Of a stretch of 64,000 nt of DNA, positions 1-64,000 are shown in pieces. Under the pieces are notes generated by a model. The model did not search any database. It worked only from the letters and a program-made list of their open reading frames with translations, and had not been told where the DNA came from. The stretch comes from Armatimonadetes bacterium Uphvl-Ar1 (GTDB taxonomy: Bacteria > Armatimonadota > Fimbriimonadia > Fimbriimonadales > Fimbriimonadaceae), in assembly GCA_002162075.1 (NCBI GenBank), contig CP021423.1:124001-188000 (forward strand), in the 5' to 3' direction. Position numbers and translations under genes: made by a program. The first letter of the stretch is position 1. Every line of letters starts with the position of its first letter.

Positions 1-378
1 ACTCAGGCACCGGACAAGATTGCAAGTAGCTTGACAACAAGCAATTTTGTGAATTCGCTTGCGGTTGTGAACAATGCCAACGGTACTCGAACGATGAAGT
101 TTGACATCAATGCGGCTTTGGTGAACAATCACGATCCGAAGTACGGTCCGGCCAATAACTGGTTTGGCACTGGCTTTGACAACAAGGTTGGGATTTGGTT
201 CCACCCGGTTGATGGTTTGGATGCCAAGTACGGCACGGATGGCTTCTTGAAGAAGTTTGAATTTGACAAGCAGGGTTGGGTTGACGGTTCAAATTTGGAA
301 GCAGTTCCTGAGCCGTTCACGATGGGTGCTTTGGGCTTGATGGCTTTGGCCGCTCGCCGCAAGAAAAAGAACGCTTAA
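1..378 (+). CDS. PEP-CTERM sorted protein, 5' end outside the window
   Basis: The frame is open from the first base, so the true start lies upstream; a TTG at 31 is in frame but need not be the start. About 125 codons are visible. The body is rich in Asn, Gly, Phe and Asp, typical of an exported beta-rich protein. The last 25 residues carry the motif V-P-E-P, a hydrophobic stretch (GALGLMALAA) and a basic RRKKK cluster, the tripartite PEP-CTERM signal. In characterised systems such tails are processed by an exosortase during export to the surface; no exosortase gene lies in this window. A terminator follows 28 nt after the stop. The function of the body is unknown. Confidence 0.8.
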   Translation, partial: TQAPDKIASSLTTSNFVNSLAVVNNANGTRTMKFDINAALVNNHDPKYGPANNWFGTGFDNKVGIWFHPVDGLDAKYGTDGFLKKFEFDKQGWVDGSNLEAVPEPFTMGALGLMALAARRKKKNA

Positions 379-405
379 TTGCTTTTCTGCTGAGAAGTAA
401 GGGTG

Positions 406-438
406 AACAGCTCCTCGCGTGCGGGGGGCTGTTTTTTT
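406..438 (+). terminator. Rho-independent terminator after the PEP-CTERM gene
   Basis: AACAGCTCC pairs with GGGGCTGTT (one G-T pair) around an 8-10 nt loop and is followed by seven T residues. It lies directly downstream of the PEP-CTERM gene. Confidence 0.85.
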
Positions 439-608
439 ATAAACTTCACAACTTACTTGAGGTTTTGGCATGAAATGTGCATCAAGTATTGTACGGAACG
501 CAGTAAATCTGGTCTGGTTTTCTGGGTTCTCTCAGTCAAAAGCTGAGTCCCATTCCGACAGTGAAATGGTGAGGGGCGGAGTGTTCGCCGCCCTCTCACC
601 CATTCTTT

Positions 609-1265
609 TTAGAACCTTACTCCGATCATGTACGCGGGGTTCTTGCCGTTTATCAAGAAGAGTCCCGATGTGTATTGATCCCAGGAGTAGGTGACGAACG
701 GATGGGTTTGGTGGCCTTCGTTTTGAAAGCCGAATGTCCATCGATCGGGAGTTGTGTATTTGACGCCCAACAATCCGTGGGCGTGGTTTTCGTTAGATCG
801 GAAACCAATTCCGGTGTAGATGTTGAGTCTTGCCTCTCCGAACTGCCAATTTTTCTCGCCGGTCAGGCTGTATCCGGGGTTTCCGGTGCCGATGCCTTGG
901 ACACCAGCGGAAGCATTGATCCCGGGAAAGTTGGTTGCTTCGGGGAGGAGGTTGACGCTTGCCAGCCATCGGAAGGCGTTTTGCTCATAGAGGTGGGCGA
1001 CGCCGAGCGAGATGCGCGGGTCACGCCGGTACCAGATAAACGTTTCGGCTTCGGTGATGGTGGTCGGCGCGATGACTGTGTTGATCATCCACGTTGTTTG
1101 TTCTGCCGAACCGGCAGAATATCCTCCCGCGACTCAGAGAGGGCAGAGGGCTTGTCCGGTGCCTTGTTCCTGAGTTTTGGGTTTGATTTCTGGTTCAGTT
1201 TGGGCTTGGGCGGGGAGCCCGAAGGCTCCCAGCGCGAGCACCATGAGGATGCTCTTGGTTGTCAT
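609..1265 (-). CDS. Secreted barrel-like protein interrupted by an in-frame TGA
   Basis: Two open stretches lie in the same frame. Codons from ATG 1265 encode a signal peptide (K-S-I-L-M-V-L-A-L-G-A-F-G, cleavage near AQA) and a short linker, reaching a TGA at 1136-1134. The same frame continues to 609 with 174 codons of alternating polar/aromatic sequence ending in Phe (I-G-V-R-F), as in outer-membrane beta-barrels. Without the TGA the product would be a normal secreted protein of about 218 residues. The TGA follows C-P-L, giving a C-x-x-stop pattern. Alternatives are a nonsense mutation, a base-call error, selenocysteine recoding, or separate translation of the second part from ATG 1088. 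The start overlaps the metallothionein-like stop (ATGA), so the genes are probably co-transcribed. Function unknown. Confidence 0.5.
1101..1119 (-). other. Perfect hairpin just downstream of the in-frame TGA
   Basis: On the minus strand TTCTGCCG and CGGCAGAA form an uninterrupted 8-bp stem closing a GTT loop. The loop begins 22 nt after the TGA at 1134-1136. There is no T-run, so it is not an intrinsic terminator. The spacing and the G at the first loop position resemble bacterial SECIS elements, but the role is unproven. Confidence 0.5.
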
Positions 1266-1378
1266 TTGCAGGTGCAGTTCCCTTCTTCGTCGGCGCACTT
1301 GCAGCATGCGCAAGGGTTGCATTGACAGTCGGGGCCGCAGGTGCAGCAAGCGCAACAGGTTTGTGTGTTTTCGTTCAT
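1262..1378 (-). CDS. Metallothionein-like Cys-rich peptide (38 aa)
   Basis: Reading the minus strand from ATG 1378 gives a 38-residue peptide with 13 cysteines arranged as CC, CxC and CxxC clusters (T-C-C-A-C-C-T-C-G-P-D-C-Q-C, then P-C-A-C-C-K-C) and ending T-C-K before TGA at 1262-1264. There is no signal peptide, so it should be cytoplasmic. Such density of Cys pairs is known from metallothioneins that bind Cu(I), Zn or Cd; the particular metal cannot be told. The stop overlaps the ATG of the next gene (ATGA), and the preceding gene encodes a secreted protein sharing the motif C-x-C-G-P-[AD]-C-Q-C, so the three probably form one metal-response operon. Confidence 0.75.
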   Translation of the reverse strand: MNENTQTCCACCTCGPDCQCNPCACCKCADEEGNCTCK

Positions 1379-1438
1379 TTGTTCCTAATCGTGGTCATGG
1401 CTTCGGTTGGATTTGAAGCGGATTGACTTGGGTTTTGA

Positions 1439-1798
1439 TTAGGAAGTTGGAGGGCCGCGAGGCGAGTGGCTGCGGTCGAGAACTTGATGAGTGGTTAAGT
1501 CGGTTAGTGGGGGGTGGGGATCAAGTTGTGGGGAGGAGGCTTGGGTGAGGTTGGGGGATTGTTCGGTGGGGAGAGTGCCTTCAGCGGTGGGAAGGGTGAC
1601 TTTTGTGTCTGCGGAGGGTGATTTTTCGGTCGTGCAGATGCAGGACGGGGCTTGATCTTCGTGGGGGCACTGGCAGGCCGGGCCGCAGCAACAGGAGGAT
1701 GAGGGTTGAGGGGGCTGGGCAATGGTGGGGGCAACGATTGTAAGGATCGCGAGGGTGGCGGCGAATTTTTTTGCCAGCTGGGCGAGGGGGTTGTTCAC
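1439..1798 (-). CDS. Secreted Cys-rich metal-binding protein candidate
   Basis: This encodes 119 residues from a GTG start. Residues 1-28 form a signal peptide (FAATLAILTIVAPTIAQ). Residues about 35-56 hold a cysteine cluster (SCCCGPACQC then SCIC) with His and acidic residues between the two halves. The rest is low-complexity Pro/Ser/Thr-rich. The C-[CT]-C-G-P-[AD]-C-Q-C motif recurs in the metallothionein-like peptide 60 nt downstream, which supports a common metal ligand role, here outside the cytoplasm. No named family is recognised. A TATACT hexamer lies 13 nt upstream of the start. Confidence 0.6.
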   Translation of the reverse strand: MNNPLAQLAKKFAATLAILTIVAPTIAQPPQPSSSCCCGPACQCPHEDQAPSCICTTEKSPSADTKVTLPTAEGTLPTEQSPNLTQASSPQLDPHPPLTDLTTHQVLDRSHSPRGPPTS

Positions 1799-1811
1799 TT
1801 GCCTTGTTGAT

Positions 1812-1817
1812 AGTATA
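1812..1817 (-). promoter_or_regulatory. -10 candidate for the metal-binding cluster
   Basis: TATACT on the minus strand lies 13 nt upstream of GTG 1798, between the pnp terminator and the gene. No convincing -35 element is visible at 16-19 nt. Confidence 0.35.
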
Positions 1818-1851
1818 AATGATTTTTCGGATTAGAGAGTTCGTGGGGCGT

Positions 1852-1885
1852 GAAAAAGCCCCGGAAGTTTGAAGTTTCCGGGGCT
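1852..1885 (-). terminator. Rho-independent terminator of rpsO-pnp
   Basis: On the minus strand AGCCCCGGAA pairs perfectly with TTCCGGGGCT around a 9-nt loop and is followed by a run of T residues. It lies 25 nt after the pnp stop. Confidence 0.9.
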
Positions 1886-1909
1886 GTGTAATTTCAAACT
1901 TACGTCAGA

Positions 1910-4237
1910 TTACTGACGTTTGCGGAAGCGGGAGCCGCCTTCGCCTTCGCCGTCTCGATCACGGCCGCCGCCATCGCGTCGGGGGCCTCGGTCTCGGTCG
2001 CCGTAGCTACCTCGTCCGCCGTCTCGACCACCGTCTCTGCTGCCGCGTCCGCCTCGATCTCTTCCGCCGCCGTCGCGGTCTCGGCTGAATGCCGGTCGTT
2101 CGCTGACGGGTGGGTTGGGATCGTTGAGTCGTTCGTTATCGGGGTTGAGGCCGATTGCGGAGAGGTTGATGCGGCCCATGCCATCCACTTCGTGGACTCG
2201 GACGTTGATCACATCGCCTTCGCTGAGGACGTCATCAGGTCGTCCGATTTTGGCCTTGGTGAGTTGGTCGGTTGGCACCATTCCGTCTTTGCCGTTGGGC
2301 ATGGAGACGAGGGCACCTCGGCCCATGAGCCGGGTGACGGTTCCGGTGAATTCAAATCCGACTTCGATTTCGGCGGTGAGGCCCTTGATCAACGCAACAG
2401 CCTTTGCGGCTTTTTCACCAGTTGAAGAAGCAATGAGCACCCGACCATCCTTTTGGACGTCGATTTCGCAGCCTGATTCTTCGGTGATCCGGCGGATATT
2501 GGCTCCACCAGGGCCGATGAGGAGGCCGATTTTCTCGGTGTCAATTTGGAGGGTTTGGATGCGCGGTGCGGTTCCACTGAGCTCGGCTCTCGGCTTGGCA
2601 ATTTCCTCTTCCATGATGTCGAGGATTTTGTAGCGGGCATCTTTGGCTTGGGTGAGCGCGTCGATGAGGACTTGTTCGGGGATCCCTTCGAGTTTGGTGT
2701 CGAGTTGGAGGGCAGTGATGCCTTCTCGGGTTCCGGCGACTTTGAAGTCCATATCTCCGGTGTGGTCTTCGAGGCCTTGGATATCGGTGAGGATGGAGAA
2801 GTTCTTACCATCGCTCATGAGTCCCATCGCGATTCCGGCGACGGGGGCCTTGATCTTGACACCGGCGTCCATGAGGGCGAGAGTTGAACCGCAGACGGAG
2901 GCCATGGAGGACGATCCGTTACTTTCGAGGACTTCGCTGATCAGGTGGACGGTGTAGGGGAAATCGGGGTCATCCATGGGGACGACGGCTTCAATTGCTC
3001 GTTCGGCGAGGGCACCGTGTCCGACTTCTCGGCGACCGGGGCCACGGAGGGGTCGGGCTTCACCGACCGAGTAGGGCGGGAAGTTGTAGAAGTGCATGAA
3101 GCGCTTGGGTTCTTGTTCTTCATCGAGTTGGTCGAGGATATCGGCGTATTGCGCATCCTTGGGCATCCCGAGGGTGAGAACGGTCATGACTTGGGTTTGA
3201 CCGCGGGTGAAGAGTCCGGAACCGTGGACGCGGGGTAGAAGACCAGCGACGGCTTCGATGGGTCGAAGTTCGTCGAGCTTTCGTCCATCCGGTCGTTTGC
3301 CGTCTTTGATGACGGTGGCGCGGAGAACTTCCTTGATGGCTTTGTCGATGTATCCACCGAGGCTGGCGAGGAATTCGGCGTCATCTTCTTTGCCGACTTT
3401 GTATTTTTCCTTGAGTTCCTTTTTGAGGGTGGACTCAGCGTCTTCGCGGACAGTTTTGTCTTTGTGGAAGAGGGCGGCGGTGATGGCCTTGCCTTCTTTC
3501 TTCATGAGTTCTTCGAGGAACTTTTTGTCGGTCGGTTTTGATTCGACTACACGCTTTTCCTTGCCGGCGATTTTTGCGAAGGCTTCGAATTCCTTGCAGA
3601 TGAGTTGGATGTTTTCGTGGGCGAAGAGGAGGGCTTTGACCATGACTTCTTCGCTGACTTCTTTGGCACCGGATTCGACCATTGAGATGGCGCCTTTGTG
3701 TCCGGCGACGATGAGGTCGAGGGTGCTGACCTTCATTTGCTCGTAGGTTGGGAAGACGATGAATTCACCTTCGATGAGTCCGATTCGGACGCATCCGATG
3801 GGGCCGTTAAATGGTACGTCGGATACGGCGAGAGCGGCTCCGGCGGCATTGACGGCGAGGACATCGCTCGGCTGAGTGGCATCGATGCTGAAGGGCATGG
3901 CGATGACTTGGATTTCGTTGGTGCAGCCTTTGGGGAAGAGTGGACGCATGGGTCTATCCATGAGTCGCGCAATGAGGGTTGCTTTGGTTGAGGGTCTTCC
4001 ACCGCGCTTGATGACACCGCCGGGGATTTTCCCGATGGCGTATTTGCGTTCTTCAAAGTCACAGACGAGGGGGAGGAAGTCAATTCCTTCTCGTGCGGAT
4101 TGGGACATTGTGGCGGTTCCGAGAATGACGGATTCGTTGACGCCGAGGAGAACTGAGCCGCCGGCTTGTTTGGCGACGCGACCTGATTCGAGGTGGAAGG
4201 TGTGCCCTCCGACCTCGAAAGTGTGAGTGTGAATCAT
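1910..4237 (-). CDS. pnp: Polyribonucleotide nucleotidyltransferase (PNPase)
   Basis: PNPase degrades RNA 3'-5' by phosphorolysis, as a trimer and often with RNase E in a degradosome. The 775-residue product has the full architecture: a first RNase PH domain (about 8-145), the helical linker, a second RNase PH domain (about 325-460), a KH domain with the GPGGANIRRI motif near 571 and an S1 domain (about 630-697). Beyond S1 there is an extra tail of about 64 residues made of Arg-Gly-Asp repeats (GGRGSRDGGRDGGRG), which most PNPases lack and which may add RNA contacts. The start ATG 4237 has GAGG about 9 nt upstream. It follows rpsO in the same transcript, the classic rpsO-pnp order, and ends at a strong terminator. 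Confidence 0.97.
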   Translation of the reverse strand: MIHTHTFEVGGHTFHLESGRVAKQAGGSVLLGVNESVILGTATMSQSAREGIDFLPLVCDFEERKYAIGKIPGGVIKRGGRPSTKATLIARLMDRPMRPLFPKGCTNEIQVIAMPFSIDATQPSDVLAVNAAGAALAVSDVPFNGPIGCVRIGLIEGEFIVFPTYEQMKVSTLDLIVAGHKGAISMVESGAKEVSEEVMVKALLFAHENIQLICKEFEAFAKIAGKEKRVVESKPTDKKFLEELMKKEGKAITAALFHKDKTVREDAESTLKKELKEKYKVGKEDDAEFLASLGGYIDKAIKEVLRATVIKDGKRPDGRKLDELRPIEAVAGLLPRVHGSGLFTRGQTQVMTVLTLGMPKDAQYADILDQLDEEQEPKRFMHFYNFPPYSVGEARPLRGPGRREVGHGALAERAIEAVVPMDDPDFPYTVHLISEVLESNGSSSMASVCGSTLALMDAGVKIKAPVAGIAMGLMSDGKNFSILTDIQGLEDHTGDMDFKVAGTREGITALQLDTKLEGIPEQVLIDALTQAKDARYKILDIMEEEIAKPRAELSGTAPRIQTLQIDTEKIGLLIGPGGANIRRITEESGCEIDVQKDGRVLIASSTGEKAAKAVALIKGLTAEIEVGFEFTGTVTRLMGRGALVSMPNGKDGMVPTDQLTKAKIGRPDDVLSEGDVINVRVHEVDGMGRINLSAIGLNPDNERLNDPNPPVSERPAFSRDRDGGGRDRGGRGSRDGGRDGGRGSYGDRDRGPRRDGGGRDRDGEGEGGSRFRKRQ

Positions 4238-4262
4238 TATTTGAGCCTCTGACTAACTTGCG

Positions 4263-4544
4263 TTAGCGAGGCCGCACTTCACGAATGCCAAGCTCAGCGA
4301 TGAGCTCTCGGTACTTGACAACATCTTTATTTCGCATGTAGCCCTCGAGTTTTCTTCGTTTTCCGACGAGCTTGAGAAGCCCTTGTCGGGAGTGGAAGTC
4401 TTTTTTGTTTGTGCGCAAGTGGTCAGTGATCTGAGCGATGCGCGCTTGGAGGACGGCGATTTGCACTTCGGGAGAGCCGGTGTCTCCTTCGGAAGTGGCA
4501 TATTTTTTGATGATTTCAGCTTTTGTAACGGGATGCAGTGGCAT
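4263..4544 (-). CDS. rpsO: Small ribosomal subunit protein S15
   Basis: S15 binds the central domain of 16S rRNA and helps bridge the two subunits. The 93-residue product matches the whole family: conserved [16 protein letters not shown] near residues 20-28, the [18 protein letters not shown] block and [14 protein letters not shown]. It is only a few residues longer than the common 89. It is followed by pnp with 25 nt between stop and start. In E. coli this pair is joined in one transcript processed by RNases; here the order is the same. The 200-nt region upstream has no clear consensus promoter. Confidence 0.97.
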
Positions 4545-4774
4545 TTGTTTAGTGTTGGCCTCGTTTTTATTGATGGATCTGACTTCACCGTTCTGCGGTC
4601 GAATGATTCAGATCGGCGAGGCTATCTGAGTGCCGCTCTCTGCAAGCTCCTCTTTGGGAAGAGATTCCAGACAACGGCGCGCAAAGTAGCCTTCGCTTTC
4701 GGGATGATACCTTGATGTTGGTGGGTTTGCGGGAGACCTAGAGTTGGTGGGGTACTTTTGGCTTGTTGATTGGT

Positions 4775-5662
4775 ATGCGGCTGAGCGTGGAAGAGTTGGC
4801 GGAGATTCGGGCAAGCCTGGATGGATTTGTTGGCTTGACGCTCACAGATTGTTGGGATGCTTGTGGGAGAATTTTTGAGTTTGGGGAGCAGATCGCTTTC
4901 GTTAACCGCAATGGAGAAGAGGTCAATTGGGCGACACGATTACTCAAGTCGCTCAATCGTTTTGAAATTGAAGGGTTGGTAGGTGGAATTCTCAACTCTG
5001 ATAACTACTCGGACGATGAGCGAATGCTTACGAAAGTTGCCATAGAGTTTCTTCATCGAATGAATGCGGGAGAGTTTAGAGTTGAGGCGATTAGTGTCTC
5101 AGAGTTGGGAGAGGTGAAAACAGATTTTGCGAGTGCTGTTTCACTACGAATTTTTGGGCGGACGATTGGCCGGGTGAGCGACGGGGAGAGCAGTGACGGT
5201 TGTTGGATATTGACCGTGCCCGGTCGATCCGTGCTGCTATATGAAGCAGGACTCAATGCAGGCCCCCATGTGACCCTTGAACTAGCTGCAAATGAGTTGA
5301 AGACCCTTCGTAAGGATTTAAGGTTGATGTTGGATGCTCAAATTATTGAGTTCTATGTCGGAAGTGAACTCTTAATGAAGTTACGATCTCACCAGTTTGA
5401 GTTTGACATTGTGTCGACAGGATTTGATGCTCGCCAAGTGAGGATTGATGGGAGACGGCCAGCTTGGGGTGATTCAGATTGGATTAATGAGTTTGGACCG
5501 GGAATATGTTTGGGTCGCGTTTTTGCTGACCGGACGGGCACAGTTTCGCTGTGGTTTGGCATGCGGATGATACGACTCGATGCGGAAAAAGGCTGGACTT
5601 TGAAGAGTGGCGAGTTTGAATACAGAGCTACTTCATCGGGTTTAGTCAGAAATTCCTGTTAG
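4775..5662 (+). CDS. Hypothetical protein, 295 aa
   Basis: No family is recognised. The product is soluble, with no signal peptide or membrane segment, and mixed alpha/beta in appearance: an N-terminal acidic part (residues 1-110, helical, E/L-rich) and a C-terminal part with many beta-prone stretches and tryptophans (W-G-D-S-D-W near 225). I prefer ATG 4775; a TTG at 4763 in the same frame would add four residues. It stands alone between divergent rpsO and gpsA, which starts 39 nt downstream on the same strand. Its codon use has less G-bias than its neighbours. Confidence 0.6.
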   Translation: MRLSVEELAEIRASLDGFVGLTLTDCWDACGRIFEFGEQIAFVNRNGEEVNWATRLLKSLNRFEIEGLVGGILNSDNYSDDERMLTKVAIEFLHRMNAGEFRVEAISVSELGEVKTDFASAVSLRIFGRTIGRVSDGESSDGCWILTVPGRSVLLYEAGLNAGPHVTLELAANELKTLRKDLRLMLDAQIIEFYVGSELLMKLRSHQFEFDIVSTGFDARQVRIDGRRPAWGDSDWINEFGPGICLGRVFADRTGTVSLWFGMRMIRLDAEKGWTLKSGEFEYRATSSGLVRNSC

Positions 5663-5701
5663 TTTTGCGGGGGAAGTTGCCACAATACAACTTAAGAGAT
5701 T

Positions 5702-6691
5702 ATGCGAATCAGGGTGATTGGTGCAGGGAGCTGGGGGACGGCTTTGAGTTTGGTGTTAGTTCGGAATGGTCACACGGTGGAGTTGGTGACGCATGATGAA
5801 TTGACGGCGGCTCAACTGAATCAGGATCGAGAGAATCGGCAATATTTGCCGGGGTACCGGTTTACGGAGACGGTGAGTGTGGTTTCTTTGGGGCGGCAAA
5901 GTGGTCCGGCGAACTTTACGGTGGTGGCGGTGCCGACCCATGCGGTGCGGGATGTGTTGCCTCAGATTGGTAATGGGGGGATTGTTTGTTTGGCGAGTAA
6001 GGGGCTTGACGAACAAACGGGTGGGGTTTTGAGCGATGTTTTGGCAGAAGTTTTGCCGGCGGCGATTCCGGTGGCATTGAGTGGTCCGAATCTGGCGGTT
6101 GAGTTGGCGAAAGGGGTTCCAACGGCGGCGGTTTGTGCGAGTCCGGATGAATCGGCGGCGGAGTTGGTGCGCAAGGCTTTCAATGGCAAGGGGTATCGGG
6201 TTTATATTGGGGATGATTTACGGGGCGTTGAGCTTGCGGGGGCGTTGAAGAACGTGATTGCGATTGGGGCAGGAATGAGCGACGGTTTGGGGTTTGGAGA
6301 CAACACGAAAGGGGCATTTGTGTGTCGCGGATTGGCGGAGATTGCCCGATTGGGGGTGGCGATGGGAGCGCGTATGGAGACGTTTTTGGGATTGGCGGGA
6401 GTGGGTGATTTGCTGGCGACTTGCAACAGTCGATTGTCGCGAAATTACCGGGTTGGTTTGGCGATTGCTCAGGGGAGCACTTTGGAGGAAGCAGTTGGCT
6501 CTTTGGGTCAGGTTGCGGAAGGGGTACCGACGCTACGGGTGGCTTTGCGGATGGCGGTTGAGCGCGGGATTGAAGTGCCATTGATGTCGACATTGAACGA
6601 TGTATTGATTGGACTGATTGGGTTTGACGAGGCGATTACTCGGTTGATGGAGCGGGATACTCGGTTTGAACTCGGTGAAAAAAAGGATTAA
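5702..6691 (+). CDS. gpsA: NAD(P)H-dependent glycerol-3-phosphate dehydrogenase
   Basis: GpsA reduces dihydroxyacetone phosphate to sn-glycerol 3-phosphate, the backbone of phospholipids, in the cytoplasm. The 329-residue product has the Rossmann motif GAGSWGTA at residues 7-14, the SGPNLAVE motif near 124-131, the catalytic-lysine region ELAGALKNVIAIGAGMSDG around 185-203 and GLAGVGDLLATCNS further on. Length and domain order are normal for the family. ATG 5702 is the natural start. No operon partner is evident; the next gene starts 50 nt downstream but is unrelated. Confidence 0.96.
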   Translation: MRIRVIGAGSWGTALSLVLVRNGHTVELVTHDELTAAQLNQDRENRQYLPGYRFTETVSVVSLGRQSGPANFTVVAVPTHAVRDVLPQIGNGGIVCLASKGLDEQTGGVLSDVLAEVLPAAIPVALSGPNLAVELAKGVPTAAVCASPDESAAELVRKAFNGKGYRVYIGDDLRGVELAGALKNVIAIGAGMSDGLGFGDNTKGAFVCRGLAEIARLGVAMGARMETFLGLAGVGDLLATCNSRLSRNYRVGLAIAQGSTLEEAVGSLGQVAEGVPTLRVALRMAVERGIEVPLMSTLNDVLIGLIGFDEAITRLMERDTRFELGEKKD

Positions 6692-6741
6692 GGCTTTGAT
6701 TTTGACCTGCAGGTAGAAGTGCGGGTGCCGACAATTTGAAT

Positions 6742-7998
6742 ATGTTCTCGGTTCGTCAGTTGAGTTTGCCCTTGGCTTTGTTTTTGGCGGGGGTGTTTGT
6801 TATTGGTTGCGGTGGCGGCGGTGGCGGGGCAACGGGCGGATCTTCGGGTGCGACGGGTGGAACGGGAACCACGGGGACAACAGCGACCACGGGCACAACA
6901 TCTACAACTGGATCGACGGCGACCACGGGGACGACGGGAACCACTGGAACGACAGGCACAACCGGCACGACATCATCTACTGGCACCACTGGATCTACCG
7001 GTACGACTTCAGGAACAACTTCGGGGACAACTTCTGGTACGACAACTGGAACTACTTCTGGAACCACTTCTGGAACCACTTCTGGAACCACGAGCGGAAC
7101 TACATCGGGAACGACGACTGGAACAACGACCGGAACAACGACGGGAACTACTACAGGAACGACGACGGGCTCCACAACGGGAACGACGGGCGGGGTGACG
7201 ATGCCGCAGGTGTTCTTCACGCGAGATGGTTCCGGTGCAATATCGCAGTTATTGCGGATGAACTGGGATGGGACAGGGGTGACGACGATCACGGCGACGG
7301 ATGCGAACAGGCTTTCGGTTTCGGCGGAATCGGGCTTGGCGAAGATTTTCTATGAGTCTTTGGAGACGGGAAATTCGGATGTATTTTCGGCGAACCTGGA
7401 TGGGACGGGTGCGGTCAATCTCACAAATAACTCGGCGGAAGATTTTGATTGTGTGGTGAGTGAAGACGGGAGTACGGTTGCCTTTCTATCGAACCGTTCT
7501 GGAACGACTCGGCTTTATGTGATGACATCGAGTGGGACGGGAGTCACAGAGATTTCGGCACTTGCCGGGATGGATGGTTTGGGGTTGGCATTGAATGCGG
7601 ATGGAAGCCGGGTGGTTTTCTGTGCGGCACCGAGTGGATGGCCGCAGATTTACACAGCGAACACGAGTGGAACGATCACGGTGACAAATTTGAGTAATGA
7701 TTTGAACTCGTTTGATTTGACGCCAGTGATTTCTCCCGATGGAACGACGGTGGTTTATTCCAAAGATGGTGATTTGTATCGCATGCCGATTGGCGGTGGG
7801 ACGAAGACTTTCATTTACTCGGCGGCGGGGGATATTGAGTTTCCGAGCTATTCGAGTGATGGGACGAAGATTGTCTTTTTGAGTCTGGTGAATTTGGCTT
7901 GGGATGTTTTCCGAGTTGATGCGAATGGCTCTAATGCCGTGAATTTGACAACGACTCCGACGGACGAAGGGAAGGTTTCGGGTTACGTTGGTCAGTAA
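6742..7998 (+). CDS. Lipoprotein with Thr/Gly linker and TolB-like beta-propeller
   Basis: Residues 1-23 form a lipoprotein signal peptide ending in the lipobox V-I-G-C, followed by poly-Gly. Residues about 30-152 are a low-complexity linker of T-G-T-T and S-G-T-T repeats. The remaining 260 residues contain WD40/TolB-like repeats (D-L-Y-R-M-P, N-R-S-G-T-T-R-L-Y-V-M, S-P-D-G-T-T-V-V-Y-S-K-D-G), which form beta-propellers that often bind proteins or peptidoglycan-linked partners. ATG 6742 is preferred over an in-frame TTG at 6736. The likely picture is a lipid-anchored propeller on a long flexible stalk. It is followed by the pilus-type inner-membrane genes, 60 nt away, though a functional link is only suggested. 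Confidence 0.75.
   Translation: MFSVRQLSLPLALFLAGVFVIGCGGGGGGATGGSSGATGGTGTTGTTATTGTTSTTGSTATTGTTGTTGTTGTTGTTSSTGTTGSTGTTSGTTSGTTSGTTTGTTSGTTSGTTSGTTSGTTSGTTTGTTTGTTTGTTTGTTTGSTTGTTGGVTMPQVFFTRDGSGAISQLLRMNWDGTGVTTITATDANRLSVSAESGLAKIFYESLETGNSDVFSANLDGTGAVNLTNNSAEDFDCVVSEDGSTVAFLSNRSGTTRLYVMTSSGTGVTEISALAGMDGLGLALNADGSRVVFCAAPSGWPQIYTANTSGTITVTNLSNDLNSFDLTPVISPDGTTVVYSKDGDLYRMPIGGGTKTFIYSAAGDIEFPSYSSDGTKIVFLSLVNLAWDVFRVDANGSNAVNLTTTPTDEGKVSGYVGQ
6835..7197 (+). repeat. Thr-Gly-Ser coding minisatellite
   Basis: This tract codes for the Thr/Gly/Ser stalk of the lipoprotein. It consists of 9-12 bp units such as TCTGGAACCACT and ACAACGGGA with third-position variation, about 30 units in all. 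Such tracts can change length by slippage. Confidence 0.8.
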
Positions 7999-8058
7999 TG
8001 GTTGTTTTGTGCGTCTTGACCAGTAGAATTGATGGGGCAAGGCGTAGGAACGGAGTAG

Positions 8059-9437
8059 ATGCCGGAGTTTGATTTTCGCGCGGTGGATGGGTTTGGTCGT
8101 CCGGCCAATGGTCGGATGGCGGGGGCGAGTGCGAATGAAGTTATTGCTCGGTTGAGTCAGCAGGGATTGGTGGTTCAGGGGCTTGATATGGTGGGTTCGG
8201 TTGTTACTCAGACGGCAGGTCGCGGGAGTCTGAATCCGATTGTATTGGGGGGAAGTAATTTGCCGCCGACAGTTGATGCGGGGAATTCGATTGGCAGCCA
8301 GGTGGCTTCGGTTGTGGGGCAATCGATGGCAAATCGCCCGGTGAGTTCGGGGGTTGGTGGGGGAACTGTTCAGCCCAAAATGACAGGGTTCTTGAAGGAT
8401 TACGATCAGTGGATGCTGCTGAATCAGATGGGGACGATTTTGAGGGCGGGGATTGGGCCGACGCAGATGCTTGAAGAGTTGAGCCAGCGGGCGAGCTTGA
8501 AGTCAAAAGTTCGACGGGCACTAGCGGAGATGGCCCGGATGACGGGTACGGGAAGTTCTTTGAGCGATGCGATGGCAGTGTATCCAGAGATTTTTCCGGT
8601 TGGGGTGAGTGGAAGCGTAAGAGCAGGTGAGGCGGGAGGCTACTTGCCGGATGCATTACTTCATACGAGTCAGCAGATTCAGGACAGTTGGAAGGTTCGG
8701 CGTTGGTATCTGTGGACGAGTACTTCCATTTTTTCAACCGTGATCTTATTGCCATTGATTCCGGTTTTTCGAAAAGGGCGGAAGGATTGGGGGCGACTCT
8801 GAACAATGGGATGGGTGAGAATCAGGATTTTGTCGGGCAGTATTTTGATGCTTTGAAGGAGGGAATGATGGGGTGGCCGTTGGTTGGGATGTTCTTGATT
8901 TGTGCTTTTTTCTTGTTCGGGCCTTATTTGTTTGGTCGGATTGGATTTTTGGGATTGCGGCATGGCCTTGCGGCGAGGATGCCTTTGGTTGGTCGGAGAA
9001 CTCGGTTGGAAACAGCGCGTGAGTTGGGCTTTCATTTGGAGAAATTGAGCGTGGCGGGTATCAGTCCGTATCGAGCATTTGGTTTGGCGGCGGGGGCGAT
9101 TCCGAACAAGATTTATCGGGATAAGTTAGTTGCGTCGGCGAAGCCTTGGCGCGAGGATGCGACATTTTCACAGATGTTGCCGAGGGATTTGGTGCCGGAT
9201 GATTTGGTGGATTTGATCCGAACGGGAGAGTTAACGGGGACGACCAGCGAGTCTTTTCAGACGATTCAACGGCTCGCGCAAACGGATAGGGAGAATACGG
9301 ACAAGATACTCAAGGTGAAGTCGGTGGTTTGGATTATGTTGTTTGTGTTTGGAGTGAGTTCGATTATTGGGGCGGTAATGATTAGTCAGTTTTATGGTGT
9401 GATGTGGGATGCTATTTTTGAAGGGACGGGGTGGTAG
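8059..9437 (+). CDS. PilC/GspF-type inner-membrane assembly protein 1 (frame broken at 8789-8793)
   Basis: PilC/GspF proteins sit in the inner membrane and couple the assembly ATPase to type IV pilus or type II secretion pseudopilus growth. The first part (8059-8802) has a soluble N-terminus and the first T2SF domain with M-G-T-I-L-R-A-G-I, F-P-V-G-V-S-G-S-V-R-A-G-E-A-G-G and a membrane helix. The second part, in the -1 frame from about 8790 to 9437, has two membrane segments and the second T2SF domain with L-I-R-T-G-E-L-T-G. One extra G in the run at 8789-8793 joins them as R-K-D-W-G-A-T-L-N-N-G, giving about 459 residues. The ATPase and pilin partners are not adjacent. Its stop abuts the ATG of the paralogous next gene. 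Confidence 0.8.
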
Positions 9438-10714
9438 ATGCCAGTTTTTGAGTATTCAGGGCAGGATTCGAGCGGGAAGCAAGTCCGGGGACACATTGTG
9501 GGTGAGTCGCTTGATATGGTGTCGCGGCGACTTGCGGATCAGGGATTGGTCATTTCTCAGTTGGGGATGGCTCAGTCAATGGGCGATCCTTTGAGTGGTT
9601 CTGGGGGTTCGCCGGTGACGGTTCAGCCTTCGGTCAGGGAGCCGGCGAGGCAACCGGAGTTTTTGGGAGATGGTGCTCCGCCCACGGAGGCGCGGCATAG
9701 GTTTGAGACGGATTTTGTGGGGCCGTTGGTGGGTGGGGTGAGTTTGGGCAAATTGCACTTTTTCTTCCGGCAGCTGGGGGCGATGCTCAATGCGGGGATT
9801 GAAGTTCGGCAGGCTTTGGAAACGCTGGGGATGCAGAGCGACGGGAAGCTGCGGTCGGTATTGATGGAGACGCGGGATCATGTGGCGGCGGGTCGGCCCA
9901 TGAGCGCAGGATTTCAACGGTATCCAGAAGTTTTTAGTCCGCTGATGATGGCTTTGGTGAGGGCGGGTGAGAAGGGGGGATGATGGGTGATCAGTGCCTT
10001 CGCCTTGCCGACTACATTCAGCGTGATATTGAGTTGCGGAATTTGATTCGGAGAGAGACTTTTTATCCGAAGCTGGTGTTTGGGGCTTCGATTGTGATCA
10101 TTTTGGGGGCAAATTTCGTAATCAATTGGTTGGCTCCGGGGGCATCGGGAATTGGGGTTCCCAAGTTCTTGTGGTTGCTCGTGACGTTGGCGGTGATCGC
10201 AATATTTTTTTTCAGAAAATTCTTGTTGCGGCAACCGGGAGTGAAGCAGAATTGGGATGCGTTTTTGATCGCGATTCCGTTTATTGGCCCGATGGTGCAT
10301 GGATTTTCGATGGCGATGTTTGGGCGGGCTTTTGGGGCCCTTTATGAGGCGGGTGTTCCGATGACGGAAGCTTTGAAACTTGGGGCGGACAGTGCGAATA
10401 ATGAGGCGGTTAGGGCGAAGATTTATCCGGTTGTGAACCGGCTGAACGCGGGGGCGGGGGTTCACGAAACTTTTGCGATGAGTGGTGCGTTTACGCCGGT
10501 GGTTTTGGATATGGTGCGGACAGGGGAAATGACGGGGAACATGAATGAGATGCTGATTAAGGTCAGCGAGTTTTATGAGGATGAGGGGCAGACGAAGGCG
10601 AAGCAGGGAGCAAGTTTGTTCGGGGTGTTTATGTTGATCTTGGTCGGGGCTTATGTGGCCTACATTGCGATTAAGTTCTATACGGGATTTGCGGCGGATC
10701 GGACAACGATTTGA
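9438..10714 (+). CDS. PilC/GspF-type inner-membrane assembly protein 2 (frame broken at 9974-9979)
   Basis: This is a paralogue of the preceding gene with the same layout. The start (M-P-V-F-E-Y-S-G-Q-D-S-S-G-K) is the typical N-terminus of the T2SF family. The first domain carries F-F-R-Q-L-G-A-M-L-N-A-G-I and ends M-A-L-V-R-A-G-E-K-G-G, where the frame stops at 9981-9983. The frame resumes at 9980 with M-M-G-D-Q-C-L-R-L-A-D-Y, three membrane segments and L-D-M-V-R-T-G-E-M-T-G-N. One extra G in the G6 run at 9974-9979 restores a 426-residue protein with the canonical G-E-K-G-G-x-x-x-x-Q linkage. It follows the first copy without a gap and precedes the J-protein by 1 nt. Confidence 0.85.
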
Positions 10715-10715
10715 G

Positions 10716-11873
10716 ATGGCGGATCATTATTCGAATTTGGGGGTGAGGGAGGGGGCGGGGGACGATGAAATCAAAACGGCTTATCGCAGGTTAGCGCGTG
10801 AGTTTCACCCGGATCGAAACCCGAGTGCTGAGGCGGCGGAACGGTTTTTGTCGATTAAAGAAAGTTACGAAACGCTGACGAATCCGGATCGACGGGATGT
10901 TTATGACCGGTTTCGCCGGAGTCGTGAGCGGGTTGAGCCACAGCCCGAACCAAGGGTTCGCGAGGAAGTGAAGGCGCAGGTTGACTGGAGTCAGGATCGG
11001 GTGAAGACGGCGGGTTACTTTCGGGATGGGCGGAATGCTTGGGAGCGTGATGCACAGGACGATTTGAGCAAAGAGGAGTTCTTGCGGTTGCGACGGAGGG
11101 TGGGGGAAATGCAGAAATTGGTGGGGAAGGGGCGTTGGGGTGAGGCGAGTGGGGTCGCGGGAGAGATCATTGCGGCGGGGATGAATGATCCGGCGGCTTA
11201 TGCAGTTTTGGGTGACGCGGCTCGATTAAAGGGTGAGTATTTGGAGGCGGCGAAGCAGTTTGGATTTGCGGTTCAGTTTGATCCGGGCAACGAGATTTAT
11301 GAATCCATGCATGTCGCGATGATGGAGGCAAGTCGGCGGAAAAAGCCGCAGGTTGCTCGTGATCCGGGGGAGAAGAATTTTGCGGCGTTTATGGTGGGAA
11401 TGGTCGTGGTGGCGGCGGGAATTTGTTATACGGCAGTGGCTAAGGAGTCTCCGTTAGCTCCGAATTTTGGGCCGATCTCGACTTGGACGTTAGGTCAAGT
11501 TGGTTGGATTGTGATTGGTGGTTTGGCGATGGGGGCTAGTTTGAGTGCGAGTGATTTACTCGATCACTTTGATTTGGGGGGCGGAGCGGCGGGATATCGA
11601 TTCCACCCGGGCGTTGTGGTGGCGGTTGTGAGTGTGGTGAATTTTTGGTTGGCTTTAGGGATTTATGTTTTGGTCGGGATTGCTCAGCGTTCGTTTCATC
11701 TGAGTTTGACTCGGTTGATCGGGTTTGTTGCGGTGGGGACGGTTGGTTTTGGGTTGGCGCGGTTTGGGGTGGGGATTGATGCGGTGGTTCAGACTGTTTT
11801 GTGGGCCGGGAGCGGACTTTATATGAGTAGTTTGGTGGGTTGGGTTGTGGCAGATAGTTTGAGGAAGATTTGA
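10716..11873 (+). CDS. Membrane-anchored J-domain protein with TPR-like region
   Basis: Residues 3-68 form a J domain with the HPD motif (E-F-H-P-D-R-N-P) that stimulates DnaK ATPase. Residues about 130-205 look like TPR or helical repeats (A-Y-A-V-L-G-D-A-A-R-L-K-G-E-Y-L-E-A-A-K-Q). The C-terminal 160 residues hold four or five membrane helices. There is no Gly/Phe or zinc-finger region, so it is a class III J-protein. I chose ATG 10716, one base after the PilC-like stop, because the J domain begins there. The context suggests a chaperone role near the pilus or secretion machinery, but this is inference. Confidence 0.8.
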   Translation: MADHYSNLGVREGAGDDEIKTAYRRLAREFHPDRNPSAEAAERFLSIKESYETLTNPDRRDVYDRFRRSRERVEPQPEPRVREEVKAQVDWSQDRVKTAGYFRDGRNAWERDAQDDLSKEEFLRLRRRVGEMQKLVGKGRWGEASGVAGEIIAAGMNDPAAYAVLGDAARLKGEYLEAAKQFGFAVQFDPGNEIYESMHVAMMEASRRKKPQVARDPGEKNFAAFMVGMVVVAAGICYTAVAKESPLAPNFGPISTWTLGQVGWIVIGGLAMGASLSASDLLDHFDLGGGAAGYRFHPGVVVAVVSVVNFWLALGIYVLVGIAQRSFHLSLTRLIGFVAVGTVGFGLARFGVGIDAVVQTVLWAGSGLYMSSLVGWVVADSLRKI

Positions 11874-11903
11874 AAAACCCCGCTTCGGATTCGAAACGGG
11901 GTT
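11872..11903 (-). terminator. Terminator of the PilX-PilW-PilV-like operon
   Basis: On the minus strand AACCCCGTTTCGA pairs with TCCGAAGCGGGGTT with one mismatch and is followed by TTTTTC. It sits between two convergent genes and could also slow transcripts from the + strand. Confidence 0.85.
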
Positions 11904-11929
11904 AAATTGTCTTTTGGATTCAGTGGAGT

Positions 11930-13585
11930 TTATTTTTTCTTCATCCAGTCTGTGAGTGCGGCAGCGCGGAATGGGACGAGCACTTTGGTAGCATCGACGA
12001 GGCGACCTGGTAGTGTGAATCCTTTTGATTCTCTTGAGTAGACGAGGGTGAAGTTGCCACCATTTGCGGGCTCGATGTGGATGCCGCCTTCGACAAAGGA
12101 GCTTGTTGTAGAAGTTCTGTCAGCGATATCGCTCATTTCGTCAGGGGTGCAAGGTGCACCAGCGAGGAGGAGACCATTCATTTCGAGGCTTCCTGTGACT
12201 TTGATGTACCCTTCGAGGGCATAGACGAGACCGTATTTGCCGTCCACGTTGGATCGAATCCAGATGGAAGAAGTGATTCCCGGGCCGGTACCACCGCTCA
12301 CGCCCTGGTAGTAGTGAACGGGGGTTGAGGTTGCAATGAGTCCGGCATTTTTGTAGACGTCGCTGAGGTCTGGATACTTGGAATACTGCTTATCGAGGTT
12401 GTAGGTGGAGGTCGGCGAGTCTTGGTAAGTTGAACAGACGAGGGTGACGCCGTGATTGACGATATTGCCTTCGTTGAGGAGGGGGCCGTCGATCTTGATG
12501 ATATTATCGGCTGGGTCGTCGCTCCGTGGGATGAGGTGGATAGTGTGGCTCTTGTCCACGGTGAATCCTTGGGGCAAGTGGGCAGGAGCCGTGATGGTTT
12601 TGAGTCCATTTGCGCTATTGGAGATTCGACTGGAGTCGCTTGCAGTCACGGTGACGGCTTGGGGGTGAGTCGTTACGGTGTTGTTCCAGTTTTGGTGCCA
12701 CGTTGCAAGTTGGGAGATGGATGGGAAGGGCATGTTGAAGCCCATTGGCGTGACTTCATTTGCAACGACTGGGTAGGGATTTGGCTTGTTGACCCAGGGT
12801 CCGGCGGATTGGTAATTCTTAATCGTAGGCGACGTGTTGCCTAGACCGAACGCGCTTTTGGAGTCCATATAAAATTGGTTGACGGGTTGATCGGGGACAA
12901 GAATATGTCCTTCGACTGTAACGACGTCGGGGGCGGTGACGGCGGCTTTGGAACCGGATGCGGGTTGCCACTTTACGCCTCGGTTGGCGATGATGTGGGC
13001 TTCTTTGTCGACGGTATTGACGTCGAGAGTACGAATTCCGTCGTCAGCGCGGATGAAGACGTCGTTGTTTGACTGGACAGCGGCGGGGTAGATAACCCAT
13101 TCGCGCATGGGGTCGGTGAAGCCATCCGCGGTAGCGACGATTTGCCCGGTGAAGGACGCCATGACGATTGATTCTGTGCCGTTGGGGGCGGTTCCAATGC
13201 CTTTGATTTGAAAGCGGTAGGTGCGTTGGATTGAACCAGCGGGTTGTCCGGCGGGATCGTTGACATCGGTTTGGGTGACATCGGTGACTTCGGCCGAATA
13301 GGTGCCAAGGTCGCGGGAGACGCCGTCGAGAGTTGAATTGAGGGACAGGCCAGTGAGGTTTTGGTTGAGGATGCTGCCATTTTTCATTTTGCGGCAGATT
13401 TGGTCGTAGAGGGCTTGGACGCCGCTTTCGGCGAGTTCATCGGCTTGGACTTTTTGAGTGCCTCGATAGACCATACTGTCTGTGGTTTGACTCAGTCCAA
13501 CGCTGACGACGGTCACCATTCCGATGACCATAAAGAACATCAGGGTGATGGGCATTGAGGTTCCGGATTTTTTGTTCAGTTTCAT
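11930..13585 (-). CDS. PilX-like pilus assembly / surface protein
   Basis: The 551-residue product begins with a short basic stretch and one membrane helix (M-P-I-T-L-M-F-F-M-V-I-G-M-V) followed by a coiled stretch with A-D-E-L-A-E-S-G-V-Q-A-L-Y, the arrangement of PilX-type minor pilus proteins. The long C-terminal part is exported and rich in Asn, Thr, Pro and Val, and resembles beta-rich surface domains. It is the last gene of a three-gene minus-strand set with the PilW- and PilV-like genes, 21 nt after the former. Together these minor pilins usually prime pilus assembly. The exact role of the large domain is unknown. Confidence 0.65.
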   Translation of the reverse strand: MKLNKKSGTSMPITLMFFMVIGMVTVVSVGLSQTTDSMVYRGTQKVQADELAESGVQALYDQICRKMKNGSILNQNLTGLSLNSTLDGVSRDLGTYSAEVTDVTQTDVNDPAGQPAGSIQRTYRFQIKGIGTAPNGTESIVMASFTGQIVATADGFTDPMREWVIYPAAVQSNNDVFIRADDGIRTLDVNTVDKEAHIIANRGVKWQPASGSKAAVTAPDVVTVEGHILVPDQPVNQFYMDSKSAFGLGNTSPTIKNYQSAGPWVNKPNPYPVVANEVTPMGFNMPFPSISQLATWHQNWNNTVTTHPQAVTVTASDSSRISNSANGLKTITAPAHLPQGFTVDKSHTIHLIPRSDDPADNIIKIDGPLLNEGNIVNHGVTLVCSTYQDSPTSTYNLDKQYSKYPDLSDVYKNAGLIATSTPVHYYQGVSGGTGPGITSSIWIRSNVDGKYGLVYALEGYIKVTGSLEMNGLLLAGAPCTPDEMSDIADRTSTTSSFVEGGIHIEPANGGNFTLVYSRESKGFTLPGRLVDATKVLVPFRAAALTDWMKKK

Positions 13586-13606
13586 GGTTTTGTTTTGGAA
13601 ATCAGG

Positions 13607-14461
13607 TTAGTTCTTGCAGCTGGAAGAGACAGAGAGTTCACTTTCTCCCTCTTGTTTCGGTCCTTTGGATTTAATCACGAGGTCAAGATGAACTGCTCTT
13701 GCGTAAGAGTCCTCTTGAGCTAAGGAAGGCCTCCATTCGGGGTGGACACCGTATTGAACGCTGACGGATGTGCCGGGACCCATCCCGTTGGCAGTGATTC
13801 GATTACCAAGGATTTGGACTCCCGGGCTTGAGGCGATGCGGCTCCGGCTGTCGTAACTCATGCCGTTCCATCCGAGGCGAAGGGATTCAACGCGAAGTTG
13901 TCCGTTTGGGGGATAGTTTGCCGAATCCACGGCTCCGTCGTCGGAGCCGAGCAAAGGAAATCCAGTGACTCCTGCGTCAAAAGTGCTTGTATCTCGGCGG
14001 GAATATTGGAGTTTGTATTTGTGTACGTTTTCGGCGATGAGCTCGAATTGGGGAAGACCCCAGATTCCGTTCGTTGACTTTGATGCGACGCGGTAGAAGT
14101 TATCCTTGCCGTGAACTTTGGCAAAGTAGTAGGTCACATACATGAACTCATTTGGCCGCTTTGAGCCATCGGGATTGAAGACGGGTTGCCGAAGAGTGAC
14201 GGAGTCTTTACGAGAACAAATTGGGATTAGCCCAATCATTTTTCGACCCACAATAGCTTCAGAGAGGTTAACGTCATGGACAAATCGTTCGAGGACAGAT
14301 CGGTTGGTTTTGTTTGCTTCGGAGTCTTCGACGGCTTTTTGGGAGACTTTTACTCCGGCGATCATTACGTCAAAGCTCATGACGATGACTCCGACCATGA
14401 TTGCGCCGCTGACAAGGGCTTCGATTGTGGTCATGCCTACAGTTTTTTTAAATCGTTTCAT
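13607..14461 (-). CDS. Prepilin-like minor pilin (PilW/GspJ type)
   Basis: The 284-residue product has the prepilin leader K-R-F-K-K-T-V-G followed by M-T-T-I-E-A-L-V-S-G-A, with Glu at position +5 of the mature protein, and a hydrophobic helix. Prepilin peptidase should cut after the Gly. The downstream part is a long exported domain with F-V-H-D-V-N-L-S, typical of PilW/GspJ proteins. The start ATG 14461 abuts the stop of the PilV-like gene. It probably acts as a minor component of the pilus tip. Confidence 0.75.
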   Translation of the reverse strand: MKRFKKTVGMTTIEALVSGAIMVGVIVMSFDVMIAGVKVSQKAVEDSEANKTNRSVLERFVHDVNLSEAIVGRKMIGLIPICSRKDSVTLRQPVFNPDGSKRPNEFMYVTYYFAKVHGKDNFYRVASKSTNGIWGLPQFELIAENVHKYKLQYSRRDTSTFDAGVTGFPLLGSDDGAVDSANYPPNGQLRVESLRLGWNGMSYDSRSRIASSPGVQILGNRITANGMGPGTSVSVQYGVHPEWRPSLAQEDSYARAVHLDLVIKSKGPKQEGESELSVSSSCKN

Positions 14462-14944
14462 TTAGGGGGTTCCTCCGGGGGTGGTGATGGGGTTGGTGAC
14501 GGATCCGGGCCGAGTGAGGATGGTTCCAAGTCGGACTTCAGACCAAGGTGCAATTTGGCCTTCGGGAGAGCTAGCGTTGCGCCATTTGATGCGGACATCG
14601 AGTTGCTTTTGGGTCATGGATCGGTCGGAGATTGAGTAGATGCCCTGAGTTTCGTATTTCGCGTTGTTGGCACCGGGGAGAGTATCGATAAGTTCTTGGG
14701 GGATGTCGAACGTGACATCGGTCATGGGCATGAGCTTGTCGAAGTCGGTTGTTTTGAGGACATCCATTTGTCCGCGGGCGACTTGATAGGCGGATGAGCG
14801 GACTTTGGCTTGGAGGGCGATTTTGTTGGAGAAGACAGCCATTCCGCTGAAAACGAGGACACCGATGAGCAGGATGTACATGCTCATGGCGGTTTCGATC
14901 AGCGTGAATGCGCGCTGGGATCGGGCTTTGGGCGCTTGTCTCAC
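14462..14944 (-). CDS. Prepilin-like minor pilin (PilV/GspI type)
   Basis: The 160-residue product has the motif R-A-F-T-L-I-E-T-A-M-S-M-Y-I-L-L-I-G-V-L-V, a type IV prepilin N-terminus with Glu +5, although the residue before the Phe is Ala instead of the usual Gly. It is the first gene of the minus-strand pilin operon and starts with GTG. A TATAAC hexamer lies about 26 nt upstream. The size and position match PilV/GspI minor pilins that join the initiation complex. Confidence 0.75.
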   Translation of the reverse strand: MRQAPKARSQRAFTLIETAMSMYILLIGVLVFSGMAVFSNKIALQAKVRSSAYQVARGQMDVLKTTDFDKLMPMTDVTFDIPQELIDTLPGANNAKYETQGIYSISDRSMTQKQLDVRIKWRNASSPEGQIAPWSEVRLGTILTRPGSVTNPITTPGGTP

Positions 14945-15071
14945 GTTTTGGTTGTTGGAGGGTTGTGGAGCAAGTTATAGGGTCGGGGTTGAAAGACTAG
15001 CAGGGTTACCAGGGTAGGTGATTGTTAAGGACGGGGTGGGGTTGATCGGGGTCGGTAGAATTGGGAAACGC

Positions 15072-17021
15072 ATGAGCAAGCAGTATTACGTCACGACGCC
15101 GATTTATTACGTGAATTCGGTTCCACATGTTGGTCATGCGTTGACAATGTTGGCTTGTGACGTGAGCAAGAAGTATCGCGAGATGCGGGGTGAGAAGGGT
15201 TACTTTTTGACGGGAACGGACGAGAACGGCCTGAAAGTTAAGGAGGCGGCAGAGGCAGCAGGGGAAGACCCCATGGCATTTGTTGATCGGATTAGCCAGA
15301 CCTTTCAGGTTTGCGCAGATGAGTTAAATGTCGATTATGATGTTTTTTTCCGGACGACGAGCGAGCAGCATCGGGAGGCGGTTCAGCGGTTGTTTGAGGT
15401 GATTCGGGAGAAAGGCTTTATCTATTTGGACAAGTACGAGGGGTGGTACGACGTGAGCGCGGAGACTTTCGTGCGGGAAAGTGAATTGGTTGATGGGAAA
15501 TCTCCGGATGGGAACGAGGTGAGATGGGTGGAGGAGGAGAACTGGTTCTTCCAGTTGTCGGCGTTTGGAGATCGGTTGCTGGAGAAGATTGCGGCGGAGC
15601 CGGATTGGTTGTTGCCTCAAGGTCGGCAGAATGAAGTGGTGAGTTTTATCAAGCAGGGGCTGAGGGATATTTGTATCACGCGGGCGAATCCGGGCTGGGG
15701 GATACCGGTGCCGGGGGATGATAGTAAGGTCATTTATGTTTGGTTTGATGCGTTGATCAATTACTTGGCGGCTACGGGCTGGCCGGACGGAGACTGGGAA
15801 TCTTTGTGGCCGGCGGATGTGCATTGGATGGCGAAGGAGATCTTTACGCGGTTCCACGCGACCTTGTGGCCGGCGATGTTGATGGCGGCGGATTTGCCGT
15901 TGCCGAAGACGGTGATTGCTCACGGTTGGTTTGTTTTTGGCGATAGCAAGATGAGTAAGAGCAAAGGGAATGTGATTGCTCCGGCGGATTTATTGTCATT
16001 CTTTACGGATAAGGCGGGGTGCCGGGCGGATATTGCGAAGGATGTTGCTCGGTTCACATTGGTTCGCGCATTGCCTTATGACGGGGACACGAACTATACG
16101 TGGGAGGAGATTGGGCGGATTTACAATGCAGATTTGGCGAACGACTTGGGAAATGCGCTGAATCGAAGTCTGAGCATGGCGCACAAGTTTTCGGCGGGGG
16201 TGATGCCGGGGGATGGGGTTGAAGAGTCTGCGGTTGAGGCGATTGCGGCGGCGCGGAACCGGGCGGAGCAGGCGATGGAATTGCTCAAATTGGACGAGTT
16301 TGCGGCGGCGGGGATTGACTTGATTCGGTGGTTGAACAAGTACATTGATGACCGGGCTCCCTGGGCTTTGGCGAAGAACGAGGATTCAAGCTTGGGGGCA
16401 GTGGTTGCTTCCATGCTGGCGGTGGTTGCGAATGCGGCGGTCTTGCTTCATCCGGTGATTCCGACGACTTCGGCGGAAATTTTGCGGCAGTTGGGAGTGG
16501 AGGATGTTACGGATTGGGAGCGGATTGGTGGGGAGTTGGTGCCAGCGGGAACTCAATTGGGTTCTCCGGAGCCGATTTTCCCGAGATTGGACAAGACAGT
16601 TATGGACGAAATGAAACCAGGAGCGGCGGTGGATCAGCCGAACGACAAGAAAGAAGAGAAGAAACCGAAGGCGAAGGGATTGCCGGAGCCAGCATCGGAG
16701 ATTGAGTTTCCGGACTTGATGAAAATTGATTTTCGGGTTGGTCGAGTGATTGAGGCGGAGCCGGTTGAAAAGTCAGAGAAGTTGATGAAGTTGCAGGTCT
16801 TGGTTGGCACTGAGACTCGGCAGATTTTGGCGGGCATTAAGAAGAAGTATTCCGCTGAGGATTTGATTGGTCGGCAAGTGGTTGTGGTGGCGAACTTGAA
16901 ACCAGCGAAGTTGATGGGAATGGAGAGTCAGGGGATGCTGCTTGCGGCGGATGATGCGGACGGTGAGGCGATTTTGCTTCAGCCGGATGCGGAGGCGCCG
17001 GAGGGTAGTCGGGTTCATTAA
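15072..17021 (+). CDS. metG: Methionyl-tRNA synthetase with C-terminal tRNA-binding domain
   Basis: This class I enzyme charges tRNA-Met and initiator tRNA with methionine. The 649-residue product has the HIGH-like motif P-H-V-G-H-A near residue 17, the KMSKS loop K-M-S-K-S-K-G-N, an anticodon-binding helical domain (about 375-510), a Lys-rich linker and a C-terminal EMAP/CsaA-type domain (D-F-R-V-G-R-V-I-E-A-E) that binds tRNA and dimerises the enzyme. The knuckle that carries zinc Cys in many homologues reads W-Y-D-V-S-A-E-T-F here, so zinc is absent. ATG 15072 is chosen because homology starts there; TAGAAT lies 10 nt upstream. Confidence 0.96.
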   Translation: MSKQYYVTTPIYYVNSVPHVGHALTMLACDVSKKYREMRGEKGYFLTGTDENGLKVKEAAEAAGEDPMAFVDRISQTFQVCADELNVDYDVFFRTTSEQHREAVQRLFEVIREKGFIYLDKYEGWYDVSAETFVRESELVDGKSPDGNEVRWVEEENWFFQLSAFGDRLLEKIAAEPDWLLPQGRQNEVVSFIKQGLRDICITRANPGWGIPVPGDDSKVIYVWFDALINYLAATGWPDGDWESLWPADVHWMAKEIFTRFHATLWPAMLMAADLPLPKTVIAHGWFVFGDSKMSKSKGNVIAPADLLSFFTDKAGCRADIAKDVARFTLVRALPYDGDTNYTWEEIGRIYNADLANDLGNALNRSLSMAHKFSAGVMPGDGVEESAVEAIAAARNRAEQAMELLKLDEFAAAGIDLIRWLNKYIDDRAPWALAKNEDSSLGAVVASMLAVVANAAVLLHPVIPTTSAEILRQLGVEDVTDWERIGGELVPAGTQLGSPEPIFPRLDKTVMDEMKPGAAVDQPNDKKEEKKPKAKGLPEPASEIEFPDLMKIDFRVGRVIEAEPVEKSEKLMKLQVLVGTETRQILAGIKKKYSAEDLIGRQVVVVANLKPAKLMGMESQGMLLAADDADGEAILLQPDAEAPEGSRVH

Positions 17022-17103
17022 TTGATTGTTTTGGACGGTGAATTCGTTCAGCTTCCCCGAGGGGGGTAGTTTTGGTCATTAGTCTGAAATTAGAAATGAT
17101 TTC

Positions 17104-17151
17104 GGTCTCCCCACCTTTAATCCCTACCCATCAGGGAAGGGAGAGACGACG
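17104..17151 (+). repeat. Dispersed GC-rich palindromic repeat, copy 1
   Basis: GGTCTCCCCACC opens the element, followed by a CCC..GGG palindrome and GAGAGACGACG at the end. Related copies lie at 29556, 32599 and 33192. It sits between convergent genes. Confidence 0.6.
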
Positions 17152-17178
17152 AATTTTTCCTGGGGTTGTTTGATAATT

Positions 17179-17215
17179 GCCCCCTCCTAAGTCCTCCCCC
17201 ACCGGGGGAGGGGGG
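17179..17215 (+). repeat. Dispersed repeat, short form copy 1
   Basis: GCCCCCTCCTAAGTCCTCCC is followed by an ACC loop and GGGGGAGGGGGG. The same 20-mer start is found at 33283, where it again follows the longer palindrome. It can fold into a stable hairpin. Confidence 0.65.
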
Positions 17216-17240
17216 CGAGATTGATGATCAGATGCGAACA

Positions 17241-18170
17241 CTATTGTTTGTTTACAGCCCAGCAGGCGACGCCGTTTTCGAGTGGGGGTTCGACGTTGCA
17301 TTTGTCGAATTTCTGGGGGCAGCGGGGGGCGAAGGGGCAGCCGGCGGGGAGATCGGAGAGAAGAGGTGGTTGCCCTCCGATGGTGAGGAGTCGATCTTTG
17401 CCGGGGGTGGGGATGCTTTCGAGGAGCGCGTGGGTGTAGGGGTGTCGGGCTTCGCGAAGGACCTGGGTGACGGGGCCGGATTCGACGACTCGCCCGGCAT
17501 AAAACACGCTGACGCGATCGGCGACGCTGCCGATGACCCCTATGTCGTGGCTAATTAGGGCGACGGCGGTGCCTTCTTCGGCTTGGAGTTGATTGAGGAG
17601 GCGGAGGATTTGTGCTTGGAGAGTGACGTCGAGGGCAGTTGTGGGTTCGTCGGCGATGAGAACTTTGGGTTTGGAGATAAAGGCGATTGCGATGACGACG
17701 CGTTGGCGCTGCCCGCCGGACATTTGATGGGGGTATTTGCGGGCAGAATCTTCGGGAGAGGGGACGCCGACGGTGCGGAGCATTTCGACGGCTTGTCGTC
17801 GGGCTTCTTTTTTGGGTGTTTTCTTGTGGAGTTGTAGTACTTCGGCGATTTGATCTCCGACGCGCATGAGGGGGTTGAGGCTGGTGAAGGGGTCTTGCAT
17901 GACGAGGCTGATTTCTTGGCCCCGGATGGTGCGCCATTGGGCGGGTGAGTAGTTTGTGATGTCTTGTCCGGCGAGTTTGATTGATCCTTGAGTGATTTTT
18001 CCGCCAGGGGGGAGCATGCCCATGATGGCAAGTCCGGTCATGGATTTGCCGCAACCAGACTCTCCGACGATGCCGAGGGTTTCTTGCGAATCGACGGTGA
18101 GGTTGACTCCACGAAGGATGGGTGTGTCGTTGATTTCGACGTGGAGATTTTCGACTTCGAGGAGGGGCAT
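17241..18170 (-). CDS. ABC transporter ATP-binding protein, OppD/DppD family
   Basis: The 309-residue product powers import of peptides or related solutes. It shows Walker A G-E-S-G-C-G-K-S (near 37-44), the Q-loop M-Q-D-P-F, the ABC signature M-S-G-G-Q-R-Q-R-V, Walker [13 protein letters not shown] and the switch His in I-S-H-D. The C-terminus has the oligo-HPY type Cys motif (G-C-P-F-A-P-R-C) of the Opp/Dpp subfamily. No permease, binding protein or OppF partner is adjacent, so the full transporter must be encoded elsewhere. It is convergent with metG and divergent from the response regulator. Confidence 0.9.
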
Positions 18171-18214
18171 TGACTTTGTATTATGACCGCGTTTTTTATA
18201 ATGGTCGGCTTGTG

Positions 18215-18220
18215 TATACT
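18215..18220 (+). promoter_or_regulatory. -10 element TATACT of a probably leaderless transcript
   Basis: TATACT ends 7 nt before ATG 18228, so transcription would start at or beside the start codon. A second candidate, TATAAT at 18197-18202, would give a short leader. Confidence 0.5.
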
Positions 18221-18227
18221 GGCGGGC

Positions 18228-18890
18228 ATGTCGTCAACCATCCGTGTTGTCATTGCTGATGATGAACCGGCGTATCGAAACGCCATTCAGCGAACGCTTA
18301 CCCTGATGCCCGAATGTCAGATTTTGGGCATCTGCAAGGACGGTCAGGAGGCGCTTGATATTGCGCTGGCTGATCCGCCTGATGTTTTGCTGACCGATAT
18401 TAACATGCCCCGCATGGACGGCATCGAATTGATGCGGCGTGTGTTAAAGAAAGAGAAGGACATCCAGGTGGTTGTCCTGACGATAAACGAAGAGGACGAA
18501 GTCGTCTTCGAGGCTTTCCGGGCGGGGGCTCTGGGCTATTTGCTCAAAACTTCGACTCCGCAGGAAGTGATTGACGCGATTCGGCGGGCTCACCGTGGTG
18601 AAGCCAAGATTACGCCGCGAATTGCGACTAAGGTGATTGAGGACTTCCGTCGGGTGAAAGATGACGACGAAACGGACGACACTGAGTTGTACGTTTTGAG
18701 TGATCGCGAGACGGAGATTTTGGAACTGATTGCGAAAGGCATGCGAAACAAGGAGATTGCGAATCACTTGAGCATTGCCGAGAAAACGGTTAAGAACCAT
18801 GTGAGTAACATCCTGAAGGCGTTGCAGGTGAACTCCCGAACTGAAGCAGCGATGAAGGCCGTGCGGGCCAAGTTGGTCCCGGGAAACTGA
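18228..18890 (+). CDS. NarL/FixJ-family response regulator
   Basis: The 220-residue product has a receiver domain (residues 5-125) with the acidic pocket D-D-E, the phospho-acceptor Asp in T-D-I-N-M-P-R-M-D-G and the conserved Lys in L-L-K-T-S. A LuxR-type helix-turn-helix (about 152-215) follows, with L-S-D-R-E-T-E-I-L-E-L-I-A-K-G and N-K-E-I-A-N-H-L. Phosphorylation should promote DNA binding. No sensor kinase lies nearby, so it is an orphan. ATG 18228 is chosen because the receiver begins there; the upstream in-frame residues are hydrophobic and not part of the family. Confidence 0.93.
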   Translation: MSSTIRVVIADDEPAYRNAIQRTLTLMPECQILGICKDGQEALDIALADPPDVLLTDINMPRMDGIELMRRVLKKEKDIQVVVLTINEEDEVVFEAFRAGALGYLLKTSTPQEVIDAIRRAHRGEAKITPRIATKVIEDFRRVKDDDETDDTELYVLSDRETEILELIAKGMRNKEIANHLSIAEKTVKNHVSNILKALQVNSRTEAAMKAVRAKLVPGN

Positions 18891-18911
18891 CGGCTGACAA
18901 CACGGATGAAG

Positions 18912-18947
18912 AGGGCTCTGGCTGGTAAGCCGGGGCCCTATTTTTTT
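18912..18947 (+). terminator. Rho-independent terminator of the response regulator
   Basis: AGGGCTCTGGCT and AGCCGGGGCCCT form a 12-bp stem with two G-T pairs, a GGTA loop and a following run of seven T. Confidence 0.92.
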
Positions 18948-18989
18948 ATTGCGGGATTGGGGTTTGAAACTCGGTTTGGGTGGGAAGGG

Positions 18990-18995
18990 TAGATT
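18990..18995 (+). promoter_or_regulatory. -10 element TAGATT, leaderless type
   Basis: TAGATT ends 6 nt before GTG 19002. The 13-mer GGTAGATTGGGTT recurs exactly before the AAA ATPase gene at 44658-44670. TTGAAA lies 20 nt upstream. Confidence 0.5.
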
Positions 18996-19001
18996 GGGTT
19001 T

Positions 19002-19519
19002 GTGAAGGAATTGAAAGTTGGGGCGGTCGAGGCGGTTTTTCGGAATGTCGAATTAGATTTTGGTTTGGTGGTGGAGAGTTTTGAGATTCGGGGGAGCGGG
19101 GCAACGGTTGATTTGAAGAGTGGGGGGTTGCAGCTGCCGATTCCGGGGAATGCGAAGGCGGTTGTGACGGAGGGAGCGATTCAGGCGCTACTGACGAAGC
19201 AGGCTCCGGCGCAGGTTCGGGATTTTTCGGTGCAGGTATCGGGGGTCTTATTTATGTTGAGGCGAAAGCTCAGGTTGTGGTGACGATTCCGGTGAAGGCC
19301 GTTTGTACGATTGAAATTCGGGATGGAAAGCGGTTGGAAGTGGTTTTGAAGCAGGCGGATGTTTTGGGTGGGGCGGCAAAGAATTTGATTGAGAGTCAGC
19401 TGGATAAGATCAATCCGATTTTCGATGTTGCGGATTTGCCGATTGAAGTGAATTTGATGAGTGTGGAGGCGGATGGGGGTCGGGTAGTTGTTTTGGGTGA
19501 AGTGGTTGGGGTTAAGTGA
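19002..19519 (+). CDS. DUF2993/LmeA-like lipid-binding protein (frame broken at 19241-19245)
   Basis: Two overlapping frames cover one gene. The first (19002-19283) has V-V-E-S-F-E-I-R-G-S-G-A-T-V-D-L and L-T-K-Q-A-P-A-Q-V; the second (to 19519) has V-V-V-T-I-P-V-K-A-V and the end V-V-G-V-K. One extra G in the run at 19241-19245 joins them through S-G-G-L-I-Y-V-E-A-K-A-Q. The repaired 172-residue protein resembles small DUF2993 proteins that bind phospholipid. There is no signal peptide. Its last 18 nt are repeated at the far end of the Rhs island, so it once probably overlapped the amidohydrolase start directly. Confidence 0.6.
19502..19519 (+). repeat. 18-bp direct repeat, left end of the Rhs island
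   Basis: GTGGTTGGGGTTAAGTGA, the end of the DUF2993-like gene including its stop, is identical to 21956-21973. Confidence 0.85.
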
Positions 19520-19599
19520 GGAGTGTCAATCGAGGGGTTGTGGAGGGTGGTTAAGTAAAATTTCTCGTTTTCATCCAAGCGAATTTGCTGTAGACTTCT

Positions 19600-19798
19600 C
19601 GTAAAGTTCTCCCAGATCAACCTTTGTTTGGGATGGGAGTGAGTACATCGGAGAAGTATAGAGATGGAGATGAAGGTTCAGTATTTCAGTGTTGATAGTG
19701 AGGTGATTGCGACGAGCGGTGCTTCTGGTGATTTGCAAGGTATTATTACTGATGGGGGTAAGTGGCAATGGGAAACCGTGCAGGTTGCTTTTCACTGA
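19600..19798 (+). pseudogene. Rhs C-terminal fragment 1 (degraded)
   Basis: The stretch S-T-F-V-W-D-G-S-E-Y-I-G-E-V ends at a stop near 19661. The similarity resumes in another frame at 19664 with Y-F-S-V-D-S-E-V-I-A-T-S-G-A-S-G, up to TGA 19796-19798. Both pieces match fragment 2 (F-V-W-D-G-S-E-Y and F-S-V-D-G-E-V-I-A-E-S-G-A-S-G) in DNA as well. It is a remnant of the end of an Rhs core; the final 25 residues differ from fragment 2 and may be part of a different tip. Confidence 0.6.
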
Positions 19799-20502
19799 AT
19801 TTTGGTTTAGCGTTCATGCTAGCACTGTTAACTCAAGTTTCGTGCACATCTCAAAGTGATCCCCAGTTGCCATCAAGAGGTGCCGAGCCTCATGATAATG
19901 AGAGGTCGCTTTCCGGACTGAAAAAGCGGGCTGAGCTAGGTGATCGGTTTATTGAAAGTGACATAATTTGGCTTTCAACTCAGCTCTTTAGTAGTGACTT
20001 CTACTCACAGCATCAATCGACCGAAATAATAGCCAAAGCGGTTAAGAGTGGAGCTCTCTCTCCCAAAAAAGGAAGATCGCTTCTCTACCGGGCAATAGAA
20101 GGTAACTCGGGAGACAGTATGTGGCGTTTGATTTTGTCTTTGAATTATATGGAGTGTTGGGGGTTTCGTGCGGATCAACTCTCGTCACAATCGCAAGAAA
20201 TATCTCAGTTGAGGGATCATTCAAATAAAGAATCATCGAAGTTCCTTACTGCAGTAGAGAGGGAACTGATTTTAAATGCATTGGAATCGAAAGAAAGTAA
20301 TGATAGTCTTAGTTGTTTTCTGATATTGATGTCTAAGGACAGTCTTCCGGAATCGGATCAAGACTTTGTCCAGCAGTTTCTTGCGAAAGCGAAAAAGCAG
20401 GGTGGTCAAATTGAAAGAGAATTCTGGAGAGAGAGTGAAGGCTTGATTAGGCATTTGCTTATTAAACAAATAAACGCGCAGCCGAACGGAGGAAAAGTTT
20501 GA
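19768..20502 (+). CDS. Secreted or lipid-anchored protein, possibly Rhs-associated
   Basis: The product (244 residues from ATG 19768) has an N-terminal signal peptide (L-A-F-M-L-A-L-L-T-Q-V-S-C); the Cys could be a weak lipobox. The remainder is polar and mainly helical, with no recognised domain. Its codons lack the G/T bias of the surrounding chromosome. It lies between two Rhs fragments, the place where immunity genes usually sit in polymorphic toxin loci, and the next Rhs piece begins directly at its stop. An immunity function is therefore possible but unsupported by similarity. A GTG at 19762 is an alternative start. Confidence 0.6.
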   Translation: MGNRAGCFSLNFGLAFMLALLTQVSCTSQSDPQLPSRGAEPHDNERSLSGLKKRAELGDRFIESDIIWLSTQLFSSDFYSQHQSTEIIAKAVKSGALSPKKGRSLLYRAIEGNSGDSMWRLILSLNYMECWGFRADQLSSQSQEISQLRDHSNKESSKFLTAVERELILNALESKESNDSLSCFLILMSKDSLPESDQDFVQQFLAKAKKQGGQIEREFWRESEGLIRHLLIKQINAQPNGGKV

Positions 20503-21001
20503 ATGCTTCGAGATGGTTTGAAGCGTCGTGAGGTCTCTCAGACGGGTTGTGACGACCTTTGTTTGGGATGGGAGTGAGTATTTTGCAGGATCGAAGCTAA
20601 TGGGTGTAACGAACGACTTCAGTGTTGATGGTGAGGTGATTGCGGAGAGCGGTGCTTCTGGTTACTTGTCGTATCACCGTGACAATTTAGGTTCTGTTTG
20701 CGCGACGCTGGATAGCAGTGGAGCTTTGGTTCATCAGTACCAGTACAAGCCTTTTGGTGAGCTGTGGAGTGCGAGCGGTGCTGGGTGGTATATGGATTGC
20801 ATAAATTCGATTTGGAACAAAAATGGGAATGATATTGATGAAGCTATTTGTGGTTGCCATGAAGCGTTTGAGGATTCAATCTCCAATAGCAATGGAATTC
20901 AGCACTGTGCGGCAGACATAGCATGTGGTTTCATTGGAGGTGTTGCCGAAATATATTGCTCCGATTACTACAAGAAGAAAAGGGGTAGGCAAATTAAGTG
21001 A
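20503..21001 (+). pseudogene. Rhs C-terminal fragment 2 with a distinct tip
   Basis: From ATG 20503 the frame reads L-R-D-G-L-K-R-R-E-V-S-Q-T-G, then needs removal of one T near 20546 to continue as T-T-F-V-W-D-G-S-E-Y. From GTG 20528 an uninterrupted 157-residue frame carries the Rhs-core end H-R-D-N-L-G-S-V-C-A-T-L and Y-Q-Y-K-P-F-G-E-L, then a variable tip of about 70 residues with six Cys and a basic end (K-K-K-R-G-R). In Rhs proteins the tip after the core is the toxin. The missing front of the protein means it cannot act alone; it may be a silent cassette. Confidence 0.65.
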
Positions 21002-21315
21002 ACCGGTTGGTGAAGATTGGTTTCTTGCTCTTCTTCATTTTCATATGTGGGAGCTTGTCGTTTTTAGGTTTCGTTAGTTTGGATAATGGGCCACCAGTCC
21101 CTCTGATGATTGCAACAATTTTTTTCATTGGTGCATTAGTTATTTTATTTTATCGACATCAAGAAAGATGGCTGCCGTTCCTCCTAGTTGGCATAGCATT
21201 AGTTTCGCTAGTCGACTGGAGTGATGTATTCAGTCTAAGATCGATCGGGTTAATTTTACCTCTTTTAGGCTTTTTCCCATATGACAATAGTGGCGAAGAA
21301 CAAACATCCCATTGA
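20998..21315 (+). CDS. Small membrane protein, candidate immunity partner of the Rhs tip
   Basis: The 105-residue product has three hydrophobic segments (I-G-F-L-L-F-F-I-F-I-C, L-M-I-A-T-I-F-F-I-G-A-L-V-I-L-F and W-L-P-F-L-L-V-G-I-A-L-V) and a short acidic C-terminus. It starts at a GTG that overlaps the TGA of the Rhs tip (GTGA), a sign of translational coupling. In Rhs and CDI loci the gene directly after the tip encodes immunity, so that is the leading idea. No sequence family is recognised. Confidence 0.55.
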   Translation: MNRLVKIGFLLFFIFICGSLSFLGFVSLDNGPPVPLMIATIFFIGALVILFYRHQERWLPFLLVGIALVSLVDWSDVFSLRSIGLILPLLGFFPYDNSGEEQTSH

Positions 21316-21413
21316 CGTCAACAAACTATCGGAGTGCCTGATCGCTGCTTATTAAGCACCATTGAGTTGCAGTATTTTAGCCCGTTGCTGTTTGTTCGAG
21401 AGACTTTCACTTA

Positions 21414-21666
21414 AGATGCGGTCGGGAATATTACAGAGAACACGGTGACGGGTTCGGTGACTTATGCTTATGACCTTGCTTCTCAGATGACTTTGATGAT
21501 GTTCCATGGTGCGCGGATCACTCAGGTTTATGATAACAATGGAAATCTGACGGGGATTCTTCGGACGAGCCTTGCTCCAGTGACAATGAATTATGACGAG
21601 GAAAACCGTGAGACTCTATACAGAGGAGTAGGTCGGCAACTTTCAGAGATTGAGATATTTTGTTGA
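21414..21666 (+). pseudogene. Rhs YD-repeat fragment 3
   Basis: The frame after the TAA at 21411-21413 reads D-A-V-G-N-I-T-E-N-T-V and later T-Y-A-Y-D-L-A-S-Q-M and V-Y-D-N-N-G-N-L-T-G, all typical YD repeats of Rhs cores, and ends at 21666 after G-V-G-R-Q-L. Both ends of the parent protein are missing. In an intact gene this part would precede the C-terminal core seen in fragments 1 and 2, so the pieces are out of order. Confidence 0.65.
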
Positions 21667-21769
21667 GCGAGGCACAACATTGCTTCAAGGTAGGGGAGTG
21701 ATGATTTTTATGATCCTGATTGAGATGAAACTCCGGTTCATGTATGGGGACGCACGATTTTATTGAGGG

Positions 21770-21793
21770 TGTAACTGGTTTTTACCAGTTACA
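21770..21793 (+). repeat. Inverted repeat inside the island right end
   Basis: TGTAACTGG and CCAGTTACA form a perfect 9-bp stem around TTTTTA. A partial echo (ACTGGTTTCGCCAGTGG) occurs about 130 nt downstream. The stretch 21667-21955 has no gene. Confidence 0.6.
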
Positions 21794-21810
21794 CCAACGG
21801 TGGTATTTAA

Positions 21811-21829
21811 CCCCTCCCCTTGGGGAGGG
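21811..21829 (+). repeat. Short palindrome of the dispersed repeat type
   Basis: CCCCTCCCC and GGGGAGGG pair around TT. It resembles the hairpin part of the dispersed repeats at 17179 and 33283. Confidence 0.4.
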
Positions 21830-21955
21830 TGGTGACAAGGTGGCACGTTCGATTGGTAGATGATGGTCTCGGTTCACATAGTGAATTGCGAGAATGAGGA
21901 GGTGGGTTGCACTGGTTTCGCCAGTGGCGTTTCGGAATTGGTTGTAATGTGAGGG

Positions 21956-21973
21956 GTGGTTGGGGTTAAGTGA
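21956..21973 (+). repeat. 18-bp direct repeat, right end of the Rhs island
   Basis: This copy is identical to 19502-19519. Its last base is the A of the amidohydrolase ATG. Confidence 0.85.
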
Positions 21974-23160
21974 TGCTTATGTTGCGACAACGGATTGATG
22001 GTGATGCGGGGTATTTGGCGGAATTGCGGCATGACATCCATCGTTGTCCGGAATTGATGTATGAGGAGGTTCAGACGAGTGCCCGCGTTCAGGCGGAGCT
22101 AGCGAAAGTGGGGGTTGAGTTCAAGGCGGGTCTGGCGAAGGGGACGGGGGTTTTGGGGTATTTGCCAGCGACGAAGCCGGGTGGGAAGACGGTGGCTTTG
22201 CGGGCGGATATGGATGCTTTGCCGATCCACGAGGAGACGGGGTTGCCCTATGCGAGTGAGACTCCGGGCAAGATGCATGCTTGCGGGCATGATGGTCACA
22301 CGGCGATTTTGGTGGGGGTTGCGCGGGCTCTAGCGCAGGAGGAAGAACGACCGAACAACGTTTTGTTTGTGTTCCAGCCAGCAGAAGAAGGTGGGGCAGG
22401 GGGCCGAGCAATGTGTGAGGATGGGGTTTTGGATGGGAAGGTTTTAGGTGGAAAGGCAGATGTGATTTATGGGTTGCACGGTTGGCCGGAGGAGCCGGTG
22501 GGTGAGGTCCGGTGGAAGGTCGGGCCGATGATGGCGGCGACGAACCAGTTCATTATTCAGATTCATGGAAAGGGGGGACACGCAGCGGCTCCGCACACGA
22601 CGGCTGACCCGGTGGTGGCGGCGGCTCAAATTGTCACCGCTTTGCAATCGATTGGGAGTCGAAATGTTGATCCACTTGATTCGATTGTGGTGAGTGTGAC
22701 GAGTGTGCATGGGGGGACGGCATTTAATGTCATTCCGGAAATGGTGGAGTTGCGGGGGACGATGCGGACGTTGCTACCGGAGACCCGAGTTTTGGGTCGA
22801 GAGCGGATTTTTGCGATTAGTGAAGGGATTGGGTCGGCGATGGGGTGCCGGGTTGAGATTGAGTGGCGGGAGGGGTATCCGGTGACGGCTAACGAGGAGG
22901 TGGCGACGGGGGATGTCCGGCGGGTGGCATCGGCGGTGGTTGGGGAGGGGAAGGTCGCTGAGCTCTCAGCTCCGGTGATGGGGGGCGAGGATTTTAGTTT
23001 TTATGGAGAAAGGATCCCGGCGGCTTTTTACTTTGTGGGATTACGACCGGAAGGGATGGACGAAATGCCGAGTGTTCACACGCCTCGGTTTGACTTCAAT
23101 GATGCGGTCATTCCGGACTGTGTGGAGATTATGAGTCGGCTGGCTTTGGAGCGGGTTTAG
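21973..23160 (+). CDS. M20 family amidohydrolase (hippurate / N-acyl amino acid hydrolase type)
   Basis: The 395-residue enzyme should cleave the amide bond of N-acyl amino acids with a two-metal centre. It shows R-H-D-I-H-R-C-P-E-L near residue 20, A-D-M-D-A-L-P-I, the metal ligands in M-H-A-C-G-H-D-G-H-T, F-Q-P-A-E-E-G-G-A-G-G and the late ligand region M-G-G-E-D-F-S-F-Y. The lid domain follows residue 185. Length and motifs match the M20D subfamily. ATG 21973 is preferred to GTG 21970. The 18-bp repeat ends at its start, so its original upstream neighbour was probably the DUF2993-like gene and its present promoter is within the Rhs island or absent. Confidence 0.93.
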   Translation: MLMLRQRIDGDAGYLAELRHDIHRCPELMYEEVQTSARVQAELAKVGVEFKAGLAKGTGVLGYLPATKPGGKTVALRADMDALPIHEETGLPYASETPGKMHACGHDGHTAILVGVARALAQEEERPNNVLFVFQPAEEGGAGGRAMCEDGVLDGKVLGGKADVIYGLHGWPEEPVGEVRWKVGPMMAATNQFIIQIHGKGGHAAAPHTTADPVVAAAQIVTALQSIGSRNVDPLDSIVVSVTSVHGGTAFNVIPEMVELRGTMRTLLPETRVLGRERIFAISEGIGSAMGCRVEIEWREGYPVTANEEVATGDVRRVASAVVGEGKVAELSAPVMGGEDFSFYGERIPAAFYFVGLRPEGMDEMPSVHTPRFDFNDAVIPDCVEIMSRLALERV

Positions 23161-23162
23161 CT

Positions 23163-23190
23163 TGACCCAGTGAAGGTTGCTGGGTAACCT
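23163..23190 (+). promoter_or_regulatory. Promoter of the aldo/keto reductase gene
   Basis: TTGACC (23163-23168), a 16-nt spacer and TAACCT (23185-23190) end 7 nt before ATG 23198, again suggesting a leaderless mRNA. Confidence 0.5.
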
Positions 23191-23197
23191 GATCTCT

Positions 23198-24145
23198 ATG
23201 CAGTATCGGAAGTTGGGCAAGTGGGGGATTCGGGTGAGTACGGTGAGTTTGGGCGGGTGGTTGACGCATGGTCGGTCATTAGAAGATGGGGCGACGGAAG
23301 AGATTGTCAAGAGTGCGTTTGATTTGGGGATCAATTTTTTTGATACGGCCGATGTTTATAACAATGGGGAAGCGGAGATTAGCTTGGCGAAGGCGGTCAA
23401 GGGGTTGCGGCGTGATGACTTGGTGATTGGGACGAAGTGCTTCTTCCCGATGACAAGTGGGGTGAATGATCGCGGTTTAGGACGGAAGCATATTTTTGAA
23501 TCGGTTCACCACTCTTTGCGGCGGTTGCGTATGGATTATGTTGATTTGATGCAGTTCCACCGGTTTGATCCGGAGACGCCGATGGAGGAGACGGTTCGGG
23601 CGATTGATGATTTGATTCGGCAGGGGAAGGTGATGTATTGGGGGGTGAGTGAGTGGAGTTCGGCCCAGATTACGCGGGTTTGCCATGTGGCTAAGGAATT
23701 GAATTGCTGTTTACCGGTGAGCAATCAGCCTCGATACAATATGTTGGATCGGAAGATTGAGGCTCGTGTGATTCCGGCGAGTGAGCAGTACGGGTTGGGG
23801 CAGGTGGTGTTTTCGCCTTTGGCGCAGGGGGTTTTGACGGGGAAATACGAACCGAAGAAAGCACCTCCGGCGGGGTCGAGGGGGGCGGATGAGTCGAGCA
23901 ATATGTTCATGGCAAATGACTTATCGGAGGCGGTTTTGGCGAAAGTGAAAGCGTTGGGGCCGGTAGCTAAGGAGCAGGGATGTACGGTTGGACAGTTGGC
24001 TTTGGCTTGGTGCTTGCGGAAGTCGAATGTGAGTTCGGTGATTGTTGGGGCGACTTCGGTCAAGCAGCTTGAGGAGAACGCGGGGGCTTCGGATTTGGAG
24101 ATTCCGGCGGAAGTTTTTGAACGATGCAACGAGATTCTGGCGTGA
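23198..24145 (+). CDS. Aldo/keto reductase (Kv-beta / YghZ-like)
   Basis: The 315-residue product is a TIM-barrel NADPH-dependent oxidoreductase. The catalytic tetrad is visible: Asp and Tyr in D-T-A-D-V-Y-N-N-G-E, Lys in I-G-T-K-C-F and His in M-Q-F-H-R-F-D. The NADPH-binding C-terminal part has V-I-V-G-A-T-S-V-K-Q-L. The pattern M-Q-Y-R-K-L-G-K-W-G-I-R-V-S at the start is typical of the group resembling the potassium-channel beta subunit. The substrate is unknown. It stands as a single gene with its own promoter. Confidence 0.92.
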   Translation: MQYRKLGKWGIRVSTVSLGGWLTHGRSLEDGATEEIVKSAFDLGINFFDTADVYNNGEAEISLAKAVKGLRRDDLVIGTKCFFPMTSGVNDRGLGRKHIFESVHHSLRRLRMDYVDLMQFHRFDPETPMEETVRAIDDLIRQGKVMYWGVSEWSSAQITRVCHVAKELNCCLPVSNQPRYNMLDRKIEARVIPASEQYGLGQVVFSPLAQGVLTGKYEPKKAPPAGSRGADESSNMFMANDLSEAVLAKVKALGPVAKEQGCTVGQLALAWCLRKSNVSSVIVGATSVKQLEENAGASDLEIPAEVFERCNEILA

Positions 24146-24192
24146 TGGACTCATGATATTAGGTTGGACTGAGACTTCTTGGCGTAGAGCCG

Positions 24193-24198
24193 TATAAT
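24193..24198 (+). promoter_or_regulatory. -10 element TATAAT before the ACT-lysC pair
   Basis: A perfect TATAAT lies 25 nt upstream of TTG 24224. The -35 region is weak (TGAGAC at 17 nt). Confidence 0.55.
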
Positions 24199-24223
24199 CG
24201 GTGGTTAGCGGCGGGACAAGGTA

Positions 24224-24777
24224 TTGGCGCAGGATTCGAGCAGTTTGAATTTAGGGAATCAACCATTTGGGAAGCATTTGGCTTCGGAGGTTGATGTGCC
24301 TTTGGTGGCGAATGAGACGGCATTTGAGAAAGCGCGGGGGTGAATCGAGTGGAGATTCGATCGGGGTTTGCAAGTGCGCGGATTGGGGGGTTGTCGGGTG
24401 ACGTTCAGAAAGAGCGGCTCAAGGTTTTGAAGCCAGTTTATGATTCTGAGATTAGTTTTGACTTTTTGAAATTTGCGGCGGATGGGATGAGTTTTGTTGT
24501 GGCTTCTGATATGCGGGAGAAGTTGGAATCAGTTTTGCGGGGGTTAGGGGTTGAGTTCGAGGTGAAGGGGGATCGGGCAGTTTTGAGCGTCCATGCAGTG
24601 AATATGCGGGATGAAGAGGGTTTGGTGGCGAAGGTGGTGAGTCAGGTTATTGAGAGTGGGGCGAATATTGAGCACTTGGGTGAGATGCATGATCGGCTAT
24701 TGATGCTGATGGGGGAGAGTGGGGCGGCGAAAGCCAAGGCGATGCTTTTGGCGGCCTATCCGGAGGCGGAGGCGTGA
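24224..24777 (+). CDS. ACT-domain regulatory protein upstream of lysC (frame broken at 24336-24340)
   Basis: The first frame (24224-24343) reads L-A-Q-D-S-S-S-L-N-L-G-N-Q and ends T-A-F-E-K-A-R-G. The second, from 24340, continues N-R-V-E-I-R-S-G-F-A-S-A-R. One extra G in the run at 24336-24340 joins them into about 184 residues. The C-terminal 140 residues resemble the tandem ACT domains of aspartate kinases (I-S-F-D-F-L-K-F-A-A-D-G-M and V-I-E-S-G-A-N-I-E-H-L), so it may bind an amino acid and regulate. The TGA overlaps the lysC GTG (GTGA). The start TTG is the best available but not certain. Confidence 0.6.
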
Positions 24778-26122
24778 GGATTAAGGTTTTAAAGTTTGGA
24801 GGGACGAGTGTTCGGACTCCGGAGGCGCGGCATTTAGCGGCTTTGAAGGTGATTTCCGCTCGGGAGCAGGGGTTTGCGCCGGTGGTTGTGGTGAGCGCGA
24901 TTGGTCGTCGTGGAGAGCCTTATGCAACGGATACTTTGAAGGGATTTTTGGAAGATGTTGACCTCGCCACAGAACCGGATGCTCGGGAAATGGACTTGGT
25001 GATGGCGTGCGGGGAGATTTTGAGCGCAAGTGTTTTTGCGACGTTGCTCAAAAGCTTGGGTTGTCCGGCAATGAGTTTGCGGGGTGGTCAGGCAGGGATT
25101 CGGACGGATGGAGTTTATGGGAATGCCCGGATATTGGGGATTCAACCGCTTGGAGTGATTGAGGCAATTGAGCGTGGGTTTGTGCCGGTGGTTTGTGGAT
25201 TCCAGGGAGTTTGGGTGCAGGGTGGGTTACCGGGGGCGGAGTTGACGACCCTTGGAAGGGGGGGAGTGATACGACGGCTTCAGCATTGGGGGCAGGTTTG
25301 CGGGCCGACGCGGTGGAGATATATACTGATGTTGATGGGGTGAAGTCGGCTGATCCTGATTTTGTTAAGGATGCTCCGACACTCCGGCGAGTGACTTACG
25401 ATGAGGTTGCGGAGATTGCACATTTGGGGGCGAAGGTTTTGCACCCAAGGGCGGCAGAAATTGCAATGAAGTTTGATATTCCTTTGTGGGTGAAGAGTAC
25501 GTTTAGCGAAGATGCGGGGACGGAGATTGTGCCGAGTCGGGAGTTGCCGGGGCGCAGGGTGACGGGGGTGACGCATTCGGGGAAATTGGTTTATTTGCAG
25601 GTTGATTTGAATGACGCAGTTGCGGGGCATGTTCGAGATTTGCAAGCTCGGATTTATGATGCGTTGGCGCGCTACGAAATCAACGTTTATATGACGAACT
25701 TGGGGCCGACGAGCATTGGTTTTGCGGTGGCGCGGGCGGATTATGCGGAGGTTCAGGATATGTTGGACGCTCTGGTTTTACCGATGCGGGGTGAAGACGC
25801 GGTCGTGTATTTGGTGCAGAGTAGTAACGAACCGACCAAGGCTCTGGAGACGCAGAGGAAATTGCTGGAGCCTTTGGGTGAGGTGCGGGAATTGAAGTTT
25901 AGTGTGAATGAGGGGTGCACGATGGTGAGTTTGGTGGCGTATGACTTTTTGCAACAGCCGGGGGTGTTTTATCGAGTGCTAAGTTTGTTGGATGAGGCGG
26001 GAATTCCTGTATTGCAGACGAATGACAGTGATTATTCGTTGAGTTGTTTGATCCCGGAGAGTGAGGTTCGGCGTGCGGTCGCGGCTTTGCATGAAGAGTT
26101 TGGGCTTTCGACGTTGAGTTAA
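24774..26122 (+). CDS. lysC: Aspartate kinase (frame broken at 25258-25264)
   Basis: This enzyme phosphorylates aspartate, the first step to lysine, threonine and methionine. The N-terminal frame has V-L-K-F-G-G-T-S-V and the kinase core; it stops being homologous at L-G-R-G-G, where the G7 run (25258-25264) needs one more G to read L-G-R-G-G-S-D-T-T-A-S-A-L-G-A-G-L. The second frame continues with D-G-V-K-S-A-D-P, L-G-A-K-V-L-H-P-R-A and a C-terminal pair of ACT domains (about 300-449) that should bind lysine or threonine as feedback inhibitor. The repaired length of about 449 residues is normal. The start overlaps the ACT gene. Confidence 0.9.
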
Positions 26123-26290
26123 GGTGTATTTGCTTGGGCAATCAGGTTGGTTTGTGGTGGCGATTTAACATTCGGATGCCGAAATATAGAGTGGTTTCGG
26201 GCACGGTTCGAGTTGCGAGTGCGTTTTGTTATGCGCTGGTAGACTCGGGATTCCCGGCTAGATTTACCGGGACATTGGATTGAGATTGGC

Positions 26291-27346
26291 ATGAAGACGG
26301 CGCTTATCACGGGAATTACGGGTCAGGATGGCTCTTACTTAGCGGAACAGCTTTTGGAGAAGGGCTATGTCGTTCATGGGATGATGCGACGTTCGAGTAG
26401 TTTTAATACAGCTCGGATTGACCACTTGTACAATGATAAAGCGGTTTTGGATGAGCGGCTATTTTTGCATTATGGGGATTTGACAGACAGTTCCAATTTG
26501 AACAGGTTGTTGGAGAAGACGGCTCCAGACGAGATTTATAATTTGGCGGCCCAAAGCCACGTGAAGGTGAGCTTTGAGGTTCCTGAATACACGGCGGAAG
26601 TTGACGGAGTGGGGACGCTTCGATTTTTGGATGCGATTAAGGAAGTCGGTTTGAAGGACAAGACTCGGTTTTATCAGGCGAGTACGAGTGAGCTTTATGG
26701 GAAAGTTCAGGAAGTACCGCAATCCGAGACGACGCCGTTTTATCCTCGGTCGCCATATGGAGTAGCGAAGCTTTATGGCTATTGGATTGTGGTGAATTAC
26801 CGGGAGAGTTATGATCTGTTTGCCGTGAATGGGATTTTGTTCAACCATGAGAGCCCGCGACGGGGCGGGACATTTGTGACGCGGAAGGTTACTCAGGCGG
26901 CGGCGCGGATCAAATTGGGACTGCAGGGCGTTTTGACGATGGGAAATATTGACTCGCTGCGGGACTGGGGGTATGCGCCGGAGTACACAGAGGGGATGTG
27001 GCAGATGTTGCAGCACGATACGCCGGAGGACTTTGTTTTGGCGACGGGAGAGATGCACACGGTGCGTCGGTTTATCGAGGTGGCTTTTGAGGAACTCGGG
27101 ATGGACTTGGAGTTTCGGGGTGAAGGGCTTGATGAGGTTGGCATTGAAAAAGCCACGGGTCGGGAGTTGGTGAAGATTGACCCGAGGTATTTCCGACCGG
27201 CGGAAGTCGAGCAGTTGCTCGGGAATCCAGCAAAGGCGAAAGAGAAATTGGGTTGGGAAGCGAAGACCAAGTTTGATGATTTGGCGCGATTGATGGCAAA
27301 AGCGGACTATGACGTGGCGGCGAAAACGGGCGGCGTATTTAGTTAA
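26291..27346 (+). CDS. gmd: GDP-mannose 4,6-dehydratase
   Basis: Gmd converts GDP-mannose to GDP-4-keto-6-deoxymannose, the first step to GDP-L-fucose. The 351-residue product is a short-chain dehydrogenase with G-I-T-G-Q-D-G-S-Y near the start, the catalytic region S-T-S-E-L-Y-G-K and Y-x3-K in [10 protein letters not shown], the R-R-G-G-T-F-V-T-R loop and [12 protein letters not shown]. These identify Gmd rather than other epimerases. It is followed by fcl (2-nt gap) and a glycosyltransferase, so it makes the donor for a fucose-containing surface glycan. Confidence 0.97.
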
Positions 27347-27348
27347 GG

Positions 27349-28304
27349 ATGGCTTTGGATTCGTCGAGCTTGATTTATGTGGCGGGGCACAGGGGCATGG
27401 TTGGCTCGGCGGTTGTTCGGGCGCTGGGTCGGCGCGGATTTGAGAATATCTTGACGGCGACCCGAGCCGAGTTGGACTTGACCAATCAGGCAGCAGTGTT
27501 TGGATTTTTGGGAGAGCATCGTCCGGCGGCGGTGGTGATTGCAGCGGCAAAGGTTGGGGGATTCATGCGAATAGCACCTATCCGGCGGAGTTCATTTACG
27601 AGAATTTGGCTTTGGAAGCTAATTTGGTGGAAGGGAGCTATCGGGCAGGGGTTAAGCGGGTTTGTTTTTTGGGTAGCAGTTGTATTTATCCGAAAGAAGC
27701 GGATCAGCCGTTGCGCGAGGAAGCGCTTTTGACCGGGCCGTTGGAAGAAACCAACGAGGCATATGCGATTGCCAAGATTGCGGGATTGAAGTTGTGTGAA
27801 TATTATCGGCGGCAATACGGGGTTGTTTATCACAGTGCGATGCCGACGAACCTTTATGGCACTGGAGACAACTATCATCCTGAGAATTCTCATGTTTTGC
27901 CGGCGTTGATTCGACGGTTCCACGAGGCGAAAGTTGCAGGGGCGGAATCGGTCGTGATGTGGGGGACGGGGAATCCGTTGCGAGAGTTTTTGCATGCGGA
28001 TGACTGTGCAGAGGGGATTGTTCATCTGCTCCTCATGGATAATCCACCGGATTTGGTGAACGTGGGCAGTGGGGAGGAGATTTCGATTAAGGACTTGGCG
28101 CACTTGGTCGCCAAGGTTGTGGGCTTTGACGGTCGGATTGAGCACGATTTGAGCAAGCCGGACGGGACGATGCGGAAGTTGATGGATAGTTCGGTTTTGC
28201 GGGGAACGGGTTGGGAGCCTAAGATTTCTTTGGAAGAAGGTATCCGGTCGGCTTACGGTGAGTTTCTAGCTGAGATTCAGTCGGGTGGAGTGCGCGAGCG
28301 ATGA
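27349..28304 (+). CDS. fcl: GDP-L-fucose synthase (frame broken at 27556-27560)
   Basis: This bifunctional epimerase/reductase turns the Gmd product into GDP-L-fucose. The first frame has the Rossmann motif [11 protein letters not shown] and reaches A-A-K-V-G-G at the G5 run 27556-27560. One added G lets it read [15 protein letters not shown] and join the second frame with F-L-G-S-S-C-I-Y-P and the catalytic Y-A-I-A-K-I-A-G. The repaired length of about 318 residues is normal. The stop overlaps the ATG of the glycosyltransferase. Confidence 0.92.
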
Positions 28305-29497
28305 GAATCTTGGTTCACGACTACGCGGGGCATCCTTTTACGGTTCAGCTGTCGCGAGAATTTGCGCGGATGGGGCACGAAGTGATGCACGTTTTTAGTG
28401 CGAATTTGACTTCGACACCTCAGGGTTTGAACGAGCGATTGCCGGATGATCCGGCCCATTTTCATTTGCGACCGGTGGATATTGGGCGCACGATTCGGCG
28501 GCAGAGTTATGTGAAGATTTTGCTGAAGGATGACCCTGACCATGGGAAGGGGGTTCAGGCGGCGATTCATGAGTTTCAGCCGAATGTCGTTTTGAGTGGG
28601 AACTGTTCGCCGACGGTGAATCAGTTTGTTCAGTCGGCTTGTTGGGAGCTGGCGATTCCTTCTGTTTATTGGGTTCAGGATCTTTATGGGCATTCAGCCA
28701 ATGCGATCTTGCCGAAGAAGTTTGGCGCGGCGGGTTCATTTGCGGCGAAGCTTGTGGATTGGCACGAGCAATGGATTTTGGGGAAATCGGACGGAATGGT
28801 GGTGATTGCGGATGCGTTTAAGCCGCACATCCGGAAGTATTCGGGACATATCGAGGTGATTGAGAATTGGGGCCCGAGTTTGGGAGAGGGGGTTTTACCA
28901 CGGAAGAACGAGTGGGCGATGGCGAACGGGTTTGCGGAGACGCGGAATTTGATTTATTCGGGGACGATTGGGATGAAGCATAATCCGGAGCTTTTGGTGA
29001 AGGTGGCGGAGGCTTTTCGGGACGAGTCGGACGTGCGGATGGTGGTGATTAGTGCGGGGATCGGGATGGACTATTTGGTGAAGCGGAAGGAGGAGTTGGG
29101 GTTGGAGAATTTGGTTTTGATGGGGTTCCAGCCGTTTGAGGTGGTGCCGCAGATCCAGGCGAGTGCCGATGTTTTGGTGGCGATTTTGGAGCCGGATGCG
29201 GGGGTGTTTAGTGTGCCGAGCAAGGTTTTGGCCTATTTGTGTGCGGGGCGGTCGCTTTTGTTGGGGGTTCCTTTGGAGAATTTGTCGAGTCGGATTGTGG
29301 ATGAGAATGGGGCGGGGCTGGTGGTTGACCCGACGGATGAGGTGGGGTTTGTTGCGGCGGCGCGTCGGTTGATGGGAGATCCGGTGATGCGGGATGAGAT
29401 GGGGGTGGCGGCGCGGGGTTATGCGGAGCGGACGTTTGATGTTTCGGGGATAGCGGGTCGGTTCTTGGGGGTTTTTCGGGGCGTTGGGGCGAAGTAG
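28301..29497 (+). CDS. Glycosyltransferase family 4 (GT-B fold)
   Basis: The 398-residue product has the two Rossmann-like halves of a GT-B enzyme. The N-terminal half ([12 protein letters not shown]) receives the acceptor; the C-terminal half binds the nucleotide sugar and has [10 protein letters not shown], the E-x7-E region [13 protein letters not shown] and N-G-A-G-L-V-V. It resembles WbuB-type transferases. Its ATG overlaps the fcl stop, so GDP-fucose or a related sugar is its probable donor, in capsule or O-antigen-like glycan synthesis. The acceptor is unknown. Confidence 0.85.
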
Positions 29498-29555
29498 ATT
29501 TATTTCTTAAGTCTCTTAGTTCAAATCTTTAGAGAGTCCAACTCTGGCTTTTTTC

Positions 29556-29624
29556 GGTCTCCCCACCCCTTCCCCCGGTTCAAGCCAGGGTCAGGCTCTC
29601 CCCATCAGGGGAGGGAGTGACGAC
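29556..29624 (+). repeat. Dispersed GC-rich palindromic repeat, copy 2
   Basis: The element starts GGTCTCCCCACC, contains GGTTCAAGCCAGGGTCAGGC and ends with CTCCCCATCAGGGGAG plus GACGAC. It matches 33192 closely and 17104 at both ends. Confidence 0.7.
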
Positions 29625-29817
29625 AACGTATCTTCAGATGATTTACCTCTAATCCTCTACTGGATCCGTTGATCAAAGCCTTGTCAGGCTCGTTGCACCT
29701 GGTGTGGTTTTCCGGCGAAGAACCGAAGTGGAGATGCAAGGCTTTAAGTGGGCAAAGTTGAAGAACATAGATGTCAAAGTGCCTCTAAAGTTTCTCAAGG
29801 GAGTTAGTCTAAGGGCT

Positions 29818-29847
29818 TGACTGCGGATGACTACGTCGGGTATAATA
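29818..29847 (+). promoter_or_regulatory. Strong sigma70-type promoter in the long intergenic region
   Basis: TTGACT (29818-29823), an 18-nt spacer and a perfect TATAAT (29842-29847) form the best consensus promoter in the window. Transcription would begin near 29854, 250 nt before the next gene, so a long leader or a small RNA is possible. The rest of 29625-30104 is AT-rich, with no gene seen. Confidence 0.7.
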
Positions 29848-30073
29848 TAAAAATTAAATCAGCAAGTATTCTCACTAAAAAATAATATCTGTTTTCTGGC
29901 TAAATGCTAGAATCTACTAATGCTAATGATGGATGTTGTTTGATGTAAAGAGTGCCATATGTTGAAGATAAAATTGAAGATGAATTTTTCTTAGTAACCT
30001 ACATCTAAAACCAGTTTAGAGTTTATCTAATTTCAAATTTTGGTTGATCGGAGCGAATTTCATCTGCAGTCTA

Positions 30074-30089
30074 GGGAATTTCTATTCCC
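30074..30089 (+). other. Hairpin beside the ribosome-binding site of the 99-aa gene
   Basis: GGGAAT and ATTCCC pair around TTCT and end 4 nt before the GAGGAAA Shine-Dalgarno sequence of ATG 30105. It could modulate translation. Confidence 0.4.
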
Positions 30090-30104
30090 ATTAGAGGAAA
30101 TCAC

Positions 30105-30404
30105 ATGAGCAGAAACAAAAGAACACAATCCATGACTGTTGATTTTTCACTTACGGGAAATCAAAATGAACAAAACAACATTCGACAAAAGTTAACTAAG
30201 CATCTCAAGGAATTGGGATTTGAGAAAAGGTATTGTAGAATCAAGAAGCGACGTGTATGGATTCTGGAGAATCCCTCAAATGAGAGTGTCGCCGCAGTAT
30301 ACAATTTATTTGAAAGAATAAGCAGATTTGATGAGGGCTTATTTAAAATCAGATTCTTTCCCAAAAACTGGCGATTTACAAGAGTTTACATGGAATATAG
30401 GTGA
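30105..30404 (+). CDS. Hypothetical basic protein, 99 aa
   Basis: No family is recognised. The product is basic (many Lys and Arg), soluble and mixed alpha/beta (K-H-L-K-E-L-G-F-E-K-R-Y-C and V-W-I-L-E-N-P). The start ATG 30105 has a clear GAGGAAA Shine-Dalgarno 8 nt upstream, which is unusual here. The gene and its 250-nt leader are AT-rich and lack the strand bias of the neighbours, suggesting horizontal transfer. It is convergent with the MATE gene, with 3 nt between the stops. Confidence 0.55.
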   Translation: MSRNKRTQSMTVDFSLTGNQNEQNNIRQKLTKHLKELGFEKRYCRIKKRRVWILENPSNESVAAVYNLFERISRFDEGLFKIRFFPKNWRFTRVYMEYR

Positions 30405-30407
30405 TCT

Positions 30408-31832
30408 TCAGACTTTGGCGAGTTTCCATTTGCCTTGTCGCCAGTAGTAGATGCAGACAAGGCCTTGGATGGCTTGGGTGATGGTGAGGGTGAGCCAGCA
30501 GCCGTCGGCTCCCATTCCGAAACCGGAGAAGGGGAGGACGAGGGGGCCGAGGCTGAGGGTTTGGAGGGAGAGGATGGCGGCGAGGGGGACGCGGATGAAC
30601 CACATGCAGGTGAGGGTGATCCAGAAGGGGCGGACGGTATCGCCGGCCCCTTGCATGGCACTGATGAGAACCATTGCGTAGCCGAAGAGGACTTCGGTGG
30701 TGCTGACGTAGCGGAGGTACTGGGCCGTGAAAGCGGCGAATTCGGGTTGATCGGCGAGGACAAAGCGGCTGATCGGGTCGGCAAAAATGAAGAGGCCCAA
30801 GGCGACGACGGCACTGACGATTCCGGCTTGGTGGGCAGCCATCCATCCGAGGGCGGAGGCGCGGTCGGGTCGCTTCATTCCGAGAGATTGGCCGACGAGG
30901 GCGGATGCGGCGACGGCAAGACCGAAACTGGGCATGAAGGCAAGGGCTTCGATGCTGAACCCGGGACGGACAGCTCCGATGGCGATTTTTCCGTCGGGAA
31001 CCCAGCGCAGGACGGCGAAGAAGGCGAAAAGGGAAGTAACGCGGACGACGGACATCAGCCCGGCGGGGGCGGCGATGCGGAGGATACGTTTTGTCCAGTC
31101 GAGACCGGGGAGTTTGATGCGCCAGACTTCGCCGAGGGGAGTTCTCGTGCTGAACCAGAGGTAGATCAGGGCGGCGATCCAAGCCGAGATGACGAGCGCC
31201 CATGCGGCACCTGCTAGGCCGAGGTTTGCGCCGGGGACGACGATCCAGCCGAGGTCGTGAGCAGGGAAGATCAACAGGTAGTTGAGGATGATGTGAAGGA
31301 GAATTTGGAGGCCGGAGATGACCATCGGAGATTTGGTGTCGCCGATTCCTCGGAGAGACCCGGCGAGGGTTTGGATGATGAAGCTGGGCGGGAGAACGAA
31401 AGCGACGATGGTGAGGTATTGGAGCATGAGTTTGGCGGCTCCGGGGGCGTCGGGGGGGATGACGAACTGGGTTGCGGGGTTGCTGAGGGGGACGGCGAAT
31501 CCGGTGAGGAGGAATCCAAAGAGTACGGAGAATCCGAGGCACTTTCGGTTGGCTTCGCGGTATTTTTCGGGGTCGTTTTCGCCGAAGGCTCGGCTGACCA
31601 TGGCGGTGGCGGCAACTCCTACGGCCATGCTAAGGCTGACGAGGAGCCAAAGGGTGGTGGTGGCGGCTCCGATGGCGGTGAGGGCATCTCCGCTGAGGTG
31701 TTGTACAAAGTAGCTATCGAGGAGGGAGTTTATGGTTTGGAGAGCGTTGAGGGCGACGGCGGGCCAGGCGAGGATCCAGACGGTGGCAAGGGGGTTTTCG
31801 TTTTCGGGAATTGGTTTGGGGTTGTTCGCCAC
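30408..31832 (-). CDS. MATE family multidrug/solute efflux transporter
   Basis: The 474-residue product has about twelve membrane helices in two six-helix halves. The N-terminal half begins T-V-W-I-L-A-W-P-A-V-A-L-N-A-L-Q and has the D-S-Y-F-V-Q-H-L-S-G-D-A-L pattern of the NorM/MATE fold. Such proteins export cationic drugs or metabolites using a Na+ or H+ gradient. It starts with GTG 31832, with TAGACT 9 nt upstream on the minus strand. The substrate is unknown. The long acidic frame on the opposite strand is not a gene. Confidence 0.9.
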   Translation of the reverse strand: MANNPKPIPENENPLATVWILAWPAVALNALQTINSLLDSYFVQHLSGDALTAIGAATTTLWLLVSLSMAVGVAATAMVSRAFGENDPEKYREANRKCLGFSVLFGFLLTGFAVPLSNPATQFVIPPDAPGAAKLMLQYLTIVAFVLPPSFIIQTLAGSLRGIGDTKSPMVISGLQILLHIILNYLLIFPAHDLGWIVVPGANLGLAGAAWALVISAWIAALIYLWFSTRTPLGEVWRIKLPGLDWTKRILRIAAPAGLMSVVRVTSLFAFFAVLRWVPDGKIAIGAVRPGFSIEALAFMPSFGLAVAASALVGQSLGMKRPDRASALGWMAAHQAGIVSAVVALGLFIFADPISRFVLADQPEFAAFTAQYLRYVSTTEVLFGYAMVLISAMQGAGDTVRPFWITLTCMWFIRVPLAAILSLQTLSLGPLVLPFSGFGMGADGCWLTLTITQAIQGLVCIYYWRQGKWKLAKV

Positions 31833-31907
31833 GCGGTTTTGAGTCTACGTGGTTTGGGGTTTTTTGATTTGTGACTTTAGCTAATGTTTTTCAGGATCAG
31901 TGAGATG

Positions 31908-31913
31908 TAATAT
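31908..31913 (+). promoter_or_regulatory. -10 element TAATAT, leaderless type
   Basis: TAATAT ends 6 nt before ATG 31920. No -35 element is clear. Confidence 0.4.
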
Positions 31914-31919
31914 TGCGGG

Positions 31920-32579
31920 ATGCGACATGAGATTTTGTTTCAGCCCGAGTTTGCCGTTGTGAAAGTGATGTTGGAGGCGGGGGAATCGATCCGCGCGGAA
32001 AGTGGGGCGATGATGAGCATGACGGCGAACGTCCAGCTTGACTCCAAAATTAGCGGGGGCCTGGGCAAGATGTTTGGCCGGATGTTGACGGGTGAGTCGG
32101 CTTTTCAGTCCACTTATGTTGCGCAGAATGGGCCGGGGGAAGTGATTTTGGCGCCGGGCTTGCCGGGGGATATTGTGGCGGTAGATGTGAGTCAGCGCGC
32201 ACTTGTTGTGACGAGTGGGGCGTTTTTGGCCGGGGATACGCGATTGGATTTTCAGACTCAGGCGAGTATGAAAGGGTTCTTTGGGGGTGAGGGCTTGTTT
32301 ATGACTCAGATCAGCGGGCCTGGGTTGTTGCTTTTGAGCAGTTATGGGGCGATCATGCCGATTGAATTGGCGCCAGGTCAGCCTTACATTGTGGATACGG
32401 GTCACTTGGTGGCGTTCACGGCGGGGATGGGTTACAACTTACGGAAGGCTACGAAGAGTTTGCTGGGATCGGTGACGAGTGGCGAGGGCGTGGTTGCGGA
32501 GATGGTTGGACCGGGGGTTGTTTATACTCAGACGCGGACGATCAGTGCTTTGATTGCGATGATGCCAGTGAGTCGCTAG
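31920..32579 (+). CDS. AIM24 family (TIGR00266) protein
   Basis: The 219-residue product matches the AIM24 beta-sandwich family from end to end: Q-P-E-F-A-V-V-K-V-M-L-E-A-G-E-S-I, A-E-S-G-A-M-M-S-M, G-G-L-G-K-M-F-G-R-M-L-T-G-E-S-A-F, A-P-G-L-P-G-D-I and the Y-I-V-D-T-G-H-L-V-A-F motif. The bacterial function is not established; the yeast namesake affects mitochondrial membrane organisation. It is cytoplasmic with no signal peptide. The gene is isolated, between MATE (divergent) and a repeat-rich region. Confidence 0.9.
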   Translation: MRHEILFQPEFAVVKVMLEAGESIRAESGAMMSMTANVQLDSKISGGLGKMFGRMLTGESAFQSTYVAQNGPGEVILAPGLPGDIVAVDVSQRALVVTSGAFLAGDTRLDFQTQASMKGFFGGEGLFMTQISGPGLLLLSSYGAIMPIELAPGQPYIVDTGHLVAFTAGMGYNLRKATKSLLGSVTSGEGVVAEMVGPGVVYTQTRTISALIAMMPVSR

Positions 32580-32598
32580 TTCGGATTTTGACATTTTC

Positions 32599-32674
32599 CG
32601 GACTCCCTCACCCCCTAGCCCCCCGGATCAAGTCCGAGGCAGGCTCTCTCCACTTAAACGGAGAGGGGGGAGGG
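32599..32674 (+). repeat. Dispersed GC-rich palindromic repeat, copy 3
   Basis: CTCCCTCACCCCCTAGCCCC is followed by GGATCAAGTCCGAGGCAGGC and a CTCTCTCC..GGAGAGGGG hairpin. The central part matches the other copies with substitutions. Confidence 0.65.
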
Positions 32675-32681
32675 TTTTTTG

Positions 32682-33041
32682 ATGCTTTGGCGGAAGGGGT
32701 ATTCGACCAAGCGGGTGGATGGTTTTGTGGTTCTGGCACCGCCAACGGCACCGGTCGTGGTTGGTTTTTCGGATGTCAGTCAGGTGACAGACGGGGAGCT
32801 TTGGATGAAGTTATTGGATAAAGATTTTCCGGAATTGGAGTGGAGGATTTTAAGTTTTGGGGTGGATTTGGCGGATGTTTTGCCGGGGAGTCGTTTGCGG
32901 CGGGTGATTGAGGTGGCGGAGGATTGGGGGATTGAGCGGGAGTTTTGTTTGTGCGTAGATGCGGGGGTTTTGATGGTAGGCCCGCCGACGGAGGATGCTT
33001 GGGAGGAGTTTGTTGAGGTTGTTCGAGGGAAGTGTGGGTGA
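32682..33041 (+). CDS. Hypothetical protein, 119 aa
   Basis: No family is recognised. The product is soluble and acidic in its second half. The sequence (R-V-D-G-F-V-V-L-A-P-P-T-A-P-V-V-V-G-F and W-R-I-L-S-F-G-V-D-L) has an alpha/beta look and normal G/T-biased codons, which supports a real gene. The start ATG 32682 lies just past a dispersed repeat; a TTG at 32679 is in frame. No promoter or partner is evident. Confidence 0.45.
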   Translation: MLWRKGYSTKRVDGFVVLAPPTAPVVVGFSDVSQVTDGELWMKLLDKDFPELEWRILSFGVDLADVLPGSRLRRVIEVAEDWGIEREFCLCVDAGVLMVGPPTEDAWEEFVEVVRGKCG

Positions 33042-33191
33042 GGAGATTGTTCTTTAGTTTTTTTTGCAGAGTTGGTTTTTCTTTTGGCCCCTCTTGAGTT
33101 CTCTCCCCGCGGAGGGTGCGGCTTCTTTGAATCCTTCGAGACTGGGTGTGTTTGGGGCCCCTTGCGTTTGGCAGAAGTTTCGCTTTGTTCA

Positions 33192-33256
33192 ACCCCACCA
33201 CTACCCCCCCTGTTCAAGCCAGGGGCAGGCTCTCCCCATCTGGGGAGGGAGGAAGC
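33192..33256 (+). repeat. Dispersed GC-rich palindromic repeat, copy 4
   Basis: The core GTTCAAGCCAGGGGCAGGCT differs from copy 2 at a single position. It ends with CTCCCCATCTGGGGAG, another hairpin. The stretch 33042-33335 holds no gene. Confidence 0.7.
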
Positions 33257-33282
33257 GAAAAACACCTTGATATCTGAACCCG

Positions 33283-33317
33283 GCCCCCTCCTAAGTCCTC
33301 CCCAAAGGGGGAGGGGG
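33283..33317 (+). repeat. Dispersed repeat, short form copy 2
   Basis: GCCCCCTCCTAAGTCCTCCC, identical to 17179-17198, is followed by CAAA and GGGGGAGGGGG and folds back on itself. Confidence 0.65.
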
Positions 33318-33335
33318 AACGAATGAACTCTTTTT

Positions 33336-34115
33336 CTAGCCGCCTTGGGCGAGGCCGGAGGCGGTGGCACGAGAGCCGGCGGGTGGGACAAAGGTATAGT
33401 TAGCGCTGGCTAGTTCGTACTTGTAGGCGTTGATATTCCAGTCATTGATGGTAGTTGTGGCTCCGCGGATTTTTTCGGTGCGTCCAACGATTCGAGAGAG
33501 GATATCCACTCCGGCGAGAGAGCTTGTTTCGTAAGCAAGATAGCGGTAATTGGGGACTTGGGAAACGGCTTCGATGACTCCAGACGAGACGACGAGTGAG
33601 CTGTACATGGGCATCCAGGGGAGCCATTTGTTGGCGGCGGCGGCGGAGCCGCTGATCCTGGCTTCGTAGGCTTCTTGGGCGAGTTGGACGAGGAATTGGT
33701 CTTCGCCGCTGATGAACTTGCGGAGGGTACGGAAAATCGTGGCGGGTTGATCGGCGACGTTGAGTTGGTTGTAAGTGTAGGTGCTGTAGGAGTTGGTTGC
33801 GACGGTGTAGAACCAGATGCGGCTGCCATCCACGACGCCTCTATGGGTGTAGACACCGTTTCGGCGGGCGACGTACTCGATACGGTAGTGGACTTCGCCG
33901 GGGTTGGTTGATACATCACGGACGATAAGACCAGAGTCGATGTTGGTGATGGTGCCGTTGATGTCTTCGGTGCCGGATTTGTAGAGGGAATATACGGGCT
34001 CAGATCCGAGGTCGGTGAGGACATCACCCATGAGGGTTTTGGCGGCGGGGAGTTGCGCTTGGGACATGGCGGCGGCGGCCATGAGGGTTGCGGTGAGAAG
34101 TTGCCCGAGTTTCAC
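33336..34115 (-). CDS. Secreted LolA-like hypothetical protein
   Basis: The 259-residue product has a signal peptide (L-L-T-A-T-L-M-A-A-A-A-M-S-Q-A-Q) and a mature part rich in beta-strands with paired aromatic residues. Phrases such as S-R-I-W-F-Y-T-V-A-T-N-S-Y and A-N-Y-T-F-V-P-P-A-G-S resemble the LolA/LolB-type lipid-carrier fold, but the match is weak. It is the last gene of the minus-strand thioredoxin/prepilin cluster, 46 nt after the preceding stop, and starts with GTG. It is probably periplasmic. Confidence 0.5.
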   Translation of the reverse strand: MKLGQLLTATLMAAAAMSQAQLPAAKTLMGDVLTDLGSEPVYSLYKSGTEDINGTITNIDSGLIVRDVSTNPGEVHYRIEYVARRNGVYTHRGVVDGSRIWFYTVATNSYSTYTYNQLNVADQPATIFRTLRKFISGEDQFLVQLAQEAYEARISGSAAAANKWLPWMPMYSSLVVSSGVIEAVSQVPNYRYLAYETSSLAGVDILSRIVGRTEKIRGATTTINDWNINAYKYELASANYTFVPPAGSRATASGLAQGG

Positions 34116-34161
34116 GGTTTGTTAGACGCAAGACTCGGGCATTGGGTTCGGGCTGTTCGGC

Positions 34162-34671
34162 TTAGAATCCGCAGCCAGATTGCATTTTTGTCGGGATGTA
34201 TTCGAGTTTTAGGTTGGGTACGGTGCCCCAACTTCGTGCTTTTGTTAGGAAAGTGGAGACGATGGACTGTTTGTAGCCATTGCTGTACTCTTCGATTTTC
34301 TTGCTTTTGGGGCTGATTAGGGCGATATCAAGACTGTGCGTAGCCCCCATTTTTTCAATCGTCTTCCCTGTTGGATCCGTGATGAGGGGGATTGTGAGCT
34401 TGATTGTTTTGGCGTAGGTTTTGGCTTCCGCTGCGGGCGCATTGATGAATCCAACGACCGAGACTTTGCCGGCGAGTTCTTTTTGGAGTCGGTTAAATAT
34501 GGGTGCAGAGGTAGGGTTATGGGGACATCCTTTGTTCCAAAAAACGACGATGGTTGGTCGTTTTGTGAGGCTCGCTTGGGTGTAAGTGAGGCCATCAATT
34601 CCCTTGAGGTTGAATACGGGCATTGACTGGGGGGCGGTGAGGATTGCGGTGGCAATAATGGTGGTGATCAT
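34162..34671 (-). CDS. Exported thioredoxin-fold protein A, C-terminal GCxF
   Basis: The 169-residue product has a short N-terminal hydrophobic segment and a thioredoxin/AhpC-like fold: M-P-V-F-N-L-K-G near the start, T-I-V-V-F-W-N-K-G-C-P-H-N-P with a single active-site Cys, V-S-V-V-G-F-I-N-A and L-I-T-D-P-T-G-K. The C-terminus ends S-G-C-G-F, giving a second Cys. Two other thioredoxin-like proteins in this cluster end in the same way. The start overlaps the stop of the previous gene (ATGA). A peroxidase or reductase role outside the cytoplasm is likely; the substrate is unknown. Confidence 0.7.
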   Translation of the reverse strand: MITTIIATAILTAPQSMPVFNLKGIDGLTYTQASLTKRPTIVVFWNKGCPHNPTSAPIFNRLQKELAGKVSVVGFINAPAAEAKTYAKTIKLTIPLITDPTGKTIEKMGATHSLDIALISPKSKKIEEYSNGYKQSIVSTFLTKARSWGTVPNLKLEYIPTKMQSGCGF

Positions 34672-35411
34672 GGTGTTTCGTTTGGGGTTGGTTCAGGATC
34701 GGGGAAGAGACATCCGGATGTGAGTTTCTTCGGAGCGGCGATCGAATCGAAGCCTTTGTCGGGTATTCCCGCAAGTTCAGCGATTTTTGCGGATATTTCT
34801 TTGAGTGTTTCGAGGGAATATCCGGGATAGGCTTTGACAATTTTCTTGTCGGGGCTGATGAGGGTTGTGTAGACTCCTCGCTCCGCGGAGTACGCTCGGA
34901 TTACCTTTTGACCAGGGTCTTCAAGGACGAGGAAGTGGGGCTGGGTGAGCTTTCGCCATGTTTCTGCTTCTTTTCCTGCAGCGTTGATGACACCGATGAC
35001 CGTTGCTTCCTGTTCGTACTTGTCAGTGAGGGTGTCAACAAAATGTTTGGCACCGAGACAGCACGGACATTTTTTTTCGATGAAAAAGATGAGGAGCGGC
35101 TTGTTGCCCTTTGTGAGAGAGTCGAGGTTGTGAAGTTTTCCATTTTCATCGGGGAGGCTGAAATCTGGGGCCATTTTTGATTGAAGTTCTTCGGCAGTTT
35201 TGATCATTTCGTCGGTGACGGGGTGATCTTCTTGCTGAATGAGTCCAGCTTCTTCGATGGCTGATGGGTCTTCAACACCGAGATTGGGGTCTAGTTGTGA
35301 TCCGATTGGTATTTGCGGATGGTTCTGGTTTGGCCAGAGGAATGTTCCCAACGTTATTCCAACGGCAATGACAAATGCCGTCTGGAGGGTGGTTGCTTTA
35401 CTCCTTTTCAT
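34668..35411 (-). CDS. Membrane-anchored thioredoxin-fold protein B (TlpA-like)
   Basis: Residues 5-30 form a membrane anchor or signal (F-V-I-A-V-G-I-T-L-G-T-F-L). A linker and the thioredoxin domain follow: A-P-D-F-S-L-P-D-E-N-G-K, L-I-F-F-I-E-K-K-C-P-C-C-L-G-A and V-I-G-V-I-N-A-A-G-K. The active site reads C-P-C-C, so a disulfide is possible. Near the end there is L-T-S-G-C-L-F before a Pro-rich tail, matching the GCxF ends of the other two paralogues. ATG 35411 is preferred over an upstream in-frame codon because the basic start and anchor follow. It overlaps the end of the DJ-1 gene by 14 nt. Confidence 0.75.
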   Translation of the reverse strand: MKRSKATTLQTAFVIAVGITLGTFLWPNQNHPQIPIGSQLDPNLGVEDPSAIEEAGLIQQEDHPVTDEMIKTAEELQSKMAPDFSLPDENGKLHNLDSLTKGNKPLLIFFIEKKCPCCLGAKHFVDTLTDKYEQEATVIGVINAAGKEAETWRKLTQPHFLVLEDPGQKVIRAYSAERGVYTTLISPDKKIVKAYPGYSLETLKEISAKIAELAGIPDKGFDSIAAPKKLTSGCLFPDPEPTPNETP

Positions 35412-36231
35412 GTCTAATCTCCCGGGCAAATTGCTTCACGGCTTCTCTGAATGGTTCGACCATTTGGATACTCATTTCTACATCTTCCTTTTTAGCTTTC
35501 TCAGGTGAGCCGTAGTCAAACATGGGATCTGGATCATATTCGAAGAATAACTGACAGAGCTTTGCATAGTCTTCGCCACCCAACTTTGCAAGCAAGGCTA
35601 GACCGAGATCTAATCCAGCACTCACCCCGGCTCCGGTCATGATGTTGCCGTCTTCAACAGTTCTTTTGTTGACTGGTTTGGCCCCAAATTCAATAAGGAG
35701 ATCGCGCGCGGCGAAATGACCGGTTGCCTCTTTTCCTTTGAGAAGTCCGGCGGCACCAAGAATGAGACTTCCGGTACAGACAGAAACGATGTGGTTTGCT
35801 CTTTTGCCTCGATCGGCAAAAAACTTGCGAGTTTCTTCATCTTGCATCGCTATAAGGGTGCCCTCAGTCCCCCCTCCAACGAACAAAACATCCAAATCTT
35901 TAGGACATTCATCAAAGGTGGTGTCGGCAATGATCTGAATTCCGGTGTCGGCAGTGATTGGCCCTTTCTGTTTAGCTACAATTCGGACTCTTCTGTCCAT
36001 TAGTGCCCATAGGAATTGATAGGGCCCAATGAGATCGAGGACAGTGAATCCTTCATAAATCACCATCGCTATTGTTGGGGCGTCGGCCGGCAAATTTTTG
36101 TATCGATCTGGATGGTCTAGTTGTCCGTCGCCGTTATTGTATTGTTGTTGTGCGATAAGATTCATCCACCCCAACATTGGGGTGAATGCAGACAATGTGA
36201 GTCCCGCTTTTAGAACATCTCTTCGATTCAT
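35398..36231 (-). CDS. Tat-exported DJ-1/PfpI family protein
   Basis: The 277-residue product starts [10 protein letters not shown], a twin-arginine signal, so it should be exported folded. The rest is a DJ-1/PfpI/ThiJ domain with [23 protein letters not shown] and the nucleophile elbow [13 protein letters not shown], as in isonitrile hydratase-like members. The catalytic Cys is present. ATG 36231 overlaps the TGA of the preceding prepilin-like gene, so upstream in-frame codons are not used. The neighbours are redox proteins, suggesting a role in oxidative or electrophile stress. Confidence 0.85.
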
Positions 36232-37043
36232 GGTTGTTCCTCCTGACCACCGTAGAAGTAGTCGTTTGTTGTTGTTCCTTTCATGACATAGCCAATGTTG
36301 AGTTGCTTTCGCCTGGGGCCAGTTGATCGGACGACGGGCTTGAAACCTTTCGCATGTCCGTCGAGCCATACAACGTTGGCGATTCCGCCATTGTGACGCC
36401 CGTGGGTTGTTTCACAATACTGATCTTCGCCAAAAAGGTCTCCGCATGAAAGGGGAGTTAGCCAGGCGTACTTTTGCAGCGGCATTGGCGTGATAGAGTC
36501 TTCGTAAGCTGAGTCCGTGAACACGATGGTTTCGGCGGGTCTTTCAAAGCTCGTTAATGACTTAGGGTCGTAGGAATACCGGGCCAAGAACGATTGCGGT
36601 CCGGGGCCATAGAAGTCGCCATACCCTCCGAGGTAAAAGTAGTTATATCCGTAGTCGGTGTATCCCCACTTACCTTGCTCGGGTATTCCTTTTGCTGTGG
36701 GATCACCCATGATGTCAACGTTCTTTTGATAGGGGTAGAGAGGTGATTCTTTTGGATTGGCACCAGCACCTCCTGCCATGAGTCCGCCGGTAACCGAGCC
36801 ATACCAAAGGTAATTTTTCCCGGTTAGAGAAAAATCTTTCATACCGGAGGCGACAGACATATCATCGTAGTCTCCTGCGTAAAGTTGGAATGAAAGTCCG
36901 AGTTGTTTGAGGTTGCTCAAGTCTTGGGTCCGTTTGGCGGCGCCCTTTGCCTGGGCGAAGACGGGGAACAAGATTGCGGCGAGGATTGCGATGATCGCAA
37001 TGACGACGAGAAGTTCAATGAGGGTAAATGCTTTGTTTTTCAT
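36228..37043 (-). CDS. Prepilin-like protein with H-X9-DG end (DUF1559 type)
   Basis: The 271-residue product has the prepilin N-terminus [14 protein letters not shown] and the typical [17 protein letters not shown]. The mature domain includes Y-A-G-D-Y-D-D and ends with [14 protein letters not shown], the H-X9-DG motif of the DUF1559 group common in Planctomycetes and Armatimonadota. These are exported pseudopilin-like proteins of unknown function. It precedes the DJ-1 gene with a 4-nt overlap. Confidence 0.85.
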
Positions 37044-37061
37044 TTTCTTTATGGTTGTATG

Positions 37062-37091
37062 TGTGGCTGGGGGATTGGACCCCCAGCCACA
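37062..37091 (-). other. Perfect intra-operon hairpin
   Basis: TGTGGCTGGGGG and CCCCCAGCCACA form a 12-bp stem with a 6-nt loop between two cluster genes. No T-run follows on either strand, so an RNA-stability or processing site is more likely than a terminator. Confidence 0.65.
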
Positions 37092-37100
37092 ACTTATCGA

Positions 37101-37637
37101 CTAGAACATGCAGCCGCGTTTGGGAGTTTGCGGAAGCGTTTCTAGATTAGGGGTTTTGAACTCGTGCCCATGCTTCTGAGTGATGTCAATGATCTCGGCC
37201 ATGTTTTTCTGCGAAAGCCCTTCCCAGAGTTTTGGCCATTTGGCTTCGGTCTTGGTGGCGACCATGGACATATCGAAGCTCCGTGTGGCTTTGAAACCAT
37301 TCACCAGGACTGCACTTTGATCGGCGATGATCGGGAATTTCGCTTTGATTTTCTCAGCTTCTCCCTTTGCATCGACTTCACTCCCGACGGTCACGCCAAT
37401 GATTTGGACACTGTCCCCCAAGTCTTTTTGGAGACTATTGAGGGCAGGTGTGAGACTTGGATTCGCCGGACAGCCTAGTTTAAGGAAGACCAGAATTGTT
37501 GGCTTCTCCGTAAACGACTTTTGGGTGAAAGTCTTGCCATTTGATGCCTTTGCGTTGAACTCAGGAACCGTGTTTGGACATGCAACGGCGAGGGCGATTG
37601 TGGCCAAAACAAGACCAGTCGTGGCTGCTCTTCGCAT
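37101..37637 (-). CDS. Exported thioredoxin-fold protein C, C-terminal GCxF
   Basis: The 178-residue product has a signal peptide (G-L-V-L-A-T-I-A-L-A-V-A-C-P) and a thioredoxin/redoxin domain: F-N-A-K-A-S-N-G-K-T-F, T-I-L-V-F-L-K-L-G-C-P-A-N-P, I-I-G-V-T-V-G-S-E and F-P-I-I-A-D-Q-S. The single active-site Cys sits in G-C-P-A-N-P, parallel to G-C-P-H-N-P of protein A. The C-terminus is K-R-G-C-M-F. The start codon overlaps the stop of the preceding prepilin-like gene (TAATG), so translation is coupled. Confidence 0.75.
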   Translation of the reverse strand: MRRAATTGLVLATIALAVACPNTVPEFNAKASNGKTFTQKSFTEKPTILVFLKLGCPANPSLTPALNSLQKDLGDSVQIIGVTVGSEVDAKGEAEKIKAKFPIIADQSAVLVNGFKATRSFDMSMVATKTEAKWPKLWEGLSQKNMAEIIDITQKHGHEFKTPNLETLPQTPKRGCMF

Positions 37638-38392
37638 TAGTTTTTCCTCCCTTCGTTTCGGGGGTCAAATGAGCCAGCGAAGATTCCGTTGGCGGTGTCT
37701 CTCCACCACACTTGAGTCCATCTTCCGAACTTAGCATGACCATCTGCAAAGGCGTAGTTTGTTCCTTGCGAGAACGCTAGCAGCTTGACCTCTTTGGTTT
37801 CATTCTTTGTTGCATCCCATGTGAGGTTCTGCATGAAGCCAGACGTGAGTTCGGCAGGGGTGCCCCAGTAGAATGGGTGGAAGTGGTCTCGCGGAGAGAC
37901 GTTATCTTGTGCTAGGGCAAGATAAATGACATTTGCTGGACTGGCGAGTACGGTTTGAGTGGCATATTGACCGCTGTTAAATCCACCACTGAAGTAGGCA
38001 TTTAGGAGATAGCTCGTCCAACGATACGACCACCTTGGATCTGAAGCGGGGGTATCTGGGGTTGGTCGCTCGACACCAGCTGGGGGCCAAAGGGTGCTGC
38101 TATCGCCAGGTGACCGGAAGATTCCCCAGTTTTTGACGTATGGCTGGCACTGCATGGGCCAATTGTTTCCGCGCGACGGGAATGATGTGAGAGGGTATCG
38201 GTCGTCGTAGTCTCCGGCGTAGAGCATGAGGACGGTTCCGAGTTGTTTCACGTTGCTGAGATCTTGTGTCTTTTTGGCCGCGACTTTCGCTTGCGCGAAG
38301 ACGGGGAACAGGATTGCAGCGAGGATTGCGATGATCGCAATGACGACGAGTAGTTCTATGAGCGTGAAAGCACGCGTGGTTTTGTTTTTCAT
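37637..38392 (-). CDS. Prepilin-like protein (DUF1559 type)
   Basis: The 251-residue product has the prepilin N-terminus [14 protein letters not shown] followed by A-Q-A-K-V-A-A-K-K-T-Q-D-L and Y-A-G-D-Y-D-D, closely related to the protein at 36228. Its end has F-A-D-G-H-A-K-F, the DG-H motif. It is the second gene of the minus-strand cluster, coupled to the thioredoxin-like gene C. The repeated prepilin + redox pairing is notable. Confidence 0.85.
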   Translation of the reverse strand: MKNKTTRAFTLIELLVVIAIIAILAAILFPVFAQAKVAAKKTQDLSNVKQLGTVLMLYAGDYDDRYPLTSFPSRGNNWPMQCQPYVKNWGIFRSPGDSSTLWPPAGVERPTPDTPASDPRWSYRWTSYLLNAYFSGGFNSGQYATQTVLASPANVIYLALAQDNVSPRDHFHPFYWGTPAELTSGFMQNLTWDATKNETKEVKLLAFSQGTNYAFADGHAKFGRWTQVWWRDTANGIFAGSFDPRNEGRKN

Positions 38393-38474
38393 TTTTGAGA
38401 GTTTCAGGTGCAGTTGGCACCTCTGATAGGCCCCAAGAGGAGTTGGGGAAGATATCGAAACACAGGGTTATTGA

Positions 38475-38909
38475 CTATGAGTTTGGTGGAGGGATAGGAG
38501 GGGTATCGGGTGTTGATAATAGCCGTGATGTTTGTCGCAAGAAAGCTTCATGAGGGAATGGTTGGGCCAGTTGCTGGAGGTTGAAGGTTGGATCGCAAAG
38601 CGTCGGAGTCGGAACCAGACTTGACAGATTGATTGTGTCTAGTTCGGATTGTTGCTCGATTTTTTCTTTATCGGCGCAGAGGCACTGTTTGAATTCTTTG
38701 TCTCCGGGTTGGGGGGACTTGATTTCTCCATCGGCGGATTGGATTTTCTGAATAGCGGCAGTTGGGCAGTGCAGTCCGGCGACACTTTTGGGAACATAGA
38801 TTTGGGGAGCGCAATGGATAAAACAGATGATCGTTGCAAGGACTAATCTTGCAACTTCGGAGACACCTTGAAAGATGATCCGTTTCATCGCTGTCTTAGA
38901 GTCTGGCAT
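38475..38909 (-). CDS. Secreted hypothetical protein with CxC pair
   Basis: The 144-residue product (or 137 from ATG 38888) has an N-terminal membrane or signal segment (L-V-L-A-T-I-I-C-F-I-H-C). The mature part has G-L-H-C-P-T-A-A, then K-Q-C-L-C-A-D-K and a single later Cys, and ends with a Pro/Ser-rich tail. The family is not recognised. The 82-nt gap to the prepilin-like gene holds an AGGTGC..GCACCT hairpin. It is the first gene of the cluster and might bind a metal or act with the redox proteins. Confidence 0.5.
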   Translation of the reverse strand: MPDSKTAMKRIIFQGVSEVARLVLATIICFIHCAPQIYVPKSVAGLHCPTAAIQKIQSADGEIKSPQPGDKEFKQCLCADKEKIEQQSELDTINLSSLVPTPTLCDPTFNLQQLAQPFPHEAFLRQTSRLLSTPDTPPIPPPNS

Positions 38910-38991
38910 TCAAGTTGTGATGTGGGTGGGACTTACTGGTGAGAATGCGGGGTTCGGGAAAGGAGAGTTGCGTGGGGGCCGGGTTTTTCGC

Positions 38992-38997
38992 TAGGAT
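38992..38997 (+). promoter_or_regulatory. -10 element TAGGAT, leaderless type
   Basis: TAGGAT ends 6 nt before ATG 39004; TTGCGT lies 18 nt upstream as a possible -35. Confidence 0.5.
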
Positions 38998-39003
38998 AGA
39001 GAT

Positions 39004-39723
39004 ATGCGCGTTTGGTCTCTTGGTTTGACGGGGATTTTGGTGGGGGTTCTGCCGGGATTGGGGTTTGGTCAGACGGTGATTCAGGATTTTGAGACGGCGG
39101 CGTTGGAAAGTGGGACGCTTTTTCGTCAGCCTCGTTACAGTGGTTCAACATCGGGGTTGTTGGAGTCTCAGTTCAATTTGGGCCGCGTTGTGCGGATGGG
39201 GACACCTGCCTCTAATTTGGCGGGGGCGGGTCAGCAGTGCTTTGAGGCGCAGTTTGAGTTCAAGTGGAATCGAGCGGCGAAGTGGTGCCGTTTGACGACA
39301 TTCAATACGGCGGGGACACCGAACCCTTATGTGGACGTGTCGCGGAAATTGCGGATTGATTTGTGGGTGAATGCACCGGTTTATTTGGCGGCGGGTTTGC
39401 GCGAAGTGGGGGGTGTGGGGGCGATTGGCGCGAATGGTGGTACGACCGGGAGCATTGAATGGGTGGCAAATTCGGGTTTGGGAGGGCCAGGTGGTCAACC
39501 TAATGGTCAGATTTTGACGGGAGGGGTTTGGCAGACGGTGGAAATTGATTTGGGGGCGATTCCGAAGGGGGTTTTGGCTCCGGGTCGGGTGTTGAACTTT
39601 GCGGGGGGGAACAATATTTTGAATGCGCCGGGTGGTTACACGTTGGAGCATTTGGCGTTTAGCGGATTGGATCAGCATTACACAGTTCATGTTTTAATTG
39701 ACCGGGTATACATGGTTCCCTGA
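39004..39723 (+). CDS. Secreted hypothetical protein, jelly-roll-like
   Basis: The 239-residue product has a signal peptide (L-G-L-T-G-I-L-V-G-V-L-P-G-L-G-F-G-Q). The mature part is beta-rich with Q-D-F-E-T-A near its start and L-R-I-D-L-W-V-N-A, the kind of pattern seen in carbohydrate-binding jelly-roll domains, but no named family is certain. Its stop overlaps the ATG of the epimerase gene (TGATG), so the two are co-transcribed. Confidence 0.65.
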   Translation: MRVWSLGLTGILVGVLPGLGFGQTVIQDFETAALESGTLFRQPRYSGSTSGLLESQFNLGRVVRMGTPASNLAGAGQQCFEAQFEFKWNRAAKWCRLTTFNTAGTPNPYVDVSRKLRIDLWVNAPVYLAAGLREVGGVGAIGANGGTTGSIEWVANSGLGGPGGQPNGQILTGGVWQTVEIDLGAIPKGVLAPGRVLNFAGGNNILNAPGGYTLEHLAFSGLDQHYTVHVLIDRVYMVP

Positions 39724-40819
39724 TGGTGATTGATCGCGTCCGGTTGTATCCTTATTCGATTGGGCGGATTTCTCCGTTCCGGATTGCGACGATGACGTCG
39801 TATTCGGTGGATGGGGTTTTTGTGGCGATTGATGCGGGGGATTTGACGGGTTGGGGGGAGGCGTTACCGTTTCATTCGATCAATGGCGAGACACAGGGAA
39901 CCTGCATTGAAGCGTTGAAGTTTTTGGGTCAGTTTTTGATTGGGCGTGAGTTTTTGGCGGTGGGAAGTTTGGTTACGGCGCTGAAGGGATTGTTGCCAAC
40001 GATGACGACGGCGGCGGGGGCGATTGATGTGGCGTTGCATGATATGGTTGGTCAGAAATTGGGGGTGCCAATTTATCAACTGTTTGGTGGAACGAACCGG
40101 GAGTTGCCGACGGATTTGACGATTGGGATTGTTGAGCCGGAGGCGGCGGGGGTGCGTGCAGGGGAGATTGTGGCGGAGGGGTTTAGGCGGATCAAAGTGA
40201 AGTTGGGGGATGGGGTTGAGAATGACGTTGCGCGGGTTTCGGCGGTTCGGGAGGGGGCCTCGGAGGCGTTGATCCGGGTTGATGCGAACCAGGCTTATGA
40301 TCGAGAGACGGCTTTGGTGGTTCTGAATGAGATTGCGGAGTTTGGGGTGGAGTTTTGTGAACAGCCAGTGCGGCGGAAAGATTGGGCGGGGCTGAAATGG
40401 CTCCACGAGCATGCGGGGGTGGCGGTGATGGCGGATGAGAGCTGCTTTGATGCGGAGGATGCATTTGGTTTGATTTCGGGGGGGTGTTGTAGTTTGGTGA
40501 ATATCAAGTTGTGTAAGAGTTCGGGGTTGATTGGGGGGCGGGAGATTGCAGCGGTGGTGCGGAATGGTCACGGTCGGTGCATGGTGGGGGGCATGGCGGA
40601 GACGCGGCTCGGGGTTACGGCGAGTGCGCATTTGGGATGCAGTGATTCGGCGATCGAGTTTTTTGATTTAGATGCTCATACGGGTCACACGGAGGATGTG
40701 ATTGAAGGTGGGTTGGAGATTGTGGGGGGGCGGTTCGGATCGGGGATGAGCCGGGGCTTGGGGCGAGGCCGAAGGCGGAGTTTTTGGCGGGGCTTTCGAT
40801 GACTGAGGTCAAAAAATAG
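39723..40819 (+). CDS. Enolase-superfamily dipeptide epimerase (frame broken at 40724-40730)
   Basis: Members of this group epimerise L-Ala-D/L-Glu or similar dipeptides from cell-wall recycling. The capping domain is at the N-terminus. The barrel has the Lys motif I-K-V-K-L-G-D-G, the metal ligands in R-V-D-A-N-Q-A-Y and E-Q-P-V, and D-E-S-C-F-D. The uncorrected frame ends at 40802 with an odd basic stretch; one extra G in the G7 run at 40724-40730 gives the normal G-D-E-P-G-L-G-A-R-P and a stop at 40817-40819. The exact substrate is not fixed by the sequence. The start overlaps the preceding stop. Confidence 0.82.
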
Positions 40820-40841
40820 CCTGCTGGGGAAGCAGCAGGCT
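40811..40841 (-). terminator. Terminator of PEP-CTERM gene 2
   Basis: On the minus strand AGCCTGCTG and CAGCAGGCT pair perfectly and are followed by ATTTTTTG. The stem also serves the end of the converging epimerase gene. Confidence 0.85.
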
Positions 40842-40875
40842 GAACGAACCTTTGTTCAATGAACACAAGGGTGGG

Positions 40876-41754
40876 TTATATCTTTCGTTTTTTGGCGATG
40901 AGGGCGGCGAGGGCGAGGATGGTCATGGTTGCGGGTTCGGGGACGGCGCCATAGTCTGCTCCGGAGGCAGCAGAGAAGCTCCAGCCGGTGGCGATGTTGC
41001 CGCTGGCGTCGTATGCGATCATGCCCACGAGGGTGATTGTGCTGTCGAAGTCGGCAGTGCTCAACAGGTTTGCGCCGTCGAAGTAGTCGTAGGTGTGGTA
41101 GGAAACGCCGCTTGTGAACTGAACCGAGTGAGCGATTTGATTATTGAGCGGGGTGTATTTTTGGGTGATGAAGGTCGTGTTGACGATACCGTTTTGATTG
41201 GGAACGGCGTTGAATATTTCTTGCGTGCCGTTGTTTGTAACAATGAGATTGGTGTAGGGATTATCGCCGGTCATTACGCCATCGACTTGGTAGAAGAAGT
41301 TCACGGTGAATCCGGCTCCGAGTCCGGTGTAGGTAAAGACGTCGGAGAATGATGTTGATCCGGCGATGAGAAATGTGTCGGCCACACCTTGGGGGTTCAC
41401 TTGGCCCGACGTGGGGTTGAAGTACCAGGCATTTGAGGAGCTAAAGAAGTTGTTTTGGATGGAAGCGGTTGCGGATGCGCGGAGGATTCCGTAGTTGGCG
41501 GAAGCAAATGCTTCGGCATTCAGAGTCATCGTTTGAGGGTCATCGTTGCCATCGACCCCTGAAAATGACTGAGTGTGGTTGATTGAGACTGGACTACCCG
41601 AGCCACTGAATTGGGTGTCGAGGGAGATGTTTCCTGAGTTGAATCCAAATGTGTCGTTATTGCCCGCGGATGCTGAGGCGATGGAGGTGCGGGTTTGGGC
41701 AAATGCGGCTTGAGTGAGAATGAGGCCACCGAGAATGAAAGCAATTTTTTTCAT
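40876..41754 (-). CDS. PEP-CTERM protein, paralogue 2
   Basis: The 292-residue product has a signal peptide (I-A-F-I-L-G-G-L-I-L-T-Q-A-A-F-A-Q) and an Asn/Ser/Thr/Gly-rich beta domain. It ends A-V-P-E-P-A-T-M-T-I-L-A-L-A-A-L-I-A-K-K, the tripartite PEP-CTERM signal, so it should be sorted to the outer surface by an exosortase. It is closely related to the next gene upstream (41840-42718), a tandem duplicate of the same length. Its function is unknown. A terminator follows. Confidence 0.85.
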   Translation of the reverse strand: MKKIAFILGGLILTQAAFAQTRTSIASASAGNNDTFGFNSGNISLDTQFSGSGSPVSINHTQSFSGVDGNDDPQTMTLNAEAFASANYGILRASATASIQNNFFSSSNAWYFNPTSGQVNPQGVADTFLIAGSTSFSDVFTYTGLGAGFTVNFFYQVDGVMTGDNPYTNLIVTNNGTQEIFNAVPNQNGIVNTTFITQKYTPLNNQIAHSVQFTSGVSYHTYDYFDGANLLSTADFDSTITLVGMIAYDASGNIATGWSFSAASGADYGAVPEPATMTILALAALIAKKRKI

Positions 41755-41773
41755 GGTTTTGACTGTTGCGGCG

Positions 41774-41819
41774 TAAAAACGCCCCTCTCCTAACTTAACA
41801 GTTTAATGAGAGGGGCGTT
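41774..41819 (-). terminator. Terminator between the two PEP-CTERM paralogues
   Basis: AACGCCCCTCTC pairs perfectly with GAGAGGGGCGTT around an 18-nt loop; on the minus strand a T-run follows. The two paralogues are therefore mostly transcribed separately. Confidence 0.85.
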
Positions 41820-41839
41820 ACATAGCCGTTACACAGAGG

Positions 41840-42718
41840 TCATTTCTTACGTCTTTTTGCGATGAGGGCGGCGAGGGCGAGGATCGTCATGGTTGCGGGT
41901 TCGGGGACGGCGCCGTAATCGGCTCCGGATCCACTGTTGAATGACCAACCATTGACGACGGTACCGTTTGCGTCCTTGAGCACCATTCCGGTCAGGATGA
42001 CGGTGCTGTCAAAGTCGGCGACTCCGGAGATGTTGGTTCCATCGGGTGAGAATTCGGTGCGATGATCGAATTGGCTAAGGATATTGGTGGAGTGGTTCAG
42101 AATGCCATCGCCGATGGAGAAGTTCTTGGTGACGAAGGTTTGGTTGATCGTGTTTCCGTCGTTGGGGGTGAGGATGATGCTGTCGAAGTCTTCATCATTT
42201 TCGACCAGGATGGAGTGGTAAACGGCGCCGCCGCTAAATGTTCCGGTGATTTGGTAGAAGAAGTTGACGGTGACGGCGGGTCCGATGTTAGTGTAGGTGA
42301 AGACATCGTTGTATTGGGCTTGGCCGAATGAGATGAGGTAGTCGGGGGTTCCGTTGTGGTTCACTGATCCGGTATCGGAGTTGTAGTACCAAGGGTTATT
42401 TGAGTTGTAGAACGAGTTTGTGACATTTCCTGTGGCATATGTTCGGAGGATTCCGTATTCGGCGCTTGCCAATGCTGTTCCGGCAAAACTCATCGTTTGT
42501 GAATCTCCGTTGCCATCAATTCCTGAGAAGGTCTCATTCCCGGCGGCAACAATGGTAGTGCCGATGCCACTGAAATCCGAAGCGAACGCATTGATTCCAA
42601 AGTTTTCGAAACCAGTATTCCCGGCACCAATTGCGACGTAGGAAGTGAGGGACTGGGCCGAAGCGACGGAGGCAACAGCGAAAAGGGCAAGAGTTGCGGA
42701 GGCGGTGGCGAATTTCAT
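41840..42718 (-). CDS. PEP-CTERM protein, paralogue 1
   Basis: The 292-residue product has a signal peptide (L-A-L-F-A-V-A-S-V-A-S-A-Q), a repeated pattern of T-F-S-G-I-D-G-N-G-D-S-Q-T-M, Y-F-S-like Tyr/Asn-rich strands and a terminal V-P-E-P-A-T-M-T-I-L-A-L-A-A with R-R-K-K. Shared phrases with paralogue 2 (G-I-D-G-N, Q-T-M, V-N-F-F-Y-Q, G-S/A-S-G-A-D-Y-G-A-V) run the whole length. The tandem copy probably arose by duplication. It is divergent from the SARP-like gene, 106 nt away. Confidence 0.85.
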   Translation of the reverse strand: MKFATASATLALFAVASVASAQSLTSYVAIGAGNTGFENFGINAFASDFSGIGTTIVAAGNETFSGIDGNGDSQTMSFAGTALASAEYGILRTYATGNVTNSFYNSNNPWYYNSDTGSVNHNGTPDYLISFGQAQYNDVFTYTNIGPAVTVNFFYQITGTFSGGAVYHSILVENDEDFDSIILTPNDGNTINQTFVTKNFSIGDGILNHSTNILSQFDHRTEFSPDGTNISGVADFDSTVILTGMVLKDANGTVVNGWSFNSGSGADYGAVPEPATMTILALAALIAKRRKK

Positions 42719-42811
42719 AGCAGTTCGTTCATGGTAACAAGTCGACCATTACACGACCATTACAAAACATTTCAATTGAAAAAAGTGGGCCATATGTTGT
42801 TCGGAACGGTT

Positions 42812-42817
42812 TAGACT
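42812..42817 (+). promoter_or_regulatory. -10 element TAGACT, leaderless type
   Basis: TAGACT ends 7 nt before ATG 42825. No -35 element is clear. Confidence 0.45.
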
Positions 42818-42824
42818 GGTAGGG

Positions 42825-44602
42825 ATGGAGATTTCGGTTCAAATCTTAGGTGATCCGGCGGTATTGGTGACTGGTCAGACCAAGCCAGTGAGCGTGAAGA
42901 GCTTGGGTCGGGTTGTAATTTTTCTGGCATTATTACGGGGGGCGAGTGTGGACCGCAACGATATGGCGGCGGCACTTTGGCCAGGAGAATTGCCGGACGT
43001 ATCGGCGAATCGGCTCCGGGTTTCACTGAATCGGGTGCGTGGGTTGTTGGGGCACCATTTGGATACGGATCGGGAGAGGGTTCGACTTTCGGGGATTTCG
43101 GTTGTGGTGGATGTCTGGGAGGCTGATGATCGCTTGCGAGAGATTTTGGACGAAGTTGATCATAAGCACCAGTTGGCGATGCTTGCAGGAGTGAAGGCGG
43201 AGCTTGAGAGCCGGGGTTGGCGACAATTTTTGGGACTTGACCGTGGGGGTCGCTTAAGAGTTGGGATCAGATTTGCCGAACGGCGATATTGCGGATGGGT
43301 GAGCTCGCAGCTGATCAGCGGGATTGGGAGTTGGTTGATTTAGCATGGCGGGCATCGATTGCTCGGGGGGACTTTGACCGAGTGTTGAGCGAGCAGTTCT
43401 TGGTAGCTCATGATGAACGGGGGATTTTAGATGCGGGATTTAAGGAAGTACGGCAGTCAGCGGTCGGGCTTGAGATTGATCTAGAAAGCGAAGAGTTTGT
43501 AGCGGTTCGGAATTTTTGGCAAAAACTGAGAGAGAGTGATCTTAGGGGTGGGGGTTTCCGGTCTAGTCATTTTCAACTTTTAGGGAGGTCAATGATTGAC
43601 CATGTTGATCGCCATGCTGATTTGCTTGCGGAATTGATGACGGGATTGGAAGTTCAGGCGCAGATGCTGTCGTCGCCGGCTGAGTCTTTGGAGTTGTTGG
43701 ATCGTGTTCAACGAGAATTGGAAGTGGGGAGCAAGAATTGGGTTGCGATTGAGGTCGCACGGTTGCTGTGCTACTCGACGCTTTATGATTCTCAGCAGAT
43801 GATTGCGATTGGGGAGGGTCTGTTGAAGTATGAATTGACGCCTCATCAAGCGGGTCGCACTTGGATGAGCTTGTCTTTCGCACTGTTTCAGCTTCGCAGG
43901 TGGGATGAAGCCTTTGTAGCGATTCGCAGTGGTCAGAAAGTGACTCGAGAAGCGGGATTTGAGGATCGATATCAAGTTGGGCTTGTTACCGAGGGGGCGT
44001 TTTTGTGGCATGTCGGGGAGGCTGAGAAGGCTCGGGTTATCTACGACGATTTCCTTTCCGCTTTTGATCCTGATCAAAGCACGTTTATTGGGTTAAATTG
44101 GGCGATTGTTCAGTCGAATTATGGGGTTGTGGAGCTGGTCTTTGGGGATATTCAGGAAGCTCGTCGCCGGGTTGATTTGTCTTTTGGGATGCGCGACCGG
44201 ATCAATATGGAGCAGTCCATTCCGATGCTCCTTTGCTTAATGGGAGTGGTTTATGGTCGGTGCGGAGATATTGAGGAGGGAGTAGACCATGCGGTTGAAG
44301 GTTTGAAATTGACTTATTGGCGGGGGTCTAGCAGGGAGGGGCAGATCAACTTGGAGTGGACTTGTGGATTGCTAGTACTGGGTGGATTTCGAATGGAAGC
44401 ATTTAGCTTGATGGAGTGGATAAAGGATTGGCGGCAACGAACGGGGCATTTTCGGTCCGTGGCCGAATTACGGTTCGAAGCGAGTTTGGGTTTGGATGAT
44501 CTGAAAGGGGCGCAGAGTTTGTTGAGTTCTGATCAGGCATATCGGGAGGTGATGAGCTTTACGATCAAGCTGTTGCGGCGTATTCAGGGCCGGACTTGTT
44601 GA
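42825..44602 (+). CDS. SARP/BTAD-like transcriptional regulator (frame broken at 43245-43249)
   Basis: The N-terminal 95 residues form a winged-helix DNA-binding domain with L-G-R-V-V-I-F-L-A-L-L-R-G, L-W-P-G-E-L and N-R-L-R-V-S-L-N-R-V-R, as in SARP and AfsR/BTAD regulators. The following part is a TPR-like helical domain (for example A-E-K-A-R-V-I-Y-D-D-F and G-R-C-G-D-I-E-E-G-V-D-H). The frame shifts at the G5 run 43245-43249; one more G joins them as L-D-R-G-G-S-L-K-S-W-D-Q, about 592 residues. There is no ATPase domain. Targets are unknown; the divergent PEP-CTERM gene is a candidate. Confidence 0.75.
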
Positions 44603-44659
44603 GTGAGATTTGAGGCTTGTTTTCTTTGCGGGCTTGCAACGCCGTGGACTCGGGGCAGG

Positions 44660-44665
44660 TAGATT
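44660..44665 (+). promoter_or_regulatory. -10 element TAGATT, leaderless type
   Basis: TAGATT ends 6 nt before ATG 44672 inside the 13-mer GGTAGATTGGGTT shared with 18988-19000; TTGCAA lies 20 nt upstream. Confidence 0.5.
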
Positions 44666-44671
44666 GGGTTC

Positions 44672-46171
44672 ATGGATGCGAAGAAAGAGATTGAAGTTTT
44701 AGTGCGGGCGAAGTACCCGATTCTTTACATTACAAGTTGGGAAGAGCGGCGGGTTGAGCAGGCGGTGCGAGATGTTGCGTTGGGATTGAATCGGCAGATG
44801 CACACGTGGAGCGTGACGCAGGGGATGCAGCCGGCGGTGCGGAGGGCGAGTGGGCCAGTCAAAGCGAGCTCTTTGCCGGGGGAGTTGGAGGCTTTGGCTC
44901 AGATCCACGAGAGTGCGGAATTTACGGTGTTTTTGTTGAAGGATTTTCACCCTTATATGAAGGACACGCGGGTGGTTCGTTTGCTTCGAGATTTGGCGGC
45001 TCGGCTCCGAGGGAAAGCGCAGACCTTGATTCTCTTGAGCCCGCAGTTGACTTTGCCGACGGAATTGGAGAAGGACGTGACGGTTTTGGAATATCCGTTG
45101 CCGGAGCGTGACGACATTGAGACGCAATTGACGGATGTGATTACGGCGATGGGGGATACGCCCAGCGTGGACATGTCGCTGACGGATGAGTTGAGGGAGT
45201 CGATTGTCCGGAGTGCGCAAGGTTTGACGGCGGACGAGATTGAGAGTGCATTAGCGCGGAGTTTGGTCGAGGAGCGAAAGCTCACGGTGGATAAGATTAT
45301 TGAGGAGAAGAAGCAAATTGTCCGGAAGACGGGGATGCTTGAGTTCTATCCGAGTTCGAGCTCAATGAAGGATGTTGGCGGTCATGACTTGCTCAAGGAT
45401 TGGTTGGAAAAGCGGAGCAAGAGTTTTACGGATGCGGCGCGAGACTTTGGCATTCCTTATCCGAAGGGAATTTTGATTATTGGGGTTCAGGGTTGCGGGA
45501 AGTCGCTTGTGGCGAAGGCGGTCAGCAGTGCCTATGGGTTGCCGATGTTGAAGATGGATGTGGGGAGAATTTTTGGGAGTTTGGTGGGTCAGAGCGAGCA
45601 AAACATGCGACGAGCAATTTCGATTGCGGAAAGTTTGTCGCCGTGTATTTTGTGGATTGACGAGTTGGAGAAAGGTTTTGCGGGGATGAACGGAGGGGTG
45701 AGCGATAGTGGGACGACGGCGCGGGTGTTTTCGACCTTTTTGACATGGATGCAGGAGAAGACGAAGCCGGTGTTCTTAATTGCGACGGGGAACAATGTGG
45801 CTCAGCTTCCGCCGGAGTTGATGCGGAAGGGTCGTTTTGATGAGATTTTCTTTGTTGATTTGCCGGATACGAAGGAGCGCGAGGAGATTTTCAATATTCA
45901 CTTGAAGAAGCGGAAACGTGATCCCAAGAAGTTTAAGGTTTCCGAGTTGGCTTCGATCACAGATGGGTTTAGTGGAGCGGAGATTGAGCAGTTGGTTGTG
46001 GGGGCTTTGAATGCGGCGTTCTTCCAAGATCGGGAAGTGACTTTTAAGGATATCAAGTTCGAGGCGGATAATCAGGTGCCGCTCAGTCGAATGATGAGTG
46101 AGGATATTGAGGAGTTGCGGGAATGGGCGCGGCTTCGGGCTCGTCCGAGTGCGACTTACGGCGAGGGTTAG
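44672..46171 (+). CDS. Ycf46-like AAA ATPase
   Basis: The 499-residue product has an N-terminal Ycf46-type domain (E-I-E-V-L-V-R-A-K-Y-P-I-L-Y-I-T-S-W-E-E) and a C-terminal AAA module with Walker A G-V-Q-G-C-G-K-S, Walker B I-L-W-I-D-E-L-E-K, the pore-loop/SRH region F-L-T-W-M-Q-E-K and R-K-G-R-F-D-E. The cyanobacterial homologue affects CO2 use, but the general bacterial function is unknown. Both ATPase motifs are intact. The following gene starts 3 nt after the stop. Confidence 0.9.
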   Translation: MDAKKEIEVLVRAKYPILYITSWEERRVEQAVRDVALGLNRQMHTWSVTQGMQPAVRRASGPVKASSLPGELEALAQIHESAEFTVFLLKDFHPYMKDTRVVRLLRDLAARLRGKAQTLILLSPQLTLPTELEKDVTVLEYPLPERDDIETQLTDVITAMGDTPSVDMSLTDELRESIVRSAQGLTADEIESALARSLVEERKLTVDKIIEEKKQIVRKTGMLEFYPSSSSMKDVGGHDLLKDWLEKRSKSFTDAARDFGIPYPKGILIIGVQGCGKSLVAKAVSSAYGLPMLKMDVGRIFGSLVGQSEQNMRRAISIAESLSPCILWIDELEKGFAGMNGGVSDSGTTARVFSTFLTWMQEKTKPVFLIATGNNVAQLPPELMRKGRFDEIFFVDLPDTKEREEIFNIHLKKRKRDPKKFKVSELASITDGFSGAEIEQLVVGALNAAFFQDREVTFKDIKFEADNQVPLSRMMSEDIEELREWARLRARPSATYGEG

Positions 46172-46174
46172 GCT

Positions 46175-47056
46175 TTGAGTTTGACCCTCCTGGTTGGTGC
46201 GGCTGGGCACAGTTGGCGGTCTTGGCTTGAGGGTTATGGCGGGGGCTTTTGTGTGGCTGACCCGCATATGGGAGATTTTGGCTATCCAGGCCGGGTGGGG
46301 GTTTTGGTGGATGGAAAGATTGTGGAGTGGCGATTTGTTGGGTCGTTGGAGGGGACGCGGAATCCGTTGGGGCTCATCTTGGGTTGTTTAGATTTAGTTC
46401 GGGGTTGGGATGACGGGGTGATTTTGGGGCCGGAGGGAAGGGATTCGCCGGCTTCGCGGCAGATGTTTATTAATTTGGCGCAAGCGACGGGAGTCGAGAG
46501 AATTGTGATGCCGGAAGAGTGTGGTTTTGCGGGATGGGGGTGGCCGGTGGGGCCGGAAGAGGTGGCGGTGAGTGCGGATTTTCCGGTTATTGTTAAGGAT
46601 GCGCAAAGGCGCGCTCGGTGGTTGAGTTTATTGGAGGATTCTGGGTTACACGAGGTTGTTTTGGCGGATGTTCGGGTGATGGGGGCTCGGCTCGGGAGTG
46701 GTCGGCGGGTGGATTTGGGTTCTGGTTTGGCGGAGGTGGGGGGTGGAGTTTTGCATTGGGTGACGCGGGAGGAGGTGGGGGAGGATCGGATTTCGGGATT
46801 GGTGAATGAGTTCCATGTGGGGCGGGTGAATTTGGTGGATCCCAGGAGCTATCACGGGACGGTTTGTAGCTTTGCGCATGAGGACGGTCGGGATTTTGCG
46901 ATGGGGGTGGTGAAGCGGTTTGACGAGGGGCGGGGGGTTTTGGAGGTGTTGAGTCCGGCGGTGGTTCCGGCTCCGGTGCGGATATTGAAGTTGGGGAGTT
47001 TGCGGGTGGACAGTCAGGGTCGTGAGATTGGGGAGCATGCGCCTTGGGCGGTGTGA
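46175..47056 (+). CDS. Hypothetical protein, 293 aa
   Basis: No family is recognised. The product is soluble and Gly/Val-rich, with a Rossmann-like look at its start (T-L-L-V-G-A-A-G-H-S-W), and a beta-rich C-terminus (G-R-G-V-L-E-V-L-S-P-A-V-V-P-A-P-V). There is no P-loop. The only start found is TTG 46175. It follows the Ycf46-like AAA gene with 3 nt between, so the two are probably co-expressed and it may be a substrate or partner of that ATPase. It is convergent with the next gene. Confidence 0.55.
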   Translation: MSLTLLVGAAGHSWRSWLEGYGGGFCVADPHMGDFGYPGRVGVLVDGKIVEWRFVGSLEGTRNPLGLILGCLDLVRGWDDGVILGPEGRDSPASRQMFINLAQATGVERIVMPEECGFAGWGWPVGPEEVAVSADFPVIVKDAQRRARWLSLLEDSGLHEVVLADVRVMGARLGSGRRVDLGSGLAEVGGGVLHWVTREEVGEDRISGLVNEFHVGRVNLVDPRSYHGTVCSFAHEDGRDFAMGVVKRFDEGRGVLEVLSPAVVPAPVRILKLGSLRVDSQGREIGEHAPWAV

Positions 47057-47063
47057 GTGAAAT

Positions 47064-47405
47064 TTAGCTGACGAAGAATAGGCGCGTTGCGAAGAACACA
47101 ATTCCGAGGCAAATTCCGGTGATGAGGGCACCTTTTTTCCGCACTTCGATTGGTGTCGTTTCGGAATTAAGTTTGCAGACTTTGATGCCAATTCCGATGA
47201 TCGTGGCGAGCAGGGCGAAGAAGGTGAGAAAAATGGTGGAAGCCGGGATGTTTAGGGATTGGGAAAATTTCACGAGGGGTTGAATAGAATGGAGGGGAAT
47301 AGAGAGTGCAACTAAGCAGGGAGCAAAAATGGCGAGGGTTATTAGCCATGAGTGTCCATCTTGTTGCTGAACATCAAGTGGCGATTTTGAATTTGTATCA
47401 GCCAT
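47064..47405 (-). CDS. Small membrane protein, 113 aa
   Basis: The product has three hydrophobic segments (S-W-L-I-T-L-A-I-F-A-P-C-L-V-A, T-I-F-L-T-F-F-A-L-L-A-T-I-I-G-I and L-I-T-G-I-C-L-G-I-V-F-F-A) joined by polar loops. No family is recognised. The base composition has less G/T bias than the surroundings. ATG 47405 is the only reasonable start. It is isolated, convergent with the 293-aa gene. Confidence 0.5.
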   Translation of the reverse strand: MADTNSKSPLDVQQQDGHSWLITLAIFAPCLVALSIPLHSIQPLVKFSQSLNIPASTIFLTFFALLATIIGIGIKVCKLNSETTPIEVRKKGALITGICLGIVFFATRLFFVS

Positions 47406-47554
47406 ATCGTTTCAATTTTACATGGAATTGATCAGTGAGTGGTAATTATCAATTGCCTTTGGGAGCGATGAGTAATAGTGTTGTTTGGTTGTGATCGTTT
47501 GGGTTGTGATGCACAGGGGGTGAAGGGTCAGAGGCGGTATAACGTAGGGTCTGA

Positions 47555-48172
47555 ATGCGGTTATATATCGTTCGTCATGGTCAAACGGAATGGAATGCCA
47601 GTGGGTTCGCCCAGGGGCATTCTGATATTGAGCTTGACGAGACGGGGCGAATGCAGGCGGCGGCGATGGCGAAGGCATTGATGGACTGCCGGATTAGTAA
47701 GGTTTATTCGAGTGATTTGCGGCGCTGTGTTGAGACGGCAGATGCTTTTGCGGGACCGCTCGGGATGATGGTGGAGGCGCGGGAAGATTTGCGCGAGCGG
47801 ACATTTGGGCAGTTGGAAGGGGCGCATTATACGGAAATTCGGGCTTGGTTTAATGGCGAGAGTCGCCAGAGGGGATTGGGTGAACACGAGATTCGACCGG
47901 ATGGGGGGGAATCGCTGAAGGATGTTTGGAATCGGCTGGCTAAATTCAATCGGTTGATTGACCGGAGCCGCGAGAATGCTTTGGTCGTGACGCACGGGGG
48001 AACGGGGGGTCTGTTGATGGCGCGGTTGATGCGGGGGACGGTGCAAACGGCGAAGAGTTTTCGGTTGGAGAATACGGGGATTACGGAACTGATTCGGCGG
48101 CCCGATGGTTATTGGCAATTGTTGCGGTTCACGGATACGCGGCACTTGAGAAGTGATGAAACAGGTTCTTGA
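47555..48172 (+). CDS. Histidine phosphatase family protein (phosphoglycerate-mutase-like)
   Basis: The 205-residue product has the catalytic R-H-G motif in I-V-R-H-G-Q-T-E-W-N (residues 6-15) and the second catalytic His in V-V-T-H-G-G-T-G-G. L-R-E-R-T-F-G-Q-L-E-G is the typical middle motif. This superfamily includes alpha-ribazole phosphatase and broad phosphatases; the substrate here is not fixed. Its end overlaps the start of lnt, so the two form an operon. Confidence 0.9.
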   Translation: MRLYIVRHGQTEWNASGFAQGHSDIELDETGRMQAAAMAKALMDCRISKVYSSDLRRCVETADAFAGPLGMMVEAREDLRERTFGQLEGAHYTEIRAWFNGESRQRGLGEHEIRPDGGESLKDVWNRLAKFNRLIDRSRENALVVTHGGTGGLLMARLMRGTVQTAKSFRLENTGITELIRRPDGYWQLLRFTDTRHLRSDETGS

Positions 48173-49625
48173 GCGGAATTGGCCTTGGTTTGTGAGTTTT
48201 ATTCTGTTGAGTTTGGCGTTTCCGCCTTTGAATGTGTTTTTGCTCGTGTTTGTGGCTTTGGTTCCTTGGCTTCGGGTTTTGCGGGACGGTGACGGGAAGA
48301 AGGGATTTTGGGCGGGGTACGGGTTTGGGTTCTTTTACTTTTTGTTTCAGATGTTCTGGTTGATGCCGTTTGTGGGGAAATGGACGGGGAGTTATGGGAT
48401 GGCGGCATTGCCGTGGCTGGTTTGTGGGATATTGGCGGGGGTGTTTTATGGGGTGACGGGGTGGTTGATGGCGCGGGCGTTTGCTTTGCGGGTGGGTTTT
48501 TTGGTGCCATTGATTTGGGCGGGGAGTGAGGCGGTTCGGGCCTATGTGCCGGGGTTGGCGTTTCCGTGGGGGATTGCCGCATTGCCTTTGTGGCAGGTTC
48601 CGGTTTTGGCTCAGGCGGGGGCTTGGGGGACGATTTTCTTGGTAAGCGCGTGGGTTGTTTTGGTGAATCTGATAATTTTGGAAGTGTTCTTCCCGAAGGA
48701 GTCGGGGGTGGAGAAGCGGCTTGTTCGGTGGTATGGAATTGCGGCGGTGGGGTTAGCGGTGTTGAGTGCGTTTCGATACTCGAATATGCCGAAGGGCGAT
48801 GAGAAGACATTTACACTGGGTCAGCCGGGGGTGGATATGGCGTTTTTGACCCCGGATGAAGAGAGACAAGCACTTTTGAATGCGACGGGTGATTTGGTTT
48901 TGGGGGCGGAGTTACAGAACAGTGATTTGTTGATTTTTCCGGAGGGGTATGCGGGTCGGGTTTATGATTTGCCCCAGACTCCGCTTGGGTTTGAGCCTTC
49001 GGTGAAAGTGATTATGGGCGGTCAGAGAGAGGCGGAAGATGGTCGAGTTTTTCAGACGGCCTACGCTTGGGACGGGGCGGAATGGAGTCATGCGGATAAG
49101 ACTCGGTTAGTCGTTTTTGGGGAGTATGTTCCGCTGCGCGATCAGTTGCCGTTTTTGCGAAATTTCAATTTGCCGGCGGGGGATTTGGTGGAGGGGGATA
49201 CTTTGATCACGATGGAAGTGGCGGGGCTGAAAGTTGGCCCACTAATATGCTTTGAGGGGGTTTTTCCGGATTTGGCGTTGGGGCACTCGAACCAGGGGGC
49301 ACAGGTTTTGGTGCAGATGTCTATTGATGATTGGTATGAGGCGACCCCGGCGCATGACCAGTTGTGGATGAGCACGGTTTGGCGTTCGATTGAGAGTGGG
49401 CTTCCGGTTATGAGAGTGGGTGGGCGAGGAAAGAGTTTGGCGACCGATGCGCGGGGGAATGTTTTGGTTGACGTTCCGGTGGGGAAACGGATCCCGGCGA
49501 TGGCGAAAGTGGTTGTTCCGGAGAATAGTGACGCTTTTGGGGGTCGTTTTTGGTTTGTATGGCTGAGTTGGGCGGTTTGTGCGGGGGTCGGGTTGTATGG
49601 TTTGGTGCGCCGGGCTCAGGAGTGA
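48156..49625 (+). CDS. lnt: Apolipoprotein N-acyltransferase
   Basis: Lnt transfers the third acyl chain onto lipoproteins in the inner membrane, needed for Lol transport to the outer membrane. The 489-residue product has about six N-terminal membrane helices, the carbon-nitrogen hydrolase domain with the Glu (F-P-E-G-Y-A-G), Lys (H-A-D-K-T-R-L-V-V-F-G-E-Y-V-P) and Cys (L-I-C-F-E-G-V-F-P-D) of the catalytic triad, and a final membrane helix. Several lipoproteins in this window fit its presence. ATG 48156 is chosen; a GTG at 48153 is in frame. It overlaps the preceding gene by 17 nt. Confidence 0.94.
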   Translation: MKQVLERNWPWFVSFILLSLAFPPLNVFLLVFVALVPWLRVLRDGDGKKGFWAGYGFGFFYFLFQMFWLMPFVGKWTGSYGMAALPWLVCGILAGVFYGVTGWLMARAFALRVGFLVPLIWAGSEAVRAYVPGLAFPWGIAALPLWQVPVLAQAGAWGTIFLVSAWVVLVNLIILEVFFPKESGVEKRLVRWYGIAAVGLAVLSAFRYSNMPKGDEKTFTLGQPGVDMAFLTPDEERQALLNATGDLVLGAELQNSDLLIFPEGYAGRVYDLPQTPLGFEPSVKVIMGGQREAEDGRVFQTAYAWDGAEWSHADKTRLVVFGEYVPLRDQLPFLRNFNLPAGDLVEGDTLITMEVAGLKVGPLICFEGVFPDLALGHSNQGAQVLVQMSIDDWYEATPAHDQLWMSTVWRSIESGLPVMRVGGRGKSLATDARGNVLVDVPVGKRIPAMAKVVVPENSDAFGGRFWFVWLSWAVCAGVGLYGLVRRAQE

Positions 49626-50243
49626 TTAAGAGGTCGTTCTCCTGCGGCTTTCAACTTGGGTGGGGACAATCGTTGCGCAGACATTGACGCGGACGCATTC
49701 ATCGGAGTCTCTTAGGTCGGGATCATGTTCATTGTTATCGAGAGCGAACTGAATGAACTCTTGGAATTTATTGCGGACGAGTTCCATTTTTTCGGGAGAC
49801 AGAAATATGTACTGGGTGTCGAAGGCAAAGAACTTGCTGAAGTCATGGTCGGAATAGGCGGCATTTTGGAAGGCGGTATGTTGTCTTCCGAGGAGTCTCA
49901 TTTGGCCGAGGAATCGCTCGATATAGAGTCTGCGATCTGGATCGGGGTATCCGGCGGGTTCGAGTCGGTAGTCGATGGCTCCGTGGACGTAGAGGGCTTC
50001 GATTCGGGATCGTCTTTTTTGGGTTCCGACTTGAATGAGGAGTCCGACTTCGACTAGCTTTTTGACGTGTTCGCCGACAGACGCGGAGGTTTTGCCGATG
50101 TTGGCGGCGACTTCTCGGATTGCTCTTGGCTTGTAAGGACCCATTTCGGCGAAGACTTCGGCGGCGGCGTATGAGGCGAGCACTTCGAGATGCTTGGGGG
50201 TGAGGACTTGGAGTTCGAGCTGGTTGGGGTGCATCTGGATCAT
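49626..50243 (-). CDS. Winged-helix (ArsR-like) transcriptional regulator
   Basis: The 205-residue product has an N-terminal winged helix (residues about 20-90) with R-A-I-R-E-V-A-A-N-I-G-K-T-S-A-S-V and V-K-K-L-V-E-V-G-L-L-I, close to ArsR-type and other MarR/HTH-20 proteins. The C-terminal 110 residues (aromatic-rich helices, S-P-E-K-M-E-L-V-R-N-K-F-Q-E-F) could dimerise or bind an effector. No metal-binding Cys motif is present, so metal sensing is unlikely. The stop abuts that of lnt from the other strand. Confidence 0.7.
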   Translation of the reverse strand: MIQMHPNQLELQVLTPKHLEVLASYAAAEVFAEMGPYKPRAIREVAANIGKTSASVGEHVKKLVEVGLLIQVGTQKRRSRIEALYVHGAIDYRLEPAGYPDPDRRLYIERFLGQMRLLGRQHTAFQNAAYSDHDFSKFFAFDTQYIFLSPEKMELVRNKFQEFIQFALDNNEHDPDLRDSDECVRVNVCATIVPTQVESRRRTTS

Positions 50244-50428
50244 GTGAGGATTTCCGTGAAATTCGGACTAAAAATTGTTGATATGGGTTTTGGGATTAGG
50301 TGAATAGATGAGAATCCACCAGAGGGGAATACGGGTGCGATGCGATGTGGCATCAATAAGTTAGTCAAGATTATGGCCTGTTAATAACAAGAAAGTCGCT
50401 ATTCCGGAGGACTACCACATAGAAAGTA

Positions 50429-50516
50429 TGGAGGAGAGAAGGGGATTCGAACCCCTGAAGGCTTTCACCTTAACGGTTTTCAAGACCGTCGCAATCGACC
50501 ACTCTGCCATCTCTCC
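50429..50516 (-). tRNA. tRNA-Ser (anticodon TGA)
   Basis: The 88-nt minus-strand sequence folds as a class II tRNA: acceptor GGAGAGA with TCTCTCC, a CTTGAAA anticodon loop with TGA, a long variable arm, a TTCGAAT T-loop and encoded CCA at 50431-50429. A long variable arm with this anticodon is serine. Confidence 0.95.
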
Positions 50517-50578
50517 GATGTTTGCGGTAGGTATTTTACCTCTTGAATTTGAGGTGGGAATGGGAGGGGGTTTTGGGC

Positions 50579-50584
50579 TAAATT
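50579..50584 (+). promoter_or_regulatory. -10 element TAAATT, leaderless type
   Basis: TAAATT ends 6 nt before GTG 50591. Confidence 0.4.
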
Positions 50585-50590
50585 GGTGGG

Positions 50591-51951
50591 GTGTGGAGTT
50601 TTCTGCTGGCGGTGGCGATGATGGATGATATGAAGCCTTTGGGAGCGGTTCCGAGTGCGCGTCAGATGGCATGGCATGAGCGGGAGTATTACGGCTTTGT
50701 TCACTTTGGTCCGAATACTTTTTCGGGGAAAGAATGGGGGATGGGCGGGAGGATCCGAAGATTTTTGCGCCAAAGGAATTGGATACGGATCAGTGGTGCC
50801 GTGTTTTTCGGGATGCGGGGATGACGGGGGTGATTTTGACGGCGAAGCATCACGATGGATTTTGCTTGTGGCCGAGTGAGTTTTCGACGCATACGGTTCG
50901 GGAGGCGGGATTTGACGGGGATGTGGTGGCTCAGGTGGCGAAGAGCTGCCGGAAATATGGGTTGAAATTTGGGGTGTATTTGTCGCCTTGGGATCGGAAC
51001 CATCCGCAATACGGCACGGAGGAATATAACGATATTTTCGTTGCGATGCTTGAGGAGGTTTTGACGAGCTATGGAGATGTTTTTGAAGTGTGGTTTGACG
51101 GGGCAAATGGGGAGGGACCGAATGGGAAGAAGCAGGTTTATGATTTTGCTCGATTCAACCAAACGGTGAGACGATTGCAGCCTAAGGCAGTGATTTTTAG
51201 TGATGCGGGTCCGGACATTCGGTGGGTGGGGAATGAGGATGGTTTTTCGGGCGAGACGAACTGGGGGACGATTGATCGGGATCGGTATGTTCCGGGGACG
51301 CCTTTTTATAAGGAGTTGACGGAGGGGAAGATGGGGGGAACGCATTGGGTTCCGGCGGAGTGTGATGTTTCGATTCGGAAGGGTTGGTTTTGGCGAGGGA
51401 GTGAGGACGGTACGGTGAAATCCACCGAACGGTTGATGGAGATTTGGCGTGGTTCGGTGGGGAGGGGGTCAAATTTATTGCTCAATGTGCCACCGGATGA
51501 TCGGGGATCGATTGCGGATGTTGACGTGAAAGCGTTGATGGATTTTCGCCGGGCGCGGGAGGAGTTTTTGGGGGATTCAATTGAGGCGGTGGTGCGGGGA
51601 TTTTCTCAGCGATTTGGTCATGAGAGTTACCGGGCGGGGGATGGTGATGCGGGGACATTTTGGGCCGGAAATCCGGATGGAGATTGGCGATTGACTTTGG
51701 ATTTTGGTGGTTATGAAGAGGTGACGGGGATTGATGTTCGGGAGTATTTGCCTCTGGGTCAGCGGGTTACGGGTTGGCGGGTTTTGGTGGAGGGTCAGGA
51801 TGGTTGGTATGAGGTCGCGCAGGGGACAACGGTGGGTTGGCGGCGGGTAATTGGGTTTGGGAGGGTGACGGTGCGGAAGGTAGTTTTCGAGGTGACGGGG
51901 GCTCGGAGTACGCCGATGATTTCAGAGATTCGGGCGTTTCGGGGTTTTTGA
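50591..51951 (+). CDS. Alpha-L-fucosidase, GH29 (frame broken at 50736-50740)
   Basis: GH29 enzymes release alpha-L-fucose from glycans. The first frame has a short signal-like start (F-L-L-A-V-A) and P-S-A-R-Q-M-A-W-H-E-R-E-Y-Y-G-F-V-H-F-G, breaking at E-W-G. One extra G at 50736-50740 gives E-W-G-D-G-R-E-D-P-K-I-F and joins the main frame with L-T-A-K-H-H-D-G-F, the nucleophile motif E-V-W-F-D-G-A-N-G and a C-terminal F5/8 type (discoidin-like) part (V-T-G-W-R-V-L-V-E-G). About 453 residues. The window also makes GDP-fucose, so recycling of its own glycan is possible but unproven. Confidence 0.88.
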
Positions 51952-51957
51952 GTTGAG

Positions 51958-52191
51958 TTAGAGGATGATCGAACGGGAATCGGTAAAGATGATGACTTGA
52001 CCGTTTTCAGTTTCAAAGACGTGGATGGGTTTTGGGTTGGTACAGGGTTGGGAGATGACGGCAGCGGGAGTTGGGAGTTCCGCGACGGTTGGGATTGGTG
52101 GTGTGACGGTAGCGGGGGTCGTGAGTGATACGAACACTGCTTTTGCCGCCAGGGCGACGATCTCGACGACGGATTTGATGAAGTTGCCCAT
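51958..52191 (-). CDS. Small exported hypothetical protein, 77 aa
   Basis: The product has a hydrophobic N-terminal helix (V-V-E-I-V-A-L-A-A-K-A-V-F-V-S-L) and a Pro/Thr/Ala-rich second half with one Cys. Family unknown. A clear AAAGGAG Shine-Dalgarno 10 nt before ATG 52191 supports the gene. It is convergent with the GH29 gene, 6 nt apart, and divergent from pyrR. Confidence 0.55.
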   Translation of the reverse strand: MGNFIKSVVEIVALAAKAVFVSLTTPATVTPPIPTVAELPTPAAVISQPCTNPKPIHVFETENGQVIIFTDSRSIIL

Positions 52192-52252
52192 TTTGTTCTT
52201 TCTCCTTTTGGATTGATCCTTTCCGTTTGATATTTGCCCTCGGTGGTGATCA

Positions 52253-52276
52253 GTTCCTTAAGTTATGTGAAGGAAC
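52253..52276 (+). other. Hairpin in the pyrR leader region
   Basis: GTTCCTT and AAGGAAC pair perfectly around a 10-nt loop, 38 nt before the pyrR start. The PyrR binding-loop consensus is not recognisable, so its function is uncertain. Confidence 0.35.
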
Positions 52277-52314
52277 GTGTCAGTGGGCCAAAGGTTTTGT
52301 CAATTGGCGTCATA

Positions 52315-52863
52315 ATGAGGCTGATGCCTGAGGTTTTGCTCGATTCGGCGGGGATGCGGCGGACGTTATCGCGTTTGGCGCATGAGATATTGGATGGCAA
52401 CGGGGGGGCAGATGATTTGGTTGTTGTGGGGATTATGCGACGGGGTTACCCGGTAGCGAAGCAGTTAGCGTTTTTGATGACTCAGGCGGAAGGGGTCACG
52501 GTTCCTTGTGGGAAATTGGACGCGCGGGGATATCGTGATGACGTGAAGGATTCGGGCGAAGATTTGACGGAGATTCCATTCCAAATTAATGATCGCCGGG
52601 TGGTTTTGGTGGATGAGGTGTTGTTTACGGGTCGGACGGTGCGGGCGGCTTTGGAGGGGATTATGCGGCTGGGACGACCGAGTGTGGTTCAGTTTGCGAC
52701 GTTGATCGACCGGGGTCACCGGGAGTTGCCGATCCAGGCGGATTATGTGGGTCGGCGAGTGGAGACTCAGCGGAGTGACTTTATTTCGGTTAAGTTGAAT
52801 GAGTTTGACGGGGAGGATGTTGTGATGTTGTTGGCGGAGAGTGAAATGGAGGCAACGGTTTGA
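52315..52863 (+). CDS. pyrR: Bifunctional PyrR: pyr operon regulator / uracil phosphoribosyltransferase
   Basis: PyrR binds pyr mRNA in response to UMP and has weak UPRTase activity. The 182-residue product has R-R-T-L-S-R-L-A-H-E-I-L near the start, G-I-M-R-R-G-Y-P-V, L-D-A-R-G-Y-R-D-D, the PRPP-binding loop V-V-L-V-D-E-V-L-F-T-G-R-T and R-G-H-R-E-L-P-I-Q. Length is normal. ATG 52315 is chosen because homology begins there. Its stop overlaps the pyrB start, so pyrR-pyrB-pyrC is one operon. Confidence 0.94.
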   Translation: MRLMPEVLLDSAGMRRTLSRLAHEILDGNGGADDLVVVGIMRRGYPVAKQLAFLMTQAEGVTVPCGKLDARGYRDDVKDSGEDLTEIPFQINDRRVVLVDEVLFTGRTVRAALEGIMRLGRPSVVQFATLIDRGHRELPIQADYVGRRVETQRSDFISVKLNEFDGEDVVMLLAESEMEATV

Positions 52864-53782
52864 ACAAGCGGAGTTTGATTGCGATTCGGCACATGGAGCC
52901 AGGACAGATTCGGGAGTTGATCGATCTAGCGGTGGCGATGAAGGCGGATGTTCAGGCGGGGCGTAAAATTGATGGGGCCGGGCCAGGACCATCGGATTGT
53001 TGTTCTTTGAGAATTCGACTCGGACTCGGGTGAGCTTTGAGCAGGCTTGCAATTACTTGGGTTATCGCGTGGTGAACTTTGCGGGGAGTGGTAGCTCGAT
53101 GAATAAAGGCGAGAGCCTGAAAGATACGATTTTGACTTTGAAGCATGAGCTGTTGGAGGCAGTGGTGATGCGTCACAAGGCGAGCGGGAGTGCGCAGCTG
53201 GGGCAAGGCTATTTTGGTGGGCCGCTCATCAACGCGGGGGATGGCCAGCACGAACACCCGACTCAAGCACTCGGGGATGCCTTGACGGTGTTGGAACGGA
53301 AGGGTCGCTTGGATGGATTGAAGATTGCGATCGTTGGGGATGTGATGCATAGCCGAGTGGCGCGGAGTAATTCTTGGATGTTTTCGAAGATGGGAAGCGA
53401 AGTTCGGTTTGTTGGGCCGAGGACGTTGATGCCCAGTTCGATGGCGATGTTGCCGGGTGAGGTGTTTTATGATCTGAGAACCGGAATTAGCGGCGCGGAT
53501 GTAGTGATGTGTTTGCGGTTACAAAAAGAGCGGATGACGGATGGACGATTGAGCTCGATGGGTGAATATCGGAGACTATATCAGGTGAATCGCCAGACTC
53601 TGAAATGGGCGGCAGATGATGCGATTGTGATGCATCCGGGGCCGATGAACCGCGGGGTTGAGCTTGACGATTTGACGGCGGATGGTCCGGACAGCGTGAT
53701 TTTGGATCAGGTGTCGAACGGGGTTTTTGTGCGGATGGCGGCTTTGAAGTGGTTGTTTGACGGGGAGGAGACGAACTCATGA
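52860..53782 (+). CDS. pyrB: Aspartate carbamoyltransferase catalytic chain (frame broken near 52974-52977)
   Basis: PyrB makes carbamoyl-aspartate, the committed step of pyrimidine synthesis. The first frame (from TTG 52860) reads K-R-S-L-I-A-I-R-H-M-E and reaches R-K-I-D-G. One extra G in the G4 run at 52974-52977 gives D-G-G-R-A-R-T-I-G-L-L-F-F-E-N-S-T-R-T-R, the carbamoyl-phosphate site. The rest includes V-M-R-H-K-A-S-G-S-A, H-E-H-P-T-Q-A-L-G-D-A and H-P-G-P-M-N-R-G-V-E. About 307 residues, normal. Its end overlaps pyrC (ATGA). No PyrI regulatory chain is nearby. Confidence 0.92.
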
Positions 53783-55104
53783 GAACGGTGTTTAAGAACG
53801 GGCGGATTATTGATCCTTCGCAGGAGTTGGATGTTGTGGGCTCGGTGATTGTTGAGGATGGTCAAGTGGTTGATCTGGGAGAGGACATCGAGATTGGGGA
53901 GTACGACGAGCTTTATGATTGTGAAGGGCTTTGGATAACGCCCGGGCTTGTTGATTTGCATGCTCATTTGCGGGAGCCGGGTGAAGAGCGTCGGGAGACG
54001 ATCAAGAGTGGCACCCAAGCGGCGGCAGCGGGAGGGTTCACGACGATTTGTTGTATGCCGAATACGAGTCCGGCTTTGGATTCGCCGAGTTTGGTTGACT
54101 TTATTTTGGATAAGGCAGCGAGTCCGGAAGCGGGGGGGATTTTTGTTCAACCGATCGGGGCTCTGACCAAGGGGCAACGCGGTTTGGAACTGGCGGATTT
54201 GGCTGCACTCAAGAAAGCAGGAGTGGCGGCAGTGAGTGATGAAGGGGGGCCGATTCAGGATGCGAGCGTGATGATGCGGGCGATGGAGTTTTGCCTGCAG
54301 CTGGACTTACCGATCATGGTTCATTCAGAAGATTTGAATTTGAGTGAAGGGGGTTGCATGAATGATGGTCCGACAAGCGCGATGCTTGGCTTGACAGGGA
54401 TTCCTCGGAGTGCTGAGGAAATCATGATCATGCGGAACGGGGTTTTGGCATTGAATACGGGATGCAGGATTCACTTTATGCGCATTTCGACTTGGGGCGG
54501 GGTGGAGATGATTCGGCAGTTCAAATATTTGGGGGCTCCGGTGACCTGTGAAGTTTGTCCGCCTTATCTGACTTTGACCGACGAGCACGTGGGTGAATTT
54601 GATCCGGTTTTCAAGACGACTCCGCCGCTGCGAACCGAAATTGACATTGATATTTTGATGCAGGGGTTGGCGGATGGAACGATTGATGCGATTGCTAGCG
54701 ATCACTCGCCCTATGCTCCTTACGAGGTTGAGGTTCCTTTTGACGAGGCACCCATGGGGATGTCGACTTTGGAATCGACCCTTGCGGTGACTTTGACCCA
54801 TGTGACGCATAAGGGTCGTTTGAGTCCAATGGAGACGATTCGGAAATTGAGTACGGCGCCGGCGGAGATTTTGGGGCTGGATGCGGGGAGTTTGATGCCT
54901 GGTCACACGCCGGTGGCTCAGATAACGGTCATTGATCCTAATTTGGAGTGGGTTTTTGATGCGACGCGAACGTTTTCCCAGGGTAAGAATTCCCCTTATC
55001 ATGGGTGGAGCATGACGGGGAAGGCGGTTTTGACGTTTTGTGGAAGTGAGGTTTATCGGTGTGCGCACTTTGACGAGGAGCGGTATGAGTTGGCGTTGGC
55101 TTAG
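53779..55104 (+). CDS. pyrC: Dihydroorotase (class I)
   Basis: PyrC closes carbamoyl-aspartate to dihydroorotate. The 441-residue product has the metal motif D-L-H-A-H-L-R-E-P-G-E-E, the later His region M-V-H-S-E-D and the catalytic Asp in A-S-D-H-S-P-Y. P-N-T-S-P-A-L-D-S is the flexible-loop motif. The size and motifs fit class I enzymes. It is coupled to pyrB by overlap. The following lipoprotein start lies inside its last codons. Confidence 0.95.
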   Translation: MRTVFKNGRIIDPSQELDVVGSVIVEDGQVVDLGEDIEIGEYDELYDCEGLWITPGLVDLHAHLREPGEERRETIKSGTQAAAAGGFTTICCMPNTSPALDSPSLVDFILDKAASPEAGGIFVQPIGALTKGQRGLELADLAALKKAGVAAVSDEGGPIQDASVMMRAMEFCLQLDLPIMVHSEDLNLSEGGCMNDGPTSAMLGLTGIPRSAEEIMIMRNGVLALNTGCRIHFMRISTWGGVEMIRQFKYLGAPVTCEVCPPYLTLTDEHVGEFDPVFKTTPPLRTEIDIDILMQGLADGTIDAIASDHSPYAPYEVEVPFDEAPMGMSTLESTLAVTLTHVTHKGRLSPMETIRKLSTAPAEILGLDAGSLMPGHTPVAQITVIDPNLEWVFDATRTFSQGKNSPYHGWSMTGKAVLTFCGSEVYRCAHFDEERYELALA

Positions 55105-55855
55105 CTTGGCGGGCCTGTCGGTGTTTTTGGGCGGGTGTTATTTTGCTCAGTTGCCAGATCCGAACGAGATTCAGGGGGCGGCACAAGTTGATGCGGAGAT
55201 CATGCAGCGGAATATTGCGATGACGCATCAGAAATTGGATGAGCAGATTCGGAAGGGAATGATTTCACCGGCGCAGAAAGATGCTGAAATCAAGCGGATG
55301 GTTGAGGGGATTGTCAGCTATGTGAAGTTGGATCAGATTCCCGAAAGCGAAGCGTGGCGATTTGCGGATTTGTACCGCCAGGCAGGGGATTTGGAGACAG
55401 CTCGGGGGCTATTGGAGCAGGCGGTTCAAGTCGCGCCGTCTGAAGATCGCCGTGTGAATGACACGATGCAGTTGGCCCGAGTGATGGCGATGCAAGGAGA
55501 TATCAAGTTTGCGGTTGAGACGGCGAGGAAGACATTCGATACACCTCCGGCTGAGAAAGCCCCGATTCTGATGTCTTCTTTGTATGAAATCGTTCCGGCG
55601 GGTCTGAACTCGAAATCGAAAGATGACTGGATTGTGCTTGCTCAGCTTTTGGAGGATGCGATTGGTCAGCATTTGCTCGTTGAGGTTGACCCTCAAACTG
55701 AAGCAGGAAAAGCATTCATGGCTTCGGTGGGGGTTCATGTTGAGAAAGCTTGGGATCAAGTTTTTCGACTCTACTCGAAGGCGGGTCGGGATGATCTGCT
55801 GAGGGCGGCGATCAGTCGTAGGTCGGCGCAGGACGAAAAAGTAGGGAAAGTTTGA
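55085..55855 (+). CDS. TPR-type lipoprotein
   Basis: The 256-residue product has a lipoprotein signal ending F-L-G-G-C (residues 1-18). The mature part has helical repeats of the TPR kind (F-A-D-L-Y-R-Q-A-G-D-L-E-T-A-R-G-L-L-E-Q-A) and a coiled start. Lnt in this window could mature it. ATG 55085 overlaps the end of pyrC by 20 nt and its stop overlaps the next start (TGATG), so it is within the pyr transcript. The role is unknown. Confidence 0.7.
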   Translation: MSWRWLSLAGLSVFLGGCYFAQLPDPNEIQGAAQVDAEIMQRNIAMTHQKLDEQIRKGMISPAQKDAEIKRMVEGIVSYVKLDQIPESEAWRFADLYRQAGDLETARGLLEQAVQVAPSEDRRVNDTMQLARVMAMQGDIKFAVETARKTFDTPPAEKAPILMSSLYEIVPAGLNSKSKDDWIVLAQLLEDAIGQHLLVEVDPQTEAGKAFMASVGVHVEKAWDQVFRLYSKAGRDDLLRAAISRRSAQDEKVGKV

Positions 55856-56819
55856 TGGGCTTTGGGGAAATGCTCGACTCGTTTGAGGGTTTGCGGGCGG
55901 TTGTTTTGGGGGATGTGATGCTTGATGAATACATCATTGGGAGTGTGGACCGGATTTCACCGGAAGCTCCTGTCATGGTGGTTCGGAAGAAAGAATCGCG
56001 TTGGGTTCCGGGCGGTGCCGCAAATGTTGCGAAGAACATTGCGGCTTTGGGGGGCGAGGTCGAGGTGATTGGGGTTGTGGGTGATGACGAAGGTGGCGCG
56101 AGGTTACGGGAAGCGATTGAGAAGCAAGGGGGGCTTCGCTCGCGCTTGGTTGTTGATGGGTCGAGAGTGACGACACGAAAAACGCGGGTTGTGGCGAACC
56201 ATTCACACCAGGTGCTGCGGATAGATGAAGAGGTGAATGATTCGGTATCGAGTGAAGTGGTGGATCGGATTTTGGAGGGATTGGATTTTGGTGCCGTGGA
56301 TTTGGTGGTTTTGAGTGATTATTTGAAGGGCATGTTGACGGAGGGCTTAGTGAGCCGAGTGATTGGTTTAGCGCGAGATGCGGGGAAACCGATTGTTGTG
56401 AATGCGAAACCGCATTCGGCGGGACTGTTTGGGGGTGCCGATTTGGTCACTTTGAACCGTGGTGAGGCTGCGGTGGTGATTGGAGAACGTCCGAGGGATT
56501 TGAACCACGCGAAAGATATTGCTGAGGAGCTTTTTGTGAAACTGCATGTGGAGGGGGTGTTGGTGACAATGGGAGAATTAGGGATGAGTGCAGGTTGGAG
56601 GGGGGTAGTTCGGTTGTCCGGGCTCCGGAGGTAGAGGCTTACGATGTGGCGGGGGCGGGAGATACTGTTCTCGCAACGGTTGGAATGGGGTTAGCTCGGC
56701 ATGGGTATTGCGATCAGGTTTTTGAGCTTGGGGCAGAGATGGGGGCGCGGGTTGTCCAGCATATTGGGGTGGCGGTACCGACGCAACGGGACTTGGATTC
56801 AATTCGGTCCCTCAGTTAG
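55855..56819 (+). CDS. rfaE1: PfkB sugar kinase, heptose-7-phosphate kinase type (frame broken at 56600-56605)
   Basis: RfaE1 phosphorylates heptose 7-phosphate at C1 in making ADP-heptose for LPS cores. The product has V-L-G-D-V-M-L-D-E-Y, P-G-G-A-A-N-V-A-K-N-I-A-A-L-G-G and the C-terminal PfkB signature D-V-A-G-A-G-D-T. The frame breaks at the G6 run 56600-56605; one more G links R-G-G-S-S-V-V-R-A-P-E-V-E-A-Y to the last part. About 321 residues. There is no fused nucleotidyltransferase domain, unlike HldE of E. coli. Confidence 0.85.
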
Positions 56820-56868
56820 ATTGGCCCGGGGTTGGTATCATATATGGACGACCAGACGGATTTAAGTT

Positions 56869-57180
56869 ATGCGAGTACGAAACAAAGAATTGCGAAACCG
56901 ACGCAACCGGAAAGAAGAGCGAGTCAAGGAGCTCATCAAGGAAGCGATTGCGGAAAAGAAGGCAGGCGGAAAGAAGAAGACGACCGCAAAGGCGGAAGTA
57001 AAGAAGGAAGCTGCACCGGCAAAGAAAGCCCCGGCAAAGAAAGTAGCGGCTCCGAAAGAAGACAAGGTTGAAGAAACTGCGGTAGCGGAAGCTCCGGCGA
57101 AGAAGCCAGCGGCAAAGAAAAAAGCTCCGGCGAAGAAGAAAGCGGAAGACGCTCCGGCGGCTGAAACCACCGAAAGTTAA
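56869..57180 (+). CDS. Lys/Ala-rich basic protein, histone H1-like tail
   Basis: The 103-residue product has a basic start (V-R-N-K-E-L-R-N-R-R-N-R-K-E-E-R) and a long low-complexity stretch of P-A-K-K-A, A-K-K-K-A and K-A-P-A-K-K repeats, like histone H1-type proteins or the tails of some nucleoid and ribosome-associated proteins. There is no signal peptide. It probably binds nucleic acid. A terminator follows. Which nucleic acid it binds is not decidable here. Confidence 0.65.
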   Translation: MRVRNKELRNRRNRKEERVKELIKEAIAEKKAGGKKKTTAKAEVKKEAAPAKKAPAKKVAAPKEDKVEETAVAEAPAKKPAAKKKAPAKKKAEDAPAAETTES

Positions 57181-57208
57181 GAAAGAGTCTTAATCGGGAA
57201 ACTTGGTG

Positions 57209-57246
57209 ACCCCACCAGCGTTAATACACGCGGGCGGGGTTTTTTG
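57209..57246 (+). terminator. Rho-independent terminator
   Basis: ACCCCACCAGCGT pairs with ACGCGGGCGGGGT with two irregular positions, followed by TTTTTT. It ends the transcript of the Lys/Ala-rich protein. Confidence 0.85.
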
Positions 57247-57291
57247 GTGCTGAAATCCGGCTGGGTTTGGTACATTGAGGAAAGGCAACTC

Positions 57292-59103
57292 TTGGAAGAC
57301 GTTTTGAGTCCGATTGATTCTGGATCAGCGGTGGTTTCGACTACGGCTGACTGGTCGGATTTTGCGGAATACATACGGAAGCATCCGAGTAGTTTGTCGA
57401 AGCCAGCAGAGGAATTGGCTTCACAGTTTGATCTCGAAGTGAATTTTGTTCGGAGCTTTTTGGCGGCAATGCAGGCTCCGATTCAGCAGGAATCGTTCTT
57501 GGAAGTGTTTGCGCGGACGATCAAGGGGGGTGTTCAGCGGGTTGGTGCGATTATTCGCGATACTTTCACGGGATTGACGGCTCGGCCAGTGCTCTGTTTG
57601 TGTTCGACTTTGGTGGTGGCGTTTGGGACGTTGACGTTATTGGCGATTTCGGCTCAGTCTTTGGGACTGGGATCGAATTTTGTTTTTACGGGTGCGGCCG
57701 GGGCATTGATCGGGGCGGTTGCAGTTTTTTCGATTTCTACCCAGGCGGTTTGTTACTATCGGCACGCGCGGGCGAGATATGCCTTCTTAGCATCAGCTTT
57801 GGTTTTAATGGGTTGGTTTTTGTTTTTGAATAGTGCGGTGACGGATGCGGGGGTGAATGACCTTCGCGAAATTGGGATGCCGATTCCGGTTTTCTTGGCG
57901 ATGGTTTCGGCGATTTTGACGGCGGTTTACTTTGTTTTTGCACTGACGAGTACATTTTTCGGTAGCTACGCGCAGTATCGGCGGGCCTCGAGGGAAGAGG
58001 TTGAAGTGAGTCGCCAGGAGTTGTTGAATCGGCTGTTCATGGTTGATTCGCGGTTGCAGTCCTTGCAAATGGTTGAGGGGTGGAATCGTATCCGGTGGGT
58101 TGATCGCATCCGGACTTCGCGAACGTTTTTCTTGAATGCGTTGTTGATTGGGGTGGCTTTGGGGATGCTTGAGGTCTCATTGTTGGGAACCTATTCTCAG
58201 GTGACGGGTCGGGCCTTTGAGATCAACACTCAGATGCGCATCCCTTTGATTTTGTCGGCATTGGGGATGTATGCGGTGAAGATTGGGTTGGGCGTTTTGA
58301 TCGGATTTTTGGGGGGCCGTCCGGGGCGCTCAATGAGTGCGATTTTGGCTTTGCTTGCGGGGTGCTGGCTGGCAACTTGGTTCCCCTTGGGGGTTTATGG
58401 GCCGAAGTATGCGATGGGAATGCTGTCGGTTCCCAATCTTTTGGAGAATGCCTTTTGGGTTGTGACGGCGGGTCTTTTTACGGGATATTTGGCTCTGGTT
58501 GAGGATCGGAACTATCGCAATCAGAGACTGAGCACGGATGATTTGCCGAGTCTTCTGGCGGAGCAAATTCAGTTGCAGTGGCGACTGGGATTGGGATTGC
58601 AAGCGACAACGGTTTTGGTGGTTGATGTTGCGAAATCGACGCTGATGAAGTCGAATGAAGATCCGCTGAAGGTGGAGTTTAGTTTTCGGGAGTATCAAGG
58701 GATGGTGGAAGAGATTTGTGCGCGGCATGGGGGGACGGTTCTTTCGACGGCAGGAGATGGGGCCGTGGTGGGTTTTGCCCGTCCAGAATCGGCTGTGCAA
58801 TCAGCCCGGGAAGTATTGACGGAGCTTCCTGGTTTCAATATGCGGCGGAATCGATTGGATACTCCGTTCCGCTTGAGGATTGGGATTCATGCGGGGCAGA
58901 CGGAGGCGAATTTGGCCGATGCTCCGTTCAACGAAGTGATTGATATTGCGGCGCATATTGAAGGGGTTGCGCCGATTGGGGGGATTGCGGTGAGCGGGGT
59001 TGTTCGGGAGGCGGTGACGGAGGGGGTTGAGTTTGCGGAAATGGCCCGTCCGGTTGACGGTCAGGCGGTATTTGTTGTTTTGAATCCGACGGTGGAGGCA
59101 TAG
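57292..59103 (+). CDS. Membrane-bound class III nucleotide cyclase
   Basis: The 603-residue product has a cytoplasmic N-terminal part, about seven membrane helices (residues 110-430) and a C-terminal class III adenylate/guanylate cyclase domain with the metal Asp in V-V-D-V-A-K-S-T, the second metal Asp in S-T-A-G-D-G-A-V-V-G-F and R-I-G-I-H-A-G. Cyclic nucleotide synthesis from ATP or GTP is likely. I chose TTG 57292, with GAGGAAAGG 6 nt upstream; an in-frame TTG at 57244 lies within the preceding terminator. The next gene starts 2 nt after the stop. Confidence 0.82.
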   Translation: MEDVLSPIDSGSAVVSTTADWSDFAEYIRKHPSSLSKPAEELASQFDLEVNFVRSFLAAMQAPIQQESFLEVFARTIKGGVQRVGAIIRDTFTGLTARPVLCLCSTLVVAFGTLTLLAISAQSLGLGSNFVFTGAAGALIGAVAVFSISTQAVCYYRHARARYAFLASALVLMGWFLFLNSAVTDAGVNDLREIGMPIPVFLAMVSAILTAVYFVFALTSTFFGSYAQYRRASREEVEVSRQELLNRLFMVDSRLQSLQMVEGWNRIRWVDRIRTSRTFFLNALLIGVALGMLEVSLLGTYSQVTGRAFEINTQMRIPLILSALGMYAVKIGLGVLIGFLGGRPGRSMSAILALLAGCWLATWFPLGVYGPKYAMGMLSVPNLLENAFWVVTAGLFTGYLALVEDRNYRNQRLSTDDLPSLLAEQIQLQWRLGLGLQATTVLVVDVAKSTLMKSNEDPLKVEFSFREYQGMVEEICARHGGTVLSTAGDGAVVGFARPESAVQSAREVLTELPGFNMRRNRLDTPFRLRIGIHAGQTEANLADAPFNEVIDIAAHIEGVAPIGGIAVSGVVREAVTEGVEFAEMARPVDGQAVFVVLNPTVEA

Positions 59104-59105
59104 GC

Positions 59106-59750
59106 GTGCGGGTCTTGGATTTGGGGCGATTGGGATATCAGGTGGCTTGGGATCGACAGTTGGAGGTTCATCAAGAGGTGTTGGATGGGGATGAGGATTG
59201 TTTGATTTTTGTGGAGCATGATCCGGTTTTGACATTGGGGGCGAATTTTCATGAAGAAAATTTGCTTTTGACACGAGAGCAGTACGGGGAGCGGGGAATT
59301 GACGTGGTTCGGACGGATCGGGGGGGTGATGTGACTTACCACGGGCCGGGGCAATTGGTGATATATCCGATCTTTGACCTGACTCGGCACGGGAGAGATT
59401 TGCACAAGTGGATGCGTGACCTTGAGGAGACGATGATTGTGACTTGCGGAGAGTTTGGGGTGGAGGCAGGTCGGCTCAGTGATGTGAATACGGGGGCCTG
59501 GGTGGGGAATCGGAAGATTGCGGCGATTGGGGTTAAGGTTCGGCGGTGGGTGAGTTTGCACGGGATAGCGATTAACTGCTCGAATGATTTGGGGGTATTT
59601 GACTTGATTGTTCCGTGCGGGGTGGTCGGGCATGGGGTCACGAGTTTGAGCCGAGAGGTGGGGGCTGAAGTGGGGATTGACGAAGCGAAGCCGGCGGTTA
59701 TGGTGGCTTTTGAGAAAGTTTTTTCGAAATCAAAAGGTGAACGAGAATGA
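59106..59750 (+). CDS. lipB: Octanoyltransferase (LipB)
   Basis: LipB moves the octanoyl group from ACP to lipoyl domains, the first step of lipoate synthesis. The 214-residue product has the R-G-G-D-V-T-Y-H-G-P-G-Q-L-V motif, the R-K-I-A-A-I-G-V-K-V region with the catalytic Lys, G-I-A-I-N-C and the Cys of V-P-C-G-V. Start GTG 59106 is 2 nt after the cyclase stop. Its end overlaps the SRPBCC gene (ATGA). Confidence 0.95.
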   Translation: MRVLDLGRLGYQVAWDRQLEVHQEVLDGDEDCLIFVEHDPVLTLGANFHEENLLLTREQYGERGIDVVRTDRGGDVTYHGPGQLVIYPIFDLTRHGRDLHKWMRDLEETMIVTCGEFGVEAGRLSDVNTGAWVGNRKIAAIGVKVRRWVSLHGIAINCSNDLGVFDLIVPCGVVGHGVTSLSREVGAEVGIDEAKPAVMVAFEKVFSKSKGERE

Positions 59751-60238
59751 ATGAGTTGAAGCTATGCATACCTGATCCGTCGTTGGATCTTGTCTTGGAG
59801 CGATTTGTTGAGGTTCCGGTGGAGCGAGTTTGGGCGGCATGGACTCAGCCTGAATTGATTGTGCAGTGGTTCACTCCAGCTCCTTGGAAAACGGCAAAGA
59901 TTGAGTTGGAACTGTGGCCGGGAGGAAAGTTTAAGACGGTGATGGAGTCACCGGAGGGTGAGTTGATGGATCACGATCCTGGTTGTGTTTTGGAGGTGGT
60001 TGAGAATCGGAAGTTTGTTTGGACTTCGGGAATGATGCCGGGTTATCGTCCGAGGGCTGCGGCGGACGGCGAGTTTTTGTTTACGGCGGAGATTTCGATG
60101 ACCGCCGAAAATGGTGGCACGCTTTACCGGGCGGTTGCGATTCATGATGATGTAGAAGGATGCCGAATGCACGAGGAGATGGGTTTTCATGGAGGGTGGG
60201 GAACGGCGCTTGATCAGCTCGTTTCACTCATGAAATAG
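59747..60238 (+). CDS. SRPBCC/AHSA1-family protein
   Basis: The 163-residue product matches the activator-of-Hsp90-like START-fold group: R-F-V-E-V-P-V-E-R-V-W-A-A-W-T-Q-P-E, Q-W-F-T-P, G-G-K-F and the final F-H-G-G-W-G-T-A-L-D-Q-L. These proteins bind hydrophobic ligands and their roles vary. No further function can be given. The ATG overlaps the lipB stop, so the two are co-translated. Confidence 0.88.
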   Translation: MNELKLCIPDPSLDLVLERFVEVPVERVWAAWTQPELIVQWFTPAPWKTAKIELELWPGGKFKTVMESPEGELMDHDPGCVLEVVENRKFVWTSGMMPGYRPRAAADGEFLFTAEISMTAENGGTLYRAVAIHDDVEGCRMHEEMGFHGGWGTALDQLVSLMK

Positions 60239-60241
60239 GCT

Positions 60242-60589
60242 TTAAGGGATCGCGTCTTTGTGATGAGTGAGACGATCTGGCGTGATTGCGATCAGGTCGT
60301 ATCGAGCGGGGAGTTCCGGCTGGTCGGCTTGTGAGAAGTATTCGGTAACGGCGGCATGGAATCTTCGGGCTTTGAGGGGGGTGACGGTTTCTTCCGGGGT
60401 GAGGACGGTGTTCGTTCGCGATTTGACTTCCACAAAGACGAGGGTGTTGGGGGTTGTGGTGGGATCCAGGGCGATGATGTCGATTTCACCGGAGGGGGTT
60501 CGGTGTCGGCGGGTGACGATCGTGTAGCCCTGTTTGAGGAGGTATCGGGCGGCTTGATCTTCAGAATCGTTACCGGGGCGTTTTGCCAT
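60242..60589 (-). CDS. yraN: UPF0102 / YraN-family nuclease-like protein
   Basis: The 115-residue product has the restriction-endonuclease-like core: A-A-R-Y-L-L-K-Q-G-Y, G-E-I-D-I-I-A-L-D and V-F-V-E-V-K-S-R-T. The Asp, Glu and Lys of the active site are present. Its in vivo role is not established. It starts at ATG 60589, overlapping the rnhB stop (TAATG), a common rnhB-yraN pair. Confidence 0.92.
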   Translation of the reverse strand: MAKRPGNDSEDQAARYLLKQGYTIVTRRHRTPSGEIDIIALDPTTTPNTLVFVEVKSRTNTVLTPEETVTPLKARRFHAAVTEYFSQADQPELPARYDLIAITPDRLTHHKDAIP

Positions 60590-61193
60590 TAGAAGAGGTT
60601 CGGTTGGTTGACGAGGGACTTGATGGGTTCAAATGATCGGCGGTGGATGGGGCTTGGGCCGAGTTGGTTGATTGCTTGGATATGGGTGGGGTTGTGGTAG
60701 CCGAAGTGGGATTCAAAGCCGTAGCCGGGGAATTGGTTGGCGGCTTCGACCATCAGGCGGTCGCGGGTGACTTTGGCGAGGATGGATGCGGCGGCAATGG
60801 CGGCGTTTTTGGAATCGCCTTTGACGAGGGTTTCGACGGGGCAGGGGGGATTGGGGGGGAGTTGGTTGCCATCTATGAGGGCTTGTTTTGGTTGAGTAGG
60901 GAGTTCTCGGAGGGCTTGGCTCATTGCTTGGAGGGTGGCGCGGAGGATGTTGAGGCGGTCTACTTCGGCGGGGGGGACGATGACGATGCTGTATTCGGCG
61001 TACTCGGTGATGCGGAGGAAAAGGGTGTCGCGTTGTTCGGCGGTGAGTTTTTTGGAGTCGTTGAGTCCTTGGGGGTTAAAATTGGGGGGAGGAGGGCGGC
61101 GGCGACAACGAGGGGTCCGGCGATTGGTCCTCGTCCGGCTTCATCTACTCCAGCGGTTTGGGGGTCGAATGGGAGGGGGGTGGTTGGGTTGAT
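60589..61193 (-). CDS. rnhB: Ribonuclease HII (frame broken at 61084-61089)
   Basis: RNase HII removes RNA from RNA-DNA hybrids and single ribonucleotides from DNA. The N-terminal part carries the catalytic A-G-V-D-E-A-G-R-G-P motif (about 61125-61154) and I-A-G-P-L-V-V-A-A. The frame breaks at the G6 run on the + strand (C6 on the coding strand); one extra base gives L-L-P-P-N-F-N-P-Q-G-L-N-D-S-K-K-L. The C-terminal part has K-G-D-S-K-N-A-A-I-A-A-A-S-I-L-A-K-V-T-R-D. The start codon could not be found; 61193 is the approximate limit. Its stop overlaps yraN. Confidence 0.8.
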
Positions 61194-61241
61194 TTTGGGA
61201 CGATACCTGGGAGGAGGGCCTTGGGGTTTGGTTGGTTTGGA

Positions 61242-61247
61242 TATAAT
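61242..61247 (+). promoter_or_regulatory. -10 element TATAAT of tRNA-His
   Basis: A perfect TATAAT lies 13 nt before the tRNA. The -35 region is G-rich and weak. Confidence 0.55.
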
Positions 61248-61260
61248 AGGATTTCGAGTG

Positions 61261-61337
61261 GCGAGTATAGCTCAGTTGGTTAGAGCGCCTGACTGTGACT
61301 CAGGAGGTCGCCGGTTCAAGCCCGGTTATTCGCCCCA
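61261..61337 (+). tRNA. tRNA-His (anticodon GTG)
   Basis: The 77-nt sequence folds into a standard tRNA with acceptor GCGAGTA/TATTCGC, D-loop, a CTGTGAC anticodon loop with GTG and a TTCAAGC T-loop. A G at 61260 (position -1) and C73 are the tRNA-His identity marks. CCA is encoded at 61335-61337. Confidence 0.96.
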
Positions 61338-61346
61338 TAGATTCTT

Positions 61347-62732
61347 TTATGATGCTTTGGAGAGGTTTGAGATGACTTGGTTTCGTCCCGCTTGTTTGGC
61401 CCGGTAGAGGTTTTCATCAGCGATTTTGATGAGGTCCTTGGGTTCAGTGGTTGAAGTGGCGTGGGCGACGCCGAAGCTTGCGGTGAACGGGACGGGGCCG
61501 TCCACGGAGTTTGCGAATGCCGAGCGGATTTGTTCGGCGATGTCTATGAGATCGATCAGAGTGACATCGGTAGCGATGACGAGGAATTCTTCCCCGCCGA
61601 ACCTACCGACAGCGGCACCAGCGGGAATAGCGTCGCTGGCGAGGCTTGCTACCAGTTGGAGAACTTGATCCCCGACATCGTGACCATGATTATCGTTGAC
61701 GGACTTAAAGTGGTCGATGTCGAACAGGATGACGCCATATGATTTTGAAGTGACTTGATGGCAGATTGAGTCGAGGCGTTCGGAGATGGCGCGTCGGTTG
61801 AAGAGCAGGGTGAGGCCATCGGTTTCGGCTTGGAATTTTAGTTTTGAGTTGAGGACTTCAAGTTCTTCTCGCTGCATTTCGAGTTCGAGTTGCGCTTCGT
61901 TGAGCTCGATGAATTGTTGGTCGATCAGGTGCATGTAGTTGCGTTGATCGGTAATGTCTACGAATGTTGCCACGGCGGCGGTAATTGTATGCTCGTCATC
62001 GCGAATGGGGATTGAATTGATTGATATCCATCTGAGTTCTCCGCTTGGATGATGAATCCCCATAACTACGTTGGTGAGGGGTTCTCCGGTGCGGAGAGTA
62101 ATCATGGCTGGGTGTTCTTCGCCGGGGAAATCTGAGCCATCTTCGTGGATGGATCGCCACCGGGGGTCGATTGAGGTGCGGCCCATGAGTTGACCAGTGG
62201 TGAGGCCGAGAATACGTTTGGCGGCGGGATTGCAGACAATAATTTCACCCTGGGTGTTTTGGACGACAATTCCTTCTTGCATTGCGTTCGTCATCGCCGT
62301 GAGGATGGCTTCGTTTTCATTAATGCGTGTTCTGAGTTGGGCGTCGGCAGTGATATTTACGATTGTTGCGATATGGGCGAGTGGTTTGTTATCTTCGGAA
62401 ATGAGAACGGTATCTAGTTTTACGTGGACGCAGGTGCCATCACGGCGGATGTAGCGGTGTTCTCCGTGGTATTCCTCGGTGTGTTCGATGGCACTGTTGA
62501 CACAGGCCATAACGGTTGGTTTATCATCTGGGTGGAGGTTGTTGATCCATTCAAAGCCGCAGATTTTTTCGGGAGGCTGGTCAAGTAGATCGCAGTAGGC
62601 TTGATTCACCGCGAGACAATTGCCGTCCAGTGTGCTGAGAAACATTGGAACGGGGAGTCGGTTCACTCTTCTCTCAAAATCGAGAATGATTTTTGCGAAA
62701 GTCTCTGTTTTTGAATTTGCCACCTGATTCAC
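61347..62732 (-). CDS. PAS-PAS-GGDEF diguanylate cyclase
   Basis: The 461-residue product makes cyclic di-GMP in response to sensory input. Two PAS domains (about 12-130 and 140-255) have S-T-L-D-G-N-C-L-A-V-N and N-P-A-A-K-R-I-L-G. A coiled coil (about 265-300) leads to the GGDEF domain with F-D-I-D-H-F-K-S-V-N-D and R-F-G-G-E-E-F. The inhibitory I-site RxxD is replaced by P-A-G-A, so product inhibition is probably lost. No membrane segment. The start is GTG 62732, or GTG 62723, before which TAGAAT lies. Confidence 0.9.
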   Translation of the reverse strand: MNQVANSKTETFAKIILDFERRVNRLPVPMFLSTLDGNCLAVNQAYCDLLDQPPEKICGFEWINNLHPDDKPTVMACVNSAIEHTEEYHGEHRYIRRDGTCVHVKLDTVLISEDNKPLAHIATIVNITADAQLRTRINENEAILTAMTNAMQEGIVVQNTQGEIIVCNPAAKRILGLTTGQLMGRTSIDPRWRSIHEDGSDFPGEEHPAMITLRTGEPLTNVVMGIHHPSGELRWISINSIPIRDDEHTITAAVATFVDITDQRNYMHLIDQQFIELNEAQLELEMQREELEVLNSKLKFQAETDGLTLLFNRRAISERLDSICHQVTSKSYGVILFDIDHFKSVNDNHGHDVGDQVLQLVASLASDAIPAGAAVGRFGGEEFLVIATDVTLIDLIDIAEQIRSAFANSVDGPVPFTASFGVAHATSTTEPKDLIKIADENLYRAKQAGRNQVISNLSKAS

Positions 62733-62827
62733 GATTCTAAGTAGAGTTTTGGCTCATGGAGATGGGTTCACGAGGCCTGCAACCGAATTCGGATTTTTTT
62801 GTTTGGGTTCCAACAAGTTTTGGGTAC

Positions 62828-62983
62828 TTAATGTTGGAATTGGTTGAGATTGAGGGAGACGGCTTGAGGGGATGGCGCTGATGGCGAGGGGGTGGGCGAT
62901 TGGTTTGACGCAAGGGTGACGAGAGTGATCAGGGCGATGATTGCGCCGACGGTGTAGCTCTGAATGAGGCTTCGTTTATCCAC
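62828..62983 (-). CDS. Small single-span membrane protein, 51 aa
   Basis: From GTG 62983 the minus strand encodes a basic start (D-K-R-S-L-I-Q-S-Y), one hydrophobic helix (V-G-A-I-I-A-L-I-T-L-V-T-L-A) and a Ser/Pro-rich tail, ending TAA 62828. Codon use fits minus-strand neighbours. There is no Shine-Dalgarno sequence. It fills the otherwise empty 310-nt gap. Function unknown. Confidence 0.4.
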   Translation of the reverse strand: MDKRSLIQSYTVGAIIALITLVTLASNQSPTPSPSAPSPQAVSLNLNQFQH

Positions 62984-63044
62984 GATATAGGATTCGGTGG
63001 ATGCCAGTATTTTTGCAGGTGAGTTAGGGCTGAAGTCGGATGCT

Positions 63045-63749
63045 TTAGCGGTACTCTGCGGTGCCGGAGCCTTTGATTTGGATTCCTTTTGCGGTGAGGT
63101 TGATTGTGAAATCTTGGGTGGTTGGGGTGGTTTTGCCGAACGATAAAGTGGCAGAGATTTCGTCTGAGATCATATCGCTACCGGAGGGGGATTCGAAGTT
63201 GACGAAGTAGATTCCGCGACCGACGCTGGTTCCCGGTTTGGGGTAGGACTGTTTGCTTGATTGGGGTGAGCCAAATTTTGCGGGCTTCCAATTGATTTTG
63301 TGGTTTTGGAGGGGAAGTTTGAAATCGGTGGCAAAGATGATCGTGATTTGGTTTTCGGAGTCGAATGTGTCGGAGCCATCCATGATTTCGAGGTGGTATT
63401 TTTGAGCCTCGTCCGTAGTGCCGTTACTTGTGGCTTTATCGGACTCCTTAAATTTGAGGAGAGTGATGTTTTTGACGGGGAAAGTCTTACCGTTGATTTG
63501 GGCGGACAAGTTGGTGGTTTGGATTGCGGCAGTGTTGGGCGTGGAATTTGAGGATATGGGAACATCGCCGCCGGGAAGTTGACTGAGGACCTCGGCTGTC
63601 GATTTTTGGGTACCGGATTTCTTTGGTTTCGGGTTGCTGCTCTTGGTTGACTTTGGATTTTCGGCGATAGGTGTTGGGGCGGGCTGGGGGGCACAGCCAA
63701 GAATGAGGCTGAATGATGTTGCAACCAGGATTAAGGTCAACCGAGACAT
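63045..63749 (-). CDS. Lipoprotein, 234 aa
   Basis: The product has a lipoprotein signal with the lipobox L-I-L-G-C, then a Pro/Ser/Lys-rich linker (to about residue 60) and a beta-rich C-terminal domain with I-N-G-K-T-F-P-V-K and D-F-T-I-N-L-T-A-K-G. Family unknown. It lies downstream of the M48 peptidase gene in the same direction, with 25 nt between. Confidence 0.7.
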   Translation of the reverse strand: MSRLTLILVATSFSLILGCAPQPAPTPIAENPKSTKSSNPKPKKSGTQKSTAEVLSQLPGGDVPISSNSTPNTAAIQTTNLSAQINGKTFPVKNITLLKFKESDKATSNGTTDEAQKYHLEIMDGSDTFDSENQITIIFATDFKLPLQNHKINWKPAKFGSPQSSKQSYPKPGTSVGRGIYFVNFESPSGSDMISDEISATLSFGKTTPTTQDFTINLTAKGIQIKGSGTAEYR

Positions 63750-63774
63750 AGTTGGATATTCGGCTGAAAGTGGG

Positions 63775-64000
63775 TTATTTCCTTAGGTTTGTGGGGAGCC
63801 CGTTTGGGTAGGCGTTTTTGATGTTTTGCTCGATTCTGCCGATGCGGTTTTCGGGGGAAGGGTGAGTGGATGCGAATTCGGGTTGGCGAGATCCTCCGGA
63901 GGCTTTTTCGAGAATTTGCATAACCCCGATGAGGGCTCGGGGGTCGTAACCGGCTTCGACCATGAGCTGAATACCCCATTCGTCGGATTCGAGTTCGTCG
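63775..64000 (-). CDS. M48-type metallopeptidase, C-terminal part (5' end outside the window)
   Basis: About 75 codons are visible. The stretch E-L-E-S-D-E-W-G-I-Q-L-M contains the third zinc ligand Glu and the conserved Asp of the M48 E-x-x-A/S-D motif, followed by Y-D-P-R-A-L-I-G-V-M-Q-I-L and T-H-P-S-P-E-N-R-I-G-R-I. The HEXXH helix should lie upstream, outside the window. Such proteins (BepA/LoiP-like) degrade misfolded envelope proteins. Confidence 0.75.
   Translation of the reverse strand, partial: DELESDEWGIQLMVEAGYDPRALIGVMQILEKASGGSRQPEFASTHPSPENRIGRIEQNIKNAYPNGLPTNLRK

Follow-up and report, generated by a model that had tools for sequence, protein, structure and literature searches.

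A candidate outer-membrane selenoprotein barrel behind a putative arrest leader and a Cys-rich peptide in Armatimonadota

Organization of the locus

The DNA analysed here, referred to as the window, is a stretch of 64,000 nucleotides from Armatimonadetes bacterium Uphvl-Ar1. Near the start of the window, the minus strand carries, in this order, the PNPase gene (1910-4237), a hairpin at 1857-1885, and three closely packed genes, here called A, B and C. The features of this region are collected in Table 1. The hairpin and its T-run are probably the PNPase terminator, and PNPase and rpsO are the window's own operon neighbours. The TGA stop of gene B overlaps the ATG of gene C in the sequence ATGA (1262-1265), and an equivalent A/B/C trio is present in another genome of the set, G005. 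Genes A, B and C are most likely one three-gene operon.

The initial annotation of this region had described a 38-residue peptide with 13 Cys that overlaps the next gene, and an exported Cys-rich protein directly upstream of it. We confirmed both, as genes B and A, respectively. That annotation overlooked the in-frame TGA that is read through in the overlapped gene, i.e., gene C, whose product is probably the main effector of the operon: a selenoprotein with a predicted barrel.

Table 1. Coordinates of the genes and features of the A/B/C locus, in window numbering.
Feature	Position	Strand	Basis
Gene A, exported Cys-rich putative leader	1439-1798	minus	ORF, GTG start, 119 aa, 7 Cys
Gene B, metallothionein-like peptide MNENTQTCCACCTCGPDCQCNPCACCKCADEEGNCTCK	1262-1378	minus	ORF, 38 aa, 13 Cys; conserved in G006; counterpart in G005
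Gene C, candidate selenoprotein	609-1265	minus	218 aa with one UGA read through; signal peptide, CPLU, predicted 12-strand barrel
RGPP codons, predicted arrest site, two codons before the gene A stop	1448-1459	minus	Sequence
5' arm UUCCUAAUC, over the last codons and the stop of gene A	1437-1445	minus	9-bp helix with the gene B Shine-Dalgarno
3' arm GAUUAGGAA, holding the gene B Shine-Dalgarno	1382-1390	minus	9-bp helix with the gene A tail
CPLU motif	1134-1145	minus	Putative UGA (Sec) codon at 1134-1136; TGA kept in homologues, Cys or Sec in the same place
SECIS-like hairpin, 8-bp stem, GUU loop	1101-1119	minus	Loop starts 22 nt past the UGA
Predicted 12-stranded outer-membrane beta-barrel, gene C residues 57-218	612-1097	minus	AlphaFold; Z 17 to KdgM porin
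Hairpin and T-run between PNPase and gene A, probable terminator	1857-1885	minus	Stem reported on the plus strand; T-run from the minus-strand sequence

Gene C and its in-frame UGA

Plain ORF calling splits gene C into a 43-aa signal-peptide fragment, which runs to the TGA, and a separate 159-aa ORF that starts from an internal ATG. The context of the in-frame TGA is ...GTGQALCPL-TGA-VAGGYSAGSAEQ... Comparison of the 159-aa part with relatives yielded homologues of 40-86% identity, with a stop-to-stop length of ~174-176 aa in most of them; these near-equal lengths pointed to a conserved upstream stop. When the codon is read through, all close homologues begin with a signal peptide, after which comes [C/U]-P-x-[C/U]-x-[A/G]-G, and the variants of this motif, namely CPLU, UPLU, UPIU and CPLC, represent the exchange of Cys and Sec. 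In 291 genomes of the phylum, the stops listed inside strong matches to the gene C family number one or two per gene and are TGA in every case; TAA and TAG were not found there. Across the whole frame, with the TGA read through, dN/dS is 0.19.

The genome of Uphvl-Ar1 encodes SelA (430 bits), SelB (352 bits), SelD (348 bits) and tRNA-Sec (73.9 bits); the presence of SelA and SelD was tested in this genome only. A tRNA-Sec of at least 65 bits was found in 34 of the 36 checked genomes that carry the TGA form of gene C, and the two without it, G149 and G161, are 88% and 77% complete. Conversely, no tRNA-Sec above 50.1 bits was found in the eight genomes whose best copy is TGA-less (G010, G158, G129, G130, G137, G138, G140 and G157), and no SelB above the cut-off was found in G010, the one TGA-less genome checked for SelB.

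The hairpin downstream of the UGA has the loop GUU, or AGUUC with the closing pair open, and this loop begins 21-22 nt after the TGA. In 28 Sec forms, 87% of the stem cells are paired, with compensatory changes; at one position GC, CG, AU, UA, GU and UG are all found. The corresponding value is 34% in four Cys forms, which lack the hairpin, and 23-64% in sliding controls. Judged by this sequence evidence for Sec insertion, gene C is almost certainly a selenoprotein, with Sec at its UGA. A premature stop or a sequencing error was rejected as the source of the TGA, which is position-specific. Genome-wide recoding of TGA was also rejected, as this codon terminates other genes here, e.g., gene B.

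Two further observations concern selenoproteins elsewhere in the same genome. The gene for SelD (L136; C1:2772333-2773256) carries one in-frame TGA, and SelD is thus probably itself a selenoprotein. The genome also encodes a further barrel selenoprotein family, only distantly related to that of gene C, with the motif UxGUPGEG, two UGA codons and a SECIS-like hairpin, on the plus strand at ~980-1575 of L133 (C1 ~2832200-2832775); this family is found in many relatives as well. Its hairpin lies at the same distance as that of gene C and is 98% paired in six members, with different codons.

To describe the fold of gene C, we used an AlphaFold model based on 22 homologues. The model shows a 12-stranded barrel, with a pLDDT of ~90 or more over most of residues 57-218. 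The N-terminal segment that includes CPLU was modelled at low confidence. The best structural matches are all 12-strand outer-membrane barrels, i.e., KdgM (Z 17.0), NanC, FapF and EstA, and the body of gene C is accordingly predicted by the model to be a barrel of this kind. The likeness to KdgM/NanC-type porins lies in the predicted fold (Z 15-17, about 2 A); the identity of these porins to gene C is 6-10%, with 8-9% in the comparison made for sequence homology, and they have no CPxU; a common fold does not show a common function. Pfam and NCBIfam scans assigned gene C to no family, and the sole match in a Pfam scan of 10 family members was to PagL, with an E of 0.02, in one of the 10.

Two His motifs in the barrel, HxH (161/163) and GHxxH (185/188), are kept or lost together among 22 family members. 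HxH and His185 are kept in 17 of them, four of which have Asn at 188, and both motifs are absent in the other five. This paired pattern in the sequences would fit a metal or catalytic site formed by both motifs. A paralogue of gene C with CPVC, without a UGA and without both His motifs, is present in G000 and G006 (L134, 2157-2738, in minus-strand numbering; C1:1972466-1973017, minus strand, in the Uphvl-Ar1 genome).

The gene A leader and the gene B peptide

Gene A encodes a signal peptide, a CCCGPACQC...CIC cluster and the C-terminal sequence SPRGPPTS. All seven Cys are kept in G006, with a dN/dS of 0.36. Pfam and NCBIfam gave no family for gene A, and neither it nor five counterparts in other genomes matched DUF2946 (PF11162) at E values up to 1. 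RAPP and RGPP are proven arrest motifs; when the ribosome stalls on them, the first Pro occupies the P site and the following one the A site (PMC10951233). Arrest by both is robust, and they are over-represented close to the C-terminal ends of small secretory proteins, some of which are encoded upstream of genes for metal homeostasis (PMC12992588).

Small same-strand ORFs with a C-terminal R[AG]PP were found upstream of gene C at 17 of 41 loci, against ~0.35 expected, i.e., an excess of about 50-fold over a background of 0.008 per site taken from the window and unrelated loci. The antisense strand gave a single case, which is part of an oppositely oriented neighbouring gene. The leaders are highly divergent outside their C-terminal end and Cys-rich middle, and carry 6-13 Cys. 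This recurrence in the sequences shows a family of R[AG]PP leaders. A leader is seen in fewer than half of the scanned gene C loci, and the B peptide is missing from most, which indicates that gene C can act without them. Leaders are also retained in the Cys-only genomes G010 and G158, and thus the signal would not be selenium itself.

The tail of gene A is complementary to the Shine-Dalgarno of gene B. The segment 5'-UUCCUAAUC starts two bases past the RGPP codons, spans the gene A stop and pairs perfectly, over 9 bp, with GAUUAGGAA. The local fold at the A/B junction has a z of -3.5 and is beaten by none of 200 shuffles. At other loci the sequences differ and the pairing persists, for instance as UUCUCCUGGG/CCUAGGAGAA, UCCAAUAG/CUAUUGGA, UUCCUUGA/UCAAGGAA and CUCCUGUG/CACAGGAG. 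Over 13 non-redundant loci, the mean energy of a tail with its own Shine-Dalgarno is -12.4 kcal/mol, versus -8.2 for mismatched loci, and the summed own-partner energy was reached by 0 of 100,000 partner permutations, which control for generic CCUCC/GGAGG complementarity. These comparisons show that the pairing is specific to each locus. At loci that have no gene B (L036, L097, L104 and L107), the helix masks the Shine-Dalgarno of gene C itself; in three of 15 loci (G005, G010 and G169), it is weak or absent. Because gene A combines a C-terminal RGPP with a helix that masks the downstream Shine-Dalgarno, we read it as an arrest leader, and very probably one that acts on genes B and C.

Gene B stands out in the window for its Cys content, which is 34%, with 18.5% for the runner-up among 792 ORFs of at least 25 aa. 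The peptide has CC and CxC patterns and contains neither His nor aromatic residues. Homologues exist in related genomes, and gene B is not a chance ORF: all 13 of its Cys are retained in G006, the nearest relative (dN/dS 0.14), as are the seven Cys of gene A, and the counterpart in G005 has 47 aa and 15 Cys. In a search of 60 relatives, a high-confidence match was obtained in G006 only; further matches, with an E of 0.0025 and weaker, were rejected as low-complexity. The profile search for metallothionein families that had been suggested for this peptide gave no match in Pfam or NCBIfam. In the PDB, its top sequence match was to the Ec-1 metallothionein of wheat, with an E of 0.64, which is not significant; low-complexity filters weaken tests of this kind. 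Like SmtA/BmtA and Ec-1, gene B is short and very Cys-rich, with CxC and CxxC spacing; it differs from them in that there is no significant sequence match and in that exported forms exist, the B peptides of several other genera being exported, unlike the cytosolic ones of the window clade. From its sequence, a metallothionein-like, metal-binding role of gene B is plausible.

A and B had also been said to share C-x-C-G-P-[AD]-C-Q-C, and on this basis metal binding had been suggested on both sides of the membrane. The motif is indeed present in both, but is limited to the G000/G006 clade, for which two-sided metal binding is no more than a loose fit. With its RGPP end and the masking helix, gene A suits the part of a regulatory arrest leader better than that of a functional metal binder. 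A related arrangement was observed in G009 (L043:1-3181), where an 18-Cys stretch, a cytosolic Cys-rich peptide, lies directly 5' of a selenoprotein of the UxGUPGEG family. The association with Cys-rich peptides thus extends beyond the CPLU family.

Proposed mechanism, alternatives and distribution

We infer a mechanism in which gene A, as an exported nascent chain, would sense a change in its own export or Cys cluster, probably caused by a soft metal such as Cu(I), and the ribosome would respond by stalling at RGPP. The stalled ribosome would cover the bases just past RGPP, i.e., the 5' arm, so that the helix is opened and the Shine-Dalgarno of gene B is freed. Gene B, a putative cytosolic metallothionein-like chelator, would then be translated, followed by gene C via stop-start coupling at ATGA, with the SECIS hairpin directing selenocysteine at the UGA. 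Gene C would be exported, probably to form a 12-stranded barrel in the outer membrane; its periplasmic N-terminus would carry CPLU, and most relatives also have the His site (HxH plus GHxxH). The barrel would probably bind this same metal, or a thiol species, or process it by redox chemistry. If gene A behaves like CutF, metal on the chain under export would lengthen the stall and so turn on B and C. We consider this overall scheme likely, i.e., that a metal- or export-sensing arrest leader opens gene B and then the Sec barrel. Its parts differ in strength. That the operon responds to a soft metal is reasonably probable; copper is the leading candidate, at somewhat less than even odds. Whether gene C captures metal or acts in redox at the outer membrane is evenly balanced. 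The combined proposal, in which a nascent-chain metal sensor controls both B and an outer-membrane C whose periplasmic Cys-Sec pair and His site capture or reduce a soft metal, falls just short of that.

The neighbours of gene C at other loci bear on its role. An exported protein in which a YHS-like Cys motif is fused to a ResA/TlpA-like thioredoxin adjoins gene C at L118:3106-3756, L120:4541-5191, L122:2806-3504 and L125:6649-7308 (the YHS and thioredoxin domains were scanned in the L120 and L125 copies only), and would be a likely partner of gene C where its gene adjoins. A CusA/CzcA (RND) pump lies upstream of gene C in L130, and an HMA protein adjoins it in L125. No gene C cluster is strictly tied to copper genes, and a search of the literature on copper in Fimbriimonas returned nothing of use.

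A close parallel is CutF, the copper-responsive exported leader of Rhodobacter capsulatus cutFOG, for which freeing of a Shine-Dalgarno by a stalled ribosome has been proposed (PMC9973294). Both are small exported proteins with a Cys motif and a C-terminal Pro motif, and in both cases a stem-loop hides the Shine-Dalgarno of the metal-related gene that follows (PMC9973294). The downstream genes here encode a metallothionein-like peptide and a selenoprotein barrel, however, rather than a multicopper oxidase; gene A has the RGPP motif and no DUF2946 match, and its metal response is a proposal. CruR/DUF2946 is likewise copper-responsive, and is an exported, Cys-containing uORF that ends in RAPP, as gene A ends near RGPP; it acts by Rho termination across a 162-nt spacer, and copper turns its operon off (PMC9426467). 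In contrast, the 60-nt spacer and the masked Shine-Dalgarno found here point to translational activation, and PF11162 is not matched. With ApdA/ApdP and other RAPP/RGPP arrest peptides, gene A shares the C-terminal motif and its nature as a small exported protein encoded 5' of a regulated gene (PMC10951233, PMC12992588), but it is Cys-rich and the genes regulated here lie outside the protein-localisation machinery. As in SecM-secA, a ribosome stalled at R[AG]PP would free a downstream Shine-Dalgarno.

Alternatively, gene A could be an ordinary secreted metal binder and gene B a metallothionein, so that metal is bound on both sides of the membrane, with RGPP and the pairing being incidental. 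Both proteins are Cys-rich and conserved with all Cys kept, CxCGPxCQC is common to them, and B counterparts are often exported in other genera. We nevertheless regard this reading as improbable, since leaders that otherwise diverge have R[AG]PP at their very C-terminal end time and again, ~50-fold above background, each leader tail shows specific complementarity to the Shine-Dalgarno that follows it, and CruR and CutF provide precedent for such proteins as regulatory leaders.

Gene A might also be an arrest leader whose signal is not metal but protein export or stress at the outer membrane, in the manner of SecM or ApdA, with B and C answering redox or envelope stress. RAPP leaders were originally found upstream of sec/yidC genes, gene C is a predicted outer-membrane protein, and a thioredoxin-like neighbour occurs in four loci. 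The Cys-rich nature of the leaders (6-13 Cys), unlike SecM or ApdA as described, the Cys-rich B peptides that accompany gene C in many loci and the RND metal pump of L130 make this reading unlikely, though less so than the preceding one. Lastly, gene C could be broken, such that its product is limited to the 159-aa barrel started at the internal ATG, or is lacking altogether. The plain ORF call, which stops at the TGA and restarts at an ATG, would fit; yet the TGA, the CPxU context and the hairpin are kept in dozens of genomes and several families, never as TAA or TAG, the presence of tRNA-Sec tracks the TGA form, and dN/dS is 0.19 over the whole frame. A broken gene is thus extremely improbable, and we retain the arrest leader and the selenoprotein barrel as the preferred reading.

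In a pattern scan with a tighter alignment, whose reach is close relatives only, gene C was found at 20 loci, nearly all in Armatimonadetes, Fimbriimonad or Chthonomonas MAGs. The named carriers are all MAGs, from Fimbriimonadaceae or other Armatimonadota, except for the closed genome CP021424.1, whose copy is of the Cys form. A 2026 inventory lists 119 prokaryotic selenoprotein families, with an MtrB/PioB-type barrel and a TonB receptor as its outer-membrane entries (PMC13188914); the gene C family is absent from that inventory, from Pfam and from NCBIfam 20. The GSU2204 MtrB/PioB barrel (NF041027) and the FCYXU TonB receptor (NF049945) resemble gene C in having Sec in an outer-membrane beta-barrel protein, but are separate families (PMC13188914), gene C having 12 predicted strands and CPxU directly after the signal peptide. 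In the literature searched, we found no paper on Armatimonadota selenoproteins of the gene C kind, no arrest peptide that regulates a selenoprotein, and no use of selenium at the outer membrane for metal handling beyond TonB receptors and electron conduits. That is, a selenoprotein, an arrest leader and a metallothionein-like peptide are each of a known kind; the family is new, and our literature search turned up no example of the combination.

Two related selenoprotein barrel families are thereby added to the 119-family list, which has neither; both are common in Armatimonadota and are cut at UGA by plain ORF calling. The arrest-peptide idea now reaches a phylum and a group of genes for which it has apparently not been described before, and the pairing of a leader tail with its own Shine-Dalgarno provides an RNA signature that can be searched for elsewhere. 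The question of whether Cys-cluster RAPP leaders read periplasmic metal directly is also made testable.

Two minor observations concern the sequences themselves. The record JADZEW010000026.1 (L117), titled Methanoregulaceae archaeon, bears a Fimbriimonadaceae-type locus, and this MAG is probably mislabelled. At positions 31-378 of the window, on the plus strand and convergent with the operon, lies the coding sequence for the C-terminal portion of a secreted protein that has a PEP-CTERM-like end (VPEPFTMGALGLMALAARRKKKNA).

What the first reader, a model, noticed from the sequence alone, without database searches (positions are those of the whole stretch)
19600..21666. Out-of-order Rhs tips with candidate immunity genes
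Two copies of the Rhs core end with different tips, each followed or overlapped by a small secreted or membrane gene, then a third piece that belongs further upstream in an intact Rhs. This fits a store of silent toxin tips with retained immunity genes. The tip ending at 21001 and the three-helix protein overlapping it look like a toxin-immunity pair.
Basis: inference. Interest (0 to 1): 0.55.

Follow-up and report, generated by a model that had tools for sequence, protein, structure and literature searches.

The report
Decayed depot of split Rhs toxins
This stretch holds worn remains of bacterial weapon genes beside protective-looking genes that are still open, and its relatives point to a weapon made from two separate genes, a shell and small exchangeable toxin genes, instead of the usual single long gene.

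Summary
Window 19600-21666 has two truncated Rhs core copies with different ends, each overlapping an open ORF for a small secreted or membrane protein, then a piece of Rhs body that lies upstream in relatives. No intact rhs gene with this core DNA was found in the genome; five other matches (86-95% identity) lie in two other orphan loci. A sister species has a different, unbroken core-tip ORF plus lipoprotein-like ORF at the same site. "Store of silent tips" is half right. Both tips here are truncated, so this is a graveyard whose immunity-like ORFs stayed open. And the subfamily is not silent fragments: in Fimbriimonadaceae (Armatimonadota) this Rhs gene is split at one conserved point. A body ORF ends ...WDGxxYL...stop; a separate core-tip ORF starts there with its own ATG (68 of 79 non-fused cores), usually with a Shine-Dalgarno-like site. 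Free-standing copies keep the ATG in 31 of 37 and the site in 19 of 37. It works like TcB with several TcC subunits, but the split point differs, tips are cysteine-rich, and the neighbouring genes look envelope-located. Docking, cleavage, toxicity and immunity are inferred, not shown. The split is a new variant of a known kind; the window copy is ordinary decay.

The parts
19568..19596 (+). promoter-like -35 TTTTCA (19568-19573) and -10 TAGACT (19591-19596); a TG(C/T)TGTAGACT stretch is shared with the leaders of L022 (two) and of the sister species' depot
   Evidence: consensus match only, no evidence of function
19620..19798 (+). f1: remnant of an Rhs core-tip gene; GGAGAAG at 19650-19656 and ATG at 19664, 44-aa ORF to the stop at 19796-19798
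19762..20502 (+). 246-aa lipoprotein-like ORF (GTG 19762; possible ATG 19768), candidate immunity gene
   Evidence: no family above cut-off; no relative among 85 family genomes; lipobox read by eye
20512..20784 (+). f2: proximal half of an Rhs core, 93% identical to cores at 1758.8 and 198.3 kb; CAGGA then ATG at 20600 kept; one T more than in the aligned copies joins the upstream frame to the core frame
20785..21001 (+). 71-aa cysteine-rich (8.5%) tip remnant behind the truncated core
   Evidence: no relative among 85 family genomes
20998..21315 (+). 105-aa three-helix membrane protein, 4-nt overlap with the tip; candidate immunity gene
   Evidence: no family above cut-off; no relative among 85 family genomes
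21415..21666 (+). f3: remnant of the Rhs body (YD repeats) that lies before the core in relatives

Best explanation
The stretch is a decayed, body-less depot of a split Rhs toxin system. In the unbroken system one gene encodes the YD-repeat shell (body) and ends at a conserved ...WDGxxYL... stop. A small second gene starts right there with its own ATG and encodes about 125 aa of closing core followed by a variable, usually cysteine-rich tip; a further ORF usually follows or overlaps its end. Extra core-tip genes stand behind the body or elsewhere as free-standing genes. Most likely each core-tip protein docks on a body, closes the shell, frees its tip inside and is delivered to rivals, where the tip attacks the cell envelope; membrane or lipoprotein partners protect the maker. 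In the window, deletions removed the distal core and most of both tips while the two immunity-like ORFs stayed open, so its present use is at most immunity. Shown: gene split, start codons, arrays, decay, content change at the site. Inferred: docking, cleavage, delivery, toxicity, immunity.
For: Decay: f1 and f2 stop short of the distal core, and other remnants in the genome break at other points. Site: sister G006 (93-95% DNA identity up to the end of the LmeA-like gene) has at the same place a different core-tip ORF (partial core, 223-aa tip) and a lipoprotein-like ORF with 4-nt overlap. Split: ATG at -18/-15 in 68 of 79 non-fused cores against a mean of 2.0 and a maximum of 11 at 45 shifted positions; start lies -1 to +6 nt from the body stop in 39 of 41, in all three relative frames (9, 12, 20); 15 of 41 body frames are 977-1266 aa, one of them cut by the stretch end. 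Shine-Dalgarno-like 4-mers in 55 of 78 (36 of 41 body-adjacent, 19 of 37 free-standing) against 161 of 1500 random codons and 27 of 159 internal ATGs. 28 of 28 cores in named records are split, 26 with ATG. Core dN/dS median 0.23 over 72 pairs. Tips 7.2% Cys against 0.0% in cores and 0.3% in bodies; HExxH in 15 of 76 tips, shuffled mean 0.24, maximum 4. Next ORF N-terminally hydrophobic in 47 of 72 against 16 of 52 window genes.
Against: No protein, RNA or toxicity data. No split-type body with an unbroken frame was found in this genome, so its core-tip genes lack a visible partner. 7 of 86 cores are fused, and the tree forces at least four split/fused changes. Half of the free-standing copies have no clear Shine-Dalgarno-like site (18 of 37), and promoter enrichment is weak (7 of 34 against 5%). 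20 of 76 tips scanned in Pfam gave nothing over cut-off, so 'toxin' rests on position and motifs. The dN/dS pairs are mostly copies within one genome, and gene conversion may shape them. The next ORF was picked as the longest one near the tip end and may be wrong in some cases.
Confidence: 0.68

Rival explanations
1. Classical silent orphan rhs-CT modules: displaced tip fragments without translation signals, kept for recombination into a full rhs gene and for their immunity genes.
For: Published CDI and Rhs orphans are of this kind (passages); shared core DNA between loci; the other Rhs of this genome (L020) has such trailing copies.
Against: Conserved own ATG and Shine-Dalgarno-like site in the subfamily, both still visible in the two window remnants; no full rhs gene with this core in the genome; the window tips lack the distal core.
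Confidence: 0.2
2. Pure junk: fragments with no present function, the small ORFs open by chance or by recent decay.
For: Truncation of both tips, body piece out of order, no relatives of the small proteins in 85 genomes, low G+C (44% against 53%).
Against: Two open ORFs of 246 and 105 aa with secretion or membrane features, the second with the 4-nt overlap of unbroken modules. Selection on them could not be measured.
Confidence: 0.25
3. The split is an artefact (sequencing indels) or a programmed frameshift that still yields one long Rhs protein.
For: Stop and start overlap by one nt in 18 of 41; another gene of this assembly (19002-19519) is in two frames.
Against: Same position in 25 genomes (24 without one doubtful case) and in named records; three relative frames, 9 of 41 in the same frame behind a stop; start codon at a fixed distance.
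Confidence: 0.04

Closest known systems
Orphan rhs-CT/rhsI and cdiA-CT/cdiI modules (PMC3150448 and PMC3967940, passages read)
   Same: Tandem displaced tips with shared upstream core DNA and an immunity gene behind each; immunity can outlive toxin use.
   Different: Those orphans generally lack translation initiation signals; here the core-tip copies are ORFs with own ATG and often a Shine-Dalgarno-like site, and the principal copy is split from the body too.
Tc (ABC) toxin: TcB plus several TcC subunits, e.g. YenB with YenC1-YenC3 (PMC11067744, passages read)
   Same: RHS shell from two polypeptides; toxin on the C-terminal subunit; several toxin subunits per shell gene; the core aligns to the end of the TcC shell.
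   Different: TcC brings a conserved N-terminal domain of about 680 residues, the subunit here only about 125; tips are Cys-rich and followed by ORFs that look like immunity genes; a TcA was not looked for.
Orphan immunity arrays of Vibrio cholerae T6SS (PMC5361080, listing and start of abstract only)
   Same: By its title, effector displacement leaves immunity genes behind.
   Different: Other effectors and delivery; here truncated tips are still attached.

Membership tests
Rhs / YD-repeat proteins | YD/RHS repeats and RHS-associated core | tested here: met
   f3 RHS_repeat 21.0 bits against a cut-off of 22; unbroken relatives L022 and L023 hit Rhs_assc_core at 32.4 and 29.9 bits against 32.5, the window ORF gives no hit; 93% DNA identity ties the window copy to L022/L023; the core profile finds solved Rhs chains. 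Borderline by curated cut-offs.
Classical orphan rhs-CT module | core DNA shared with a main rhs gene of the same genome | tested here: not met
   matches only orphan loci of this genome
Classical orphan rhs-CT module | lacks translation initiation signals | tested here: not met
   ATG in 68 of 78 and Shine-Dalgarno-like site in 55 of 78 modules; ATG and such sites kept at 19664 and 20600 in the window
Classical orphan rhs-CT module | cognate immunity gene directly downstream | tested here: inconclusive
   ORFs with the right place and overlap; function not tested
Tc toxin TcB/TcC | RHS shell encoded by two genes, toxin on the second | tested here: met
   gene level only, in relatives; complex not tested
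Tc toxin TcB/TcC | C subunit with a long shell part (about 680 residues) before the toxin | tested here: not met
   about 125 aa of core; TccC2 chain aligns only at 551-660
Tc toxin TcB/TcC | TcA translocator | not tested
   not searched

The most novel reading that the evidence does not exclude
Fimbriimonadaceae and some other Armatimonadota run a two-part Rhs weapon: a shared shell protein and a rack of separately made, interchangeable closing-core/toxin proteins, mostly cysteine-rich and envelope-attacking, each with a membrane or lipoprotein immunity protein. Array members can be loaded without recombination, and worn depots such as this one persist as immunity banks.
Probability: 0.45. 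Interest if true: 0.75.

Novelty: new variant of a known kind. Interest (0 to 1): 0.58.

Why it matters
Orphan Rhs tips are usually seen as unexpressed spare parts that need recombination. A subfamily in which the tip is its own gene could load different toxins onto one shell at the same time, which makes the use of Rhs arrays directly testable, and it adds a second way of splitting an RHS shell besides TcB/TcC. Seven searches of the paper library listed no paper whose title or abstract start describes it; only four of the listed papers were opened, at passages, and one phylum may simply be little studied.

Tried and rejected
Insertion with target-site duplication: an 18-nt direct repeat flanks the island (19502-19519 and 21956-21973), but the right-hand sequence also stands before the peptidase gene in G006, where that gene lies on another contig behind a different gene. 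No empty site could be shown; not claimed.

Programmed frameshift at the split: rejected, body and core-tip ORF stand in all three relative frames.

Families for tip, lipoprotein and three-helix protein: nothing above cut-off in Pfam or NCBIfam. The LNT_N hit of the three-helix protein (20.2 bits, cut-off 27.1) is taken as a hydrophobicity match. A scan of named genomes with the window's core-tip ORF found no relative.

Own promoters of free-standing copies: weak enrichment only. Glycine zippers: 22 of 76 tips, a number that shuffles also reach, not claimed.

Sampling: the 53 stretches analysed were chosen from matches to this genome's core. Left out were several hits on short contigs and weak matches in frames above 1000 aa (for example G025, G049, G058, G012:C2), so the split:fused ratio is for this subfamily, not for all Rhs. 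By eye two of the 79 non-fused cores (L167 offset 9667, L175 offset 10859) are in-frame joins to a short body remnant. One copy present in two stretches was dropped for the count of 78.

Changes: fifteen body frames are now called open frames, not whole genes; 'always' and 'none' were narrowed; the internal-ATG control and the free-standing numbers were added. Odds: best explanation 0.68.

Full report
What is in the window. The genome is one 2.985-Mb contig; the window is C1:124001-188000. Between an LmeA-like gene (19002-19519, in two frames here) and an M20 peptidase gene (21970-23160) lie three Rhs pieces and two small ORFs. f1 (19620-19798) is a short core copy. f2 (20512-20784) is the proximal half of a core and runs into a 71-aa tip ending at 21001. 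f3 (21415-21666) is a piece of YD-repeat body. A 246-aa lipoprotein-like ORF overlaps f1, and a 105-aa three-helix ORF overlaps f2's tip by 4 nt. Both remnants keep a start codon with a Shine-Dalgarno-like stretch (GGAGAAG before ATG 19664; CAGGA before ATG 20600). The island has 44% G+C, the window 53%.

Copies in the genome. f2 DNA matches five other places at 86-95% identity, all at 197-199 kb (L022) or 1756-1759 kb (L023); the next matches have E 0.037 or more. By protein, 12 places match, the window included. L022 and L023 each hold one unbroken core-tip ORF (318 and 343 aa) and several remnants, which break at different points, as deletions would give. f2 has one T more than the four copies read at TATTTGCAGG, which joins the upstream frame to the core frame. 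No open body frame with this core was found in the genome. The split-type body found at 1957-1961 kb is interrupted. The 1322-aa Rhs at 2.82 Mb is of another, fused type; it is followed by further core copies whose frames (three looked at) show no start at a common place.

Site history. In sister species G006 the DNA matches at 93-95% to the end of the LmeA-like gene. Directly behind stands a different module: partial core, 223-aa tip, 134-aa lipoprotein-like ORF with 4-nt overlap, then the start of another core copy at the contig end. So the content of this place has changed between the two species. The peptidase gene of G006 lies on another contig behind another gene.

The split. In this subfamily the core frame mostly opens just before the core. 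The YD frame ends at ...WDGxxYL... stop, and the core ORF starts 15 or 18 nt before a conserved Tyr. Of 86 cores with both ends in 53 fetched stretches, 69 have ATG, 7 GTG or TTG, 3 no start nearby, and 7 lie in long frames and count as fused. ATG at -18/-15: 68 of 79; 45 shifted positions gave a mean of 2.0 and a maximum of 11. The 79 come from 25 genomes, one of them (G028) doubtful. Of 78 modules (one duplicate dropped) 41 have a recognisable body end; start minus stop is -1 nt in 18 and -1 to +6 in 39; relative frames are 0 (9), 1 (12) and 2 (20); 15 body frames, from 13 genomes, are 977-1266 aa, one cut by the stretch end. Shine-Dalgarno-like 4-mers precede 36 of 41 body-adjacent and 19 of 37 free-standing starts, against 161 of 1500 random codons and 27 of 159 internal ATGs; ATG is kept in 37 of 41 and 31 of 37. 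Named records (Fimbriimonadaceae and other Armatimonadetes MAGs, Armatimonadetes bacterium Uphvl-Ar2, a Chthonomonas bin) give 28 of 28 split, 26 with ATG. These are partly the same contigs as the unnamed ones (L208 and L209 have the contig lengths of G034 C9 and C13), which also places this genome's family in Fimbriimonadaceae, Armatimonadota. In the phylum 138 of 291 genomes match the core profile at E 1e-15; every match printed (a capped list of the best) lies in a frame of at most 520 aa. Cores look constrained: dN/dS median 0.23, 4 of 72 pairs above 0.5; the pairs are mostly within genomes and not independent. On a 93-row tree with few columns, split and fused are clustered (7 changes, shuffled mean 13.3) but not single clades (at least 4 changes).

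Tips and neighbours. Tips have a median of 182 aa (78) and 7.2% Cys (77 tips over 60 aa), against 0.0% in 86 cores, 0.3% in 15 bodies and 0.9% in 52 window genes. Five fused members have 10.3, 9.9, 7.2, 5.2 and 2.5%; the L020 type has none. HExxH occurs in 15 of 76 tips (shuffled mean 0.24, maximum 4) and a C-HD-C motif in 5 of 76 (mean 0.16, maximum 2); that these recall zinc proteases and phospholipase A2 is my recollection. Pfam on 20 of the 76 tips gave nothing over cut-off, only a phospholipase A2-like hit (17.0 bits, cut-off 23.9) and a NAGPA hit (20.3, cut-off 25). 47 of 72 next ORFs have an N-terminal hydrophobic stretch, against 16 of 52 window genes (p 2.4e-4). Envelope-acting toxins with envelope-located immunity proteins would fit; this is inference.

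Relation to known systems. The core profile aligns to the end of the shell of Rhs effectors, TccC2 and TcdB2-TccC3, up to the DP before the toxin; its role in self-cleavage is recalled. Published CDI and Rhs orphans generally lack translation initiation signals, while orphan immunity can be expressed (passages of PMC3150448, and PMC3967940). YenB packages three TcC proteins encoded at distinct loci, with a conserved N-terminal domain of about 680 residues (passages of PMC11067744). Other papers were seen only in listings, apart from passages of PMC12419801, whose main text does not name Armatimonadota.

Verdict. The window itself is a worn depot: tips cut down, small ORFs open. The larger result is the conserved gene split, which makes tips of this subfamily separate, translatable genes. 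Docking, self-cleavage, delivery, toxicity and immunity remain to be shown.

Noticed in passing
window 19002-19519: LmeA-like gene (25.8 bits, cut-off 27.3) in two frames here, one 173-aa ORF in sister species G006: real decay or a sequence error.
   Followed up: partly
window 19502-19519 and 21956-21973: 18-nt direct repeat flanking the Rhs island.
   Followed up: partly
L022 4725-4846 and 6099-6219: 122 nt with the end of the gene next to the 198-kb depot repeated at 97% inside the depot, as if the depot grew by a duplication.
   Followed up: no
L022 5075-5473 and 7687-8097: Two ORFs that read like ankyrin-repeat proteins with N-terminal secretion signals lie in the 198-kb depot; the second matches Pfam ankyrin models, the first was only read by eye.
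   Followed up: no
L116 and L019 (C1:1945000-1964500): Array of five split core-tip ORFs of a second subfamily behind an interrupted body; copies keep the GAAGGAGGAGAAGTGATG leader, in two of them without the body end.
   Followed up: partly
L020 6439-12032: Fused 1322-aa Rhs with three further core copies (93%, 81% and 70-81% identical DNA) and Cys-free tips: a classical-looking array in the same genome.
   Followed up: partly
76 tips of the fetched stretches: Most tip families are unknown to Pfam although HExxH and C-HD-C motifs recur.
   Followed up: partly
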